Part shown: positions 1 through 56,463 of the stretch, piece after piece
Layout: each line of letters starts with the position of its first letter
How positions within the stretch are numbered: position 1 is the stretch's first letter
NCBI RefSeq assembly: GCF_025210595.1
Contig: NZ_JAOARH010000095.1
Coordinates: forward strand, 1 to 56,463
From: Winogradskyella sp.
GTDB lineage: Bacteria; Bacteroidota; Bacteroidia; Flavobacteriales; Flavobacteriaceae
Reading direction: 5' to 3'
Length of the DNA: 56,463 bases
Notes under the pieces: model-generated
The model's input: only the letters and a program-made list of their open reading frames with translations
Databases searched by the model: none
What the model was told of the DNA's origin: nothing
Position numbers and translations under genes: made by a program

Positions 1-136
1 AAAATAAAAACAGTATAAAAAATAAAACCGCCTTAGGATTCTTTTTTCGTTTTTGATAGATAAAGAAACATAGCAAAAACCCCTGAATAGCACCAAGTAA
101 TATCAATAGGTTTAAGAAACTATAGTTTAAGGCCAT
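1..136 (-). CDS. Membrane-bound AraC-type regulator, N-terminal fragment (cut by window edge)
   Basis: Reading the minus strand from an ATG at 134-136, 45 codons stay open to the window edge. The peptide starts MALNYSFLNLLILLGAIQGF and has two hydrophobic stretches (about residues 4-25 and 36-45) separated by a basic loop, KRKKNPK. An N-terminus of this kind is common in Bacteroidetes regulators that place a multi-helix membrane domain before a C-terminal AraC-type helix-turn-helix. That DNA-binding part would lie outside the window, so the family is inferred from the membrane part only. The open frame and the hydrophobic pattern are seen directly. Any other small integral membrane protein remains possible. 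Confidence 0.5.
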   Translation of the reverse strand, partial: MALNYSFLNLLILLGAIQGFLLCFFIYQKRKKNPKAVLFFILFLF

Positions 137-514
137 CTTTTATAATAGAACATCGGCTAATATAACAATTCAAAACAGTATTATAAGTTTCTACCATTCC
201 CGCACAAGCAAAAACCTCTAGTTTATAATGCAGTAATATCAGTTTTAAGCCCTTGCCATCCTGAACTAGTCTCAGGATCTCATAATTAATTTCTTTTCAA
301 TAATAGATTAACTTACACTAAATTTTCGATTTCAAAATTGAGTGTGAGATAGCAACGGGTCTGAGCTTTTCTGAATTCAGAGTATTATTTTAATGTTTTA
401 TAATTTCATATTTGATATGGAGTAAAGATTAGGTTCTGATTTTTACTTGAAAATATTGTTTGTAATAGTCATAATTACTTCATTATTTTATAAATTTAAC
501 ATCTTAAAAATTAG
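137..514. other. Gene-free stretch with three palindromic elements
   Basis: No convincing reading frame lies between the left-edge gene and the cassette at 515. The stretch holds a dispersed 7-bp-arm palindrome at 258-278. It also has a 12-nt inverted repeat with one mismatch at 315-326/334-345 and a perfect 12-bp palindrome, TCTGAATTCAGA, at 370-381. The last two are placed where operators or processing hairpins of the downstream cassette could be, but nothing in the sequence proves this. No full TTG-N19-TAnnTTTG promoter is visible before 515; a TTTG at 459-462 followed by TATTTTA at 484-490 is the nearest match. Confidence 0.5.
258..278. repeat. Dispersed short palindrome, copy 1
   Basis: ATCCTGA (258-264) and TCAGGAT (272-278) form a perfect 7-bp inverted repeat around a 7-nt loop. 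Nearly the same sequence, including most of the loop (ACTAG) and the following CTCAT, recurs at 29665-29685. A shorter relative sits at 17611-17628. All three are intergenic, which fits a small REP-like repeat family. Confidence 0.6.
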
Positions 515-1384
515 ATGTTTATGAAAAGAAAAATAAAGTTTTATTCATTGAAACAAAAACAGGTTGGAAGAAGTTATACTTACGGTGTCGCTGAATCTTT
601 AAAAGGTGTGTTAAATTACATAAATACTTTAGATATAGAAGATAAAGCCTATACAATAGAGCGTAAAACATGTTTTATAAGTAATGTTAGTTTTGATGAG
701 GAAAACGATTTGTATAGAATAATTTTTAAGTCAGCTTCCTCAGGTTATAGGTCTGATTTAATAGATGTTAGAACATTGATTGAAAGACCTAACCCTAAAA
801 ATTTGACAGAGGGTGAGGGGGAAATGACTCATGCAATAATTAAATTTGAGAGTGACGACTGCCTCCTTCTTTTAGAAACTAATGGTAAAGGTGTTGGAAT
901 CAAGAAGATTGTTAATTATTTTAAATACATTTACAATAATCATAAGCAAGATTTAGGGGAAGATTTACCTAGCCTCCTATATAAAGAGTGGATTGTTGCT
1001 CATGAAAATCTTCAAGAAGTTTTAAATAAGTTAAATAGGATAAAAACGGCAAGTGTTTTTGTCGAAAAGAGCGTATTAGGAAGTGATACTTTCAATTTTT
1101 CTGGTAGAACTCAAAATGTAAAGGATGTAGTGGAGTTAAAAGTTTCAGCTGACTATAGAAAAGATATTAAAGCATTTGCTATTGAAACAATGAGTAAATT
1201 TTTAGCTGGAACTACAACTGTTGTTAATAAAATTCGAATTGAAGGGACAGACGAGAATAATGCGAATTCAATCATTGATACAGAGATATTGCAGAAGGTT
1301 GATTCATTGGTAGTAGAGGTTAATAATGCAACTGGAGAGGTCAGTAGTGTTGATATTTTGAATAAAATAGAAAATTTGTTATAA
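515..1384 (+). CDS. Uncharacterised soluble protein, first gene of a two-gene cassette
   Basis: This 289-residue protein has no signal peptide and no membrane segment, so it is probably cytoplasmic. I do not recognise a named domain with certainty. The N-terminal ~100 residues alternate basic and hydrophobic positions and look beta-rich. They lead into an acidic EGEGE segment (99-103), then a strand-helix region with LLLLETNGKGVG (about 117-128), a helical middle (130-180) and a C-terminal part (200-289). The arrangement vaguely recalls uncharacterised families found in anti-phage islands, such as DUF6731-type proteins, but this is memory and not a search. Two start codons compete, ATG 515 and ATG 521; the second gives MKRKIKFY and is equally plausible. 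The next gene begins 10 nt after its stop, so the two are very likely co-transcribed. Confidence 0.75.
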   Translation: MFMKRKIKFYSLKQKQVGRSYTYGVAESLKGVLNYINTLDIEDKAYTIERKTCFISNVSFDEENDLYRIIFKSASSGYRSDLIDVRTLIERPNPKNLTEGEGEMTHAIIKFESDDCLLLLETNGKGVGIKKIVNYFKYIYNNHKQDLGEDLPSLLYKEWIVAHENLQEVLNKLNRIKTASVFVEKSVLGSDTFNFSGRTQNVKDVVELKVSADYRKDIKAFAIETMSKFLAGTTTVVNKIRIEGTDENNANSIIDTEILQKVDSLVVEVNNATGEVSSVDILNKIENLL

Positions 1385-1394
1385 CGTAAATATA

Positions 1395-1919
1395 ATGTAT
1401 AGAGAATTCTTTATAATTCTTATTGACTTTTTTAAGAATATGAGATATAAAAATCTTGTGTTTGAAGTTGTTTTGCCTTTAATTTTCTCTGTTATAGGTG
1501 TTTATTTCCTGTCTAAAAATGTTTCCGACATAACTATTCTTGATGCTATTTTTAATTCTACGTCTAATACAATACTTTCTACTTTGAGTATTTTAGTTGG
1601 TTTTACATTAACATTAATTACAGTTATTATTTCTACTGATAAGTTGGCGAAAATTAAAGAGTACATGACTCATTATAAGATTGATGGTAAGCAGATAACT
1701 CTTTATAAATATTTGCTAATAAATTTATCATACACTGCTCTTATTGAATTTTTTCTAATATCATTCAATATCTTATTTATTTCATTCGGTCATTCATTCG
1801 CAATGACAACTATTTATTTATGCATGTTGTTTAATGCTTTTTTATGTGTGCACCTTCTCTTTATTTCAATAAGAAGTTTTACTGATTTATACAACATTAT
1901 TATTGGTACTTCCGATTAA
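1395..1919 (+). CDS. Small four-helix inner membrane protein, second gene of the cassette
   Basis: The 174-residue product has four predicted membrane segments, at about residues 21-40, 60-80, 104-131 and 135-158. A basic loop of about 23 residues (81-103, with KLAKIKEY and HYKIDGKQ) lies between helices 2 and 3. No enzymatic motif is visible. It starts 10 nt after the preceding soluble protein, and the downstream gene is on the opposite strand, so the cassette is closed. A soluble partner plus a four-helix membrane protein is the layout of several two-gene anti-phage systems (Kiwa KwaA/KwaB is one), in which the membrane protein acts at the envelope. I see no sequence similarity that would allow that name. 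The function is unknown. Confidence 0.75.
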   Translation: MYREFFIILIDFFKNMRYKNLVFEVVLPLIFSVIGVYFLSKNVSDITILDAIFNSTSNTILSTLSILVGFTLTLITVIISTDKLAKIKEYMTHYKIDGKQITLYKYLLINLSYTALIEFFLISFNILFISFGHSFAMTTIYLCMLFNAFLCVHLLFISIRSFTDLYNIIIGTSD

Positions 1920-1985
1920 CACTTATGATTATCAGATTCGAGTAAGATTTATTTTAAAAGATATAAACCTTGGGAAAGTGAAAAT

Positions 1986-2288
1986 TTATTTATTCTCAAT
2001 CTTTTCAATCATCTCTCTAAATAAATTGAGTAGAAAAGTCAGTTTTGTAGCATCACCAGCAGCTCTAAATCTTTGATTCTGAATTTTTACACCATACCAA
2101 TCTTGCTTTCCATTTTCGTTAAGAACCCATTTAATCTCAAAATTAGCAATAGAGGTTTTTGAGATATCAATTTCAACATCCCATCCTGCAGGACTATCTA
2201 TGTTTGTAATTTGTATGGCATCACCTTTTTCCCAGTCTCCATCACAATTGGCTTTAAACCAATTTTGTATCCATTCTAAAATTTCCAT
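1986..2288 (-). CDS. Imm53-family immunity protein (orphan)
   Basis: The 100-residue protein matches the Imm53 family, which is recognised by an opening like ILEWIQNWFKANCDGDWE, a WDVEIDIS segment near residue 35, a central W-G-V-K strand and a helical tail (LLNLFREMIEKI). Imm53 proteins are predicted antidotes to polymorphic toxins delivered between bacteria. No toxin gene, Rhs repeat or secretion gene lies near it, so it is either an orphan kept for protection against neighbours or a remnant of a cassette. Database entries of this family are sometimes labelled rhodanese-related, which the sequence does not support. The start at 2288 gives the usual M-[DE]-I-L-x-W N-terminus. Confidence 0.85.
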   Translation of the reverse strand: MEILEWIQNWFKANCDGDWEKGDAIQITNIDSPAGWDVEIDISKTSIANFEIKWVLNENGKQDWYGVKIQNQRFRAAGDATKLTFLLNLFREMIEKIENK

Positions 2289-2616
2289 GTATTTAATTTT
2301 TTCGTCAGTTCTAGCGATTTTTTCTTTTTAAAAAAATGTATCAAGAACCAGTTGCGTTACTAATTTGTTCTCGTTACATGTATTTGTTTTCCGTAGCGCT
2401 TAAAATAATTAAAACTTATTTTAATTAACTAAGCTTTACTTCAGTAATAGATTAAAGCATATTCAAATTAAGGGTTCACCCGTATTTAAGTCGGGTTAAA
2501 TCCGGGTGTAACTCGGGTCTAACCCATATAAAACCCAATATATATAGCGGTCTGTAACTGTGTTTTGGTATTACTAATTAGTATCTAAAGCTAGCATCAC
2601 TTTAAAAAAACGTTAG
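2289..2616. other. Gene-free stretch containing an 11-bp tandem array
   Basis: No credible reading frame is present. The notable content is the tandem array at 2481-2546. A shorter inverted repeat made of GCTA and TAGC lies at about 2590-2614, just past the stop of the PLP enzyme gene on the minus strand. It is A+T-rich in the loop and could help end that transcript, but the pairing is weak. Confidence 0.4.
2481..2546. repeat. Imperfect tandem repeat, six units of 11 bp
   Basis: Units begin at 2481, 2492, 2503, 2514, 2525 and 2536. The three central units read CGGGTTAAATC, CGGGTGTAACT and CGGGTCTAACC; the outer three are more diverged but keep the phase. A period of 11 bp is close to one helical turn, so the units would face the same side of the DNA, as in iteron-like or operator arrays. 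It sits about 190-260 bp upstream of the Imm53 gene start. G+C is locally higher than in the surroundings. Confidence 0.6.
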
Positions 2617-4458
2617 CTAAATACACTCAACAAATGCTTTAAATACCTCTTTGTGCTTATCTAAATCCAAATTTGGTGAAACCGCAACCCTAGCAATATA
2701 GTCTTTATCACCTTCTTTGGTGGTGCCTTGTGTTGAGGTTGCTGGTATGGTCCAATAACAGCCTTTTAGTTGTCCGTAACTTACACAGTACTTACTCTCG
2801 TTAGGGATTTCAGTAATCATTAAATTAATAAGCTTAAGATTTAAGGCGCGTTTGTATGCTTCCTTTTCCTCTGCGGTGTTGCCCTTTGTAGGTAGATCTA
2901 ACGAAAATACAGATGGTGTAAACCCTTGTTCAGCAAGCTCTTCAGATACAAAATTAATCTTAGCGTTTGGTAAAGTGGATTCTATAAAACTTACAAAAGC
3001 TCTAGTGTTAGTATAAGCATCTGCAATACGTTGTAGCATTGAGGGCATTTGCTTGGCCAAAATCTCATATTGCAAATCTGTAGCTTCATTATCGCATATT
3101 AAAAGATGGGTTTCAATCTTTGCAATTAAGCTTTCTGCACTTTGGTTAGCTACACAATAGCCTGCAGTACATTTTCCTCCACTAGGAAACTTAGAACCAC
3201 TAACATAAGCTATAGTCTTTACAGAAGATAATAAACTGTCATTACTTAAAAACTGAAGGTTTGGGCAAAAAGTCTGGTCTAAGATAAAAACAGGCGCAAC
3301 AGCTGTTGTGTTGGTTGTGGTTTCTCTGCTTTTAGTTAAAACCGCTTTTAAGGCTTCCATATTAGGAACTTCAACACGTGGGTTGGTAGGTATCTCTGCT
3401 ATAATATAAGGCACAGCATCTTCTTTAGCCACTTTGTCCAAAACAACCTCTAAGCTACTTACCATATCATTATCACCATCTACTTGTAAGTCTAAGACAT
3501 CTACATTGTCTATACAGGCTGCAATACGCCTAGCTTGATCATTGGTGCCTCCGTAGCAGTTAGTAGGTACAATAAACGTTATGACCTTTTCAGGGTGTTT
3601 CTCTATAGCATCATCAATCAAGCCCATCATAATCGCATACTGAATTGATAAACCACTAGAGCCAACTAATGGTTTAGAACTAATGTTATTAATGTTAGTT
3701 ATAGTGCTTAAAACCTGAGATTTATTGCTCTCTACATGGTAATCAGGATAATTAAATGCAGATTGAGATACCAAAGCATTTAGTGCAATAATACAGTTAG
3801 CAGGCGTCATAGCAATGGTCTCTCTACGTCTTACATGTTGTATAGCTGCAATAGTGTTGCTGTTAGTTTTAGAAATGCTTAAAATACTTCCTAGGCCTTG
3901 GTAAATATTAACATGAAAATCAACATTTTTATCCTGAAGACTGGTTTCAATCTGTTGAGAATTAGAAATTAAAATAGTAGAACCTTCAAAAGCTTCAACA
4001 GTGCTCGTGCTTTCAACCTGTTTAATCTCGAAATTATAATTATAAACCGATTTTAATAGTTCTGCGTTAAACCCTTTTGGTAGATCTTTAGTATACAGAA
4101 TTCGGGTAGCTTTATTTTCTAAAAGGTTTGTGCGTAAAATGGCTAATACCGCAATAGTTTCTGATGAAAAACTAATAACATTTTCAGAGTTTAAATCATT
4201 AAGTTTAGCAATTGTCCATTCTAGTATACAAGACAAAGGATGTCCTAAACGTATGTAATCGTATGCTGTAGGTAGTTCTGCTAATGCATTTTGATTAACA
4301 TTTTTAGAATCATACAAGCTTTCAAATTTTTCTGTAAATTCGGTCTTGGCTAAAGATTCGTTATAAATATCTAAGCGATGTGTAGTTAGATTAAGCCAGT
4401 CTGTTGGCATGTTGTCTAACACTTCATTTATATAATTTAGAACTTTATGATCTTGCAT
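2617..4458 (-). CDS. PLP-dependent enzyme of the Cys/Met metabolism family (cystathionine gamma-synthase-like)
   Basis: The 613-residue protein carries the fold-type I hallmarks of Cys/Met-metabolism enzymes: a YGGT segment at 302-305 in the position that binds the cofactor phosphate, Asp394 in LDQTF, and the likely Schiff-base lysine Lys423 in SGSKFPSGG. The family catalyses gamma- or beta-replacement and elimination on sulphur amino acids. The usual length is about 380-400 residues. This one has roughly 170 extra residues before the core, a long form known from Bacteroidetes and usually annotated only as PLP-dependent transferase. The exact substrate cannot be read from the sequence. A TATCTTTG match to the -7 box lies at 4483-4490 on the minus strand, giving a short leader. 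Confidence 0.85.
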   Translation of the reverse strand: MQDHKVLNYINEVLDNMPTDWLNLTTHRLDIYNESLAKTEFTEKFESLYDSKNVNQNALAELPTAYDYIRLGHPLSCILEWTIAKLNDLNSENVISFSSETIAVLAILRTNLLENKATRILYTKDLPKGFNAELLKSVYNYNFEIKQVESTSTVEAFEGSTILISNSQQIETSLQDKNVDFHVNIYQGLGSILSISKTNSNTIAAIQHVRRRETIAMTPANCIIALNALVSQSAFNYPDYHVESNKSQVLSTITNINNISSKPLVGSSGLSIQYAIMMGLIDDAIEKHPEKVITFIVPTNCYGGTNDQARRIAACIDNVDVLDLQVDGDNDMVSSLEVVLDKVAKEDAVPYIIAEIPTNPRVEVPNMEALKAVLTKSRETTTNTTAVAPVFILDQTFCPNLQFLSNDSLLSSVKTIAYVSGSKFPSGGKCTAGYCVANQSAESLIAKIETHLLICDNEATDLQYEILAKQMPSMLQRIADAYTNTRAFVSFIESTLPNAKINFVSEELAEQGFTPSVFSLDLPTKGNTAEEKEAYKRALNLKLINLMITEIPNESKYCVSYGQLKGCYWTIPATSTQGTTKEGDKDYIARVAVSPNLDLDKHKEVFKAFVECI

Positions 4459-4631
4459 GTTTTATAACTTTCAATTAGTCTGCAAAGATACGTTAGTTCA
4501 GTATTTATGTAAAATCTTCTAATAATAAAACAATAAGTTAATTTCTAGTGCGTTAGCTGTAAAGTTTAACCAATCTTTTTTAAAAATATAAAGCACTATT
4601 ACGTTTCTAACATTAATCAATCTCAACAATT

Positions 4632-5274
4632 ATGAAACGAATAGTATATCTATGTTTTATTGCTTTATTAGGTTCTTCCTGTTCAACATCAGATAATAAC
4701 GAAGGTCAAAATCTAGAGTCTAATTTTTATGCGCTTACCGTAGGTAATAAATGGGTCTATAAAAATTATAGGTATAATAGTTAATACGCAAAATTATGAT
4801 GATACTGGTGTGATTGATTCAATAAGCATCATTGGTACAGAAGTTATTAATGATAATACCTACTATAAGTTTAGACGTTTTACAACAGGAAACGAAAATA
4901 ACATTTCGTTATGCAACGCAAATGGAGAACATTTTGAACTACTGAGAGATTCTTTGGGGTATTTAGTCTGGGACGATGGTACAATTAAGTATGCTAATAA
5001 CGACTTTACTGCAATACCTAAAACCATAACAGATTGGGGAACTATTTATGACGAACTTATTGCTTTGGATAATGAGATTACAGTTGAAGCTGGTACATTT
5101 ATTAGTACCTATACGCAACGTTATGCTGTTTTGTCTAACGGTGAACAGGCTTCAGGTTTAGATCATTTTTACTATGCAGATGGTTTTGGACTTATCTATG
5201 ATACATCTTCTTTTGTGAGTCAGGATATTCCAGCTATTATTAGACGATTAGATTCTTACGAAATTCAAGATTAA
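4632..5274 (+). pseudogene. Lipoprotein gene broken by a one-base frameshift
   Basis: An ATG at 4632 opens a typical lipoprotein signal (hydrophobic core, then GSSC with the lipid-accepting Cys at residue 17) and reads to a TAA at 4782-4784 after 50 codons. The continuation, about 160 residues ending at 5274, is in the +1 frame. Deleting one T of the TT at 4781-4782 restores a single frame of 213 codons through NTQNYDDTGVIDSISIIG without any further stop. The restored protein would be a small secreted lipoprotein of unknown function, with the GNKWVY and GFGLIYD segments often seen in such flavobacterial proteins. The downstream part could also be read alone from a GTG at 4810, but it would lack an export signal. 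Either the gene is inactivated or the base is a sequencing error. Confidence 0.8.
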
Positions 5275-5368
5275 TTTTTAAATAGCATGTGTGAACACTG
5301 CTTAATGCTATATTGGGTGGAATTGATTTATGATTGTTGTTTATTGTATACTGTGAACGACCATTGAG

Positions 5369-5812
5369 TTATACTCCAAATTGTCTAAAATGATGGTCTA
5401 AATGTTTGTATTGCATTTGTCCCCATTGTTGTGCTGTAAAATACCCAAAGGCAGGGTGTAGATTCCATTCTGTTTTGTCTTTATGTGAATAGGCTTCCTG
5501 AATAAGTGCTTGTAATTTGGTTTTTTCAACTGTAAAATCTTTAGTGTCTTTTGTTTTTAGAAATTTAGCTGTAGGTAAACCTTTTTTCCATGGTTTGTTA
5601 TTATATAACGATTTTTTAAAAAACAATTTAGCAATCCAACTCGGTTTCATGTCATAATTGTTTTTTTCTAAAAGAATATTTAAAGGACCTTGGCAGTGCC
5701 AAACCATTTGACCAACATTCATTTTTCCCCAAATCGCAGTTGTACTTCCATTTAGTTTGTTAACGCGCTCCATAATTTCGTTATAAGCGTTTTCTTCAAA
5801 AATAGATTTCAT
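5369..5812 (-). CDS. DUF1569 family protein (DinB-like fold)
   Basis: The 147-residue protein fits DUF1569, a branch of the DinB/YfiT four-helix fold. It shows the family pattern WGKMNVGQMVWHCQ near residues 28-41, and a C-terminal HPAFGYFTAQQWGQMQYKHL block with further histidines (HLDHHFRQFG) that complete a putative metal site. Members are small cytoplasmic proteins, possibly thiol or metal-dependent transferases, but no reaction is established for DUF1569. It is transcribed away from radC, with about 60 bp between the two starts. Length is normal for the family. Confidence 0.85.
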   Translation of the reverse strand: MKSIFEENAYNEIMERVNKLNGSTTAIWGKMNVGQMVWHCQGPLNILLEKNNYDMKPSWIAKLFFKKSLYNNKPWKKGLPTAKFLKTKDTKDFTVEKTKLQALIQEAYSHKDKTEWNLHPAFGYFTAQQWGQMQYKHLDHHFRQFGV

Positions 5813-5873
5813 TTTGATTGATTTTAGTTGAATTATTTTGATGCTTCAAGTTACAATTTTTTATCTTTAGAGC

Positions 5874-6572
5874 ATGTCCGAGAATACAAACTCATTTTCT
5901 ATAAAGAACTGGTCGCAAGATGATCAGCCCAGAGAAAAATTACGAGATAAAGGAAAAGCTGTTCTTAGTGATGCAGAGCTGGTAGCAATTCTTATTGGAT
6001 CTGGCAGCAGAGAAGAAAGTGCTGTAGATTTATGCAAACGAATTTTAGCAAGTGTAGATCATAATCTTAATGCTTTAGGGAAATTATCTATTAAACAATT
6101 AATGGAATTTAAAGGAATTGGGGAAGCCAAAGCAATTACTATTGCTGCTGCTTTAGAGCTAGGAAGAAGAAGACGATTAGAAGAAACTTTAGAGTTGACT
6201 AAAATAACATCGAGCCGTTCTGTATTTGATATGATGCAACCTGTTTTAGGTGAACTGCCTCACGAAGAATTTTGGATTTTGTACCTTAATAATTCTAACA
6301 AAGTGCTCCGTAAAAATCAATTAAGTAAAGGAGGTATTACAGGTACCTTAGTTGATGTAAGATTAGTTCTTAAAACGGCTTTAGAAGTTGGTGCAACAGC
6401 TTTAATTTTGTGTCATAATCATCCCTCAGGGACTTTAAAACCTAGTGAAGCAGATAAAGCAATTACAAAGAAGTTAAAATTAGCTGCCCAAAGTTTAGAT
6501 ATAAAAGTATTAGATCATTTAATAGTTACTGAGAAAATGTATTTTAGTTTTGCTGATGAAGGTATTCTGTAA
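5874..6572 (+). CDS. radC: RadC family JAB/MPN-domain protein
   Basis: The 232-residue protein has the RadC architecture: an N-terminal helix-hairpin-helix-like part (GIGEAKAITIAAALELGRR, 81-99) and a C-terminal JAB/MPN metalloprotease-like domain. The zinc motif is intact: Glu131/132, HNHPSG at 181-186 and Asp194 in SEAD. The name as a DNA repair protein is historical; the real activity is unproven. TATCTTTA, close to the -7 consensus, ends 4 nt before the ATG, the same distance as the boxes before rarA, rlmB and pyrE, so the mRNA may be leaderless. The chosen ATG gives the usual N-terminus (IKNWSQDDQPREKL). Confidence 0.95.
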   Translation: MSENTNSFSIKNWSQDDQPREKLRDKGKAVLSDAELVAILIGSGSREESAVDLCKRILASVDHNLNALGKLSIKQLMEFKGIGEAKAITIAAALELGRRRRLEETLELTKITSSRSVFDMMQPVLGELPHEEFWILYLNNSNKVLRKNQLSKGGITGTLVDVRLVLKTALEVGATALILCHNHPSGTLKPSEADKAITKKLKLAAQSLDIKVLDHLIVTEKMYFSFADEGIL

Positions 6573-6602
6573 GAATGTCAAAAAAATCAAATCATAAACA
6601 CC

Positions 6603-6642
6603 AAATTCCAATTTCCCATAAAGCGATTTGAAATTTGGATTT
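6603..6642. repeat. Imperfect inverted repeat between radC and the deacetylase-like gene
   Basis: AAATTCCAATTTC at 603-615 of this kilobase and GAAATTTGGATTT at 630-642 pair in 11 of 13 positions around a 14-nt loop. It follows radC and ends shortly before the next start codon. It resembles the A+T-rich intergenic hairpins seen elsewhere in the window (for example 26169, 44429, 49078) and may act as a weak terminator for radC. Confidence 0.4.
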
Positions 6643-6655
6643 TAGAAATTGAAAA

Positions 6656-7960
6656 TTGAACCATTTGCTTTTAGTTTATACACATAAAATTACACCACGT
6701 CTTAAGTTTACCTTTAAGCATATCTGTAAGCGTATTTTAGGTTTAGAGGTAAAGTTTACATCAAAAGTTGAAGATTTCATTGCGCACAATAGTCTTAAGA
6801 TGTCTTATACTAGGCAGCCTTTAAGTAGTGAGTTGTTTGTAAGAAGCCATGCCTTATTGTTTGAGCAAGGTTTATCTGATCTAGACATTAATGTGCATTC
6901 TTGGGATAATACTAAAGGCTTTTTTGTAACAGGTGAGCGTAGTGATTTGCCATTCGATGTTTTTGCAGCATCTTTTTACCTGCTAAGTCGTTATGAGGAA
7001 TATTTGCCACATGTTAAAGATGAGTTTGGTCGTTTTATGGCCAAAGAGAGTTTGGCATATAAACATAAGTTTTTAAATCAGCCAGTAGTAGATATTTGGG
7101 CATACAAACTTAGAGGGGTTTTAAAGGAGCGTTTCCCAGAATTTTTATTTCCAGAAAGAACCTATAGCGTGCAACCAGTTATAGATGTGCCAATGGCATA
7201 CTATTTTAGAAAAAAGGGATTGTTACGAACAATTGGAGGTACAATATCAGATATTGGTAGATTTAAGTTTAAGCAATTGTACCAGCGTTATTCAGTGTTA
7301 ATGGGGTTTAAACGCGATCCTTATGATACGTTTAAATGGATTATTACCAAGCAAAAACAGTGCGATTTTAAGTTTATGGTTCTGTTTTTAATTGGAGATT
7401 ATTCAACTTACGATAAAAACCTCAGCACAAACAAAAAGGAATTTGTATCGCTTATAAAATCTATAGCAGATTATTGCGACGTTGGCATAAAGGTATCTTA
7501 TTTTGCTTTAGATGATATTTCTATTTTAAAGAAAGAAAAGTTGAAAATGGAAGCTATTGTTAATAGAGAATTAAATGCTGTTAGGCATTCATTTTCTAAG
7601 TTAAATCTTCCGAAATCTTATAGAAATTTAATTGAGTTAGAAGTTAATAGAGACTTTACAATGGGTTATATTGATACGCTTGGTTTTAGAGCAGGTACAT
7701 GTACGCCATTTCAGTTTTATGATTTAGATTATGAGGTGCAAACACCGTTGCAGATTAATCCTTATCAATGTTTAGATAATGGACTTTTAAAGTATCAATC
7801 AGAGTTAGACAAAAAAGAACATTTGCAAAAACTTATTGACGAAATAAAAGCTGTAAATGGTAGATTTGTTCCAATATTTCATAATTATGCATTTAGTGAT
7901 TTAGACCTTTGGAAAGGATATAGATCGCTTTTTAATTTAATATTAGAATCGGTAGAATGA
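6656..7960 (+). CDS. Polysaccharide-deacetylase-like protein with altered metal motifs
   Basis: The protein (434 residues from TTG 6656, 431 from TTG 6665) belongs to a long two-domain Bacteroidetes family: an N-terminal region of about 170 residues (LLVYTHKITPRLKF; ASFYLLSRYEEYLP) and a C-terminal NodB-like region ending in FRAGTCTPFQFYDL (344-357). As I recall the family, the NodB part carries a DxD(N) motif and an HP motif that bind metal. Here the corresponding places read VIDVPMAY (176-182) and KVSY (279-282), so one Asp and the His appear to be missing. It may be an inactive or strongly diverged member. There is no ATG; TTG 6665 gives the usual MLLVYTHKITPR start and is preferred. Its stop overlaps the next gene by 4 nt (ATGA), implying coupled translation. 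Confidence 0.8.
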   Translation: MNHLLLVYTHKITPRLKFTFKHICKRILGLEVKFTSKVEDFIAHNSLKMSYTRQPLSSELFVRSHALLFEQGLSDLDINVHSWDNTKGFFVTGERSDLPFDVFAASFYLLSRYEEYLPHVKDEFGRFMAKESLAYKHKFLNQPVVDIWAYKLRGVLKERFPEFLFPERTYSVQPVIDVPMAYYFRKKGLLRTIGGTISDIGRFKFKQLYQRYSVLMGFKRDPYDTFKWIITKQKQCDFKFMVLFLIGDYSTYDKNLSTNKKEFVSLIKSIADYCDVGIKVSYFALDDISILKKEKLKMEAIVNRELNAVRHSFSKLNLPKSYRNLIELEVNRDFTMGYIDTLGFRAGTCTPFQFYDLDYEVQTPLQINPYQCLDNGLLKYQSELDKKEHLQKLIDEIKAVNGRFVPIFHNYAFSDLDLWKGYRSLFNLILESVE

Positions 7961-8643
7961 AAGATAGAATAAAGCATGTGTTTTTTGATTTAGATCACAC
8001 CCTTTGGGATTTTGATAAAAACTCTGGTCTAACATTTAAAAAAATATTCAGCTTAAATAATATTGAAGTAGAGCTTCAAAGTTTTTTAGATGTTTATGAG
8101 CCAATAAACCTTAAGTATTGGAAGCTGTATAGAGAAGAACAAATCTCTAAATCAGCCTTACGTTATGGCAGGTTAAAAGATGCGTTTAATGCAATACACG
8201 TAGATGTAGATGACACAATGATTAATCATTTGTCTGTTGCTTATATAGATTATCTCACAACGTTTAATCACTTGTTTGATGGAACAATAGAAATCCTGAA
8301 TTATTTAAGTGATAAATACCAATTACATATTATTACCAATGGGTTTGAAGAAGCTCAAGAACGTAAAATGAATAATGCCAATATTAAAGGGTATTTTGAA
8401 ACCATTACTAATTCTGAAATGGTTGGTGTAAAAAAGCCTAATCCAAAGATTTTTAATTTTGCATTGAATGCAGCTAATGCAAGTGCAGCCGAAAGTATAA
8501 TGATAGGTGATAGTTTAGAAGCCGACATACAAGGTGCTGATAATATTGGTATGGAAACTATTTATTTTGATTGTAGAGGGTTAAACAATTCCAATGGATT
8601 TAAAAGAATAACGGATTTAAAATCAATAGAAAACTATCTTTAA
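7957..8643 (+). CDS. YjjG-like HAD phosphatase (noncanonical pyrimidine nucleotidase)
   Basis: The 228-residue HAD-superfamily enzyme has all four motifs: DLDHTLWDF near residue 11 (nucleophile and acid Asp), the motif II Thr in ITNGF near 120, the Lys in VKKPNP near 150, and the acidic GDSLEADIQGA near 180. The TLWDFDKNS extension and the C1-type helical cap match the YjjG/YfnB group, which dephosphorylates modified or ordinary pyrimidine nucleotides in the cytosol. It overlaps the upstream deacetylase-like gene by 4 nt and is followed after 8 nt by a secreted protein gene, so the three form one operon. Confidence 0.9.
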   Translation: MKDRIKHVFFDLDHTLWDFDKNSGLTFKKIFSLNNIEVELQSFLDVYEPINLKYWKLYREEQISKSALRYGRLKDAFNAIHVDVDDTMINHLSVAYIDYLTTFNHLFDGTIEILNYLSDKYQLHIITNGFEEAQERKMNNANIKGYFETITNSEMVGVKKPNPKIFNFALNAANASAAESIMIGDSLEADIQGADNIGMETIYFDCRGLNNSNGFKRITDLKSIENYL

Positions 8644-8651
8644 AAGAACAT

Positions 8652-9437
8652 ATGATGAACAAGAAAATAGCAATCGTAATACTTTTTATAGGTGTTGGAC
8701 TTAGCGCACTGGCACAGAGGGATATTAACAACTATAAATATGTGATAATACCTTTAAAATATGATTTTATTAGTGAAAATGATCAGTATAGGCTTAATAC
8801 TTTAACCAGATATTTATTTAAGCAAGAGGGCTTTATTGCTCTATTTGATGAAGAAAAATTTCCTGAAGAGTTAAATAATGATAATTGCAAGGCGCTTTAT
8901 GCTAATGTTAACAAAATTAAGGGCGGTTTGTTTGCTACTAAACTAGAAATAGTCCTTAGTAATTGTTTTGGGAAGGAAGTGTATAAAACGGAAATAGGCT
9001 CAAGTAGAGAAAAAGACTATAAAAAAGCGTATAATGAAGCATTGAAAAACGCGTTTAAATCTATAGAAGAGTTAGAATATAAGTATGAAGCAGTTGAAGT
9101 AAAACCTATAGAAAAGAAAGTTGTAAAAAAAGATATTGTAGAAGTAAGTGATGATGTAAAACCAAAGAGTATTGAGAAAAAAAAGGAAGCAAAGACCAAT
9201 ACTTTAAATAATGTTAAGAAGGATCCTTATAAAGCTCAACTGTTTGGTGGTTTAAACTATAAGTTAATGAATAATAAAGGAGAGCTTGTTTATGTTCTAT
9301 TATATTCAGGAAAAGAAAATGTATATATAGTTAAAGGAGTAGATGCGTTAGTTTATAAATTAAATAATAATTGGGTGTTAGCTAAAAGTACTGATAACAA
9401 AATAGAAATAGAATCTATAGAGATTAAATTTGATTAA
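8652..9437 (+). CDS. Secreted or periplasmic protein of unknown function
   Basis: The 261-residue product begins with a signal peptide (KKIAIVILFIGVGL, likely cut after ALA, residue 21). A first domain follows with the start INNYKYVIIPLKYDF, then a low-complexity Lys/Glu/Val linker around residues 145-185. A C-terminal domain (NYKLMNNKGELVYVLLYSG) ends at 261. I recognise the general type from Flavobacteriaceae, where it follows the YjjG-like gene, but know no function. Two ATGs are adjacent, at 8652 and 8655, and either is possible. Its stop overlaps the stop of the convergent rarA by 4 nt, so no terminator separates them. Confidence 0.8.
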   Translation: MMNKKIAIVILFIGVGLSALAQRDINNYKYVIIPLKYDFISENDQYRLNTLTRYLFKQEGFIALFDEEKFPEELNNDNCKALYANVNKIKGGLFATKLEIVLSNCFGKEVYKTEIGSSREKDYKKAYNEALKNAFKSIEELEYKYEAVEVKPIEKKVVKKDIVEVSDDVKPKSIEKKKEAKTNTLNNVKKDPYKAQLFGGLNYKLMNNKGELVYVLLYSGKENVYIVKGVDALVYKLNNNWVLAKSTDNKIEIESIEIKFD

Positions 9438-10711
9438 TATCCATACTTTTCTTTCCATCTCGCTTTTAAAAATTGACGTTGAGCATTTTCTCTAGCGTTA
9501 TTTCTTGGGTTGTAAAGTGTTGTGTTTTTTATTTCTTCAGGTAAAAATTCATGATTAGCAAAATTGTTTTCATGGTTATGAGCATATTTATAATCGTCTC
9601 CATAACCCAACTCTTTCATGAGTTTAGTAGGTGCATTTCTTATAGATAATGGTACCGATAAATCGCCTGTCTCTCTAACGAGTTGTTGCGCTTTATTAAT
9701 AGCTTCATAGGCAGCATTGCTTTTTGGTGAACTTGCCAAATATGTTGCGCATTGACTTAAAATAATACGAGACTCAGGATTACCGATTACAGAAACCGCC
9801 TGAAAGGTGTTGTTTGCAATTACCAAAGCTGTTGGGTTAGCGTTACCGATGTCTTCGCTGGCTAAAATCAGTAAACGTCTGGCAACAAATTTCACATCTT
9901 CACCACCTTCAATCATTCGTGCTAAATAATACACTGCAGCATTAGGGTCACTACCGCGAATAGACTTAATAAAGGCTGAAATTATATCGTAATGCTGTTC
10001 ACCTGTTTTGTCGTAACGCGCAGCTTTGCTTTGCAATTGTTTTGTGACGAGCTCGTTTGTAATTGTTATGGTTTCGTCTTCAAAGGAATTAACGAGTAAT
10101 TCAAATATGTTTAGTAGTTTTCTGGCATCACCTCCAGAAAATCTAAGCAAAGCTTCAGTGTCTTTTAGTTCAATTTTTAATTTCGAAATAATTTCATCTT
10201 CAGACATTGCGCGCTGAAGTAGTGCTTCTAAATCGGTTTTGCTAAAGGCGTTTAATGTGTAAACTTGGCAACGCGATAGTAATGCAGAGATAACTTCAAA
10301 ACTTGGGTTTTCAGTTGTGGCACCAATTAAGGTTACCCAGCCTTTTTCAACAGCTTCTAATAACGAATCTTGTTGCGATTTACTAAAACGATGTATTTCA
10401 TCAATAAACAAAATAGGATTTTTAGCAGTAAATAAACCTCCACTTTTTTTAGCCTTATCTATAACATCTCTAATATCTTTTACGCCAGAGTTTATGGCAC
10501 TAAGTTTAAAAAAAGGACGTTCAGATTCGTTGGCAATGATATGTGCTAGAGTTGTTTTTCCAATACCAGGAGGTCCCCAAAGTATTAATGATGGAATAAC
10601 TCCACTTTTAATTTGCTGATATAGCATGCCGTCTTTACCAACAAGATGTTGCTGGCTGAGGTAGTCATTAAGAGTTTTTGGTCTAAGGCGTTCTGCTAAG
10701 GGAATATTCAT
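9434..10711 (-). CDS. rarA: Replication-associated recombination protein A (RarA/MgsA AAA ATPase)
   Basis: The 425-residue AAA+ protein has Walker A GPPGIGKT at 46-53, Walker B LFIDEIHRFSKSQQD around 101-115 with its DEIH core at 104-107, and the sensor region GATTENPSFEV that marks the RarA/WRNIP1 group. The C-terminal tetramerisation domain contains the usual ASEDIGNANP and NAPTKLMKELGYG stretches. RarA acts at stalled replication forks, where it unwinds DNA ends and loads or removes factors with clamp and SSB. On the minus strand TAATTTTG (10716-10723) stands 4 nt before the ATG, which predicts a leaderless mRNA. Length is typical. Confidence 0.97.
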   Translation of the reverse strand: MNIPLAERLRPKTLNDYLSQQHLVGKDGMLYQQIKSGVIPSLILWGPPGIGKTTLAHIIANESERPFFKLSAINSGVKDIRDVIDKAKKSGGLFTAKNPILFIDEIHRFSKSQQDSLLEAVEKGWVTLIGATTENPSFEVISALLSRCQVYTLNAFSKTDLEALLQRAMSEDEIISKLKIELKDTEALLRFSGGDARKLLNIFELLVNSFEDETITITNELVTKQLQSKAARYDKTGEQHYDIISAFIKSIRGSDPNAAVYYLARMIEGGEDVKFVARRLLILASEDIGNANPTALVIANNTFQAVSVIGNPESRIILSQCATYLASSPKSNAAYEAINKAQQLVRETGDLSVPLSIRNAPTKLMKELGYGDDYKYAHNHENNFANHEFLPEEIKNTTLYNPRNNARENAQRQFLKARWKEKYGY

Positions 10712-10815
10712 AAATCAAAATTACAAAATGAGAACTGAAAGAAAGGGTTTGTGACAATATTTCATGCAATTCTATTTTGGTTTTAAATTTGAAGAAGAGA
10801 ATAGAAAAGTATTGA

Positions 10816-11559
10816 ATGTCAAAACAACAATTTAAATATTCTAACCGAATTATTATTTATCCATTATTAATGGTGCTTTTGTTATGGTTGGTGTTTTGGT
10901 ATCAAACCAATATAGATTATGGTATAAAATCATTCGGCATACGACCAAAAAAGGTTGAAGGGCTTTTAGGTGTTTTTACGAGTCCATTTTTGCATGGAGA
11001 TCTTAATCATTTGTATAATAACTCTATGCCACTTTTGGTACTGTCCTTAGCCTTGTTTTATTTCTACAATAAGATTGCTTGGAAAGTCATTCTTTATGGT
11101 GTTCTATTGTCGGGTTTTTTGACTTGGATAATCGGAAACTCAGGTAATCATATAGGTGCAAGTGGATTGATATATGTTTTAGTGAGTTTTATTTTCTTTA
11201 AAGGCATTTTTGCAAAACATTATAGATTAATAGCCTTGTCTCTAATGGTGATTTTTTTGTACGGTAGTATGATTTGGTATGTGTTTCCTATTAAGCAAGG
11301 TATGTCATGGGAAGGACATTTAGGGGGTTTAATTACTGGTTTATTATTTGCTTTAGTGTTTAGAAAACAGGTTGCTAAACCAGAGCGCTACCTTTGGGAA
11401 GAACCAGATTATAATGAGGGAGAAGATCCTTTTATGAAACATTTTGATGAAGATGGAAACTTTATTGAAGTCTTGCCAGAAGAGGACGATGAAGACAATT
11501 CGCATGTAGATATGTCTTCAAAAATCAATTACATTTTTAAAGATTCAAAAAAAGATTAA
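10816..11559 (+). CDS. Rhomboid family intramembrane serine protease
   Basis: The 247-residue membrane protein has about six transmembrane segments. It carries the rhomboid signature HGDLNHLYNN (60-69) in loop 1, the catalytic Ser116 in GASG and the catalytic His168 in EGHLGG, so it should be active. Rhomboids cleave membrane proteins within or beside their transmembrane helices. A hydrophilic acidic tail of about 60 residues (DEDGNFIEVLPEEDDED) extends into the cytoplasm. It is divergent from rarA and convergent with rlmB, with only 4 nt between the two stops. Confidence 0.95.
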   Translation: MSKQQFKYSNRIIIYPLLMVLLLWLVFWYQTNIDYGIKSFGIRPKKVEGLLGVFTSPFLHGDLNHLYNNSMPLLVLSLALFYFYNKIAWKVILYGVLLSGFLTWIIGNSGNHIGASGLIYVLVSFIFFKGIFAKHYRLIALSLMVIFLYGSMIWYVFPIKQGMSWEGHLGGLITGLLFALVFRKQVAKPERYLWEEPDYNEGEDPFMKHFDEDGNFIEVLPEEDDEDNSHVDMSSKINYIFKDSKKD

Positions 11560-11563
11560 ATAA

Positions 11564-12298
11564 TTAACAACGTTGCCTTACGGCTTCATATAAAAAAGCA
11601 CCACATGCAACAGAAACATTAAGTGATTCTATTTCTCCTAGGATTGGAAGTTTGGCTTTGTTGTCTACTATTTTTAATACTGATGGATTAATACCTTTGC
11701 CTTCTGAGCCCATTATAATAGCGCAAGGTTCTTTAAAAGAAACATCATAGATTAAGTCAGTTGCTTTTTCAGTAGCGGCAACAACTTTTATTCCAGAAGA
11801 TTGCATGTGAAATACAGCATCCTTAATGTGGTCTACTTTACAAATAGGAATTTTAAATATGGCTCCAGCACTTGTTTTAATTGTGTCTCCATTTATTGGA
11901 GCTCCTCCTTTTTTTTGAATAATAATTCCTGAAACTCCTGTACATTCTGCTGTTCTAACTATAGCTCCAAAATTTCTAACATCACTTAGTTGATCTAATA
12001 ATAAAAACAACGGTGTTTTGTCAGATTCAATGGAGTTAAGTACTAAGTCGTCAATATTATGAAACTTAATAGGTGAAATGTGTGCTACAGCTCCTTGGTG
12101 GTTTCCTTTGGTTAATCGGTTTAATTTTTCAATTGGTACATAGGATGAGTTTATACCTTCAGATCGTAATAGATGTTCTAACTCTTGAAATAAGTCACCT
12201 CTTAATCCTTTTTGTATAAATACTTTGTCAATAGTTTTACCAGATTTAACAGCTTCAATTATTGCTCTTATTCCAAAAATAGTAGTCTCGTTTTTCAT
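11564..12298 (-). CDS. rlmB: 23S rRNA (guanosine-2'-O)-methyltransferase RlmB (TrmH/SpoU family)
   Basis: The 244-residue protein has an N-terminal substrate-binding domain (TTIFGIRAIIEAVKSGKTID) followed by the knotted SPOUT methyltransferase domain. The three SpoU motifs are present: LDQLSDVRNFGAIVRTAE near 107, IIMGSEGKGINPSVL near 194, and LPILGEIESLNVSVACGAFLYEA near the end. RlmB methylates the ribose of G2251 (E. coli numbering) in the ribosomal P loop using S-adenosylmethionine. Family members that act on other RNAs look similar. TACATTTG at 12303-12310 (minus strand) lies 4 nt before the ATG, again suggesting a leaderless mRNA. Confidence 0.93.
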   Translation of the reverse strand: MKNETTIFGIRAIIEAVKSGKTIDKVFIQKGLRGDLFQELEHLLRSEGINSSYVPIEKLNRLTKGNHQGAVAHISPIKFHNIDDLVLNSIESDKTPLFLLLDQLSDVRNFGAIVRTAECTGVSGIIIQKKGGAPINGDTIKTSAGAIFKIPICKVDHIKDAVFHMQSSGIKVVAATEKATDLIYDVSFKEPCAIIMGSEGKGINPSVLKIVDNKAKLPILGEIESLNVSVACGAFLYEAVRQRC

Positions 12299-12377
12299 AA
12301 GGCAAATGTATGAAACAAATTAGCGTGCGACTAATTTTTTGATTTTTATAGTGCGAAAAGTGGTTTTGTGGAAAAAA

Positions 12378-14066
12378 TCAAAAAGTAGCTGTTAGGCTAA
12401 CGTGTACTTTAGAGTCTGATAATCTAAATTGTCTGTTTTCAGATTTTCCACTAGAGTAGTTAAGTCTAAAAAGGCCAGCATTGGTTAATAAGCCTAAGCC
12501 AAATCCAAATCCAAACAATTTTTCTTTTGTGTTGGTTATTTGATTTTCAAAATACGCAGCGTCTAAAACAGAATGAATAAATACGCTGTTGCTTAAGCGG
12601 TAACGGTATTCGGTGTTAATTACGCCGTAAAGATTAGCGACTAAACTGTTTTCTTCAAAACCTCTAATAGAATTAATGCCTCCAAACCTAAAAAGCTCAT
12701 TGTCTAAATAATCATCGGAAGTTAAAATGGCGCCATTTAATCTAGTGTAGATACTGTTTTTAGGGTTTAGGTTGAAGATTTTGTAAGTGTCTAAATTAAA
12801 AACTGTTTGGCTTTGTTTTCCTGCATCGTTTTTTCTGCTACCAAAACCAGATGAAAAATCAATCCAGAAGTTAATGGGGAAAAGTGTGTTGTAAAATTGT
12901 GGTTTGGTGTAATTGTAGCTTAAAGTGTAATAATTAGAAGTGTAATCATTTAAGATTGAAGTGTCGTTTTCTAATAGGTTAGATGAGTTGGTAGATGAAA
13001 TTCCTCCAGCTATTTTGTGTTGAGGGTTTATTTGGTAATTAATCTTGGCATATTGTTTAGCGTTAGAAAATGTGGTGTCTTTTCTGAAAATGTGTAATCC
13101 AACCTGTAGCCCAATTGGTGAACCAAACAAATAGGGTAAATCTGCATCAACTCTAAAGGTTTGCTGATCTATCTCGTCACTTTTGTAATATAGATTTAAG
13201 GTTTCTCCGAAATTAAGATTGTTGACAAGTCTTAAATCTAAATAACCGTCAAACTCAATTTTATTTGTGTTTTCATTAGTTCCAAAGCCAAGGAAGCCAT
13301 CAAAAGTGTTTACGCGTGTTTTTTCTATATATAAGTAGAGTGTAGTAGAGTCTTTTGTAAAAAGTACTTCTGGATCTTTTATTTTTGAAGCAAAGCGTAT
13401 GTTGTTTAGAAGTTCTGTTTTTTCTTTAATCTCATTTAAATTGAAAGCCTTTTTTGTTTTAAGCTTCATGTATCTTTTAATGTAAGATTGTGGAAACTTT
13501 TCATAACCCTTTACAATGATTTTGTCTATGCGCCTTTTTTGATGGGTTGTAATTTTAAGTTCGGCAGATATTAACTTAGTGTTGTCTTTATGAATGTTAA
13601 TAAGTTGTAGCGTGGAAAAAGGATCACCTTCTTCTGCGATTTTTGAGTTAAGCTCATTTAGGGAGTTTTCTAGCTGCTTAATATTAAGTTCAAAAAAATC
13701 ATCTCCCTTAGTGTGGTTTATGAAGTTTAGTAATTCGGTATTAAAGGTAGAGTCATATTTAATTCTTATTTTACTTATTCTTGAGCCTAAATAAAAATGA
13801 GCTTTAAATAGAGTGTCATTCTTTTTTGTAATACTATCAAGTGTTGTGTCTATAAACCCTAGTCTTAATAATTTGGTTTTTAAGTTGTTTAATTCGGTAT
13901 TAATACTAATGTAGTTTTTAAAAGAAGTTGTGTATCCTATAGAATCAACGATAGAAGATTTAGCTTTGTCTTCACAAATTACTTTTAAGTTTAGATTTTG
14001 ACTATTAATTTGATTTGTCAAAATCAATATATGAATTATGAAAAAAAGCCTGATAGTTTTAAGCAT
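12378..14066 (-). CDS. BamA/TamA-like outer membrane protein (Omp85 family)
   Basis: The 562-residue protein starts with a signal peptide (LKTIRLFFIIHILILTNQIN). It has POTRA-like repeats in roughly residues 30-250 (for example RRIDKIIVKGYEKFPQSYIKRYMKLK). A C-terminal Omp85 beta-barrel (FRFGGINSIRGFEENSL, TEYRYRLSNSVFIHSVLD) ends in a phenylalanine. The RGF motif typical of lid loop 6 is present at about residue 469. It is shorter than BamA (about 800), so it is not the main assembly factor. It most resembles TamA-like or lipid-linked Omp85 proteins of Bacteroidetes. The substrate is unknown. Confidence 0.85.
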   Translation of the reverse strand: MLKTIRLFFIIHILILTNQINSQNLNLKVICEDKAKSSIVDSIGYTTSFKNYISINTELNNLKTKLLRLGFIDTTLDSITKKNDTLFKAHFYLGSRISKIRIKYDSTFNTELLNFINHTKGDDFFELNIKQLENSLNELNSKIAEEGDPFSTLQLINIHKDNTKLISAELKITTHQKRRIDKIIVKGYEKFPQSYIKRYMKLKTKKAFNLNEIKEKTELLNNIRFASKIKDPEVLFTKDSTTLYLYIEKTRVNTFDGFLGFGTNENTNKIEFDGYLDLRLVNNLNFGETLNLYYKSDEIDQQTFRVDADLPYLFGSPIGLQVGLHIFRKDTTFSNAKQYAKINYQINPQHKIAGGISSTNSSNLLENDTSILNDYTSNYYTLSYNYTKPQFYNTLFPINFWIDFSSGFGSRKNDAGKQSQTVFNLDTYKIFNLNPKNSIYTRLNGAILTSDDYLDNELFRFGGINSIRGFEENSLVANLYGVINTEYRYRLSNSVFIHSVLDAAYFENQITNTKEKLFGFGFGLGLLTNAGLFRLNYSSGKSENRQFRLSDSKVHVSLTATF

Positions 14067-14202
14067 TTAGTAATGAAGTCGTTTTTTTATCACTTTTTGA
14101 GGTGAAGTGATTGTCATTTTTAATTAACAACGTAAAAATATATTATTAAATATATGTGTAAAATGAATTCTTATGGTTCTTTGAAAAATAAATTCTCAAC
14201 TA

Positions 14203-14233
14203 TTTGAATAATAAATATATATTTCTACCTTTG
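14203..14233 (+). promoter_or_regulatory. Bacteroidetes-type promoter of the rpsL operon
   Basis: TTTG at 14203-14206 and TACCTTTG at 14226-14233 are separated by 19 nt and match the Bacteroidetes -33/-7 consensus (TTTG, TAnnTTTG). Transcription would start near 14239, about 40 nt before rpsL. The same 19-nt spacing recurs before rplC, rpsD and the histidine kinase gene. Confidence 0.75.
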
Positions 14234-14236
14234 CAG

Positions 14237-14252
14237 CCCTCAAAAGTGAGGG
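14237..14252 (+). promoter_or_regulatory. Hairpin at the 5' end of the rpsL transcript
   Basis: CCCTCA (237-242) and TGAGGG (247-252 of this kilobase) form a 6-bp stem around the tetraloop AAAG, exactly where the predicted transcript begins. It could protect the 5' end or be a protein-binding site. No regulator is known to me. Confidence 0.5.
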
Positions 14253-14278
14253 TTAAACAAATATTTATATAGAAATAT

Positions 14279-14653
14279 ATGCCAACAATTTCACAATTAG
14301 TACGAAAAGGAAGAGCCAAAATAACTAAGAAGAGTAAATCGGCTGCTTTAGATTCGTGTCCTCAGAGACGTGGTGTATGTACTCGTGTTTATACAACGAC
14401 ACCGAAAAAACCTAACTCAGCAATGCGTAAGGTGGCAAGGGTTCGTTTAACAAACGGAAACGAGGTAAATGCATATATCGGTGGAGAGGGTCACAACCTG
14501 CAAGAGCACTCGATAGTATTAGTTAGAGGTGGAAGGGTAAAAGATTTGCCAGGAGTTAGATATCACATTGTTCGTGGTGCGTTAGATACAGCAGGTGTTG
14601 CTGGTCGTACCCAACGTAGATCTAAGTATGGTGCAAAACGCCCTAAAAAGTAA
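14279..14653 (+). CDS. rpsL: 30S ribosomal protein S12 (uS12)
   Basis: This is the 124-residue decoding-centre protein of the small subunit. It shows [20 protein letters not shown] (41-60) and the [13 protein letters not shown] loop. The lysines at which streptomycin resistance changes occur (Lys43/44 and Lys88) are all present, so the sequence is of the sensitive type. It is first in an operon with rpsG, fusA and rpsJ, the classical str operon extended by S10. No Shine-Dalgarno sequence precedes the ATG; AAATAT does, as usual in this phylum. Confidence 0.99.
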
Positions 14654-14675
14654 TTTAAAACTTTAAAAAGAAGAC

Positions 14676-15152
14676 ATGAGAAAAAGAGCAGCAAAAAAGA
14701 GACCGCTTTTACCAGATCCAAGGTTTAACGACCAGTTGGTGACACGTTTTGTGAATAACATGATGTGGGATGGTAAAAAGTCTGTAGCTTTTAAAGTATT
14801 CTACGATGCAATTGATATTGTTGAGGAGAAAAAGAACGACGAAGAAAAAACAGCTTTAGAAATATGGAAAGACGCTTTATCTAATGTGATGCCTCACGTA
14901 GAAGTACGTAGCCGTCGTGTTGGTGGTGCAACATTCCAAATTCCAATGCAAATTCGTCCAGACCGTAAAGTATCAACAGCTATGAAATGGTTGATTGGTT
15001 ATGCGCGTAAGAGAAACGAAAAATCTATGGCACAACGTTTAGCGGCAGAGATATTAGCTGCAGCTAAAGAAGAAGGTGCGGCCGTTAAGAAAAGAGTAGA
15101 TACTCATAAAATGGCAGAAGCAAACAAAGCATTCTCACACTTTAGATTTTAA
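14676..15152 (+). CDS. rpsG: 30S ribosomal protein S7 (uS7)
   Basis: The 158-residue protein nucleates assembly of the 30S head by binding the 3' major domain of 16S rRNA. The family pattern [21 protein letters not shown] and the [16 protein letters not shown] beta-hairpin region are clear. It lies 22 nt after rpsL and 6 nt before fusA, so it is co-transcribed with both. In E. coli S7 represses its own operon; no comparable site is evident in the short rpsL-rpsG gap. Confidence 0.99.
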
Positions 15153-15158
15153 TTAGAA

Positions 15159-17285
15159 ATGGGAAGAGATTTAAAATTCACAAGAAATATAGGTATTGCA
15201 GCACATATTGATGCTGGTAAAACTACAACTACAGAGCGTATCCTTTATTATACAGGTGTGTCTCACAAAATAGGTGAGGTGCATGATGGAGCTGCTACTA
15301 TGGACTGGATGGAGCAAGAACAAGAAAGAGGTATTACTATTACTTCTGCTGCTACAACCTGTACATGGAATTTTCCAATAGAAAATGGGCAAAAAACTCC
15401 AGATACAAAAGGATATCACTTTAATATTATTGATACTCCAGGTCACGTTGACTTTACTGTTGAGGTGAACCGTTCTTTGCGTGTATTAGATGGTTTAGTA
15501 TTCTTATTTAGTGCTGTTGATGGTGTTGAGCCTCAGTCAGAAACTAACTGGAGATTAGCTGATAACTATAAAGTACCACGTATTGGTTTTGTAAATAAAA
15601 TGGACCGTCAAGGATCTAACTTTATGGCAGTATGTCAACAAGTTAAAGATATGCTTGGGTCTAATGCAGTGCCAATTGTTATGAATATTGGTGATGAAGC
15701 AGATTTTAAAGGTATTGTTGATTTGGTTAAAAACCGTGCTATTGTTTGGCATGATGAAACACAAGGGTCAACTTTTGATGTTATTGATATTCCAGAAGAA
15801 TTAAAAGAAGAAGCAGCTGAGTTAAGAGCTAAGCTTATAGAAGAGGTTGCTAGTTACGACGAAAACCTTCTTGAAAAATTCATGGAAGACGAAGATTCTA
15901 TTACAGAAGAAGAAGTGCATGCTGCACTTAGAGCTGCTGTAATGGATATGTCTATCATACCAATGATTTGTGGTTCTGCATTCAAAAATAAAGGTGTACA
16001 GTTCTTATTAGATGCAGTATGTCGTTATTTACCTTCACCAGTAGATAAAGATGCTATTGTTGGTACAGATCCAGATACAGAGGGCCAGATATCTAGAAAG
16101 CCAGATGTAAAAGAGCCATTTTCAGCTTTAGCATTTAAAATTGCTACAGATCCTTTTGTAGGTCGTTTAGCATTCTTTAGAGCGTATTCTGGTCGTTTAG
16201 ACGCAGGTTCTTATGTGTTAAATAATAGGTCTGGTAAAAAAGAGCGTATCTCTCGTATCTATCAAATGCACTCTAATAAGCAAAATGCTATCGAGTATAT
16301 CGAAGCAGGAGATATTGGTGCAGCTGTAGGTTTTAAAGATATTAAAACAGGTGATACATTATCAGACGAAAAGAATCCTATTGTTTTAGAATCTATGGAC
16401 TTCCCAGATCCAGTAATTGGTATTGCGGTTGAGCCTAAGACTAAGGCAGATGTAGATAAGTTAGGTATGTCTTTAGCAAAATTAGCAGAAGAAGATCCTA
16501 CATTTACTGTAAGAACAGACGAAGCTTCAGGTCAGACAATTATTTCTGGTATGGGTGAGCTTCACTTAGATATTATTGTAGACCGTCTTAAGCGTGAGTT
16601 TAAGGTAGAGGTTAACCAAGGTCAGCCTCAAGTAGAGTACAAAGAAGCAATTACACAACGCGCTCAACACAGAGAAGTTTATAAGAAACAATCTGGTGGA
16701 CGTGGTAAATTTGCAGATATTGTATTTACACTTGAACCAGCTGAAGAAGGTAAACAAGGTTTGGAGTTCGTATCTGAAATTAAAGGTGGTAACGTACCAA
16801 AAGAATTTGTTCCTTCTGTAGAGAAAGGATTCAAAATGGCAATGGTAAATGGTCCATTAGCAGGTTACGAAGTAGATGCTATGAAAGTAACTTTAACGGA
16901 TGGTTCTTATCACGATGTTGATTCTGATCAATTATCATTTGAATTGGCTGCTAAGTTAGGATTTAAAGCTGCTGCAAAAGCTGCTAAAGCTGTAATTATG
17001 GAGCCAATCATGAAATTAGAAGTGTTAACACCAGAAGAAAGTATGGGTGACATTGTTGGTGACTTAAACCGTCGTCGTGGTCAGGTTAATGACATGAGCG
17101 ATAGAGCAGGTTCTAAAGTTGTAAAGGCAAATGTTCCATTATCTGAAATGTTTGGTTATGTAACGTCATTAAGAACATTATCTTCAGGTAGAGCAACATC
17201 TACAATGGAGTTCTCTCACTATGCAGAAACACCATCTAATATATCAGAAGAAGTAATCAAAGCAGCTAAAGGCGTAGAAGCTTAA
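15159..17285 (+). CDS. fusA: Elongation factor G
   Basis: The 708-residue translational GTPase has G1 AHIDAGKT at 15-22, G3 DTPGHVD at 92-98 and G4 NKMD at 146-149. Domains II to V follow, including the GGRGKF region of domain IV near residue 513 and the [14 protein letters not shown] stretch at the end. EF-G drives tRNA-mRNA translocation and, with ribosome recycling factor, subunit splitting. Its place after rpsG identifies it as the main EF-G rather than a paralogue. Start ATG follows rpsG by 6 nt. Confidence 0.99.
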
Positions 17286-17298
17286 AACTAATAAGAAA

Positions 17299-17604
17299 AT
17301 GAGTCAGAAAATTAGAATAAAATTAAAGTCTTACGATCATAATTTAGTTGACAAGTCTGCTGATAAGATTGTAAAAACAGTAAAGAGCACAGGTGCTGTT
17401 GTAACAGGTCCAATTCCTTTACCAACACACAAGAAAATTTTCACTGTGTTACGTTCACCACACGTTAATAAGAAGTCTAGAGAACAATTTCAATTAAGCT
17501 CTTACAAGAGATTATTAGATATTTACTCGTCTTCTTCAAAAACTATTGATGCATTAATGAAGCTTGAATTACCAAGTGGAGTTGAAGTTGAAATAAAAGT
17601 GTAA
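17299..17604 (+). CDS. rpsJ: 30S ribosomal protein S10 (uS10)
   Basis: The 101-residue protein belongs to the 30S head and is also the NusE transcription factor that links ribosomes to Nus[22 protein letters not shown] and the loop [22 protein letters not shown] are diagnostic. It sits 13 nt after fusA. Unlike the classical arrangement, in which S10 opens the operon with L3, here it closes the fusA unit. A strong terminator at 17644 and a new promoter at 17790 separate it from rplC. Confidence 0.99.
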
Positions 17605-17610
17605 TTAATA

Positions 17611-17628
17611 TCCTGAAATAATTCAGGA
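17611..17628. repeat. Dispersed short palindrome, short relative
   Basis: TCCTGAA (611-617) and TTCAGGA (622-628) form a perfect 7-bp stem around ATAA, 6 nt after the rpsJ stop. The arms match the palindromes at 258-278 and 29665-29685, but the loop differs. Confidence 0.5.
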
Positions 17629-17643
17629 ATTTAAAATAGAGAT

Positions 17644-17685
17644 AACAGTCCAAATAGTTTTACTATTTGGACTGTTTTGTTTTTT
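17644..17685 (+). terminator. Rho-independent terminator after rpsJ
   Basis: AACAGTCCAAATAG (17644-17657) pairs perfectly over 14 bp with 17663-17676 around a 5-nt loop and is followed by TTGTTTTTT. This is the strongest terminator of the window and closes the rpsL-rpsG-fusA-rpsJ unit. Confidence 0.85.
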
Positions 17686-17789
17686 GATTAATTGTTTTTT
17701 GTTAGTTCGATTATATGCGATGTACCATCTTTTGAGTAATGTATATCTATCGTGAATTAAATTTCAATAAAAAAACAACAAATAACATG

Positions 17790-17819
17790 TTGTAAATGAA
17801 TAATTAATTCCTATATTTG
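17790..17819 (+). promoter_or_regulatory. Promoter of the rplC operon
   Basis: TTG at 17790-17792 and TATATTTG at 17812-17819 are spaced by 19 nt. Transcription would start near 17825, leaving a leader of about 138 nt before rplC. Confidence 0.75.
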
Positions 17820-17824
17820 CACGC

Positions 17825-17962
17825 TCTTAGCGGTATGCTAAGAAGAACATGTCCCACCGATGCGGTCGCGGGAAAAACGGTAGAAAAATACAATTCAAGG
17901 CTGAAAACGTATTTTTCAGCCTTGAATTGTAAATAGAGAATAATAATTAATAATAAATAAAT
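17825..17962 (+). promoter_or_regulatory. Structured 5' leader of the rplC operon (candidate autoregulatory RNA)
   Basis: The leader contains three consecutive hairpins. TCTTAGC/GCTAAGA (17825-17831/17837-17843) has a 5-nt loop. A compound one has ACCG-ATG-CGGT (17856-17866) inside a CCC/GGG clamp (17853-17855/17870-17872). The last is a perfect 19-bp stem at 17889-17907/17913-17931 with loop CGTAT. The middle part is unusually G+C-rich for this genome. No uridine run follows the last stem, so it is not a standard terminator. In E. coli, L4 (second gene here, rplD) represses its operon through the leader, which makes L4 a natural candidate ligand; that link is inference. A stand-alone small RNA is the alternative. 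Confidence 0.55.
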
Positions 17963-18580
17963 ATGTCTGGGTTAATTGGAAAAAAAATCGGTATGACCAG
18001 CATCTTTGATGAAAATGGAAAGAATATTCCATGTACTGTCATTGAAGCAGGCCCATGTATCGTTACCCAAGTCAGAACTGAAGAAGTGGATGGTTATAGT
18101 GCGCTTCAATTAGGTTTCGATGACGCGACAGAAAAGAGCGCTACTAAAGCTGCCTTAGGGCATGCTAAAAAAGCGGGTACTTCTGTAAAACGCAAAGTCG
18201 TAGAATTTAAAGGTTTTGATGCGGAGTACAAATTAGGTGATGCAATCACGGTAGAGCAATTTACAGAAGGTGAGTTCGTGGATATTTCAGGAACTTCTAA
18301 GGGTAAAGGTTTTCAAGGTGTGGTTAAGCGTCATGGTTTCGGTGGTGTAGGTCAAGCAACGCATGGTCAACACAACCGTTTAAGAGCTCCAGGTTCTATT
18401 GGTGCGGCTTCATATCCTGCGAGAGTATTTAAAGGAATGAAAATGGCCGGAAGAATGGGTGGTGACACAGTTAAAGTTCAAAATTTAAGAGTTTATAAAG
18501 TAGTTCCTGAAAAGAACTTACTAGTGGTTAAAGGGTGTGTTCCTGGTCACAAAAATTCTTATGTAATTATTGAGAAGTAA
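17963..18580 (+). CDS. rplC: 50S ribosomal protein L3 (uL3)
   Basis: The 205-residue protein shows the bacterial L3 pattern: [17 protein letters not shown] at the start, [19 protein letters not shown] in the middle and an extended loop reaching the peptidyl-transferase centre ([26 protein letters not shown]). L3 is one of the first proteins to bind 23S rRNA during assembly. It is the first gene after the structured leader. Its TAA overlaps the rplD ATG by one base (TAATG), a coupling arrangement. Confidence 0.99.
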
Positions 18581-19209
18581 TGAAGGTAGCAGTTTTAGAT
18601 ATAAACGGAAAAGATACGGGAAGAACAGCTGAGCTTTCTAAAGACGTATTCGCTATTGAGCCTAATAATCATGCTGTCTATTTAGATGTTAAGCAATACT
18701 TAGCAAATCAGAGACAGGGAACGCATAAGGCAAAAGAAAGAGCAGAGATTACTGGAAGTACACGTAAGATTAAAAAGCAAAAAGGAACAGGTACTGCGCG
18801 TGCAGGTTCTATTAAGTCTGGTGTATTTAAAGGTGGTGGTCGTATGTTTGGTCCAAGACCAAGAAATTACGGTTTTAAGTTAAATAAAAACGTAAAGCGA
18901 TTAGCCCGTAAATCTGCATTAAGTATTAAAGCAAACGATAAGTCAATTGTTGTGTTAGAGGATTTTAACTTTGATGCGCCAAAGACAAAAAATTTCGTTA
19001 ATGTTTTGAAAGCATTAGAGATAGATAACAAAAAGTCTCTATTTGTATTGGGTGATGCTAATAATAATGTATATTTGTCGTCGCGCAATTTGAAAGGTTC
19101 TGAAGTTGTAACAAGTTCAGAATTAAGCACTTATAAAATAATGAACGCTAATAAAGTGGTTCTTTTAGAAGGTGCACTAGAAGGAATTGAATCGAACTTA
19201 AGTAAATAG
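18580..19209 (+). CDS. rplD: 50S ribosomal protein L4 (uL4)
   Basis: The 209-residue protein has the globular part of L4 and the long basic loop ([23 protein letters not shown], then [18 protein letters not shown]) that lines the nascent-peptide exit tunnel. Macrolide-resistance changes usually map to the KGTGTARAG part, which is unaltered here. In E. coli L4 also controls the S10 operon; the leader before rplC would be its possible target. Start is fixed by the 1-nt overlap with rplC. Confidence 0.99.
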
Positions 19210-19216
19210 AACACAG

Positions 19217-19507
19217 ATGAGTATCTTAATTAAACCGATTATCACAGAGAAAGCAACTATGCAAAGCGAGGTGCTTAACGCGTATGCGTTTGAAGTGAGC
19301 ACAAAGGCGAACAAGGTAGAAATCAAAAAAGCGGTTGAGGCTGCTTATGGTGTTTCTGTAGAAAAAGTTCGTACTATAAATGTCCGTCCAGATAGAAGAA
19401 CACGTTATACCAAAACGGGTATTCAACATGGTAAAACAAATGCTGTTAAAAAGGCAATTGTACAACTGGCGGAAGGTGAGACAATAGATTTATACGCTAA
19501 CATGTAA
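19217..19507 (+). CDS. rplW: 50S ribosomal protein L23 (uL23)
   Basis: The 96-residue protein has the start ILIKPIITEKATMQSE and the motif VEIKKAVEAAYGVSVEKVRTINV that define L23. It sits at the tunnel exit and is the docking site for trigger factor and the signal recognition particle. It lies 7 nt after rplD and 10 nt before rplB. Length is normal. Confidence 0.99.
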   Translation: MSILIKPIITEKATMQSEVLNAYAFEVSTKANKVEIKKAVEAAYGVSVEKVRTINVRPDRRTRYTKTGIQHGKTNAVKKAIVQLAEGETIDLYANM

Positions 19508-19517
19508 TTAGACGAAA

Positions 19518-20345
19518 ATGTCAGTTAGAAAATTAAAACCGATCACATCAGCTCAGCGTTTTAGAGTGGTTAATGGATTTGACGCCATTACTACTGACAA
19601 GCCGGAGAAAAGCTTACTTGCTCCGAAAAAAAGAACTGGTGGTAGAAACAGTCAAGGAAAAATGACCATGCGCTACAAAGGTGGTGGTCATAAGAAGAAG
19701 TATCGTATTATCGATTTTAAACGTAACAAAACTGGAATTCCAGCAGAAGTTAAAACGATTGAATATGATCCAAACAGAACAGCATTTATTGCGCTATTAA
19801 ACTATCAAGATGGTGAGAAAAGATATGTCATCGCTCAAAATGGTTTAGAAGTAGGTCAAAAAATTGTGTCTGGTGAGAAAGGTATTGCTCCAGAGATTGG
19901 AAATGCAATGCCATTAAGTGAAATACCTCTAGGTACTATCATTTCTTGTATAGAGTTACGTCCAGGTCAAGGTGCTGTTATGGCGCGTAGTGCTGGTGCA
20001 TTTGCTCAGTTAATGGCAAGAGATGGTAAGTTTGCTACTGTTAAATTGCCGTCTGGTGAAACAAGAATGGTATTGGTAACGTGTATGGCTACAATAGGAG
20101 TTGTTTCTAATTCAGATCATCAGTTAATTGTATCTGGTAAAGCGGGTAGAAGTAGATGGTTAGGAAGACGTCCACGTACAAGACCAGTAGTAATGAATCC
20201 AGTTGATCATCCAATGGGTGGTGGTGAAGGTAAATCTGCCGGAGGTCACCCAAGATCTAGAAACGGTATTCCTGCTAAGGGTTATAGAACGCGTTCTAAG
20301 ACGAAAGCGAGTAACAAGTATATTGTAGAACGTAGAAAGAAATAA
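19518..20345 (+). CDS. rplB: 50S ribosomal protein L2 (uL2)
   Basis: The 275-residue protein is recognised by [28 protein letters not shown] near residue 43 and by the strongly conserved [23 protein letters not shown] near 225. The histidine in the latter lies close to the peptidyl-transferase centre. L2 is needed for subunit association. The basic C-terminal tail ([13 protein letters not shown]) is complete. Confidence 0.99.
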
Positions 20346-20355
20346 TTAAGATAGT

Positions 20356-20634
20356 ATGGCACGTTCATTAAAAAAAGGACCTTATATCCATTATAAATTA
20401 GAGAAGAAAGTTGCAGAAAATGTAGCTTCAAACAAAAAGACGGTAATTAAAACTTGGTCTAGAGCATCAATGATTTCTCCAGATTTTGTTGGTCAAACAA
20501 TCGCAGTTCATAATGGTCGTCAATTTGTTCCTGTATATGTTACAGAAAACATGGTAGGTCATAAATTAGGAGAATTTTCACCAACAAGATCTTTTAGAGG
20601 TCATGCAGGTGCTAAAAATAAAGGTAAAAAATAA
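20356..20634 (+). CDS. rpsS: 30S ribosomal protein S19 (uS19)
   Basis: The 92-residue head protein shows [19 protein letters not shown] at its start and the core [31 protein letters not shown], which contacts the A-site tRNA region and, with S13, the inter-subunit bridge. It is 10 nt after rplB and 5 nt before rplV. Confidence 0.99.
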
Positions 20635-20639
20635 GAATC

Positions 20640-21047
20640 ATGGGAAGTCGTAAAAAACAAATGGCGGAAGCTATTAAGGCTGAGAAAAAGCAAGTTGCTT
20701 TTGCTAAGCTAAATAACTGTCCTACATCTCCAAGAAAAATGCGCTTAGTAGCAGATTTAGTAAGAGGGGAAAAGGCTGAGAAAGCTCTTCAGATTCTTAG
20801 ATTTAGCCCTAAAGAAGCTTCTCGTCGTTTAGAGAAGTTAGTGATGTCTGCAATTGCAAACTGGCAAGCTAAAAATGAGGATGCTGATGTTGAGGAAGCT
20901 AATCTATTTATTAAAGAGATTAGAGTCGATGGTGGAACAATGTTAAAGCGTTTACGCCCAGCACCTCAAGGTAGAGCACATAGAATTAGAAAAAGATCTA
21001 ATCACGTTACAGTGGTTATAGATTCATTAAATAAAACACAAAGCTAA
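20640..21047 (+). CDS. rplV: 50S ribosomal protein L22 (uL22)
   Basis: The 135-residue protein has [27 protein letters not shown] and the long beta-hairpin [26 protein letters not shown], which reaches into the exit tunnel. The N-terminal ~20 residues ([22 protein letters not shown]) form an extension relative to the 110-residue E. coli protein, which is common in Bacteroidetes. No tunnel-hairpin deletion of the macrolide-resistance type is present. Confidence 0.98.
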
Positions 21048-21056
21048 GATAGAGAT

Positions 21057-21770
21057 ATGGGACAAAAGACAAATCCAATCGGAAATCGCTTAGGAATTAT
21101 CAGAGGATGGGAATCTAACTGGTATGGAGGGAATGATTATGGAGACAAACTTGCAGAGGATGATAAAATCCGTAAGTATATCCATGCTCGTTTATCTAAA
21201 GCTAGTGTAAGTAGAGTAATTATTGAGCGTACGCTTAAACTTGTAACCGTTACTATCACTACTGCTAGACCTGGTATTATTATCGGTAAAGGTGGTCAAG
21301 AGGTAGACAAGCTAAAAGAAGAGCTTAAGAAAATTACAGGTAAAGAAGTTCAATTGAACATCTTTGAAATTAAAAGACCTGAACTAGATGCACATTTAGT
21401 TGCAGCAAGTATTGCTCGTCAAATTGAAAGTAGAATTTCTTACAGACGTGCAATTAAAATGGCTATCGCTGCAGCAATGCGTATGAACGCTGAAGGAATT
21501 AAAGTTCAAATTAGTGGTCGTTTAAATGGTGCTGAAATGGCACGATCTGAGCACTACAAAGAAGGACGAATTCCGTTATCTACATTTAGAGCAGATATAG
21601 ATTATGCTTTAGTAGAATCACATACTACTTATGGTAGATTAGGTGTGAAAGTGTGGATTATGAAAGGTGAAGTATATGGAAAAAGAGAACTTTCTCCATT
21701 AGTAGGTCTTTCTAAGCAAAAAGGAAAAGGTGGACGTGGTGGAAACAAAAATCAACGTCGTAGAAAGTAA
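21057..21770 (+). CDS. rpsC: 30S ribosomal protein S3 (uS3)
   Basis: The 237-residue protein opens with [23 protein letters not shown]. It then has the KH-type RNA-binding motif [20 protein letters not shown] (about 76-95) and the C-terminal domain with [22 protein letters not shown]3 forms part of the mRNA entry channel and its helicase activity. A basic Gly-Lys-Arg tail ([16 protein letters not shown]) ends it. Confidence 0.99.
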
Positions 21771-21790
21771 TTTTTTAAAGAAAAGAAAAA

Positions 21791-22210
21791 ATGTTACAGC
21801 CTAAAAGAACAAAATTTCGTAAGCAGCAAAAAGGTCGTATGAAAGGAAATGCCGGAAGAGGTCATTTGTTATCAAATGGTACTTTTGGTATTAAATCATT
21901 AGACTCGTCTTTTATAAATGCTCGCCAAATAGAAGCAGCTCGTATTGCCGCTACTCGTTACATGAAGAGAGAAGGATCGTTATGGATTAAAATATTTCCA
22001 GACAAGCCTATTACAAAGAAACCTCTTGAAGTACGTATGGGTAAAGGTAAAGGTGCTGTAGAATATTGGGCAGCTGTTGTAAAACCAGGACGCGTATTAT
22101 TTGAAGTAAGTGGTGTACCATTAGACGTAGCTCAAGAAGCTTTACGTTTAGCAGCACAAAAACTTCCGGTAAAAACTAAGTTTATCATAGCTAGAGATTA
22201 CGAAGCTTAA
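21791..22210 (+). CDS. rplP: 50S ribosomal protein L16 (uL16)
   Basis: The 139-residue protein starts [19 protein letters not shown] and contains the conserved [23 protein letters not shown] around residues 83-105. It helps shape the A site and peptidyl-transferase centre of the 50S subunit. It lies 20 nt after rpsC and 12 nt before rpmC. Confidence 0.99.
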
Positions 22211-22222
22211 TAAAAGAGTATT

Positions 22223-22414
22223 ATGAAGCAATCAGAAATTAAACAGCTTTCAACAGCTGAGTTACAAGAAAAACTTAGTGAGACTAAAAAGAGTTATGCA
22301 GACCTAAAAATGGCTCACGCAATATCTCCTTTAGACAATCCAATTCAGTTACGTCACGCTCGTCGTGCAGTAGCAAGAGTTGCGACAGAATTAACTAAAA
22401 GAGACGGACAATAA
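22223..22414 (+). CDS. rpmC: 50S ribosomal protein L29 (uL29)
   Basis: The 63-residue two-helix protein has the family pattern MKQSEIKQLSTAELQEKLSE and the C-terminal NPIQLRHARRAVARVATEL. It sits at the exit-tunnel rim beside L23. It lies 17 nt before rpsQ in the continuous spc-type arrangement. Confidence 0.98.
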   Translation: MKQSEIKQLSTAELQEKLSETKKSYADLKMAHAISPLDNPIQLRHARRAVARVATELTKRDGQ

Positions 22415-22431
22415 TTGTATTCTGCTGAAAG

Positions 22432-22689
22432 ATGGAAAAAAGAAATTTAAGAAAAGAACGTATAGGGATAGTAACTAGTAACAAAATGGAGAAATCTATT
22501 GTTGTTTCAGAGGTTAAAAAAGTAAAGCACCCTATGTATGGAAAGTTCGTGTTAAAGACAAAAAAATATGTCGCACACGATGAAACAAACGACTGCAACG
22601 AAGGAGATACTGTAAAGATCATGGAAACTAGACCTATGAGTAAATCTAAGAGTTGGAGATTAGTAGAAATAATTGAAAGAGCGAAGTAA
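22432..22689 (+). CDS. rpsQ: 30S ribosomal protein S17 (uS17)
   Basis: The 85-residue OB-fold protein has [21 protein letters not shown] and [32 protein letters not shown]. It binds the 5' domain of 16S rRNA early in assembly. It lies only 2 nt before rplN, so translation of both is probably coupled. Confidence 0.99.
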
Positions 22690-22691
22690 TT

Positions 22692-23060
22692 ATGGTACAA
22701 CAAGAATCAAGATTAAAAGTAGCAGATAACACTGGTGCTAAAGAAGTTTTAGTAATTCGTGTTCTAGGTGGTACAAAAAGAAGATATGCTTCTGTTGGAG
22801 ATAAGATAGTAGTTTCTGTAAAAGATGCTACTCCTAACGGAAGTGTTAAGAAAAAAGCAGTTTCTACTGCTGTTGTTGTACGTACAGCAAAAGAAGTAAG
22901 ACGCCCAGATGGTTCTTACATTAGATTTGATGACAACGCATGTGTACTATTAAATCCTGCAGGCGAGATGAGAGGAACTCGTGTTTTTGGTCCTGTAGCT
23001 AGAGAACTTCGTGATAAACAATTCATGAAAATTGTATCATTAGCACCAGAGGTGCTTTAA
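22692..23060 (+). CDS. rplN: 50S ribosomal protein L14 (uL14)
   Basis: The 122-residue protein matches L14 over its whole length: [27 protein letters not shown], then [37 protein letters not shown] and [13 protein letters not shown]. It lies at the subunit interface and is the binding site for the silencing factor RsfS, which is itself encoded in this window at 42826-43197. Confidence 0.99.
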
Positions 23061-23073
23061 TTGATTAAGTAAG

Positions 23074-23385
23074 ATGACAAAGCTTAAAATAAAATCAGGA
23101 GATACAGTAAGAGTAATTGCTGGAGACCATAAAGGATCAGAAGGTAAAGTGCTTAAAGTATTAAAGGAAAAAAACAAAGCCATCGTAGAAGGTGTAAACA
23201 TGGTTAAGAAACACACTAAACCAAGTGCGCAAAATCCTCAAGGTGGAATTGTAGAAAAAGAAGCATCAATTCATATTTCAAACTTGTCTTTATTAACAAG
23301 CAAGGGCGAAACTACAAGAGTAGGTTATAGAATGGATGGCGATAATAAAGTGAGATTTTCTAAAAAATCTAATGAAGTAATTTAA
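23074..23385 (+). CDS. rplX: 50S ribosomal protein L24 (uL24)
   Basis: The 103-residue protein shows the KOW motif in [21 protein letters not shown] and the family stretch [34 protein letters not shown]24 is an assembly initiator that binds the 5' end of 23S rRNA. Two nt separate it from rplE. Confidence 0.99.
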
Positions 23386-23387
23386 TT

Positions 23388-23939
23388 ATGGCTTACGTTG
23401 CAAGATTAAAACAAGAGTATAAGGACAAAATTGTTTCTGCTCTTACAGAAGAATTTGGATATAAGAATGTAATGCAAGTACCTAAGCTTAAAAAGATAGT
23501 TATATCTAGAGGTGTTGGTGCTGCTGTTGCAGATAAGAAATTAATTGATCACGCTGTTGAGGAATTAACTAAAATATCTGGACAGAAAGCTGTAGCTACT
23601 ATATCTAAGAAAGATGTTGCATCTTTTAAGTTACGTAAAGGTATGCCAATTGGTGCCAAAGTAACTTTAAGAGGTGAGCAAATGTATGAGTTCTTAGATA
23701 GATTAGTTACTTCTGCTTTACCACGAGTAAGAGATTTTAACGGCATTAAAGCTAATGGCTTTGATGGTCGTGGAAACTATAACTTAGGTGTTACAGAACA
23801 AATCATTTTTCCAGAAATTAACATTGATAAAATCAATAAGATCTCTGGTATGGATATCACATTTGTGACTTCTGCTGAAACAGATAAAGAAGCAAAGTCA
23901 TTATTAAAAGAACTAGGATTACCATTTAAAAAGAATTAA
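23388..23939 (+). CDS. rplE: 50S ribosomal protein L5 (uL5)
   Basis: The 183-residue protein has the L5 patterns [45 protein letters not shown] and [20 protein letters not shown]. It brings 5S rRNA into the central protuberance and touches the P-site tRNA. Two nt separate it from rpsN. Confidence 0.99.
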
Positions 23940-23941
23940 TT

Positions 23942-24211
23942 ATGGCTAAAGAATCAATGAAAGCTCGTGAGGTGAAGCGTGCTAAAACGGTTGCTAAATA
24001 TGCTGAGAAAAGAAAAGCTTTAAAAGAAGCAGGAGATTACGAAGCATTACAAAAGTTACCAAAAAATGCATCACCAATACGTATGCATAACCGTTGTAAA
24101 CTTACAGGAAGACCAAAAGGTTATATGAGACAATTTGGTATTTCTCGTGTAATGTTTAGAGAAATGGCTAACAAAGGGTTAATTCCTGGTGTGAAAAAAG
24201 CAAGTTGGTAA
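23942..24211 (+). CDS. rpsN: 30S ribosomal protein S14, zinc-free type (uS14)
   Basis: The 89-residue protein is the long S14 form. It keeps the C-terminal signature [42 protein letters not shown] but has only one cysteine in place of the CxxC-CxxC zinc knuckle of the short form. It therefore needs no zinc. It binds the 30S head near S3 and S10. The gap of 101 nt to rpsH contains small hairpins. Confidence 0.98.
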
Positions 24212-24215
24212 TAAG

Positions 24216-24231
24216 GAAGCGAATTAGCTTC
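24216..24231 (+). promoter_or_regulatory. Hairpin between rpsN and rpsH
   Basis: GAAGC (216-220) and GCTTC (227-231) pair around GAATTA, 4 nt after the rpsN stop. A second small stem, ACAATA/TATTGT, follows near 24242-24257. The 101-nt spacer is long for this otherwise tight cluster and may hold a processing or autoregulatory site. There is no T run, so termination is unlikely. Confidence 0.35.
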
Positions 24232-24312
24232 TGTACTATTAACAATATAATTATTGTATAATCGGAATTTAGGTTCGGATAGATCGAAAACCATTTTCCA
24301 AAATTTTAAACT

Positions 24313-24711
24313 ATGTACACAGATCCAATAGCGGATTATTTAACGCGAGTTAGAAATGCTGTGAAAGCTAACCACAGAGTGGTTGAGATTCCTGCTTCTA
24401 ACTTAAAAAAAGAGATAACTAAAATCTTATTCGATCAAGGATATATTTTAAGTTATAAGTTTGATGACTCTTCAGTTCAAGGTATGATTAAAATCGCTTT
24501 GAAATATAACAAAGACACAAAAGAGTCAGTTATCAAAAAAATTCAAAGAATCAGTAAACCAGGTTTACGTAAATATGCTGGTGCTAACGAAATGCCAAGA
24601 ATCTTAAACGGTTTAGGTATTGCAATTGTTTCTACATCTCACGGAGTGATGACAGGTAAACAAGCGCAAAGAGAAAATGTTGGTGGAGAGGTATTATGTT
24701 ACGTTTATTAA
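24313..24711 (+). CDS. rpsH: 30S ribosomal protein S8 (uS8)
   Basis: The 132-residue protein has MYTDPIADYLTRVRNAVKANH and the C-terminal rRNA-binding signature GIAIVSTSHGVMTGKQAQRENVGGEVLCYVY. S8 binds helix 21 of 16S rRNA. In E. coli it represses the spc operon; the hairpin-bearing spacer just upstream is the natural place to look for an equivalent, which is inference. Confidence 0.99.
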   Translation: MYTDPIADYLTRVRNAVKANHRVVEIPASNLKKEITKILFDQGYILSYKFDDSSVQGMIKIALKYNKDTKESVIKKIQRISKPGLRKYAGANEMPRILNGLGIAIVSTSHGVMTGKQAQRENVGGEVLCYVY

Positions 24712-24723
24712 AAACAGGAAATT

Positions 24724-25266
24724 ATGTCAAGAATAGGTAAAAGCCCAATCGCAATTCCTGAAGGTGTAACAGTAGAGATAAAAGATAACGTAGTTACTGT
24801 AAAAGGTAAATTAGGTGAATTATCTCAAGCGTATTCAGCAGTTGAAATTAAAGAAGAAGAAGGTATTATAACAGTATCACGTTCTTCTGAAAGAAAAGAT
24901 CAAAGAGCAAAACACGGTCTTTATAGAGCGTTAATTGCTAACATGATAGAAGGTGTTTCTAAAGGATTTACTAAAGAATTAGAATTAGTAGGTGTAGGTT
25001 ATAGAGCATCAAATCAAGGACAGAAATTAGATTTAGCCATCGGTTTTTCTCACAACATCGTTATGGATATTGCTCCAGAAGTAAAAGTTGAGACAATATC
25101 TGAAAAAGGTAAGAATCCAATCGTTAAATTAACATCTCACGACAAACAATTAGTTGGTCAGGTAGCTGCAAAAATTCGTGGTTTCCGTAAGCCAGAACCT
25201 TACAAAGGAAAAGGTATTAAGTTTGTAGGTGAAGAAATTAGAAGAAAAGCAGGTAAATCAGCTTAA
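24724..25266 (+). CDS. rplF: 50S ribosomal protein L6 (uL6)
   Basis: The 180-residue protein consists of two homologous RNA-binding folds: MSRIGKSPIAIPEGVTVEIKD in the first and ASNQGQKLDLAIGFSHNIVMDI onward in the second. It ends with the conserved IRGFRKPEPYKGKGIKFVGEEIRRKAGKSA. It lies at the base of the L7/L12 stalk near the factor-binding site. Confidence 0.99.
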   Translation: MSRIGKSPIAIPEGVTVEIKDNVVTVKGKLGELSQAYSAVEIKEEEGIITVSRSSERKDQRAKHGLYRALIANMIEGVSKGFTKELELVGVGYRASNQGQKLDLAIGFSHNIVMDIAPEVKVETISEKGKNPIVKLTSHDKQLVGQVAAKIRGFRKPEPYKGKGIKFVGEEIRRKAGKSA

Positions 25267-25276
25267 TAATTAAGTT

Positions 25277-25633
25277 ATGGCATTGACAAAGAACGAAAGA
25301 AGATTAAGAATAAAAAACAGAATCCGTAAGGTAGTATCTGGTACTGAAGCAAGACCAAGATTAACTGTTTTTAGAAGTAATAAAGAAATTTATGCTCAGG
25401 TCGTAAATGATGTAACTGGTAAAACTATAGCTGCTGCATCTTCTAGAGATAAAGATATAGCAAAGTCTAAAGGTAATAAAACCGAGGTTGCTGCTTTAGT
25501 TGGTAAAACTGTTGCAGAAAAAGCTATGAAAGCTGGTATTGAAACTATTTCTTTTGATAGAGGTGGTTACTTATATCACGGAAGAGTAAAATCATTAGCA
25601 GAAGGTGCTAGAGAAGCAGGACTTAAATTTTAA
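25277..25633 (+). CDS. rplR: 50S ribosomal protein L18 (uL18)
   Basis: The 118-residue protein has [38 protein letters not shown] and the C-terminal [26 protein letters not shown]. With L5 and L25-type proteins it packs 5S rRNA into the large subunit. It lies 6 nt before rpsE. Confidence 0.99.
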
Positions 25634-25639
25634 GACATT

Positions 25640-26164
25640 ATGTATCAAAAATATAAAAACGCAGAATTAGTAAAACCAGGCGGATTAGAATTAAAAGATC
25701 GCTTAGTTGGTGTACAGCGTGTAACTAAAGTAACAAAAGGTGGTAGAGCATTTGGTTTTTCTGCTATTGTTGTTGTAGGTGACGAAGCAGGAGTTGTTGG
25801 TCATGGATTAGGTAAATCTAAAGATGTAGCTACTGCAATTGCAAAAGCTGTAGAAGATGCTAAGAAAAACTTAGTGAAAATTCCTATCGTAAAAGGAACA
25901 TTACCACACGAACAAAAAGGTAAGTATGGTGGTGCTAGAGTAAACATTATACCTGCTGCACCTGGTACAGGAGTTATTGCTGGTGGTGCCGTTAGAACAG
26001 TACTTGAAGCTGTTGGTGTACATGATGTATTATCAAAATCTCAAGGATCTTCTAACCCTCATAACGTAGTAAAAGCAACTTTTGATGCTTTATTACAATT
26101 AAGAGATGCTAACGCTATAGCAAGAGAGCGCGGAATTTCACTTGAAAAAGTATTTAAAGGATAA
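25640..26164 (+). CDS. rpsE: 30S ribosomal protein S5 (uS5)
   Basis: The 174-residue protein shows the N-terminal double-stranded-RNA-binding fold ([28 protein letters not shown]) and the C-terminal S5 domain ([38 protein letters not shown]). It lines the mRNA entry tunnel and affects accuracy. The spectinomycin-binding loop around VTKGGRAF is intact. An 88-nt spacer with an inverted repeat separates it from rpmD. Confidence 0.99.
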
Positions 26165-26168
26165 AACA

Positions 26169-26245
26169 TAGTATGAAGTACAAAGTAATTAGTTGTTGTA
26201 TAATACAATAAATGCTAAATACTTGATACTATATACTTAATACTA
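26169..26245 (+). repeat. Imperfect inverted repeat before rpmD
   Basis: TAGTATGAAGTA (26169-26180) and TACTTAATACTA (26234-26245) pair in 11 of 12 positions. An inner stem, TTGTAT/ATACAA, lies at 26196-26208. The element fills almost the whole rpsE-rpmD spacer and ends 7 nt before the rpmD start. It resembles the other A+T-rich hairpin elements of this window and is not a classical terminator. Confidence 0.5.
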
Positions 26246-26252
26246 GCATAAA

Positions 26253-26432
26253 ATGGCAAAGATTAAAGTAACTAAAGTAAAAAGTGCAATCAATCGTACT
26301 AAAAGACAAAAGCTAACATTAGAGGCTTTAGGATTAAAAAAGATTGGTCAAGTAGTAGAGCACGATGCCACACCAAATATCCTTGGTATGGTAAAGAAAG
26401 TTGAACATTTAGTTTCTGTAGAAGAAGCTTAA
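26253..26432 (+). CDS. rpmD: 50S ribosomal protein L30 (uL30)
   Basis: A 59-residue frame starts at ATG 26253 and encodes MAKIKVTKVKSAINRTKRQK, then LEALGLKKIGQVVEHDATPNI and a short tail. The KxxSxIxRxxRQKxTLEALGLKK pattern is that of bacterial L30, and the place between rpsE and rplO is the conserved one. It is a small surface protein of the 50S subunit. rplO follows after 16 nt. Confidence 0.97.
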   Translation: MAKIKVTKVKSAINRTKRQKLTLEALGLKKIGQVVEHDATPNILGMVKKVEHLVSVEEA

Positions 26433-26448
26433 AAATATACACTTAAAA

Positions 26449-26901
26449 ATGGATTTAAGTAATTTAAAACCTGCTAAAGGTTCAGTTAAAAATCAAGGGA
26501 AACGTGTTGGTCGTGGTCAAGGATCTGGTAAAGGTGGTACAGCGACAAGAGGACACAAAGGTGCTAAGTCTCGTTCTGGATATTCTAAGAAATTAGGATT
26601 TGAAGGTGGACAAATGCCTTTACAAAGACGTGTTCCTAAGTTTGGATTTACTAACATTAATAGAGTAGAGTATCAAGGTGTAAACTTAGATACATTACAA
26701 CAGTTAGTTGACGAGGATAAGATCAAAGATACTGTAGATTTTGAAACACTTGTATCATTAGGTAAAGCTGGAAAAAATGATTTAGTTAAGATCTTAGGTA
26801 GAGGTGAATTAAAAACAAAATTAACAGTAACTGCTCATAAATTTACTGCTACAGCAAAAGCTGCAATTGAAGCTGCTGGTGGTGAAGCTGTAACTTTATA
26901 A
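26449..26901 (+). CDS. rplO: 50S ribosomal protein L15 (uL15)
   Basis: The 150-residue protein has the glycine-rich N-terminus KNQGKRVGRGQGSGKGGTATRGHKGAKSRSG, then GFEGGQMPLQRRVPKFGF and a C-terminal globular domain (KILGRGELKTKLTVTAHKFTATA). L15 binds late in 50S assembly. It is followed after 11 nt by secY, the classical order. Confidence 0.99.
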   Translation: MDLSNLKPAKGSVKNQGKRVGRGQGSGKGGTATRGHKGAKSRSGYSKKLGFEGGQMPLQRRVPKFGFTNINRVEYQGVNLDTLQQLVDEDKIKDTVDFETLVSLGKAGKNDLVKILGRGELKTKLTVTAHKFTATAKAAIEAAGGEAVTL

Positions 26902-26912
26902 GACTTATTAAT

Positions 26913-28280
26913 ATGAAAATAATAGAAACATTAAAAAACGTCTGGAAAATCACTGAACTTAAGGATAGAATTGTTCTAACCTTAGGTTTATTGTTAGTGT
27001 ATCGTTTTGGAGCTCAAGTTGTGCTACCAGGAATTGATATTGATAGATTAGGTGGTTTACAGTCTGGAGTCGATGGTGGAATTTTAGGTTTACTAAACGC
27101 TTTTACAGGTGGTGCATTTGCTAATGCATCTGTATTTGCATTAGGTATTATGCCTTATATTTCTGCTTCTATTGTTGTTCAGTTAATGGGTATTGCTATT
27201 CCTTATTTGCAAAAGTTACAGAAAGAAGGTGCTAGCGGACAAAAGAAGATTACTCAAATTACGCGTTGGTTAACTATTGGTATCTGTTTGGTTCAGGCGC
27301 CAGGTTACCTAGCAAGTGTCCCTGCGTTATCAGGTGCACAATCAATGAGTGCTTTACTAGTGCCTAATTTTTCTGAAAGTATCTTTTACTTTTCATCAGT
27401 AGTTATATTAGTAACAGGTTGTGTCTTTGCAATGTGGTTAGGTGAAAAGATCACCGATAAAGGTATTGGTAATGGTATTTCATTATTAATTATGGTAGGT
27501 ATTATAGCTACTTTACCTCAGTCATTTGTTCAAAATGCAGCTTCAAGATTAGAAGGTGGTAATGGTGGTTTTATGATGATATTAATAGAAATGGTAATTT
27601 GGTTCTTAATTATATTAGGATCTGTATTCTTAGTAATGGCTGTTCGTAAAGTTGCAGTTCAATACGCAAGAAGAACAGCTTCTGGAGGATATGAAAAGAA
27701 TGTATTTGGTTCTCGCCAATTCTTACCATTAAAGTTAAATGCATCTGGTGTAATGCCAATTATCTTTGCTCAAGCAATTATGTTTGTGCCAGGATTAATT
27801 GGGCAAGCATCGTTTTTAGAGGGTACAGATACAGGTCAATGGTTACAAGCAGAATTCGGTAATAATTTATTTGGGTTTTGGTATAACTTAGTATTTGCAT
27901 TATTGATTATTGTATTTACATATTTCTATACAGCGATTACAGTACCAACCAATAAAATGGCAGATGATTTAAAACGAAGTGGAGGATTTATTCCAGGTAT
28001 TAGACCAGGTACTGAAACTGCAGAGTATTTAGATAAGATTATGTCACAGATTACTTTACCTGGATCTATATTCTTGGCTTTAGTAGCAATCTTCCCTGCT
28101 TTTGTATTTCAATTTGCAGGCGTACAACAAGGTTGGGCATTATTCTTTGGTGGAACATCACTATTAATTATGGTTGGTGTAGCTATAGATACCATGCAGC
28201 AGATTAATTCTTATTTATTAAATAAGCATTATGATGGCTTGATGAAAACCGGTAAAAACAGAAAAACTGTTACCGCATAA
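26913..28280 (+). CDS. secY: Protein translocase subunit SecY
   Basis: The 455-residue inner membrane protein has ten predicted helices and the plug-region and lateral-gate features of SecY. Recognisable stretches are GILGLLNAFTGGAFANASVFALGIMPYISASIVVQL (about 55-90), LTDKGIGNGISLLI-like ITDKGIGNGISLLIM near 181 and the cytoplasmic loop RSGGFIPGIRPGTETAEYLDKI near 355. It forms the SecYEG channel for export and membrane insertion. Neither adk nor map follows it; infA comes next after 79 nt. Confidence 0.99.
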   Translation: MKIIETLKNVWKITELKDRIVLTLGLLLVYRFGAQVVLPGIDIDRLGGLQSGVDGGILGLLNAFTGGAFANASVFALGIMPYISASIVVQLMGIAIPYLQKLQKEGASGQKKITQITRWLTIGICLVQAPGYLASVPALSGAQSMSALLVPNFSESIFYFSSVVILVTGCVFAMWLGEKITDKGIGNGISLLIMVGIIATLPQSFVQNAASRLEGGNGGFMMILIEMVIWFLIILGSVFLVMAVRKVAVQYARRTASGGYEKNVFGSRQFLPLKLNASGVMPIIFAQAIMFVPGLIGQASFLEGTDTGQWLQAEFGNNLFGFWYNLVFALLIIVFTYFYTAITVPTNKMADDLKRSGGFIPGIRPGTETAEYLDKIMSQITLPGSIFLALVAIFPAFVFQFAGVQQGWALFFGGTSLLIMVGVAIDTMQQINSYLLNKHYDGLMKTGKNRKTVTA

Positions 28281-28359
28281 TTATAAAACCAATTTAGAAA
28301 GTTCGGTATAAAAAAGGCAAGGTATTTGCTAATTGAGGATTGAACACTAAAAATAATTT

Positions 28360-28575
28360 ATGGCAAAGCAAGCAGCAATAGAACAAGACGGAACAATTAT
28401 AGAAGCATTATCTAATGCTATGTTTCGTGTAGAATTAGAAAATGGTCACATAGTGACAGCACACATTTCTGGTAAAATGCGTATGCATTACATTAAGCTT
28501 TTACCAGGTGACAAAGTAAAATTAGAAATGAGTCCTTACGATTTAACTAAGGCTCGTATAACTTATAGATACTAA
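28360..28575 (+). CDS. infA: Translation initiation factor IF-1
   Basis: The 71-residue OB-fold protein matches IF-1: [30 protein letters not shown], then [35 protein letters not shown]. It blocks the A site during 30S initiation. It lies 5 nt before rpmJ, the same pairing as in most bacteria. Confidence 0.99.
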
Positions 28576-28580
28576 GTAAG

Positions 28581-28697
28581 ATGAAAGTAAGAGCATCAGT
28601 TAAAAAGAGAAGTGCTGATTGTAAATTAGTACGTCGTAAAGGAAGACTTTACGTAATTAACAAAAAGAATCCTAGATTCAAACAAAGACAAGGATAA
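28581..28697 (+). CDS. rpmJ: 50S ribosomal protein L36, zinc-free type (bL36)
   Basis: A 38-residue frame encodes [20 protein letters not shown] followed by [18 protein letters not shown]. The start, the length and the KQRQG end are those of L36. The zinc ligands of the classical form (Cys11, Cys14, Cys27, His33) are reduced to Cys14 alone; the others are Ser, Asn and Phe. It is therefore the zinc-independent type. It sits between infA and rpsM as usual. Confidence 0.96.
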
Positions 28698-28705
28698 AAA
28701 GAAAA

Positions 28706-28793
28706 AGTCATTAGTAATTAGTAGTTAGATGAATCTGTTCGAAATCGAAAGGTTTAGGATTCTAACAACTAAACGCTAACACTAAACACTAAA
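28706..28793 (+). repeat. 88-bp element before rpsM, copy 1 of a duplication flanking rpsM
   Basis: The element differs from the one at 29185-29272 at about seven of 88 positions and ends 5 nt before the rpsM ATG. It folds on itself: TTAGT-a-GTTAGA (28718-28729) with TCTAAC-a-ACTAA (28761-28772), an inner TTCG/CGAA stem (28738-28741/28746-28749), and outer TTAGT/ACTAA (28711-28715/28781-28785). It is a candidate regulatory RNA element or a miniature mobile repeat. Confidence 0.7.
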
Positions 28794-28798
28794 TTAAT

Positions 28799-29173
28799 AT
28801 GGCAAGAATTGCAGGTGTAGACATACCAAAACAAAAAAGAGGAGTAATATCCTTAACTTATATCTATGGTATAGGTAGAAGTAGAGCAAAGGAAATTTTA
28901 GAAACTGCTAAAGTTGACGAAAGCACTAAAGTACAAGATTGGACTGACGATGAAATCGGAGCTATCCGTGAAGCTGTTGGTACATTTAAGATCGAAGGTG
29001 AGTTACGTTCTGAAACTCAATTAAACATTAAGCGTTTAATGGATATAGGATGTTACAGAGGTATTCGCCACAGAGCTGGTCTTCCATTAAGAGGACAACG
29101 TACTAAGAATAACTCTCGTACAAGAAAAGGTAGAAGAAAAACAGTTGCTAACAAGAAAAAAGTAACTAAATAA
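28799..29173 (+). CDS. rpsM: 30S ribosomal protein S13 (uS13)
   Basis: The 124-residue protein has [34 protein letters not shown], the [28 protein letters not shown] block and a basic tail. It contacts the P-site tRNA and forms an inter-subunit bridge with L5. It is bracketed by two copies of an 88-bp folded element, one directly before its own start and one before rpsK. Confidence 0.99.
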
Positions 29174-29184
29174 TAACAGACATT

Positions 29185-29272
29185 AGTCATTAGTAATTGG
29201 ACGTTAGATGAATCTGTTCGAAATCGGAAGGTTTAGGATTCTAACAACTAAAAGCTAACACTAGAAACTAAA
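29185..29272 (+). repeat. 88-bp element before rpsK, copy 2
   Basis: It is about 92 percent identical to 28706-28793, in the same orientation, and also ends about 4 nt before a start codon (rpsK). The central GATGAATCTGTTCGAAATCG is identical in both copies. Two differences fall within stem regions. Confidence 0.7.
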
Positions 29273-29276
29273 AAAT

Positions 29277-29660
29277 ATGGCAAAGTCAAGTTCAAAAAAA
29301 CGTAAAGTAATTGTTGATGCAATAGGAGAAGCACACATCACTGCATCTTTTAATAACATCATCATCTCTTTAACAAATAAAAAAGGTGACGTTATTTCTT
29401 GGTCATCAGCAGGTAAGATGGGCTTTAGAGGCTCAAAAAAGAACACTCCTTACGCTGCTCAGTTAGCTGCTGAGGATGCTGCAGGTGTAGCTAAAGAAGC
29501 TGGTTTAAAGAAAGTAAAGGTTTATGTAAAAGGTCCTGGTAATGGTAGAGAATCTGCTATTAGATCTATACATAATGCTGGTATAGAAGTATCAGAAATC
29601 ATAGATGTTACTCCAATGCCGCATAACGGTTGTCGTCCACCAAAGAGACGTCGTGTATAA
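29277..29660 (+). CDS. rpsK: 30S ribosomal protein S11 (uS11)
   Basis: The 127-residue protein has [46 protein letters not shown] and the conserved end [19 protein letters not shown]. It forms part of the 30S platform next to the E site. It is the last gene of its unit: a terminator and a new promoter precede rpsD. Confidence 0.99.
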
Positions 29661-29664
29661 TTTT

Positions 29665-29685
29665 ATCCTGAACTAGATTCAGGAT
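29665..29685. repeat. Dispersed short palindrome, copy 2
   Basis: ATCCTGA and TCAGGAT pair around a 7-nt loop, 4 nt after the rpsK stop. Arms and most of the loop equal those at 258-278, and CTCAT follows in both. Confidence 0.6.
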
Positions 29686-29710
29686 CTCATTATTACAGTT
29701 TTACATGAAT

Positions 29711-29753
29711 AAATTAATATCAATCGAACTAAACGGTTGATATTAATTTTTTT
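29711..29753 (+). terminator. Rho-independent terminator after rpsK
   Basis: A perfect 13-bp stem (29711-29723 with 29737-29749) around a 13-nt loop is followed by a continuous T run to 29753. Its right arm contains the -33 element of the rpsD promoter, so the two signals overlap. Confidence 0.75.
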
Positions 29754-29766
29754 ATACGTAAATTTG
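29737..29766 (+). promoter_or_regulatory. Promoter of rpsD-rpoA-rplQ, overlapping the terminator
   Basis: TTG at 29737-29739 and TAAATTTG at 29759-29766 are again spaced by 19 nt. The predicted transcript has a leader of about 95 nt in which GAGAG and CTCTC, together with GATT and AATC, can pair to close a large loop. S4 represses its operon in other bacteria, so this leader is a reasonable place for such control, by inference only. Confidence 0.7.
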
Positions 29767-29867
29767 CAAACTGAAAAAAATCAAACAAGTATCAACGAGA
29801 GACAAACGATTGTAGAAGGATAAGTTTAAGACCTTAATTTTATAATCACTCTCAAAATTAAATTAAA

Positions 29868-30473
29868 ATGGCAAGATATACTGGTCCTAAAACTAAAATA
29901 GCTCGTAAATTCGGACAAGCTATCTTCGGAGATGATAAAGCCTTCGAAAAAAGAAATTACCCTCCAGGTCAACATGGGAACAATAGAAGACGTGGAAAAA
30001 AATCTGAATATGCAATCCAATTAATGGAGAAGCAAAAAGCTAAATATACTTATGGTATTTTAGAGCGTCAATTCAGAAACATGTTTAAAAGAGCAACTGC
30101 AGCTCAAGGTATTACAGGTGAAGTGTTATTACAATTATGTGAATCGCGTTTAGATAACGTAGTTTTCAGAATGGGTGTAGCTCCAACTAGAAGTGCCGCA
30201 AGACAATTAGTATCTCACAGACACATTACAGTTAATGGTAAAAAAGTAAATATCCCTTCTTACCAATTAAAAGCTGGTGATGTTGTAGGTGTAAGAGAAA
30301 AATCTAAATCATTAGAGGCTATTCAAAATTCATTGACTAATTCTAGCAATGTTTACGAATGGATCACTTGGAATAATGATACTATGGAAGGTACTTATGT
30401 ATCTGTTCCTGCAAGAATCCAAATTCCAGAGCAAATCAACGAGCAGTTCATCGTCGAATTGTATTCTAAATAA
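29868..30473 (+). CDS. rpsD: 30S ribosomal protein S4, zinc-free type (uS4)
   Basis: The 201-residue protein begins [20 protein letters not shown], without the N-terminal four-cysteine zinc knuckle of some S4 proteins. It has the PGQHG element near residue 33 and the S4-type RNA-binding domain [36 protein letters not shown]4 is a primary 16S rRNA binder and accuracy determinant. It has its own promoter, separate from rpsK. Confidence 0.99.
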
Positions 30474-30503
30474 TAAATTAATCACATTGGTATTTAGCCA
30501 AAG

Positions 30504-30533
30504 GGTTTATGGTCTTCTTCAAACCTATAAACC
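30504..30533 (+). promoter_or_regulatory. Hairpin between rpsD and rpoA
   Basis: GGTTTAT (30504-30510) and ATAAACC (30527-30533) pair perfectly and can extend by GGT/ACC with a small bulge. It lies in the 92-nt spacer before rpoA. It has no T run, so it is more likely to adjust expression or processing than to terminate. Confidence 0.4.
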
Positions 30534-30565
30534 GCGCAACTAAATAACAATTAAAACGAAGAACA

Positions 30566-31558
30566 ATGGCAATATTAAATTTTCAGAAACCAGACAAAGT
30601 AATCATGATTGATTCTACTGATTTTGAAGGTAAGTTTGAATTCAGACCTTTAGAACCAGGATACGGATTAACAGTAGGTAATGCATTAAGACGTGTATTA
30701 TTATCTTCTTTAGAAGGTTTCGCAATCACTTCTGTTAGAATAGAAGGTGTAGATCATGAGTTTTCTACAATTTCTGGTGTAGTTGAGGACGTTACTGAAA
30801 TGATCTTAAACTTAAAGCAAGTTAACTTTAAGCGTCAGATTGATGAAGTAGATAACGAAACAGTTACAATTTCTATTTCAGGACAAGACCAAATTACTGC
30901 AGGTGATTTTCAAAAGTTTATCTCAGGATTTCAAGTGTTAAACACAGATTTAGTAATCTGTAACTTAGATCCTAAAGTAAACATCAATATGGAAATAACA
31001 ATAGAAAAAGGTAGAGGTTATGTACCAGCTGAAGAAAATAAAAAAGCTTCTGCACCAATGGGAACTATCTTTACAGATTCTATTTACACACCTATTAAGA
31101 ATGTAAAGTATAGTATTGAAAACTTCCGTGTTGAGCAAAAGACGGATTACGAAAAATTAGTTTTCGAAATACTAACTGATGGTTCTATCCATCCAAAAGA
31201 TGCTTTAACAGAAGCAGCTAAAATATTAATTCACCACTTCATGTTATTCTCAGATGAGCGTATCACTTTAGAAGCTGATGAAATTGCACAGACTGAAACT
31301 TATGATGAAGAATCACTTCACATGAGACAACTATTAAAAACTAAATTAGTTGATATGGATCTTTCTGTACGTGCGTTAAATTGTTTAAAAGCTGCAGAAG
31401 TAGATACTTTAGGAGATTTAGTATCATTCAATAAAAATGATTTAATGAAATTCAGAAACTTTGGTAAGAAGTCTTTAACTGAGCTAGAAGAATTAGTAAA
31501 CGTTAAAGGTCTTAATTTCGGAATGGATTTAAGCAAATATAAATTAGATAAAGACTAA
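30566..31558 (+). CDS. rpoA: DNA-directed RNA polymerase subunit alpha
   Basis: The 330-residue protein has the dimerising N-terminal domain ([50 protein letters not shown]) and a C-terminal domain with the helix-hairpin-helix core [45 protein letters not shown] that contacts regulators and upstream DNA. Its place between rpsD and rplQ is the conserved alpha-operon order. Confidence 0.99.
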
Positions 31559-31570
31559 AGAATTTTTGAA

Positions 31571-31613
31571 TTGCGATTTATGAAGTACAATTGTGCTACT
31601 TCATAAATCGTAA
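31571..31613 (+). repeat. Strong inverted repeat between rpoA and rplQ
   Basis: CGATTTATGAAGTA (31574-31587) pairs perfectly with 31597-31610 around a 9-nt loop; three further outer pairs, one of them G-T, extend the stem to 31571-31613. It follows rpoA by 12 nt. There is no T run after it. A second, weaker fold (TTGCT at about 31653 with AGCAA at about 31671) lies closer to rplQ. Confidence 0.55.
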
Positions 31614-31693
31614 ATCTTAATTCGTAAATTAATAATAATCATATTTTGCTCCTCGAATAAAGAGTTTGGTAGCAAGATGATAAAACAAAAGTC

Positions 31694-32170
31694 ATGAGAC
31701 ACGGAAAAAAATTCAACCATTTAGGTAGAAAATCAGCCCACAGAAAAGCTATGTTAGCTAATATGGCATGTTCTTTAATAGAGCATAAGCGTATTAACAC
31801 TACAACAGCTAAGGCTAAAGCTTTAAAACAATTTGTAGAGCCTTTAATTACAAAATCTAAAGAAGATACAACTCACAACAGAAGAGTAGTAATGTCTAAA
31901 TTAAGACAAAAAGAAGCCGTATCTGAATTGTTTAGAGATGTAGCCGCTAAAGTTGGTGATCGACCAGGTGGTTATACACGTATCATTAAGTTAGGAAACC
32001 GATTAGGTGATAACGCTGATATGGCAATGATAGAATTAGTAGATTACAACGAGCTTTACAATGCTGGTAAAGTAGCTAAAAAATCTACACGTAGAAGTAG
32101 AAGAGGTGGTAAGAAGAGCACTACAGCTGTTCCACCAGTTGAAACTAAAGCTACTAACGAAGAAGAATAA
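31694..32170 (+). CDS. rplQ: 50S ribosomal protein L17 (bL17)
   Basis: The 158-residue protein begins [21 protein letters not shown] and has the core [41 protein letters not shown]. It exceeds the 120-130 residues of the E. coli and Bacillus proteins by a basic, then acidic, tail ([24 protein letters not shown]), a known feature in Bacteroidetes. It lies near the tunnel exit on the 50S subunit and closes the ribosomal cluster. Confidence 0.99.
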
Positions 32171-32291
32171 ATTGTCTAGAATGTTAATAAAGCGAATACA
32201 ATTAATGTTCAATTTATTTAACAAACTAAAGACTGTTTTCGTATTAAACAAATCTCGATTATCGAGTGTTAATAACGATTAATAAATATTG

Positions 32292-32324
32292 AGGATAGAC
32301 TTTTTAAGTTTATCCTTTTTTTTT
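32292..32324 (+). terminator. Terminator after rplQ
   Basis: AGGATAGACTT (32292-32302) pairs with AAGTTTATCCT (32306-32316) over 11 bp including one G-U pair, with a TTT loop and an eight-T run. It ends the rpsD-rpoA-rplQ transcript, about 120 nt after the last stop. Confidence 0.85.
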
Positions 32325-32381
32325 GGAATTTTGCAAAACCATATATTCCTGAGAACTTAGGAAACTCAATACATATTGTAA

Positions 32382-33485
32382 ATGAAATACAAACAAAGAA
32401 AAAAAGCACTTATATTATTAGCAGATGGCACCATCTTCCATGGTAAATCTATAGGAAAAGAAGGTACAGCGTTTGGTGAAGTATGTTTTAACACAGGTAC
32501 AACAGGTTATCAAGAAATCTTTACAGACCCTTCTTATTATGGCCAGTTAATGGTTACAACAAATGCACACATTGGTAACTATGGTACTAAAGATGATGAA
32601 GTAGAATCTGATGACATTAAAATAGCTGGATTGATTTGTAAAAATTTCAGTTTTGATTACTCAAGACCAGCAGCAGATAGATCTCTAGAAGATTTTTTTG
32701 AAAAGCACAATACATTAGCTATTGCAGATGTAGACACAAGAGCATTGGTAAGCTATATTAGAGACCATGGAGCTATGAATGCTGTAATTTCTACAGAGGT
32801 TGATAACATAGATAGTCTTAAAAAGCAATTAGCAGAACAACCAAAGATGGAAGGTTTAGAGTTAGCCTCTAAAGTTTCTACTAAAGAGCCTTATTATTTT
32901 GGAGACGAAAATGCAACATACAAGATTGCCGCTCTAGACATAGGTATTAAAAAGAACATCCTTAGAAACCTGGCACAACGCGATGCTTATATTAAAGTAT
33001 TTCCGTACAACTCTAAGTTTGAAGATTTAGAAGCATTTAATCCAGATGGTTATTTCTTATCTAACGGTCCTGGTGATCCAGAACCATTAGTAGAAGCACA
33101 AGCTGTTGCTAAGGAAATTATAGCTAGAAATAAACCATTATTTGGTATTTGTTTAGGACACCAAGTTATTGCATTAGCCAACGGAATTTCAACTTATAAA
33201 ATGCATAATGGACATAGAGGTATTAACCATCCTGTAAAGAATTTAATTACAGGTAGAGGTGAAATTACTTCTCAAAACCATGGGTTTGCTATCAATAGAG
33301 AAGAAACTGAAGCTAATGAAAATGTTGAAATTACACATTTACATTTAAATGATAATACTGTAGCTGGAATTAAGATTAAAGATAAAAATTGCTTTTCAGT
33401 ACAATACCATCCAGAAGCAAGTCCAGGGCCAAATGATTCGGTTTATCTATTCGATCAGTTTATAGAAAACATAAAAAATAATTAA
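32382..33485 (+). CDS. carA: Carbamoyl-phosphate synthase small subunit
   Basis: The 367-residue glutaminase subunit has the N-terminal CarA domain (ILLADGTIFHGKSIG; CFNTGTTGYQEIFTDPSYYGQ) and a class I glutamine amidotransferase domain with nucleophile Cys257 in FGICLGHQ and the partner residues His343 and Glu345 in YHPEASPGP. It hydrolyses glutamine and passes ammonia to CarB to make carbamoyl phosphate for pyrimidines and arginine. The carB gene is not adjacent. It lies between terminators and so is a single-gene unit. Confidence 0.98.
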   Translation: MKYKQRKKALILLADGTIFHGKSIGKEGTAFGEVCFNTGTTGYQEIFTDPSYYGQLMVTTNAHIGNYGTKDDEVESDDIKIAGLICKNFSFDYSRPAADRSLEDFFEKHNTLAIADVDTRALVSYIRDHGAMNAVISTEVDNIDSLKKQLAEQPKMEGLELASKVSTKEPYYFGDENATYKIAALDIGIKKNILRNLAQRDAYIKVFPYNSKFEDLEAFNPDGYFLSNGPGDPEPLVEAQAVAKEIIARNKPLFGICLGHQVIALANGISTYKMHNGHRGINHPVKNLITGRGEITSQNHGFAINREETEANENVEITHLHLNDNTVAGIKIKDKNCFSVQYHPEASPGPNDSVYLFDQFIENIKNN

Positions 33486-33488
33486 TAC

Positions 33489-33526
33489 AAAAAACGCAAC
33501 AAAATCAAGGATTTGTTGCGTTTTTT
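33489..33526 (+). terminator. Terminator after carA
   Basis: AAAAAACGCAACAAA (33489-33503) pairs perfectly with TTTGTTGCGTTTTTT (33512-33526) around an 8-nt loop, 3 nt after the carA stop. The T run is part of the stem. Confidence 0.85.
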
Positions 33527-33624
33527 TAGTTTCGAAAACATTATAGTAAATATTAATCGCAATTATGATTTTTGTTCTGTTTAACGGTTCATATTTTCGT
33601 AATTTTGAAATAAATCAACATTAA

Positions 33625-34929
<1,305 letters not shown>

Positions 34930-34952
34930 TAGTTATAAATATAGAATTAGAG

Positions 34953-34985
34953 AAAACCTATTCATTAATTTGAATAGGTTTTTTT
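34953..34985. terminator. Terminator between eno and the convergent DUF481 gene
   Basis: AAAACCTATTCA (34953-34964) and TGAATAGGTTTT (34971-34982) form a 12-bp stem around ATTAAT, followed by a T run on the plus strand. It serves eno, and the hairpin may also slow transcripts of the opposite gene, whose stop is only a few bases away. Confidence 0.8.
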
Positions 34986-34988
34986 CGT

Positions 34989-35741
34989 TTAAAAAGTATA
35001 GAGTAACCCATTAGTAAGCTCAAACTGTGTTTTTGACACAGACGAGCTCACAGGAAATTCATCATGAAAAAAATTAAAGTTGGTCTTAAACGCCAAATTC
35101 TTATAAATTTTAAATAGAAGAGAGGTATTGCTCGAAAAGCGGTAATCAGAAAAAGTATCAATCTTAGGTTGATAGTAACTAGTACTTATAACGCTTAAGG
35201 TTTCTGTAGGGTAAATACTAAAAGACAAATAAGCACTTCCTCTAATATCTTTTTGTGTACGATCTGGAATAGAGCTAGATGCTTTTTCATACTCATACAT
35301 AATAAGAGAACCTAGATAAAACTTGTAGTTATCATTATTGGTTAATTTAAAACGAGGACCAGTTCCGATTAAACCTCTAAAACCAATTTCTGAAATAGCA
35401 TCGTATTGTCCTTGTGCAAACGCTTCCCATTTAATGCTGTTAGAAATTTTTCTGTTATATCGTATATGTTGTGTTCCTCTATTAACTAATGAGTTGTCTT
35501 CTATTTTCTGAAGGTTAATATCATTTACAAATAACCAAAAGTTAGTGCTATTGTCGTATTGAATATGAGCCTTGTTTTTAATTCTAAAGATGTCATTAGT
35601 ATTTCTTATAAGTGATACATCTAGGCTAACAGAACCTGTCCATTTTGTAGTGTCACTAGGTTTTCGTAAAGACTCAACATTAATGACTTGTGCAAAGCAA
35701 GAAGTACTGATAAAAAAAAGGATAAACTTAAGCCAGTTCAT
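34989..35741 (-). CDS. DUF481 family outer membrane protein
   Basis: The 250-residue product has a signal peptide (LKFILFFISTSCFAQ) followed by alternating amphipathic strands with aromatic ends, as in small beta-barrels, and ends in phenylalanine. The strand set WTGSVSLDVSLIRNTNDIF, WLFVNDINLQK and FRGLIGTGPRFKL matches DUF481 proteins, which are predicted outer membrane barrels of unknown function. A Cys before FAQ might suggest a lipoprotein, but the AxA-type cut after FAQ is more likely. Confidence 0.75.
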   Translation of the reverse strand: MNWLKFILFFISTSCFAQVINVESLRKPSDTTKWTGSVSLDVSLIRNTNDIFRIKNKAHIQYDNSTNFWLFVNDINLQKIEDNSLVNRGTQHIRYNRKISNSIKWEAFAQGQYDAISEIGFRGLIGTGPRFKLTNNDNYKFYLGSLIMYEYEKASSSIPDRTQKDIRGSAYLSFSIYPTETLSVISTSYYQPKIDTFSDYRFSSNTSLLFKIYKNLAFKTNFNFFHDEFPVSSSVSKTQFELTNGLLYTF

Positions 35742-36049
35742 AATGGACTATTTTACAACGTAATATTAAAAATGATAAAAAAGCTATCAATCTAGTATTT
35801 TACAATAATAATTATCCTTACAAAAGTAACAACTAACTTCTATAAGATTTTTAACTAGATTGTATACTTTGTTTTTTTAGCAGATAATTGTTCTGTTTAT
35901 TGAGTATATGCTAATAGCAAAGCGCTCTAATTTCTATTTCCTAAAATGTAACTAGATATTAATAAATAGGTCATAAATCAGTTTTCGAAATCGTTTGATA
36001 TTTTGTAAATTAGCAATCCTTATAAATTCACAAAAAACAAGTAAAAAAT
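35742..36049. other. Divergent intergenic region between the DUF481 gene and gltA
   Basis: About 300 A+T-rich bases separate two divergent starts, so promoters for both should lie here. On the minus strand TACTTTTG (35821-35828) matches the -7 box about 80 nt before the DUF481 start, but its -33 element is not evident. On the plus strand nothing matches the full consensus before gltA. No reading frame, repeat or stable hairpin is seen. Confidence 0.4.
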
Positions 36050-37336
36050 ATGTCAGAAAAAGCTACCTTAGAAATCAATGGTGAGAGATATGAATTGCCT
36101 CTAAAAGTAGGAACAGAAAATGAAGTTGCTATAGATATTAAAACCTTAAGAGGAGCAACAGGAGGAGTAATTACTATAGATCCTGGTTATAAAAATACAG
36201 GAAGTTGCGAGAGTGCAATTACATTTTTAGATGGTGAAAAAGGTGTTTTAAGGTATAGAGGTTATTCTATTGAAGAGTTGGCAGAGAAAGCTGACTTCTT
36301 AGAAGTGGCTTACTTGTTAATTTTTGGTGAATTACCAACTCAAGAGCAATTAAATAAGTTTGAAGATGATATTAAGGAAAAGTCTGTTGTAGATGATGAC
36401 ATTAAGAAGATTTTAGACGCTTTTCCTAAAACAGCACATCCTATGGGTGTTTTGTCTTCGTTAACAAGTGCATTAACAGCGTTTTATCCATCTTCTGTAG
36501 ATGTTAATTCAGAAGAGGCTATGTATAATGCTATTGTTAGAATTTTGGCTAAATTCCCAATTCTTGTAGCTTGGACAATGCGTAAAAAGCAAGGATTACC
36601 ATTAGATTATGGTGATAAAAACCTAGGTTATGTAGAAAACGTTCTTAAAATGATGTTTAAGAGCCCAAATAGTGAGTACGAGCAAAACTCAATTTTGGTT
36701 AATGCATTAGATAAGTTATTAATTCTTCATGCAGATCATGAGCAAAACTGTTCTGCTTCAACAGTAAGAATTGCAGGTTCTTCTCATGCAGGTTTATTTG
36801 TGTCGTTAGCATCTGGTATCTCAGCACTTTGGGGACCATTACATGGTGGAGCTAACCAAGCTGTATTAGAAATGTTAGAAGCTATTAAAGAAGATGGTGG
36901 AGATACTAAAAAATATATGGCTAAAGCCAAAGATAAAAACGATCCGTTCCGTTTAATGGGCTTCGGTCACCGTGTTTATAAAAACTTTGATCCAAGAGCA
37001 CGTATTATTAAAAAAGCTGCTGACGAAGTATTAGGAGATTTAGGAGTAGAAGATCCAATTTTAGATATTGCAAAAGGATTAGAAAAAGAAGCCTTAGAAG
37101 ATCAGTATTTTGTAGATAGAAAGTTATATCCTAATGTAGATTTTTATTCTGGTATTATTTACAGAGCTATGGGAATACCTGTAGAGATGTTTACTGTAAT
37201 GTTTGCCTTAGGCCGTTTACCAGGTTGGATTGCACAATGGAGAGAAATGCGTATGCGTAATGAACCAATTGGTAGACCAAGACAATTATACACAGGTGAA
37301 ACTTACAGACCTTTTAAGTCTATTGACCAACGATAA
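36050..37336 (+). CDS. gltA: Citrate synthase (type II)
   Basis: The 428-residue enzyme condenses oxaloacetate and acetyl-CoA at the entry of the citric acid cycle. The catalytic segments are clear: HADHEQNCSASTVRIAGSSHA near 225, GPLHGGANQAVLEML near 263, and MGFGHRVYKNFDPRA near 303. The N-terminal ~50-residue beta domain (ATLEINGERYELPL) is that of the allosteric hexameric type of Gram-negative bacteria. It is followed by a terminator at 37354. Confidence 0.98.
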   Translation: MSEKATLEINGERYELPLKVGTENEVAIDIKTLRGATGGVITIDPGYKNTGSCESAITFLDGEKGVLRYRGYSIEELAEKADFLEVAYLLIFGELPTQEQLNKFEDDIKEKSVVDDDIKKILDAFPKTAHPMGVLSSLTSALTAFYPSSVDVNSEEAMYNAIVRILAKFPILVAWTMRKKQGLPLDYGDKNLGYVENVLKMMFKSPNSEYEQNSILVNALDKLLILHADHEQNCSASTVRIAGSSHAGLFVSLASGISALWGPLHGGANQAVLEMLEAIKEDGGDTKKYMAKAKDKNDPFRLMGFGHRVYKNFDPRARIIKKAADEVLGDLGVEDPILDIAKGLEKEALEDQYFVDRKLYPNVDFYSGIIYRAMGIPVEMFTVMFALGRLPGWIAQWREMRMRNEPIGRPRQLYTGETYRPFKSIDQR

Positions 37337-37353
37337 TTTTTTATTATTTATAT

Positions 37354-37384
37354 AAAAAGCTTCATAAAACTTATGAAGCTTTTT
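37354..37384 (+). terminator. Terminator after gltA
   Basis: AAAAAGCTTCATAA (37354-37367) pairs perfectly with 37371-37384 around AAC. The stem ends in a five-T run, 18 nt after the gltA stop. Confidence 0.8.
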
Positions 37385-37491
37385 GTATTTATAACTATGA
37401 AAACCCATAATCTGGACTAGATAAACTAAGATCATTATTCCAAGAAATCATTAAATAGTAGAGCCTATAGTTCTTGAAAACGTTTAAATAG

Positions 37492-38403
37492 ATGAAATTA
37501 AATATACAAAACGAAACCTCTCGTCTTAGAGCAGTTATTTTAGGAACTGCTGAAAGCAATGGACCAACACCAAAATCAGAAGACTGTTACGATCCTAAAA
37601 GTCGTCAGCATGTATTAGCAGGTACCTATCCTTTAGAAGCAGATATGGTAAAAGAAATGGATGCTGTGGCTAAAGTTTTAGAAAAGTATGATGTAAAAGT
37701 TTATAGGCCAGAAGTGATTAAAGATTATAATCAAATTTTTGCTAGAGATATTTCTTTTGTAATCGAAGACAAAATAATAATAGCTAACATTCTGCCAGAT
37801 CGTGACCGAGAGATAGAAGCTACAGAATATATTTGGGAAAGCTTAGATGAGTCTAAGAAAATAAAGTTGCCAGAAGAGTGCCATGTAGAAGGAGGAGACG
37901 TTATGCCATGGAACGATTATATTTTTATTGGTACATATACAGGTGAAGATTATTCAGATTATATTACAGCACGTACAAACAGCGCAGCAGTAGAAGCTAT
38001 TAAAGCGTTGTTCCCTCAAAAAAAGGTAAAATCCTTTGAGCTTAGAAAATCTAACACAGATCCAAAGGAAAATGCGTTGCATTTAGATTGTTGCTTTCAG
38101 CCTATAGGAAAAGACAAAGCCATTATTCATAAAAACGGATTTTTAGTAGAAAGTGAATACCAATGGTTGATTGATTTTTTTGGTAAAGAGAATGTTTTTG
38201 AAATTACTAAGGATGAAATGTATAATATGAATAGTAATATATTTTCTATTTCTGAAGATGTTATTATTTCTGAAAAGAACTTTACCAGACTAAATACTTG
38301 GTTAAGAGAAAAAGGCTTTACCGTTGAAGAAGTGCCTTATTCAGAGATTGCTAAACAAGAAGGGTTGCTACGTTGCTCTACAATGCCTTTGGTTAGAGAC
38401 TGA
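37492..38403 (+). CDS. Dimethylarginine dimethylaminohydrolase-like pentein (amidinotransferase family)
   Basis: The 303-residue enzyme has the pentein-fold catalytic set: RD at 85-86 in FARDISF, EGGD at 133-136, His197 in ALHLDCC and the nucleophile Cys295 in LLRCSTMP. Members hydrolyse guanidino groups (methylarginines to citrulline, or arginine to citrulline) or transfer amidino groups. The sequence does not say which. A second pentein of another subfamily lies at 48135. It is preceded by the gltA terminator and converges with the ACBP gene with 4 nt between the stops. Confidence 0.88.
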   Translation: MKLNIQNETSRLRAVILGTAESNGPTPKSEDCYDPKSRQHVLAGTYPLEADMVKEMDAVAKVLEKYDVKVYRPEVIKDYNQIFARDISFVIEDKIIIANILPDRDREIEATEYIWESLDESKKIKLPEECHVEGGDVMPWNDYIFIGTYTGEDYSDYITARTNSAAVEAIKALFPQKKVKSFELRKSNTDPKENALHLDCCFQPIGKDKAIIHKNGFLVESEYQWLIDFFGKENVFEITKDEMYNMNSNIFSISEDVIISEKNFTRLNTWLREKGFTVEEVPYSEIAKQEGLLRCSTMPLVRD

Positions 38404-38407
38404 TTAT

Positions 38408-38674
38408 TTATTTTCTATATAAAAAGTAATTGTTAACTAGCTTTATATATTCCGCTTTAGCTTCGTCTTGGCTAATATTTTGTACCTGAAAAAGCGCATT
38501 AGTTTTAAAGGCATTAATTATCGGTTTACTACTGTTAGGTCTTCCGTAATCGTTTGTGGCCTTTTTGTAGTAAGCATATAGACGAAGTAAAAAATCTGCA
38601 GGAAATGGTTCAGTATACGCATTAATACGCTTTACAGCATCTTCAAATTCTATATGTAGTTCTTCTGAAGTCAT
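38408..38674 (-). CDS. Acyl-CoA-binding protein
   Basis: The 88-residue protein matches the four-helix ACBP family: LHIEFEDAVKRINAY, the signature DFLLRLYAYYKKATNDYGRPN near 26-46 with the Tyr and Lys that bind the CoA adenine and phosphate, and a C-terminal KAEYIKLVNNYF helix. ACBPs buffer and deliver long-chain acyl-CoA. Here it overlaps the upstream psd by 4 nt and ends the rsfS-ftsH-LUD-cdsA-psd operon, which supports a role in phospholipid synthesis. Confidence 0.92.
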   Translation of the reverse strand: MTSEELHIEFEDAVKRINAYTEPFPADFLLRLYAYYKKATNDYGRPNSSKPIINAFKTNALFQVQNISQDEAKAEYIKLVNNYFLYRK

Positions 38675-39324
38675 TTCATTTCTGCAATAATGCTCTCACC
38701 ACCTCTAACTTTTTGGTTGAGTTCTACCTTAATGTCGGCATCTAAAGGTAAAAATAAATCTACTCTAGATCCAAATTTTATAAAACCAGCATCAGCACCT
38801 TGTTGTGCTGTTGCATTTACTTTAGCGTAGTTTACAATGCGTTTAGCCAATGCACCTGCAATTTGTCGGTATAGTACTTTACCAAAACTTTCATTTTCTA
38901 CTACTATAGTTGTGCGCTCATTTTCTTCACTGGCTTTAGGATGCCAAGCTACAAGGTATTTTCCTGGATGGTATTTACTAAAGCTAATTTTTCCGCTAAT
39001 TGGATAGCGTGTTACATGTACATTTATAGGCGACATAAATACAGATACCTGAATACGTTTATCTTTAAAAACTTCATTTTCCATTACTTCTTCTATAACA
39101 ACAACTTTACCATCAACTGGTGATAAAGCATGTTTTTCATTTGCGTGTGTATGGCGTTTAGGGTTTCTAAAAAACTGAAGAATAAGAATAAAGAAAATAA
39201 GGATAGTAATCATTAGCCCTTTTCTAATCCATTCGTTGATAATAAATTCGTCGATTAAAAAAAACGAACCCACTACAATTACTAATGTTATAAATATGAT
39301 TTTATGACCTTCTTTATGAAACAT
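38671..39324 (-). CDS. psd: Phosphatidylserine decarboxylase
   Basis: The 217-residue protein is the short Psd type. It has an N-terminal membrane hairpin (about residues 7-50), the stretch SPVDGKVVVIEEV near 69 and VFMSPINVHVTRYPISGKI near 95. The self-cleavage and pyruvoyl-forming site lies in GFIKFGSRVDLFLP, where the Ser of GS becomes the pyruvoyl group. It makes phosphatidylethanolamine from phosphatidylserine. Its start overlaps the end of cdsA by 11 nt and its end overlaps the ACBP gene by 4 nt. Confidence 0.95.
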   Translation of the reverse strand: MFHKEGHKIIFITLVIVVGSFFLIDEFIINEWIRKGLMITILIFFILILQFFRNPKRHTHANEKHALSPVDGKVVVIEEVMENEVFKDKRIQVSVFMSPINVHVTRYPISGKISFSKYHPGKYLVAWHPKASEENERTTIVVENESFGKVLYRQIAGALAKRIVNYAKVNATAQQGADAGFIKFGSRVDLFLPLDADIKVELNQKVRGGESIIAEMK

Positions 39325-40135
39325 AACTTAAAACTCTTAAAAATAAATACATAAATGGTGCAGCAAAGATAATACTATCTAGCCTGTCTAATAAACCTCC
39401 GTGTCCAGGCATTACATTTCCACTGTCTTTAACGCCAGCTTGGCGTTTAAATTTAGATTCTATTAAATCACCTAAAGTGCCTAAGACACTAACTATTATA
39501 GCCATAACTAACCAGCTAGTAGATCCTAAGGTTTCTGTATAGGCAGCAATAAAATAACTAGACACGCAAGCAAAAAATAAACCGCCTAAAAAGCCTTCTA
39601 CAGTTTTTTTAGGTGATATACGTGGAAACAATTTTTGTTTTCCTAAGTTTTTACCTACTACATACGCAGCGCTATCATTTACCCAAATTAATATAAATCC
39701 TCCTAATAGCAACAGTGGAGTAAACTCGTTTTGATAATTGGCAATGAGTAACATAAAAATGAAACCACTTGTTAAATAAAAAGTAGTTACTATAAAGCGT
39801 TTAGAGCTAAACAACGGAATTTTATTTGTAGTAAATAAATCTTTTATAAGAATAAGATTTACAAATATGGTAATAACTAATAAGATTTGAATGGCTTCAT
39901 CATTTCCAGGTATGTTATTACTCCAGATATTCAAATACCAAAATGCACCAAAAAGAATAACGAATATAACATATTGTGCATAAGACTTAAGGTTGATTAG
40001 TTTAGTAAGCTCCATCAAACTTAAAATACCAAAAACAACTAATAAAGCTGTAAATGTATTTTGTAAGTATAGTGAACCAATAAGTAATAGCACATATACA
40101 ACTCCAGAGATAGCTCTTATAGATAATTCTTTCAT
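39314..40135 (-). CDS. cdsA: Phosphatidate cytidylyltransferase (CDP-diglyceride synthase)
   Basis: The 273-residue integral membrane enzyme has seven to eight helices and the family signature SKFKRQAGVKDSGNVMPGHGG followed by LLDRLDS near the C-terminus. It makes CDP-diacylglycerol from phosphatidate and CTP, the precursor that leads through phosphatidylserine to Psd's substrate. It overlaps the LUD gene by one base and psd by 11 nt, so the phospholipid genes are translated as a block. Confidence 0.97.
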   Translation of the reverse strand: MKELSIRAISGVVYVLLLIGSLYLQNTFTALLVVFGILSLMELTKLINLKSYAQYVIFVILFGAFWYLNIWSNNIPGNDEAIQILLVITIFVNLILIKDLFTTNKIPLFSSKRFIVTTFYLTSGFIFMLLIANYQNEFTPLLLLGGFILIWVNDSAAYVVGKNLGKQKLFPRISPKKTVEGFLGGLFFACVSSYFIAAYTETLGSTSWLVMAIIVSVLGTLGDLIESKFKRQAGVKDSGNVMPGHGGLLDRLDSIIFAAPFMYLFLRVLSYVS

Positions 40136-40743
40136 TATAAATCTTCTAATAGAAGTAGATAGAGGTTTTTAGCACTACTTCCGTAAGTGAGAAAATCTTT
40201 ATCGTCAGCAGTTTTAAAGTGCTTTATGGTTGTGATGTTGGTTGGGATTTTGGATTTGCTCTTGGCTTTTATACCTTTTAAGCCTTCACCAATATTTTCT
40301 GCAAATTGACTTGTGGTAGCGTAAATAATAAAATGCTCTGGTAGTTCTTTAAGCTTTTTTTCTGCAATTTGGTTAGATGAAATTAATAGCGAACCATCGT
40401 CAGAAATAAGATATTCACAGGTAGATAAAAAGAATTTACTCTCAGAGATGTTTGTTGTACTATTAAGCTCAAAATCCTTAAATAAGTCTAGTAAACGCTC
40501 GTCAATCACAAAAACTTTGTCATTATGCCATTGGTTTTCATCTAAAATAGCATTGAAACATTCTTTAACTTCAGCCATATTTTCGCAATACAAAAATTTC
40601 CCACCATTGGTCTTAAAGTTTATTGTAAAGCGTTCATCAGCAGGCAACTTTACCTCTGGCATATATTTGCCACGTTCTTGATTTGGTATTTGTTCTTCGG
40701 ACTTGTCAGATTTTTTCCCGAAGAGTTTACGAAATAAGCTCAT
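40135..40743 (-). CDS. LUD domain protein (LutC/YkgG-like)
   Basis: The 202-residue protein belongs to the LUD (lactate utilisation) fold. After a basic N-terminus (SLFRKLFGKKSDKSEEQ) come VFVIDERLLDLFKD, CEYLISDDGSLLISSNQ near 109, PEHFIIYATTSQFAENIGEGL and a final SAKNLYLLLLEDL. In lactate oxidation operons LutC works with LutA and LutB. No such partners are here, and in this phylum the gene stands between ftsH and cdsA, so the role is probably different and unknown. TATATTTG at 40782-40789 (minus strand) matches the -7 box, suggesting an internal promoter after ftsH. Confidence 0.85.
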   Translation of the reverse strand: MSLFRKLFGKKSDKSEEQIPNQERGKYMPEVKLPADERFTINFKTNGGKFLYCENMAEVKECFNAILDENQWHNDKVFVIDERLLDLFKDFELNSTTNISESKFFLSTCEYLISDDGSLLISSNQIAEKKLKELPEHFIIYATTSQFAENIGEGLKGIKAKSKSKIPTNITTIKHFKTADDKDFLTYGSSAKNLYLLLLEDL

Positions 40744-40846
40744 TCAATTGCTGCTATTAATCCTGGCGTTAGTGAATTTCTCAAATATAAAAAAACTTAA
40801 ATTAACATTTAGCCAATTTAAGTTTTTTATATGATTGTAATGCTTG

Positions 40847-42790
40847 CTATTCTTCTTCTTCAGAGATGACTTCCTCTTTATCGAAAGCGCGTTTTCCAAA
40901 TATTTTTTCGAGGTTATCCTTGAAAATCACTTCTTTATCTAATAATACTTCGGCAAGTTCTGTAAGTTTATCTTTTTGTTCTTCAAGAAGTTTTACAGCA
41001 CGATCGTATTGTTTTTCAATAATATCAGAAATTTCTTTATCTATTAATTCAGCGGTTTGTTCACTATATGGTTTTGTAAATCCATATTCTGATTGACCTG
41101 AAGAATCGTAATATGTTAAATTTCCTACTTTATCACTAAGTCCATAAATAGTAACCATAGCTCTAGCTTGTTTGGTCACTTTTTCTAAGTCACTTAAAGC
41201 ACCAGTAGAAATTTTTCCGAAGATAACCTGTTCTGCAGCTCTACCTCCTAGTGCCGCACACATTTCGTCTAGCATTTGCTCTGGTCTAACGATAAGGCGC
41301 TCTTCTGGTAAGTACCATGCAGCTCCAAGAGAACGTCCTCTAGGTACAATAGTAACTTTCACTAATGGTGCAGCATGTTCTAACATCCAGCTTACAGTAG
41401 CATGACCAGCTTCGTGAAAAGCAACGGCACGTTTTTCTTCTGGTGTAATGATTTTGTTTTTCTTTTCTAAACCGCCAATAATTCTATCTACTGCATCTAA
41501 GAAATCTTGTTTGTTAACCGCTTTTTTTCCTTTTCTTGCAGCAATTAAAGCCGCTTCGTTACATACGTTAGCGATATCTGCACCAGAAAAACCTGGTGTT
41601 TGTTTTGCTAAGAAATCTACGTCTAAAGATTCTTCTTTTTTCAGCGGACGAAGGTGTACCTCGAAAATTTCTTTACGCTCTCTTACATCTGGAAGATCTA
41701 CATAAATCTGCCTGTCAAAACGACCGGCACGCATTAAAGCACTGTCTAAAACATCGGCTCTGTTGGTAGCAGCTAAAACAATAACATTGGTATTAGTACC
41801 AAAGCCATCCATTTCAGTTAATAACTGATTTAAGGTGTTTTCGCGTTCGTCATTAGAACCTGAAAAATTATTTTTTCCTCTTGCTCTACCAATAGCATCA
41901 ATTTCATCAATAAATATTATTGAAGGCGATTTTTCTTTAGCTTGTTTAAATAAATCTCTAACACGAGATGCACCAACACCAACAAACATTTCAACAAAAT
42001 CTGAACCAGATAAGGAAAAGAATGGCACTTTGGCTTCACCAGCTACAGCTTTTGCTAATAAAGTTTTACCTGTACCTGGAGGTCCTACTAATAATGCTCC
42101 TTTTGGTATTTTTCCTCCTAAAGAGGTATATTTTTCTGGGAACTTTAAGAAATCTACAATTTCTTGTACTTCTTCTTTAGCACCTTCTAAACCTGCAACA
42201 TCTTTAAAAGAGGTTTTAGTATCTGACTTTTCATCGAATAACTTGGCTTTAGATTTTCCTATGTTAAAAATCTGTCCGCCAGCTCCGCCTCCACCTCCTG
42301 AAGACATACGACGCATTATAAAAATCCAAACTCCTATGATTAAAATAAAAGGAAGTAAAGTGAGTAAGAAATCACCCCAAACATTCTGTTCGGTTTCATA
42401 TTCTACTTCGGTACTTAGGTTGTTTTCTTCAATACTTTGTCTAATATCTTTTTCGAAATTTTGAAGATCTCCAAATTCGAATTTATAATTCGGGATTGGA
42501 GTTACCGATGGTAAAATAGTTTTAGGCTTTGAGTTTTTGTGTTTTTCAAGCTGTTGTGCTTCTTTGGTAAGGTAAACTCTAGCTTCTCGTTTATTTACAA
42601 TTTCTACTCTAGCAACATCTCCATTATCTAAATACTCCAAAAATTGAGATGGCGTTGTAGGCTTGCCTGTAGAACCACCTAATCCACCAGAGAATAATTG
42701 GATAGATATAAATATTGCGATTATTATTCCATATATCCAATATGGATTTACTTTAGGTTTTTTATTTAAATTTTTATTGTCTTTTGCCAT
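40847..42790 (-). CDS. ftsH: ATP-dependent zinc metalloprotease FtsH
   Basis: The 647-residue protein has two membrane helices (about 18-33 and 139-160) around a periplasmic domain. The AAA module has Walker A GPPGTGKT at 236-243, [12 protein letters not shown] near 291-302 and the arginine-finger region GRFDRQ at 356-361. The protease domain has HEAGH at 459-463. It degrades misfolded membrane proteins and regulators. It follows rsfS after 35 nt and precedes the LUD gene. The acidic tail EEVISEEEE is short and normal. Confidence 0.98.
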
Positions 42791-42825
42791 ATCGTTGCCG
42801 TCAAAGCGGTAATCTTTTTAAAAGT

Positions 42826-43197
42826 TTAGTAACCTGTTTCTATTTGTGTCATCTTAGCGTCTCCCCAAAGGCTTTCAATATCGTAATATTCTCTAATATG
42901 CTTTTGGAAAACATGCACAACAACATTAACATAATCCATTAACACCCACTCTGCATTATCAGTACCTTCTATGTGCCAAGGTTTGTCTTTGGTTGTTTTG
43001 CTAACTTGTTTTTGGATGGAGTTGACGATTGCGTTAACCTGTGTGTTAGAAGTACCTTCACAAATTATAAAATAATCGCAAACGGTGTTTTCTATTTCTC
43101 TTAAATCTAATATTGTAATTTCTTTTCCTTTAACTTCTTCTATTCCAGCAATAATTGTAGTAATGAGAAGATCAGCGTTGGTTTTTTCTTTCGTCAT
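42826..43197 (-). CDS. rsfS: Ribosome silencing factor RsfS
   Basis: The 123-residue protein fits the RsfS/Iojap family: KEITILDLREIENTVCDYFIICEGTSNTQVNAI and KPWHIEGTDNAEWVLMDYVNVVVHVFQKHIREYYDIE. It binds L14 (rplN, 22692) and blocks joining of the subunits when nutrients are short. It opens the minus-strand operon with ftsH. TAACTTTG at 43218-43225 (minus strand) is a good -7 box. Confidence 0.95.
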   Translation of the reverse strand: MTKEKTNADLLITTIIAGIEEVKGKEITILDLREIENTVCDYFIICEGTSNTQVNAIVNSIQKQVSKTTKDKPWHIEGTDNAEWVLMDYVNVVVHVFQKHIREYYDIESLWGDAKMTQIETGY

Positions 43198-43289
43198 TAA
43201 ATTGATTTAAATTTATGCAAAGTTATTATTTTTTTAGTTCTTGTAAGCCTTAATTGTCATAAGAAAACTATAAAAAGCTTGTTGTTAAT

Positions 43290-44021
43290 ATGTATATAAT
43301 CAAACTTAATGCCATTGACTCCACTAATACTTATTTAAAGGCAATGACTTCGGTAACTTTGCCTAAGGACTTTACAGTTGTTGTTGCAGAGCAACAAACT
43401 GAAGGACGTGGACAAATGGGTACAAATTGGCAATCTGAACAAGGTAAAAACCTTACAGCTAGTGTGTTTAAAGCGCTTAAAGGTTTTAATATAGAACGCC
43501 AGTTTTATATTAGTATGGCTGTTTCGTTAGCTGTTTGTAAAGCTCTTATTAGTTTGCAAATTCCGCAATTGCGTATAAAATGGCCAAACGACATTTTGTC
43601 AGCCAATAAAAAAATATGTGGTATTTTAATTGAAAATGTAATTAAACACAATCAATTTCAAGGATCCGTTATTGGTTTTGGGTTAAATGTAAATCAGAAG
43701 CATTTTAATAATTTACCTCAGGCATCTTCGTTAACTTTATTAACAGGTAATTTGTATAATAAAGATGAAGTGTTGTCTAAAATTTTAACCGAGTTACAAT
43801 ACTATTTTAAGTTATTAGAATCTAAAAACTACAAAGAGTTAAAAGCTCAATACGAAGCTCATCTTTTTAGAAAAGACAAACCTTCAACTTTTAAAAATAC
43901 TAGCAACGAAACGTTTTCTGGTATTATTAAGGGAGTTGAAGATAATGGTAAACTTAAAGTCTGGACAGAAAATGACATTGTTAAAACCTTTGATTTAAAG
44001 GAAATAACCTTGCTTTACTAA
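43290..44021 (+). CDS. birA: Biotin--[acetyl-CoA-carboxylase] ligase
   Basis: The 243-residue enzyme activates biotin with ATP and attaches it to carboxylase subunits. It has the biotinyl-AMP loop GRGQMGTNW at 39-47, the substrate region LRIKWPNDILSANKKICGILIE near 98-120 and a C-terminal SH3-like domain. No N-terminal helix-turn-helix is present, so unlike E. coli BirA it is not a repressor. It is divergent from rsfS; its stop overlaps the convergent SRPBCC gene by 4 nt. Confidence 0.93.
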   Translation: MYIIKLNAIDSTNTYLKAMTSVTLPKDFTVVVAEQQTEGRGQMGTNWQSEQGKNLTASVFKALKGFNIERQFYISMAVSLAVCKALISLQIPQLRIKWPNDILSANKKICGILIENVIKHNQFQGSVIGFGLNVNQKHFNNLPQASSLTLLTGNLYNKDEVLSKILTELQYYFKLLESKNYKELKAQYEAHLFRKDKPSTFKNTSNETFSGIIKGVEDNGKLKVWTENDIVKTFDLKEITLLY

Positions 44022-44413
44022 ACAGCAGTTTTCATATTAGTAACCAAAGTCTCTATAAATTTACTAATAGGACCTTTAATCATCATTGCCATCATAGCAT
44101 TAAACTCTCCGTTAAATGCTAGTTGAACTTCACTTTTGTTTGCTTCTACTTCAGTAATATTTCCAATGAGAGCGAAGTCTAATTTTCCTCCAGCAGCACC
44201 TAAAACAATTTTATTATGTGGTACAGTCTCTTTTTTCTTTAGCACTATTTCTGGCATGCCTTTTAATGCAAATAGGAACTTATCGTCTTCTAAAACTTCA
44301 AACTTGCTAATGTTTTCTGGCATTAAGCTTTCAAAATTTTTAACGTCTGACAAAAAATTAAACGCCTCTTCTGCAGATTTATCTAAAGTTACTTTTGGTG
44401 ATTCTAAATTCAT
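44018..44413 (-). CDS. SRPBCC family protein
   Basis: The 131-residue protein shows the START/Bet v1-like pattern SAEEAFNFLSDVKNFESLMPENISKFEVLED, four to five middle strands (LGAAGGKLDFALIGNITEVEANKSEVQLAFNGEF) and a long C-terminal helix (IKGPISKFIETLVTNMKTA). Such folds enclose a hydrophobic ligand; the ligand here is unknown. It lies downstream of pyrE on the same strand, but a long inverted repeat separates them. Confidence 0.85.
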   Translation of the reverse strand: MNLESPKVTLDKSAEEAFNFLSDVKNFESLMPENISKFEVLEDDKFLFALKGMPEIVLKKKETVPHNKIVLGAAGGKLDFALIGNITEVEANKSEVQLAFNGEFNAMMAMMIKGPISKFIETLVTNMKTAV

Positions 44414-44428
44414 GTTTAAAAAATGTTT

Positions 44429-44512
44429 ATTCGTTTAGTTGTTTAATTCGTTTAGAGGTTATATTAAAGCTATATTGTATAGTCAAATAAACAAATACAC
44501 GACTAAACGAAT
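44429..44512. repeat. Long interrupted inverted repeat between the SRPBCC gene and pyrE
   Basis: ATTCGTTTAGT (44429-44439) and ACTAAACGAAT (44502-44512) are perfect 11-bp arms. A second copy of the left arm (ATTCGTTTAG, about 44446-44455) is present between them. The element fills the spacer downstream of pyrE and upstream of the SRPBCC gene and could end or process the pyrE transcript. Confidence 0.5.
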
Positions 44513-44526
44513 CCTCATCATGCATA

Positions 44527-45171
44527 TCAATTAGCGTTCCATTCGCTAGGGTTGGCATTCCATTGTGCTAAAATGTCTTGTTCTGCTTTTGTAATATAAT
44601 TAGTATCTAAAGCTTGGTCTAAAAGATTTTCGTAATTGCCAAGTGTGTGTAATTCAATATTTGCATCGTTAAAATTCTTAACAGCTACATCAAAACCATA
44701 AGAGAAAATAGCAACCATTCCTTTTACATTAACTTCTGCTTCTTTTAGTGCAGCAACAGCGTTAAGGCTACTTTTACCAGTGCTTATTAAGTCTTCTACT
44801 ACAACGACAGTTTGTCCTTTTTCTATGTGGCCTTCTACTTGGTTTTGGCGTCCATGTTTTTTAGCCTCAGGTCTTACATATACAAACGGAAGATTAAGGT
44901 ATTCTGCAACTAAGGCTCCGATACCAATTGCTCCTGTAGCAACACCAGCAATAACATCTGGTTTGCCATAGTGGTTTTCAATATGTCTTGCCATGGTTTC
45001 TCTAATGTAATTTCTTATAAGAGGGTAAGAAAGAACGATTCTGTTGTCGCAGTAAATTGGTGATTTCCATCCAGAAGCCCAAGTGAAAGGGTCTTTGGGT
45101 TGTAGTTTTATTGCATTAATTTGTAATAAAACTTCTGCGGTTTTTTTTGCGGTTTCTTTGTTAAAAATCAT
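44527..45171 (-). CDS. pyrE: Orotate phosphoribosyltransferase
   Basis: The 214-residue enzyme adds phosphoribosyl from PRPP to orotate in UMP synthesis. The PRPP motif VVVVEDLISTGKSS lies near 120-133, and the N-terminal FTWASGWKSPIYCDNR and YVRPEAKKHG loops are those of PyrE. On the minus strand TAATTTTG (45176-45183) ends 4 nt before the ATG, so the transcript is predicted to begin at or next to the start codon. The gene is divergent from the Nudix gene. Confidence 0.97.
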   Translation of the reverse strand: MIFNKETAKKTAEVLLQINAIKLQPKDPFTWASGWKSPIYCDNRIVLSYPLIRNYIRETMARHIENHYGKPDVIAGVATGAIGIGALVAEYLNLPFVYVRPEAKKHGRQNQVEGHIEKGQTVVVVEDLISTGKSSLNAVAALKEAEVNVKGMVAIFSYGFDVAVKNFNDANIELHTLGNYENLLDQALDTNYITKAEQDILAQWNANPSEWNAN

Positions 45172-45291
45172 GTTGCAAAATTAATGATTTTTATAGGCTT
45201 AAAAATTTAATCTCAATTTAATTTTCAATTTTAAATAGTTCTTATAAAAAATAATACTTTTACAATTATAAAGTTATAACTTACCAAATCT

Positions 45292-45873
45292 ATGTATACC
45301 ATTTACGTTGGAGACAAGCCTATTATTTTGACAACCAAAGTTGAAAAAGAAACGTATTTTAAAACGTACTTGCTTAAGACCGTTAATATTGGTAAGGTTA
45401 TAAAAAAGCTTAATACTACAGATTTACAAGGTGTACATTTAGTGCATGCAAAACCAGAAAAGCTTTTAAAATTATTTTTAAAATTACTGCCTAATGTTAT
45501 TGCTGGTGGAGGCAAGGCTTATAATGCTAAAAGTGAAGTGCTTTTTATTTATAGAAATAATAAATGGGATCTACCAAAGGGTAAGATAGAACATAAAGAA
45601 TCTATTGAAGAAACAGCAATAAGAGAAGTGGAGGAGGAGACAGGTGTTGAAGGTTTAAAAATAACTAAAGCGCTACCTACGACCTATCATATCTTTAAGC
45701 GTAATGGTAAGCATAAAATTAAAATTACATATTGGTTTGAAATGAAAACCAATTTTGAAGGGCAACTTTTTCCGCAAGAAAATGAAGGTATTACCGAAGT
45801 AAAATGGTTAGATGATAAAGCCTCTCAAAAAGCTTTAGAAAATAGCTATGCTAATATTAGAATTTTGGTTTAG
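45292..45873 (+). CDS. Nudix hydrolase
   Basis: The 193-residue protein has a complete Nudix box from Gly97 to Val119 (GKIEHKES...REVEEETGV), with the catalytic Glu residues 112, 115 and 116 in place. The N-terminal ~70 residues (MYTIYVGDKPIILTT) are an extra domain common in Bacteroidetes members. Substrate is unknown; the family cleaves nucleoside diphosphates linked to another group. It is divergent from pyrE and converges on the small gene at 45893. Confidence 0.93.
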   Translation: MYTIYVGDKPIILTTKVEKETYFKTYLLKTVNIGKVIKKLNTTDLQGVHLVHAKPEKLLKLFLKLLPNVIAGGGKAYNAKSEVLFIYRNNKWDLPKGKIEHKESIEETAIREVEEETGVEGLKITKALPTTYHIFKRNGKHKIKITYWFEMKTNFEGQLFPQENEGITEVKWLDDKASQKALENSYANIRILV

Positions 45874-45892
45874 TTATTTACTTTTTAAAAAA

Positions 45893-46255
45893 TTATTCTC
45901 CAATTACAATTTTTATATCTTTATTAAGAATTTTTTTTCTAGACAATAGACCTAAACCAAATCTTCCCATATAAGTTGCTTTTACATGAGAAGCATTTTC
46001 AAAGTGTATAGAGAATAATCCACCTTTGTCAATATCAATATCAGCTACTATCTTAGCTTTTCTTCCATTTACATAATCATTTGGGCGAAACATTCTTTTC
46101 TTCCAATAAATTAATCTATCTCCATTGACTTCTTTTAAATAAACTCTAAAAAGATTTAACGAAACTAACCAGCTGCCTATTATTTTAATATTATGAATTC
46201 CAGCATATAATTCTATAATTTTGCCATCTTCATAAATTCCAATTGTTTCCTTCAT
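45893..46255 (-). CDS. Uncharacterised small protein downstream of an M14 peptidase
   Basis: The 120-residue protein has no signal peptide and no membrane helix and is rich in beta-prone residues (GIYEDGKIIELYAGIHNIKI; KAKIVADIDIDKGGLFSIHF). I do not recognise a family. It begins 11 nt after the stop of the M14 lipoprotein gene on the same strand, so the two are probably co-transcribed. Whether they work together is unknown. Codon use looks like that of its neighbours. Confidence 0.65.
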   Translation of the reverse strand: MKETIGIYEDGKIIELYAGIHNIKIIGSWLVSLNLFRVYLKEVNGDRLIYWKKRMFRPNDYVNGRKAKIVADIDIDKGGLFSIHFENASHVKATYMGRFGLGLLSRKKILNKDIKIVIGE

Positions 46256-46266
46256 TATAAGTTAGA

Positions 46267-48042
46267 TTATTGATTTAAGCGATAAACAGGATACTGCAAA
46301 TGTGATTTTTCATAGTGTTTACTCTTTTTATGTATCCAATCGAGTTGAGCATACCAGTTATTAGCAAACTCTTCGTCGTAACTCACTTTAATGTTATATT
46401 CAATTTGTAATTTGGGATTAGTCTTTAAAAGTAATTTTGCTCTGTCTTCCCAAACGTAAGGGGAAAAGCCTTCTTTTTGCTGTAAAATGGTATCAAAGAA
46501 ATTCCAGTTAAAAAAAGAATCTGATGCTATTGGTTCTAAGGTTTCTATTAAATAACGAATAGCACTTTGGTCTGTATTTATTATATAATCTCCTTGTCTA
46601 AAAGTTAACTTTTCTTCGGTTAATTTTACTTTTGTATTATAATGCGGATAATGACCTTCGTAAGCAGAGGTTCTGGTTTGGTAATCCTTAATTTTATAAG
46701 ATTCTACAGTTAATGTAGTATCTTTTTTAAGTTGCGTTAATTCTACATTGTTCAGCTTTAATAAATCAATAACATTGTACCAACCATGTGGAATAATATA
46801 AGCTTTAGGTATGGTAACTTCTGCTGTAGGTACAAAGTAGTTTTGGTATTCTATTGCTTTTGTAAATGGTTTATTTCTATCGTACTTTAGGCGTTGCGCA
46901 CCTGTTAAATCACTTTTTATCATCTCGCCTTCATAGCCTTTAAATTGTAAAGTAGACGATTTTGTGGTATCAATAGTCCAAGTTATAGCATAATTATCGC
47001 CAGACTGCCATGTTTTAGTTTGCTCATGTCTAAGAGCTGAAATTTTATCACCTTGTTCTTCAGTAATTTCTATCATACTTTTCATTACTTCATAAGTGCC
47101 TTCAACGCGTTGTTTATACGGTTTTAGCATGTGTGTTTCTACCATCATACCCAAAGTATTAAACAAAGTAGTGTAACCCGTTGAGTAACGAGGTGAATCC
47201 ATAAACTGAGAAAAACCAGAATCTGGTGTGCGATTAAAGACATTAACATATGGTGTAATATCCCACGATTTGTCAGCTAGCTTTTGTTCTAGTTGAGGCA
47301 TTATTTGATTGTGTAAATAATCACCAAGTTTACCTCCTAATTTATTGTGTTGGGTAAATAAATGTGTTAATGTGTATTGGTAGTCTGCACCATTACTTAC
47401 ATGGTTGTCTATAAAAACATCTGGTTGTACAAGATGAAAAATCTTTGCAAACGTTTTAGCGTTTTTAGTGTCACATTTTATAAAATCTCTGTTTAAATCA
47501 TAATTACGAGCATTACCTCTAAAACCATATTCCTTAGGTCCGTTTTGGTTGGTGCGTGTGTTAGAATTTCTGTTTAAGCTTCCGCCAACATTATATATCG
47601 GAATAGTGACCAAAACAGTTTGCTTTGGTGTTTTAATCTTGCCTTGCACAAGATCTCTGTATAATAGCATAGTGGCATCAATACCATCAGACTCACCAGG
47701 ATGAATACCGTTATTTATAAGTATTATTCTGTTGTTAGATCTCAATGCTTCAAAATCGTCGCCAGAGTTATCTGTGCTTAATGTTACTATATGTAGTGGT
47801 TTACCGGAATCTGTTTCTCCTATTTCTTTGATTGAAATTTCTCGATAGCGCTCCGCCAAATTTGTATAATATTGAATGGTTTCTTCGTAGGTTGATGTTT
47901 CTTGTCCATTGCTTTTTTCAAAAATAGTAGTAAAGTCTGTGTATTCTGAATCATTCTTCTTTTGATTGTTATTGTCTGAGCAAGAGGTGAGTATTAATAG
48001 AAGGATTAGAAGTTTTTTCATTATTGTAAGATTGTATGTCAA
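46267..48042 (-). CDS. M14 family zinc carboxypeptidase lipoprotein
   Basis: Numbering from the ATG at 48042, the 591-residue product has lipobox cysteine 21 (ILTSC) and a metallo-carboxypeptidase domain. The zinc ligands are His114 and Glu117 in GIHPGESDG and His214 in DNHVSNG, and the catalytic base Glu302 is in VETHML. The internal ATG at 48021 gives a cleaner lipoprotein signal (MKKLLILLLILTSC) and is the likelier start. TAAGTTTG at 48040-48047 on the minus strand supports a transcript beginning near 48034, upstream of that ATG but downstream of the longer start. The protein would act at the cell surface or periplasm on peptides; a C-terminal region of ~250 residues is of unknown role. 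Confidence 0.9.
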   Translation of the reverse strand: MTYNLTIMKKLLILLLILTSCSDNNNQKKNDSEYTDFTTIFEKSNGQETSTYEETIQYYTNLAERYREISIKEIGETDSGKPLHIVTLSTDNSGDDFEALRSNNRIILINNGIHPGESDGIDATMLLYRDLVQGKIKTPKQTVLVTIPIYNVGGSLNRNSNTRTNQNGPKEYGFRGNARNYDLNRDFIKCDTKNAKTFAKIFHLVQPDVFIDNHVSNGADYQYTLTHLFTQHNKLGGKLGDYLHNQIMPQLEQKLADKSWDITPYVNVFNRTPDSGFSQFMDSPRYSTGYTTLFNTLGMMVETHMLKPYKQRVEGTYEVMKSMIEITEEQGDKISALRHEQTKTWQSGDNYAITWTIDTTKSSTLQFKGYEGEMIKSDLTGAQRLKYDRNKPFTKAIEYQNYFVPTAEVTIPKAYIIPHGWYNVIDLLKLNNVELTQLKKDTTLTVESYKIKDYQTRTSAYEGHYPHYNTKVKLTEEKLTFRQGDYIINTDQSAIRYLIETLEPIASDSFFNWNFFDTILQQKEGFSPYVWEDRAKLLLKTNPKLQIEYNIKVSYDEEFANNWYAQLDWIHKKSKHYEKSHLQYPVYRLNQ

Positions 48043-48134
48043 ACTTACATATTTTATATCATAATTTTTTTCGCATTGTAAATTTCAGATTATAAAAAAG
48101 ACTAATTTTGCAACACTTTCAAAAAAGTTAAATC

Positions 48135-49067
48135 ATGCAACAAACAACAGATACTATTTTAATGATTCGTCCTGTAAATTTTAGGATGAATGAGCAGACT
48201 GCTGTAAATAATTATTTTCAGGAAGAGATTGATTTAAAAAATGCTGAGATTAATACAAAAGCACAAGAAGAATTTGATGCTTTTGTAGAAAAATTAAGAG
48301 CTGTTGGTATTAATGTTATTGTTGAGGATGATAATAAATTAATGGATACACCAGATTCTATTTTTCCTAATAATTGGGTGAGTTTTCATGCTAATGGTGA
48401 TATTGCAACGTATCCTATGTTTGCTGAAAATAGACGAAAGGAGCGACGAGAAGATGTTTTTATTAGGCTAGAAACTGAAGGTTTTAAAATTGAAAATATT
48501 GTAGATTATACTTCTGCTGAGGACGAAGGTGTTTTTTTAGAAGGTACAGGAAGCATCATTCTAGATCGTGTTAATCGTAAAGCCTATTGTGCTTTATCAC
48601 CAAGAGCAGATGAGGAATTATTTATAGAATTTTGTGAAGATTTTGAGTTTACTCCTGTGATTTTTACTGCGAACCAAACTGTAGATGGAAAGCGTATGGC
48701 TATCTATCATACCAATGTTATGATGTGTTTGGCAGAGAAATTTGCAGTGATTTGTTTAGACACTATTGATGATAAAAAAGAGCGTAAACATGTTATAAAG
48801 CAATTAAAGGAAGATGGAAAAGAAGTTATTTCTATTTCAGAAGCTCAGATGCATCAATTTGCTGGTAATATGTTACAGTTGCGTGGGCATAACAATCAGC
48901 GCTATTTAGTTATGAGTGCTGCAGCTCACAAAAGTTTGTCTCAAGAGCAAATAGATAAAATAGAAAAGTACTGTCCAATACTTTCAAGCTCTTTAGAAAC
49001 TATAGAAACCTGTGGTGGCGGAAGCGCACGTTGTATGATGGCTGAGGTGTTTTTGCCTAAGGCTTAG
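48135..49067 (+). CDS. ctlX: Arginine deiminase-related hydrolase (CtlX type)
   Basis: The 310-residue pentein shows DTPDSIFPNNWVSFH near residues 73-87, FLEGTGSIILDR near 130, a His in YHTNVMM and the nucleophile Cys300 in GGGSARCMMAE. This matches COG4874-type enzymes annotated as citrulline utilisation hydrolase CtlX. The exact reaction in this phylum is not established. TAATTTTG at 48103-48110 is a -7 box 24 nt before the ATG. It is divergent from the M14 gene. Confidence 0.85.
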   Translation: MQQTTDTILMIRPVNFRMNEQTAVNNYFQEEIDLKNAEINTKAQEEFDAFVEKLRAVGINVIVEDDNKLMDTPDSIFPNNWVSFHANGDIATYPMFAENRRKERREDVFIRLETEGFKIENIVDYTSAEDEGVFLEGTGSIILDRVNRKAYCALSPRADEELFIEFCEDFEFTPVIFTANQTVDGKRMAIYHTNVMMCLAEKFAVICLDTIDDKKERKHVIKQLKEDGKEVISISEAQMHQFAGNMLQLRGHNNQRYLVMSAAAHKSLSQEQIDKIEKYCPILSSSLETIETCGGGSARCMMAEVFLPKA

Positions 49068-49077
49068 TATTAGAGTG

Positions 49078-49152
49078 CAAAGTAATAAGTGAAAAGTGCA
49101 AAGTCATTTAATTCAGTGATATTCTACTGATGACTTTACACTTTTTACTTTG
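49078..49152. terminator. Long imperfect hairpin between ctlX and the convergent CpeT-like gene
   Basis: Outer arms CAAAGTA (49078-49084) and TACTTTG (49146-49152) and inner arms at 49092-49106 and 49131-49145 (14 of 15 paired) make a long stem around a 24-nt loop. It is symmetric, A+T-rich and lies between two convergent stops, so it probably ends transcripts from both sides. Confidence 0.6.
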
Positions 49153-49158
49153 TATAAA

Positions 49159-49788
49159 CTAATCTAGTTTATTAAAAATATAAGGTCCTTTTTCTGCTCC
49201 CCAAACATAGTTGCCTTCAGCATCAAATCCTCTATCCCAAGAAATAACTTTATCTTCTAAGATTTCAACTTCACTTCTAGCAAAAGAAGCTCCGCGCATT
49301 GTGCTTACACAAGTGGTGTCACCTGTTTTTCCCATGTAGTGTTTTTCAGAAATACGTTTTAAGATAACTTCACAACCTTCTTTAAGCGCAATATCTTTTA
49401 ATGCAATAGCATCAAATGCCTTTGGTGTTTTCCATTTGCCAATCCAAAGCGAATCTACATCTAGTTTGTATATCGCAGAACTAAAAGTACTATCCGATAA
49501 TCGTTTTACTTCATAAATACGTTGGCGATATGGCTTGTTTTGCATGCTGTTTAAGGCTTGTTCAACGTAAATAAAATTGCCTTTATCTTCCCAAATAGGA
49601 TACATATGTAGTGAAATATTATAGTAGGTAGAATTTATTTCAGATTGTAATTCAGAATTAAAAGATCCTTGCATTAATGCCAATAATTCTTTGAGTTCAG
49701 TATCTTCTTTAATTACCTCGGGTTGTTTTTCGTTTTTGCAGCTTAAAAAAGTAACTAGTACTATAAAAAAAGGAAGTAAACGTTTCAT
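49159..49788 (-). CDS. CpeT/CpcT-like lipoprotein
   Basis: The 209-residue product starts with a lipoprotein signal (LPFFIVLVTFLSC, Cys17). It has the CpeT fold pattern: LKELLALMQGSFNSELQ, ISLHMYPIWEDKGNFIYVEQALNSMQNKPYRQRIYEV and the late GCEVILKRISEKHYMGKTG with TCVSTMRGASFARSEVEI. In cyanobacteria CpeT/CpcT attach bilins to phycobiliproteins; flavobacteria have none, so the role here must differ and is unknown. Confidence 0.88.
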   Translation of the reverse strand: MKRLLPFFIVLVTFLSCKNEKQPEVIKEDTELKELLALMQGSFNSELQSEINSTYYNISLHMYPIWEDKGNFIYVEQALNSMQNKPYRQRIYEVKRLSDSTFSSAIYKLDVDSLWIGKWKTPKAFDAIALKDIALKEGCEVILKRISEKHYMGKTGDTTCVSTMRGASFARSEVEILEDKVISWDRGFDAEGNYVWGAEKGPYIFNKLD

Positions 49789-49919
49789 CTGTTTTAGTTT
49801 TTAGAACCTAAATATAGATAAATTAGTAAAAAGATTAGAGACCAACTAGCTGTTAGAGAATAGAAATTCTTATACAAGAGATTGTAAATCCCTTTTTTTA
49901 ATTGAATATCAATGATTGA

Positions 49920-51989
49920 CTATGCTTGAGGTGCTGCTTTTGGAAGTTCTATAAAGAATTTACTACCAACATTTAGCGTGCTTTCTACCCAAATTTTCCC
50001 ACCATTTAGCTCTACTAAATCTTTAGCAATTGTAAGCCCAAGACCAGTGCCTTTTTCGTTTTTAGTACCAACTGTAGTGAAGTTTTTATTGGCATTAAAA
50101 AGCTTATCAATGTTTTCTCTAGAAATACCAACACCAGTATCTTCTACACAGATAAGAGATTTACCGTTTACATCTTGGTTAGATACTGTAATAACATCAC
50201 CTGTTTTACTAAACTTAACAGCATTAGTGATTAAATTCTGAATAACTATTTCTACCATACTACGATCGGCATAAATAAAATCGCGCTGAGACTCATCAAT
50301 AAGAACAATGCGTTTGTCTTCAACTTTTTGTTCTACCAAGTTCATTTTTGTATGGAATACTTCCTGAATATTAAATAACTCAGGGTTTGGTTCTAAGTTT
50401 TGCATTTGCGACTTAGACCAGTTTAATAAGTTGAATAAAAGCGAAGATGCATTGTTAGCGTTTTCACTTAATTCTGGAATAAGCGCTCTAAACTCTTCCT
50501 TAGAAATACTGTCTTCTTTCAGTAAATCTATAAATGCTTTTATTGACGAAATAGAATCTTTTAAATCGTGAGACACTATAGAGAAAAGCTTATCTTTTAC
50601 TTGGTTAACTTCTTCGAGATGATGAGTTTGCTCTAGTATAGCTTCGTTTCTAATTTTTTCTTGTTCTAGTTTCTCTTTTTGTTTTACTAAATTTTTTCTG
50701 TATGAATTACTTTTTAAATAGTTTAATAGCAATAATGTGAGTAGAATTAAAGAACTAGCTAGTGCGCCATAAACAACCAAAGGATTATTTAACCATGTTT
50801 TTTTGGCTTGAGTAGTGTCTTCTTCTTTACCTTCTTCCTCAAAATTATTCATTTCTTCTTCAATAGGATTAGAATCATTGAGGTTAATAGGTTCTATTTC
50901 AGAAGGAAATTCTGGTTGGTCTACTTTTAGTAATTCTTCTTTAAGATCATAGTATTTATTTTGCCAGAAAAATGCATTCTGAAAATAACCACGTGTAGAG
51001 TCTAATGCAATATGAAGTTTGTAATTTTCTAAAAGCGCAGGTTTATTATCAATTTTTTTAGCAATACCGTAAGCTTCATTAAGTTGAATTTCTGCTAGCT
51101 TAACTTTTCGTTTCTGAAGGTTTAAATTACCAATTGCATTTAGTGCAAGTAAAACACCTTCTTGATTTTTTTGCTTTCTGTTGTATTTTAATCCTTCTAC
51201 TAAATAAGAAGCAGCTTTATCATATTCTTTAAATTCTAAATACTGGCTACCAAGTCTAGGTAGTATTTCTCCACGTAAGTTTTTGTCCTTAGTAGGATTT
51301 AGCATTTTTAAAACTTTCTCGTAGTACTCAATAGCCTTACGATGCTCTTTTCTTAAAGCATACAGTTCTGCTATATTTTTGGTAGATGAAATAATACCAT
51401 CTCTTTCATTTATTTTTTGATTTATATCTAAAGCTTTAAAATTAAAATCAATGGCTTTATCTATCTGGTTAGTTCTAAAATAAGCTTCTGCAAGATTGCT
51501 ATAGGCAGTACTTAATTCGTCGTATAGGTTTTGGTTTTCAAAAATCTCAATAGCTGATAATGAATTTTGAAGACCAATATTATAGTTACCACGTTTAATT
51601 TCAATAAGTCCAATACTATTACTTACTTTGGCAACACCCAAAGTGTCACTTATTTGTAGGTAGTATTTTCTAGACTTATCGTAATTGTCTATAGCATTGT
51701 AGTAGTCGTTACGTTCTGCATAAATTAAGGCTCTGTAATAAGTGCTTTCAGCAAGGCCTTTGGTATATTTTAATTCCTGAGAAAGTTTTGCAGTTTGGTT
51801 AACATAACGTAAAGCTTTTTTATAATCTTTAATAGCATAAAGTTCGTTAATGAGCATTAGCGATAAATCCACTTTAGTAGAATCAGCTTCTTGGTAGGCT
51901 AATTTTACCGTAAGGTCGTCTATTCTTTCATTTTGAGAAAAACCAATGAAAGTTATAAGACAAACAGCTAATATCAAAAACTGCTTCAT
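49920..51989 (-). CDS. TPR-containing sensor histidine kinase
   Basis: The 689-residue protein has a signal peptide (1-18), a periplasmic array of about seven tetratricopeptide repeats (30-330), an acidic linker (370-395), one transmembrane helix (405-425), and a coiled coil (430-462). The HisKA domain has phospho-acceptor His474 in SIVSHDLKDS. The HATPase domain has N box NLITNAVKFS, G1 DTGVGIS and G2 GTGLGLTIAKDLV. It ends IELPKAAPQA with no receiver domain. No response regulator lies nearby, so it is an orphan kinase. Its promoter at 52052 is a full consensus match. Confidence 0.95.
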   Translation of the reverse strand: MKQFLILAVCLITFIGFSQNERIDDLTVKLAYQEADSTKVDLSLMLINELYAIKDYKKALRYVNQTAKLSQELKYTKGLAESTYYRALIYAERNDYYNAIDNYDKSRKYYLQISDTLGVAKVSNSIGLIEIKRGNYNIGLQNSLSAIEIFENQNLYDELSTAYSNLAEAYFRTNQIDKAIDFNFKALDINQKINERDGIISSTKNIAELYALRKEHRKAIEYYEKVLKMLNPTKDKNLRGEILPRLGSQYLEFKEYDKAASYLVEGLKYNRKQKNQEGVLLALNAIGNLNLQKRKVKLAEIQLNEAYGIAKKIDNKPALLENYKLHIALDSTRGYFQNAFFWQNKYYDLKEELLKVDQPEFPSEIEPINLNDSNPIEEEMNNFEEEGKEEDTTQAKKTWLNNPLVVYGALASSLILLTLLLLNYLKSNSYRKNLVKQKEKLEQEKIRNEAILEQTHHLEEVNQVKDKLFSIVSHDLKDSISSIKAFIDLLKEDSISKEEFRALIPELSENANNASSLLFNLLNWSKSQMQNLEPNPELFNIQEVFHTKMNLVEQKVEDKRIVLIDESQRDFIYADRSMVEIVIQNLITNAVKFSKTGDVITVSNQDVNGKSLICVEDTGVGISRENIDKLFNANKNFTTVGTKNEKGTGLGLTIAKDLVELNGGKIWVESTLNVGSKFFIELPKAAPQA

Positions 51990-52319
51990 CTTTTTGTGTT
52001 TGATAGACGAAGTACAATGTTTTGGTGTATGTAACTTTTATAGAGGGATGTCAAAAGTAAGTCAACACTAAACAATAACAACGTGGTTAATGTTCGATTA
52101 TAAAGCCTCATTTAATGTTTGGGACATTGTTAATAGCCTACCAAAAATGACATAATGTGCTCAAATACACTAATAATTAGGATTTAATGCTAATAAATTA
52201 GATAAAGCGACAGATGAAATTGGTTGAAAAAAAAGCGATATCGATTAACGGCAAAAATCTTAGGAAAACTACCATTTTGTCGATGAAATGCATGGAAATC
52301 GTAAATAGCTAATAATTAG
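51990..52319. other. Intergenic region between the histidine kinase and GH53 genes
   Basis: Both neighbours are on the minus strand. The region holds the histidine kinase promoter (52052-52081) and otherwise A+T-rich sequence without a reading frame, repeat or terminator-like hairpin that I can support. The GH53 transcript therefore has no clear terminator before the kinase promoter. Confidence 0.4.
52052..52081 (-). promoter_or_regulatory. Promoter of the histidine kinase gene
   Basis: Read on the minus strand, TTG (52081-52079) and TACTTTTG (52059-52052) are spaced by 19 nt, the same distance as in the ribosomal promoters. Transcription would start near 52046, about 57 nt before the ATG. 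Confidence 0.7.
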
Positions 52320-53444
52320 TTAATTATTGTTGAAAGTTTCTATTGCTGGTAATGCTTTTAGTTCAAAATCAAAAAGACATTGATTTTCCCAGGAAGAACC
52401 ATTTGTAGACGTAGCGCTGTTGCCATTAAAAGCAACCCAATCTGGTGCCCAATAGCAAAAACCAATACCATGATTATTAGGAATATTTTGTACAGTTTCT
52501 GTCAGCCATTCTAAATATGCTCTTTGTCCTTGAGGTGTTGGCGAAAATTCTACTAAAGTTTGGTCTAGGCTACCAATGAGATTGGTTTGGTTATCGTTCC
52601 ATTGTAATGTAAAGGGATAAGCAACTTCTACCATTAAAATGTCTTTATTAAAGGTGTTGGCTAATTCATTTAATTTTGAAGTGAATAAACTTAAATTTTT
52701 AGTATGAAACTGTGGGTAATAAGACAGGCCAATAATATCAAAATCAATATTGTAAGGTTGTAGTTCATTAAAAAAGAATATAGCATTTTCTACATTAGAG
52801 TGATGTAACATAACACGAATATTATTATCTGTATCAACGTCTCTCACAGCTCTAATGGCTTCGGAAACTAAATCGGTATAGTTATTCCAATTGTTATTAA
52901 AGTTGTCCCAAACTCTTCCGTGATTCCAAAGAAAACCACTGTCAGTTTCATTGCCAATTTGAATAATATCTGGTAATGTGTTTTGTGCTTTTAATTGTTG
53001 TACAACATCTTTGGTGTAATTATATATAGCAATTTTAATCTGTTCAGAAGTCATGTTTTGCCATGCTGCAGGTGGAGTTTGCGTACTAGGATCTGCCCAA
53101 TAATCACTATAATGAAAGTTAAGCAAGAAACTCATGCCTTTAGCTTTAATTTTTTGAGCATAAGTTTTTACATCGTTTAAACTATTTTGTCCGTCTTGAG
53201 GAGTGTGCCAAAGTTTTAGCCTTACTAGGTTGGTACCTTTAGATTTTACAAAATCTAATAATTCAATAGAATTACCATTAGCATCCTTGTAGTCTATATT
53301 ATAATCTTCCAGTTCACTTTGAAATGATAAATCCATACCTTTATAAAAAGGCTTAGGATTATTTCCATCATTTGAATCGTCGTTCTTAGAACAGGAAAGA
53401 CTCAGTATTAAAATTGCAAAAACATATAATTTTCTATACTTCAT
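52320..53444 (-). CDS. Arabinogalactan endo-beta-1,4-galactanase lipoprotein (GH53)
   Basis: The 374-residue product has lipobox Cys18 (LSLSC) and a short Asp/Asn-rich linker. A complete GH53 barrel opens with FYKGMDLSFQSELE and continues with LVRLKLWHTP and LNFHYSDYWADP. The acid-base Glu166 is in IQIGNETDSG and the nucleophile Glu273 is in MVEVAYPF. It cleaves beta-1,4-galactan, a pectin side chain, at the cell surface. No SusC/SusD pair or other glycosidase is in view, so it does not belong to a visible polysaccharide utilisation locus. Confidence 0.95.
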   Translation of the reverse strand: MKYRKLYVFAILILSLSCSKNDDSNDGNNPKPFYKGMDLSFQSELEDYNIDYKDANGNSIELLDFVKSKGTNLVRLKLWHTPQDGQNSLNDVKTYAQKIKAKGMSFLLNFHYSDYWADPSTQTPPAAWQNMTSEQIKIAIYNYTKDVVQQLKAQNTLPDIIQIGNETDSGFLWNHGRVWDNFNNNWNNYTDLVSEAIRAVRDVDTDNNIRVMLHHSNVENAIFFFNELQPYNIDFDIIGLSYYPQFHTKNLSLFTSKLNELANTFNKDILMVEVAYPFTLQWNDNQTNLIGSLDQTLVEFSPTPQGQRAYLEWLTETVQNIPNNHGIGFCYWAPDWVAFNGNSATSTNGSSWENQCLFDFELKALPAIETFNNN

Positions 53445-53542
53445 AAAATCGTAAATCTCTTATTCAAATTTAATCATAATTAAAACGAAAAAAGCCTTTA
53501 TTTCTTCTTTGTAAAACTAAATTTTGTCTAAAAAAAATCACG

Positions 53543-53550
53543 TACTTTTG
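53543..53550 (+). promoter_or_regulatory. -7 box of the argS promoter
   Basis: TACTTTTG matches TAnnTTTG, 33 nt before the argS ATG. The nearest TTTG upstream (53523-53526) is spaced by 16 nt, shorter than the 19 nt seen elsewhere, so the -33 element is uncertain. Confidence 0.5.
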
Positions 53551-53583
53551 CAAACGTTTAAAATGCTAAATCCTAAGTAGAAA

Positions 53584-55356
53584 ATGAAGCTACAAAACAC
53601 ATTAGAATTACATGTAAAAGCGGCTGTAAAAGCCTTGTTTCAATCTGAAATAGAATCTGTAGAATTTCAAGCAACTCGCAAGGAGTTTGCTGGAGATATT
53701 ACTGTTGTTGTTTTTCCGATGTTGCGTGTTGTGAAAGGGAATCCTGTAGTTATTGGTGAGCAAATCGGTCAGTACTTACAAGATAATGTAGGCTTGATAA
53801 AAGGCTTCAATGTTGTAAAAGGCTTTTTAAATATAGAAATTGATGATTCTTATTATTTAGATTTCTTTAATAACATAAAAAATAAAGACAATTATGGTTT
53901 TACAGAGCTAAAGGACGATAAGGCTGTAATGGTTGAGTATTCTTCACCAAATACTAACAAACCTTTGCATTTAGGGCATGTGAGAAATGTGCTTTTAGGA
54001 TACTCTGTTGCAGAGATTTTAAAAGCATCTGGTAAAAAGGTTTATAAAACACAAATCATAAACGATAGAGGGATTCATATTTGTAAAAGTATGTTGGCTT
54101 GGCAACGTTTTGGCAATGGTGAAACTCCGGAATCTACAGGTTTAAAAGGAGATAAACTCGTTGGGAATTATTATGTGGAGTTTGATAAGGCTTACAAAAA
54201 AGAAATCTCTGATTTAGTAGCAAAAGGACAGTCTGAAGATGATGCCAAAAAGAATGCACCTATTCTTTTAGAAGCCCAAGAAATGCTACGTCAATGGGAA
54301 GCTGGTGATAAAGACATTGTTGTGCTTTGGGAAAAAATGAATGGTTGGGTGTACGATGGTTTTGAGGAAACCTATAAAGCTATTGGTGTAGATTTTGATG
54401 AATACTATTATGAAAGTCAAACCTATTTATTGGGTAAAGAATTTATTGCAGAAGGACTAAAAACAGGAGTGTTTTTTAAGAAAGACGATGGATCGGTTTG
54501 GTGTGATTTAACCGAAGATGGTCTTGATGAAAAAATAGTTTTAAGAGCAGATGGGACTGCGGTTTATATGACCCAAGATATTGGTACTGCTATACAACGT
54601 ATTAAGGATTATCCAGATGTTGGTGGTATGGTTTATACAGTAGGTAATGAGCAAGATTATCATTTTAAAGTGTTGTTCTTAATCTTAAAGAAATTAGGTT
54701 TTGATTGGGCAGAAAACTTATATCATTTAAGTTATGGCATGGTAGATTTACCAAGCGGAAAAATGAAGAGTAGAGAAGGCACTGTTGTAGATGCAGATGA
54801 TCTTATACTAGAAATGGCAAGTACTGCTGAAGATATTTCTAAAGAGTTAGGGAAATTAGATGATTACTCAGAAGAAGATAAAAAAGCACTTTACAAAGTT
54901 ATTGGTTTAGGAGCATTAAAGTATTACATCTTAAAAGTAGATCCTAAGAAACGAATTTTATTCGATCCAAAAGAATCTATAGATTTTCAAGGTAATACAG
55001 GGCCATTTATTCAATATACTTATGCTAGAATTCAGTCTATATTGAGAAAAGCTGATGTAAAAGGAAATGAATCAAATGGACTTGAGTTGCACGATAAAGA
55101 AAGGGAGCTTCTTAAGCAATTAGAACAATTCCCAGAAGTAATTCAAAACGCTGCCGAAAATCACAGTCCAGCTTTAATTGCTAACTATACTTACGATTTG
55201 GTTAAGGATTTTAATTCATTCTATCAAAATGTTTCTATTCTTGGAGCAGATAAAGAAGAAGAAAAAGCCTTTAGAGTACAACTCTCTAAAACTGTTGGGC
55301 AAACCATTAAAAATGCGTTTACCCTTTTAGGTATAGGTGTGCCAGAGCGTATGTAA
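53584..55356 (+). CDS. argS: Arginyl-tRNA synthetase
   Basis: The 590-residue class I synthetase has the N-terminal Add-1-type tRNA-recognition domain (about 1-90), the HIGH motif as HLGH at 129-132 in SSPNTNKPLHLGHVRN, a KMSKS-like GKMKSREG near 400, and the C-terminal DALR anticodon-binding domain starting with GPFIQYTYARIQSIL. It ends with the conserved GIGVPERM. It charges tRNA-Arg with arginine in the presence of the tRNA. It is a single-gene unit followed by an inverted repeat. Confidence 0.98.
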   Translation: MKLQNTLELHVKAAVKALFQSEIESVEFQATRKEFAGDITVVVFPMLRVVKGNPVVIGEQIGQYLQDNVGLIKGFNVVKGFLNIEIDDSYYLDFFNNIKNKDNYGFTELKDDKAVMVEYSSPNTNKPLHLGHVRNVLLGYSVAEILKASGKKVYKTQIINDRGIHICKSMLAWQRFGNGETPESTGLKGDKLVGNYYVEFDKAYKKEISDLVAKGQSEDDAKKNAPILLEAQEMLRQWEAGDKDIVVLWEKMNGWVYDGFEETYKAIGVDFDEYYYESQTYLLGKEFIAEGLKTGVFFKKDDGSVWCDLTEDGLDEKIVLRADGTAVYMTQDIGTAIQRIKDYPDVGGMVYTVGNEQDYHFKVLFLILKKLGFDWAENLYHLSYGMVDLPSGKMKSREGTVVDADDLILEMASTAEDISKELGKLDDYSEEDKKALYKVIGLGALKYYILKVDPKKRILFDPKESIDFQGNTGPFIQYTYARIQSILRKADVKGNESNGLELHDKERELLKQLEQFPEVIQNAAENHSPALIANYTYDLVKDFNSFYQNVSILGADKEEEKAFRVQLSKTVGQTIKNAFTLLGIGVPERM

Positions 55357-55370
55357 TCCTTATATAAAAT

Positions 55371-55443
55371 AGACCGTTGCACTATTGGGTATTAGAAATT
55401 AGACACATTATCTGTCTGTTCCTAATATTTAGTTAAGCGGTCT
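55371..55443 (+). terminator. Interrupted three-part inverted repeat after argS
   Basis: Nested arms AGACCG/CGGTCT (55371-55376/55438-55443), TATTAG/CTAATA (55390-55395/55422-55427) and AGACA/TGTCT (55401-55405/55413-55417) form a long irregular hairpin, 14 nt after the argS stop. There is no T run, so the terminator reading is inference. Confidence 0.45.
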
Positions 55444-55539
55444 TATATCTTCCTTGTGCTATTTTAACATTTTGATATGTAATCTTTTACTTGTTTTTCA
55501 GTATCTTGTAAGGTAGGTTATTAGTTAAATAATTATGCC

Positions 55540-56463
55540 ATGAAAACATCAATATTTTTTAAAACTATAGCCAACACTTTTTTCGCAATTTTGTTGGTGA
55601 CTTTTACCTTAAACGCACAAGAGAGCTTTAAAGAGTTTAGTGGTAAGGTAGTTGACGGACAATCTAATAAGGCATTAGAAGCTGTAAGCCTTAATATTAA
55701 TGAAACCAATATTAGCACTATAACTAATTCTGAAGGAGAATTTGTTCTTAAAGTTTCTAGTGAGAACTTAGATTCTAAAGTAATAGTAAGTATGTTAGGT
55801 TATAATACCAGAGTTATGCCTTTGTCTGAACTATCTAATGAAGGCAATAAGATTAAGCTCTACAAGGTAGTGACTGAACTGTCTGAAGTTAATATATCTG
55901 CGTTTAAAAATGCTGAAAATCTAATTAGAAGCGTATTTGAAAACAAAAATCATCAGAACGAATCAGTTTACATGACTGCTTTTTATAGAGAAACCATTAA
56001 ACGTCGTCAAAGAAATGTATCGTTGACAGAAGCAGTTGTAAATATTTTAAAGTATCCTAATAAGTCTTCGGTTGTAGATGCAATCATCTTAAATAAAGCT
56101 AGAAAGAGTACTGATTACAAGCGTTTAGATACGGTTTCTGTTAAGCTTCAAGGTGGTCCGTTTTCAACCATATACTTAGATATAATGAAATATCCTGAGT
56201 ATATTTTTAATGATGAAACTATTAATAGCTATAATTATTCGTTTGATGCTCCTTCAAAAGTGAATAGCAGAAATGTTTATGTGGTTAATTTTACACCAAA
56301 GAATAACGCATTAAATTATAGTTATAATGGAAAGTTGTATATAGATGTTGAGACTTTAGCCTTGGTTAGTGCAGATTATGCTTTAGATCTTAGTAATAAA
56401 AATAAGAGTAAAAATCTTTTGGTAAAAAAGAAGCCAAGTAGTATTGTAGTATATCCTTTAGAA
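55540..56463 (+). CDS. Carboxypeptidase-like regulatory domain protein, N-terminal part (cut by window edge)
   Basis: From ATG 55540 the frame stays open for 308 codons to the end of the window. A signal peptide (TFFAILLVTFTLNA, cut after residue 26) is followed by a CarboxypepD_reg-like domain (about 30-105: FSGKVVDGQSNKALEAVSLN, TITNSEGEFVLKV, VSMLGYNTRVMPL). A second region follows with ENLIRSVFENKNHQNESVYMTAFYRE, GGPFSTIYLDIMKYPEYIF and the strand set YSYNGKLYIDVETLALVSADY. This layout is frequent in Bacteroidetes surface or outer membrane proteins of unknown function. The missing C-terminus decides whether it continues into a barrel. An upstream ATG at 55535 runs into a stop at once. Confidence 0.85.
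   Translation, partial: MKTSIFFKTIANTFFAILLVTFTLNAQESFKEFSGKVVDGQSNKALEAVSLNINETNISTITNSEGEFVLKVSSENLDSKVIVSMLGYNTRVMPLSELSNEGNKIKLYKVVTELSEVNISAFKNAENLIRSVFENKNHQNESVYMTAFYRETIKRRQRNVSLTEAVVNILKYPNKSSVVDAIILNKARKSTDYKRLDTVSVKLQGGPFSTIYLDIMKYPEYIFNDETINSYNYSFDAPSKVNSRNVYVVNFTPKNNALNYSYNGKLYIDVETLALVSADYALDLSNKNKSKNLLVKKKPSSIVVYPLE

Follow-up and report, generated by a model that had tools for sequence, protein, structure and literature searches.

A probable divergent RexAB-like abortive-infection cassette in Winogradskyella

Close to one end of a Winogradskyella sp. contig, two tightly spaced genes, here called A and B, encode a soluble protein and a small membrane protein, raising the question of what such a pair does for the cell. 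The stretch studied comprises positions 1–56,463 of the contig (NZ_JAOARH010000095.1, assembly GCF_025210595.1; hereafter the window). The initial annotation had likened the pair to the sensors and membrane effectors of two-gene phage-defence systems. Our preferred answer, to which we assign a probability of about 0.7, is a divergent version of the RexAB-like abortive-infection systems, in which A would act as a dimeric, probably DNA-binding sensor and B as a membrane effector.

Both reading frames lie where they had been placed, open and on the plus strand in the order rexA–rexB, with a spacer of 10 nt (1385–1394; Table 1). The cassette had also been described as bordered by opposite-strand genes and palindromes. 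The genes are present: 3′ of B lies the announced immunity gene, a minus-strand Imm53 gene (1986–2288; PF15580, E = 1.3e-27), and 5′ of A lies the beginning of a minus-strand ORF (2–136), truncated by the contig end at 45 codons. The palindromes are weaker than claimed, with 83% complementarity upstream and, downstream of the cassette, only an overlapping 11-nt palindrome with 82%; a terminator scan of positions 1–2600 found none. Between the contig end and A, a stretch of 514 bases, the ORF list contains no plus-strand ORF of at least 60 aa, so that within this stretch A does not directly follow a CI repressor gene. By eye, the remaining genes of the window are ordinary chromosomal ones, including a ribosomal-protein cluster, and no phage genes were seen among them.

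Table 1. Features of the cassette and its upstream flank (positions in the window)
Feature	Position	Strand	Basis or remark
Gene A, 289 aa, soluble and RexA-like	515..1384	+	ORF, open throughout
Possible alternative start of gene A, in-frame ATG	521	+	ORF
Gene B, 174 aa, membrane protein with four helices and weak RexB likeness	1395..1919	+	ORF; phrog_4613; profile–profile comparison with RexB
Codons for B residues 81–102, the basic loop joining helices 2 and 3	1635..1700	+	structure model and charge
Inverted repeat 5′ of A, 18-nt arms, 83% complementary	within 309–351	none	role not assigned

Hydropathy analysis assigned no membrane segment to A and four to B, as had been proposed. A fold search with A returned RexA, and the two proteins share about 12–14% identity. 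Their structures overlay poorly (rmsd 10.1 Å, TM 0.28) and the A model is of middling confidence; a different angle between two domains might explain the poor overlay. In profile–profile comparisons with RexA, early small profiles gave p values of 0.0024 (A8) and 0.15 (A3), and support became stronger once both sides had been deepened; clade subsets compared in global mode were without support (p = 0.31, 0.92, and 0.81). The best PHROGs match of the window A was phrog_10865 (E = 0.0012), with phrog_4672 absent up to E = 1; the latter family, which has no function in PHROGs, was matched by 17 of the 23 A rows (best 1.2e-21). Against the RexAB-like reading, a DUF4747 motif reported in RexA and in gp30 of the mycobacteriophage Sbash (PMC6426596) was absent, at a limit of E = 1, from the Pfam scans of all 23 A rows. 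DUF6731 and DUF4747, both considered as candidate domains of A, appeared in none of the Pfam scans of A. Matches of A below the Pfam cut-off, to a T7 terminase RNaseH-like domain (0.011) and FecR_C (0.029), were judged to be due to chance, as were those of its relatives to TLP1_add_C (6.2e-4 in 2/23 rows) and Forkhead (5/23 rows). When the A and B profiles were run against PDB sequences, no relevant match was obtained.

The AlphaFold model of B (mean pLDDT 83.4) agrees with the hydropathy in showing four long helices (residues 18–42, 46–80, 103–134, and 137–170). The "short basic loop" ascribed to B is a fair description of residues 81–102, which carry five K/R against three D/E and are thus net positive; from this charge, we infer a cytoplasmic location for the loop, which joins helices 2 and 3. 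B belongs to phrog_4613 (E = 2.6e-11 over residues 1–167 of 174), a phage family without assigned function. Profile–profile comparison with RexB gave p values of 0.0019 in local and 0.0011 in global mode, with 0/400 shuffles per mode reaching the observed score, and the stretch best matching RexB takes in the start of the loop. The local score of 26.1 stood by a thin margin above the best block shuffle (25.3); early small profiles had given p = 0.034 and 0.033, and clade subsets in global mode were mixed (p = 0.0026, 0.92, and 0.011). Fold searches with B returned only generic helical bundles from the PDB and nothing at E = 0.001 from BFVD, where an uncharacterised 165-aa Sbash protein stood at rank 13 (E = 4.1, not significant); absence from such lists rules out no family. 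Among B relatives, matches to LmuB (3e-4 in 4/23 rows) and, in locus L030, to the PADLOC "2TM Effector" model (0.0011) were dismissed as chance, and phrog_17119 was too weak to serve as a bridge (lambda RexB 0.034, window B 0.87).

Column and block shuffles served as profile controls (0/100 each, later 0/200 each). A rotated-profile control, in which 71/100 rotations reached the local B score, was discarded as invalid because a rotated profile retains the greater part of a match. Omitted from the A and B profiles were the close relatives or copies L013, L015–L018, L021, L023, L024, L067–L069, L071, and L072, as well as the broken A of L022 with its B, the cut A of L005, and L003, which is the same place as L011. 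On the other side, the RexA profile omits copies L040–L049 and L054, and the RexB profile comprises nine rows, none having been found for L052.

The statement that the soluble protein has no recognised domain was borne out: for A and B alike, Pfam matches were all below cut-off, and NCBIfam and PADLOC gave none. No curated RexA or RexB model matched either window protein, while the PADLOC models did match lambda's own RexA and RexB. A genome search with PF15969 found nothing, the control genomes likewise being without a match. Of the PADLOC candidate pair PDC-M53A/B, the PDC-M53A model matched 5/23 A rows weakly (best 3.1e-5), L031 A matched PDC-M53 at 1.4e-5, and L030 B matched PDC-M53B at 0.0023; the window proteins matched neither PDC-M53A nor PDC-M53B. 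A genome search with PDC-M53A gave 0/199 genomes and was silent in the control genomes too, and is hence little informative; our literature search turned up no paper that names PDC-M53. Together, these results describe a divergent RexAB-like family with a RexA fold, the rexA–rexB gene order, and a four-helix partner, but without a match to the curated models for lambda's two proteins.

The neighbouring immunity gene had been offered as a pointer to defence. In a genome of the same genus that lacks A (G157), however, Imm53 (86% identical) and the adjoining large gene (68%) are retained, and the genes matching window positions 4810–9437 are collinear with the window, with a few extra ORFs; on the other side of Imm53, G157 has different genes and no cassette. 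This comparison covers the Imm53 side only, as the window contig ends beyond the cassette. Because G157 has the same gene order without the cassette, Imm53 lends no support to a defence role, and its membership in the cassette was rejected. Judged from gene order, Imm53 is part of an arrangement shared at the genus level and the cassette is the variable item.

The cassette is sporadically distributed. A single-sequence search found A in 2/299 genomes of the family and a four-row profile in 3/345 genomes of the class, the window genome included in both counts; the B family occurred in 2/296 genomes of the phylum, again including its own, and both of these carry A. G200 and G404 are also A carriers. 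Scanning GTDB 220 at one genome per species, with four rows as queries, yielded 23 loci, six of them in Bacteroidota; the other 17 come from records labelled either as Clostridia groups or as "Bacterium D16" strains. Since the window A and B are conserved as a pair with their relatives at about 16–35% identity, the cassette is more than a chance juxtaposition. In the neighbourhood survey, 35 of 36 further records have B immediately 3′ of A in the same orientation, the exception (L005) ending inside A; these records correspond to 37 locus rows (L003 and L011, the latter from Pontimicrobium aquaticum, being one place), and several are almost identical copies. For 25 pairs, the pairwise distances of A were correlated with those of B (r = 0.97, rank 0.75; 0/2000 label permutations), a signal that co-evolution and plain shared descent would give alike. 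Neither unlinked single genes in housekeeping positions nor a match of either protein to a metabolic family turned up in the searches made.

The pair is also carried by mobile elements. It was found in Roseburia phage Jekyll, in Anaerostipes phages AC844P1–P3 (A in all three, the pair examined in one), on seven IMG/VR contigs (L038, L039, L065–L068, and L070), and on a Monoglobus plasmid (Clostridia). In L031, from a genome of the same class, the pair is flanked by genes that look mobilisation-like and nucleoid-associated-like by eye (3–977 and 2540–3520). Two Bacteroidota loci have further neighbours: in Polaribacter marinus (L009:1467–2498), a DUF4062 protein (E = 6e-32) lies immediately 5′ of the pair, DUF4062 having a possible link to defence, and in Flavobacterium pectinovorum (L007:7452–10351), three same-strand ORFs lie 3′ of it, the third with a RES domain (PF08808, 9.1e-15) and the other two without a Pfam match.

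A further association emerged in a group of gut Clostridia (L005 and L012–L028), where a res-like gene ends shortly 5′ of A in 17 of 18 records; the eighteenth (L023) extends just 266 bases 5′ of A. These are related records and hence not independent events. The res genes are 78–100% identical to that of L012, and mod precedes res in 15/17 records, the contigs of L013 and L017 starting inside res. In L012, Mod matched N6_N4_Mtase (6e-32) and Res matched ResIII (1.3e-18); mod and res in the other records were called by similarity to L012 only, and the best mod match was often partial over the gene. The order mod–res–A–B is seen, for example, at L012:1914–7433, and A and B often overlap by 4 nt. 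The mod gene is fragmented in L018, where B is intact, and in L022. At L022:5735–6720, A is split into two ORFs and B is intact, making this a natural copy without a whole A. L005 is a faecal scaffold labelled bacteriophage, without annotation. In the stretches examined, the Monoglobus plasmid, the phages, and the Bacteroidota loci had no match to L012 mod or res. Judged by title, literature searches gave no paper on RexA/RexB in connection with type III restriction or flavobacteria, nor on RexA with Roseburia phages.

These features invite comparison with known systems. Lambda RexA–RexB resembles the window pair in gene order, tight spacing, protein sizes (279 and 144 aa), and the RexA fold, and RexB, like B, has four helices with a central region between helices 2 and 3; unlike the lambda locus, the window has no CI gene seen beside the pair, and B is 30 aa longer than RexB. 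PP_5643–PP_5644 of Pseudomonas putida (RexABpp), a demonstrated defence pair whose soluble member is RexA-like by HHpred and structure (PMC12894663), likewise combines, by its published description, a soluble RexA-like protein with a four-helix membrane protein, but it is prophage-borne. Also by published description, Sbash gp30–gp31 and gp44–gp43 of the Gordonia phage CarolAnn each consist of a RexA-like and a RexB-like protein (PMC12894663 for CarolAnn); both phages are actinobacteriophages, with RexA-like proteins of 370–372 aa (PMC11077077). In Sbash gp31, a protein with four membrane segments, the central cytoplasmic region is essential, and two separate substitutions there impaired defence (PMC6426596); the positive loop of B falls at a matching place.

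For the lambda, P. putida, Sbash, and CarolAnn systems, it is reported or proposed that the RexA-like protein switches on its RexB-like membrane partner and that the latter then depolarises or damages the membrane (PMC12894663). The simplest reading, by analogy, is that the window pair would form the same circuit. A, as a dimer that probably binds DNA, would sense phage replication or a phage protein; once triggered, it may dock on B at the putatively cytoplasmic loop that joins helices 2 and 3, and B, probably as an oligomer, would then open a channel or damage the inner membrane, stopping growth and aborting the infection. The defence role is inferred from homology. The computed RexA fold of A, the weak RexB likeness of B, the pairing in 35/36 records, and the phage and restriction settings support the plan of a soluble sensor and a membrane effector that had initially been suggested.

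Lambda RexA tips the CI–Cro switch, and its DNA binding is uncorrelated with T4rII exclusion (PMC11077077), which raises the alternative that a RexAB-like pair is mainly regulatory, for instance as a prophage switch, with exclusion as a side effect; one phage copy (L038) has, some 1.5 kb away, a gene that by eye resembles an HTH regulator. We regard this as improbable, given the lack of visible phage genes in the window and the location of the type III-linked copies outside a phage immunity region within the examined stretches. The roles within the pair might also be reversed, with A as the effector and B restraining it at the membrane, as gp30 and gp31 of phage Butters work (PMC12894663). This arrangement, too, has little probability: the RexB-like protein is the effector in P. 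putida, CarolAnn, and Sbash (PMC12894663), and the window A has no above-cut-off Pfam domain, its relatives showing scattered weak matches only.

The ordinary look of the window neighbours would suit a pair with a non-defence membrane function, such as stress or transport. We consider such a function still less probable in view of the sporadic occurrence, the carriage by phages and a plasmid, and the position behind type III genes in gut Clostridia. Kiwa (membrane protein KwaA with KwaB), the first rival to be considered, shares the broad design, a small membrane protein alongside a soluble one, but is very improbable here, since a comparison with KwaB and the membrane ORFs 5′ of it, taken from six genomes of the class, gave no match (A versus KwaB, p = 0.74; B versus KwaA, p = 0.21, with 5/6 rows on the KwaA side, L059 being omitted; earlier profiles, 0.62 and 0.65), the KwaB model PF16162 matched neither the window proteins nor the window genome, the gene order is opposite, with a membrane ORF (2–3 segments by hydropathy) directly upstream of KwaB at all six loci, and the fold search with A gave RexA rather than a KwaB-like fold.

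The RexAB-like reading can be taken one step further, tentatively and at odds that we put below even. The pairs may represent an unrecognised RexAB-like branch that has passed from prophages to bacterial chromosomes and that in gut Clostridia could have become a built-in fail-safe of a type III operon, mod–res–rexA-like–rexB-like. Restriction would then act first, and if it failed, the RexA-like sensor, perhaps sensing Res or unrestricted replicating DNA, would shut the cell down.

According to a 2026 paper, no more than five RexAB-like systems have been described, and the activation of lambda RexAB is still not understood some 70 years after its discovery (PMC12894663). The Bacteroidota and Clostridia branch comprises about three dozen records, several near-duplicates among them, and shows a recurrent association with type III restriction genes. 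It offers new material for studying the trigger and the contact between the A and B proteins, and would allow annotation tools to detect pairs that are now missed.
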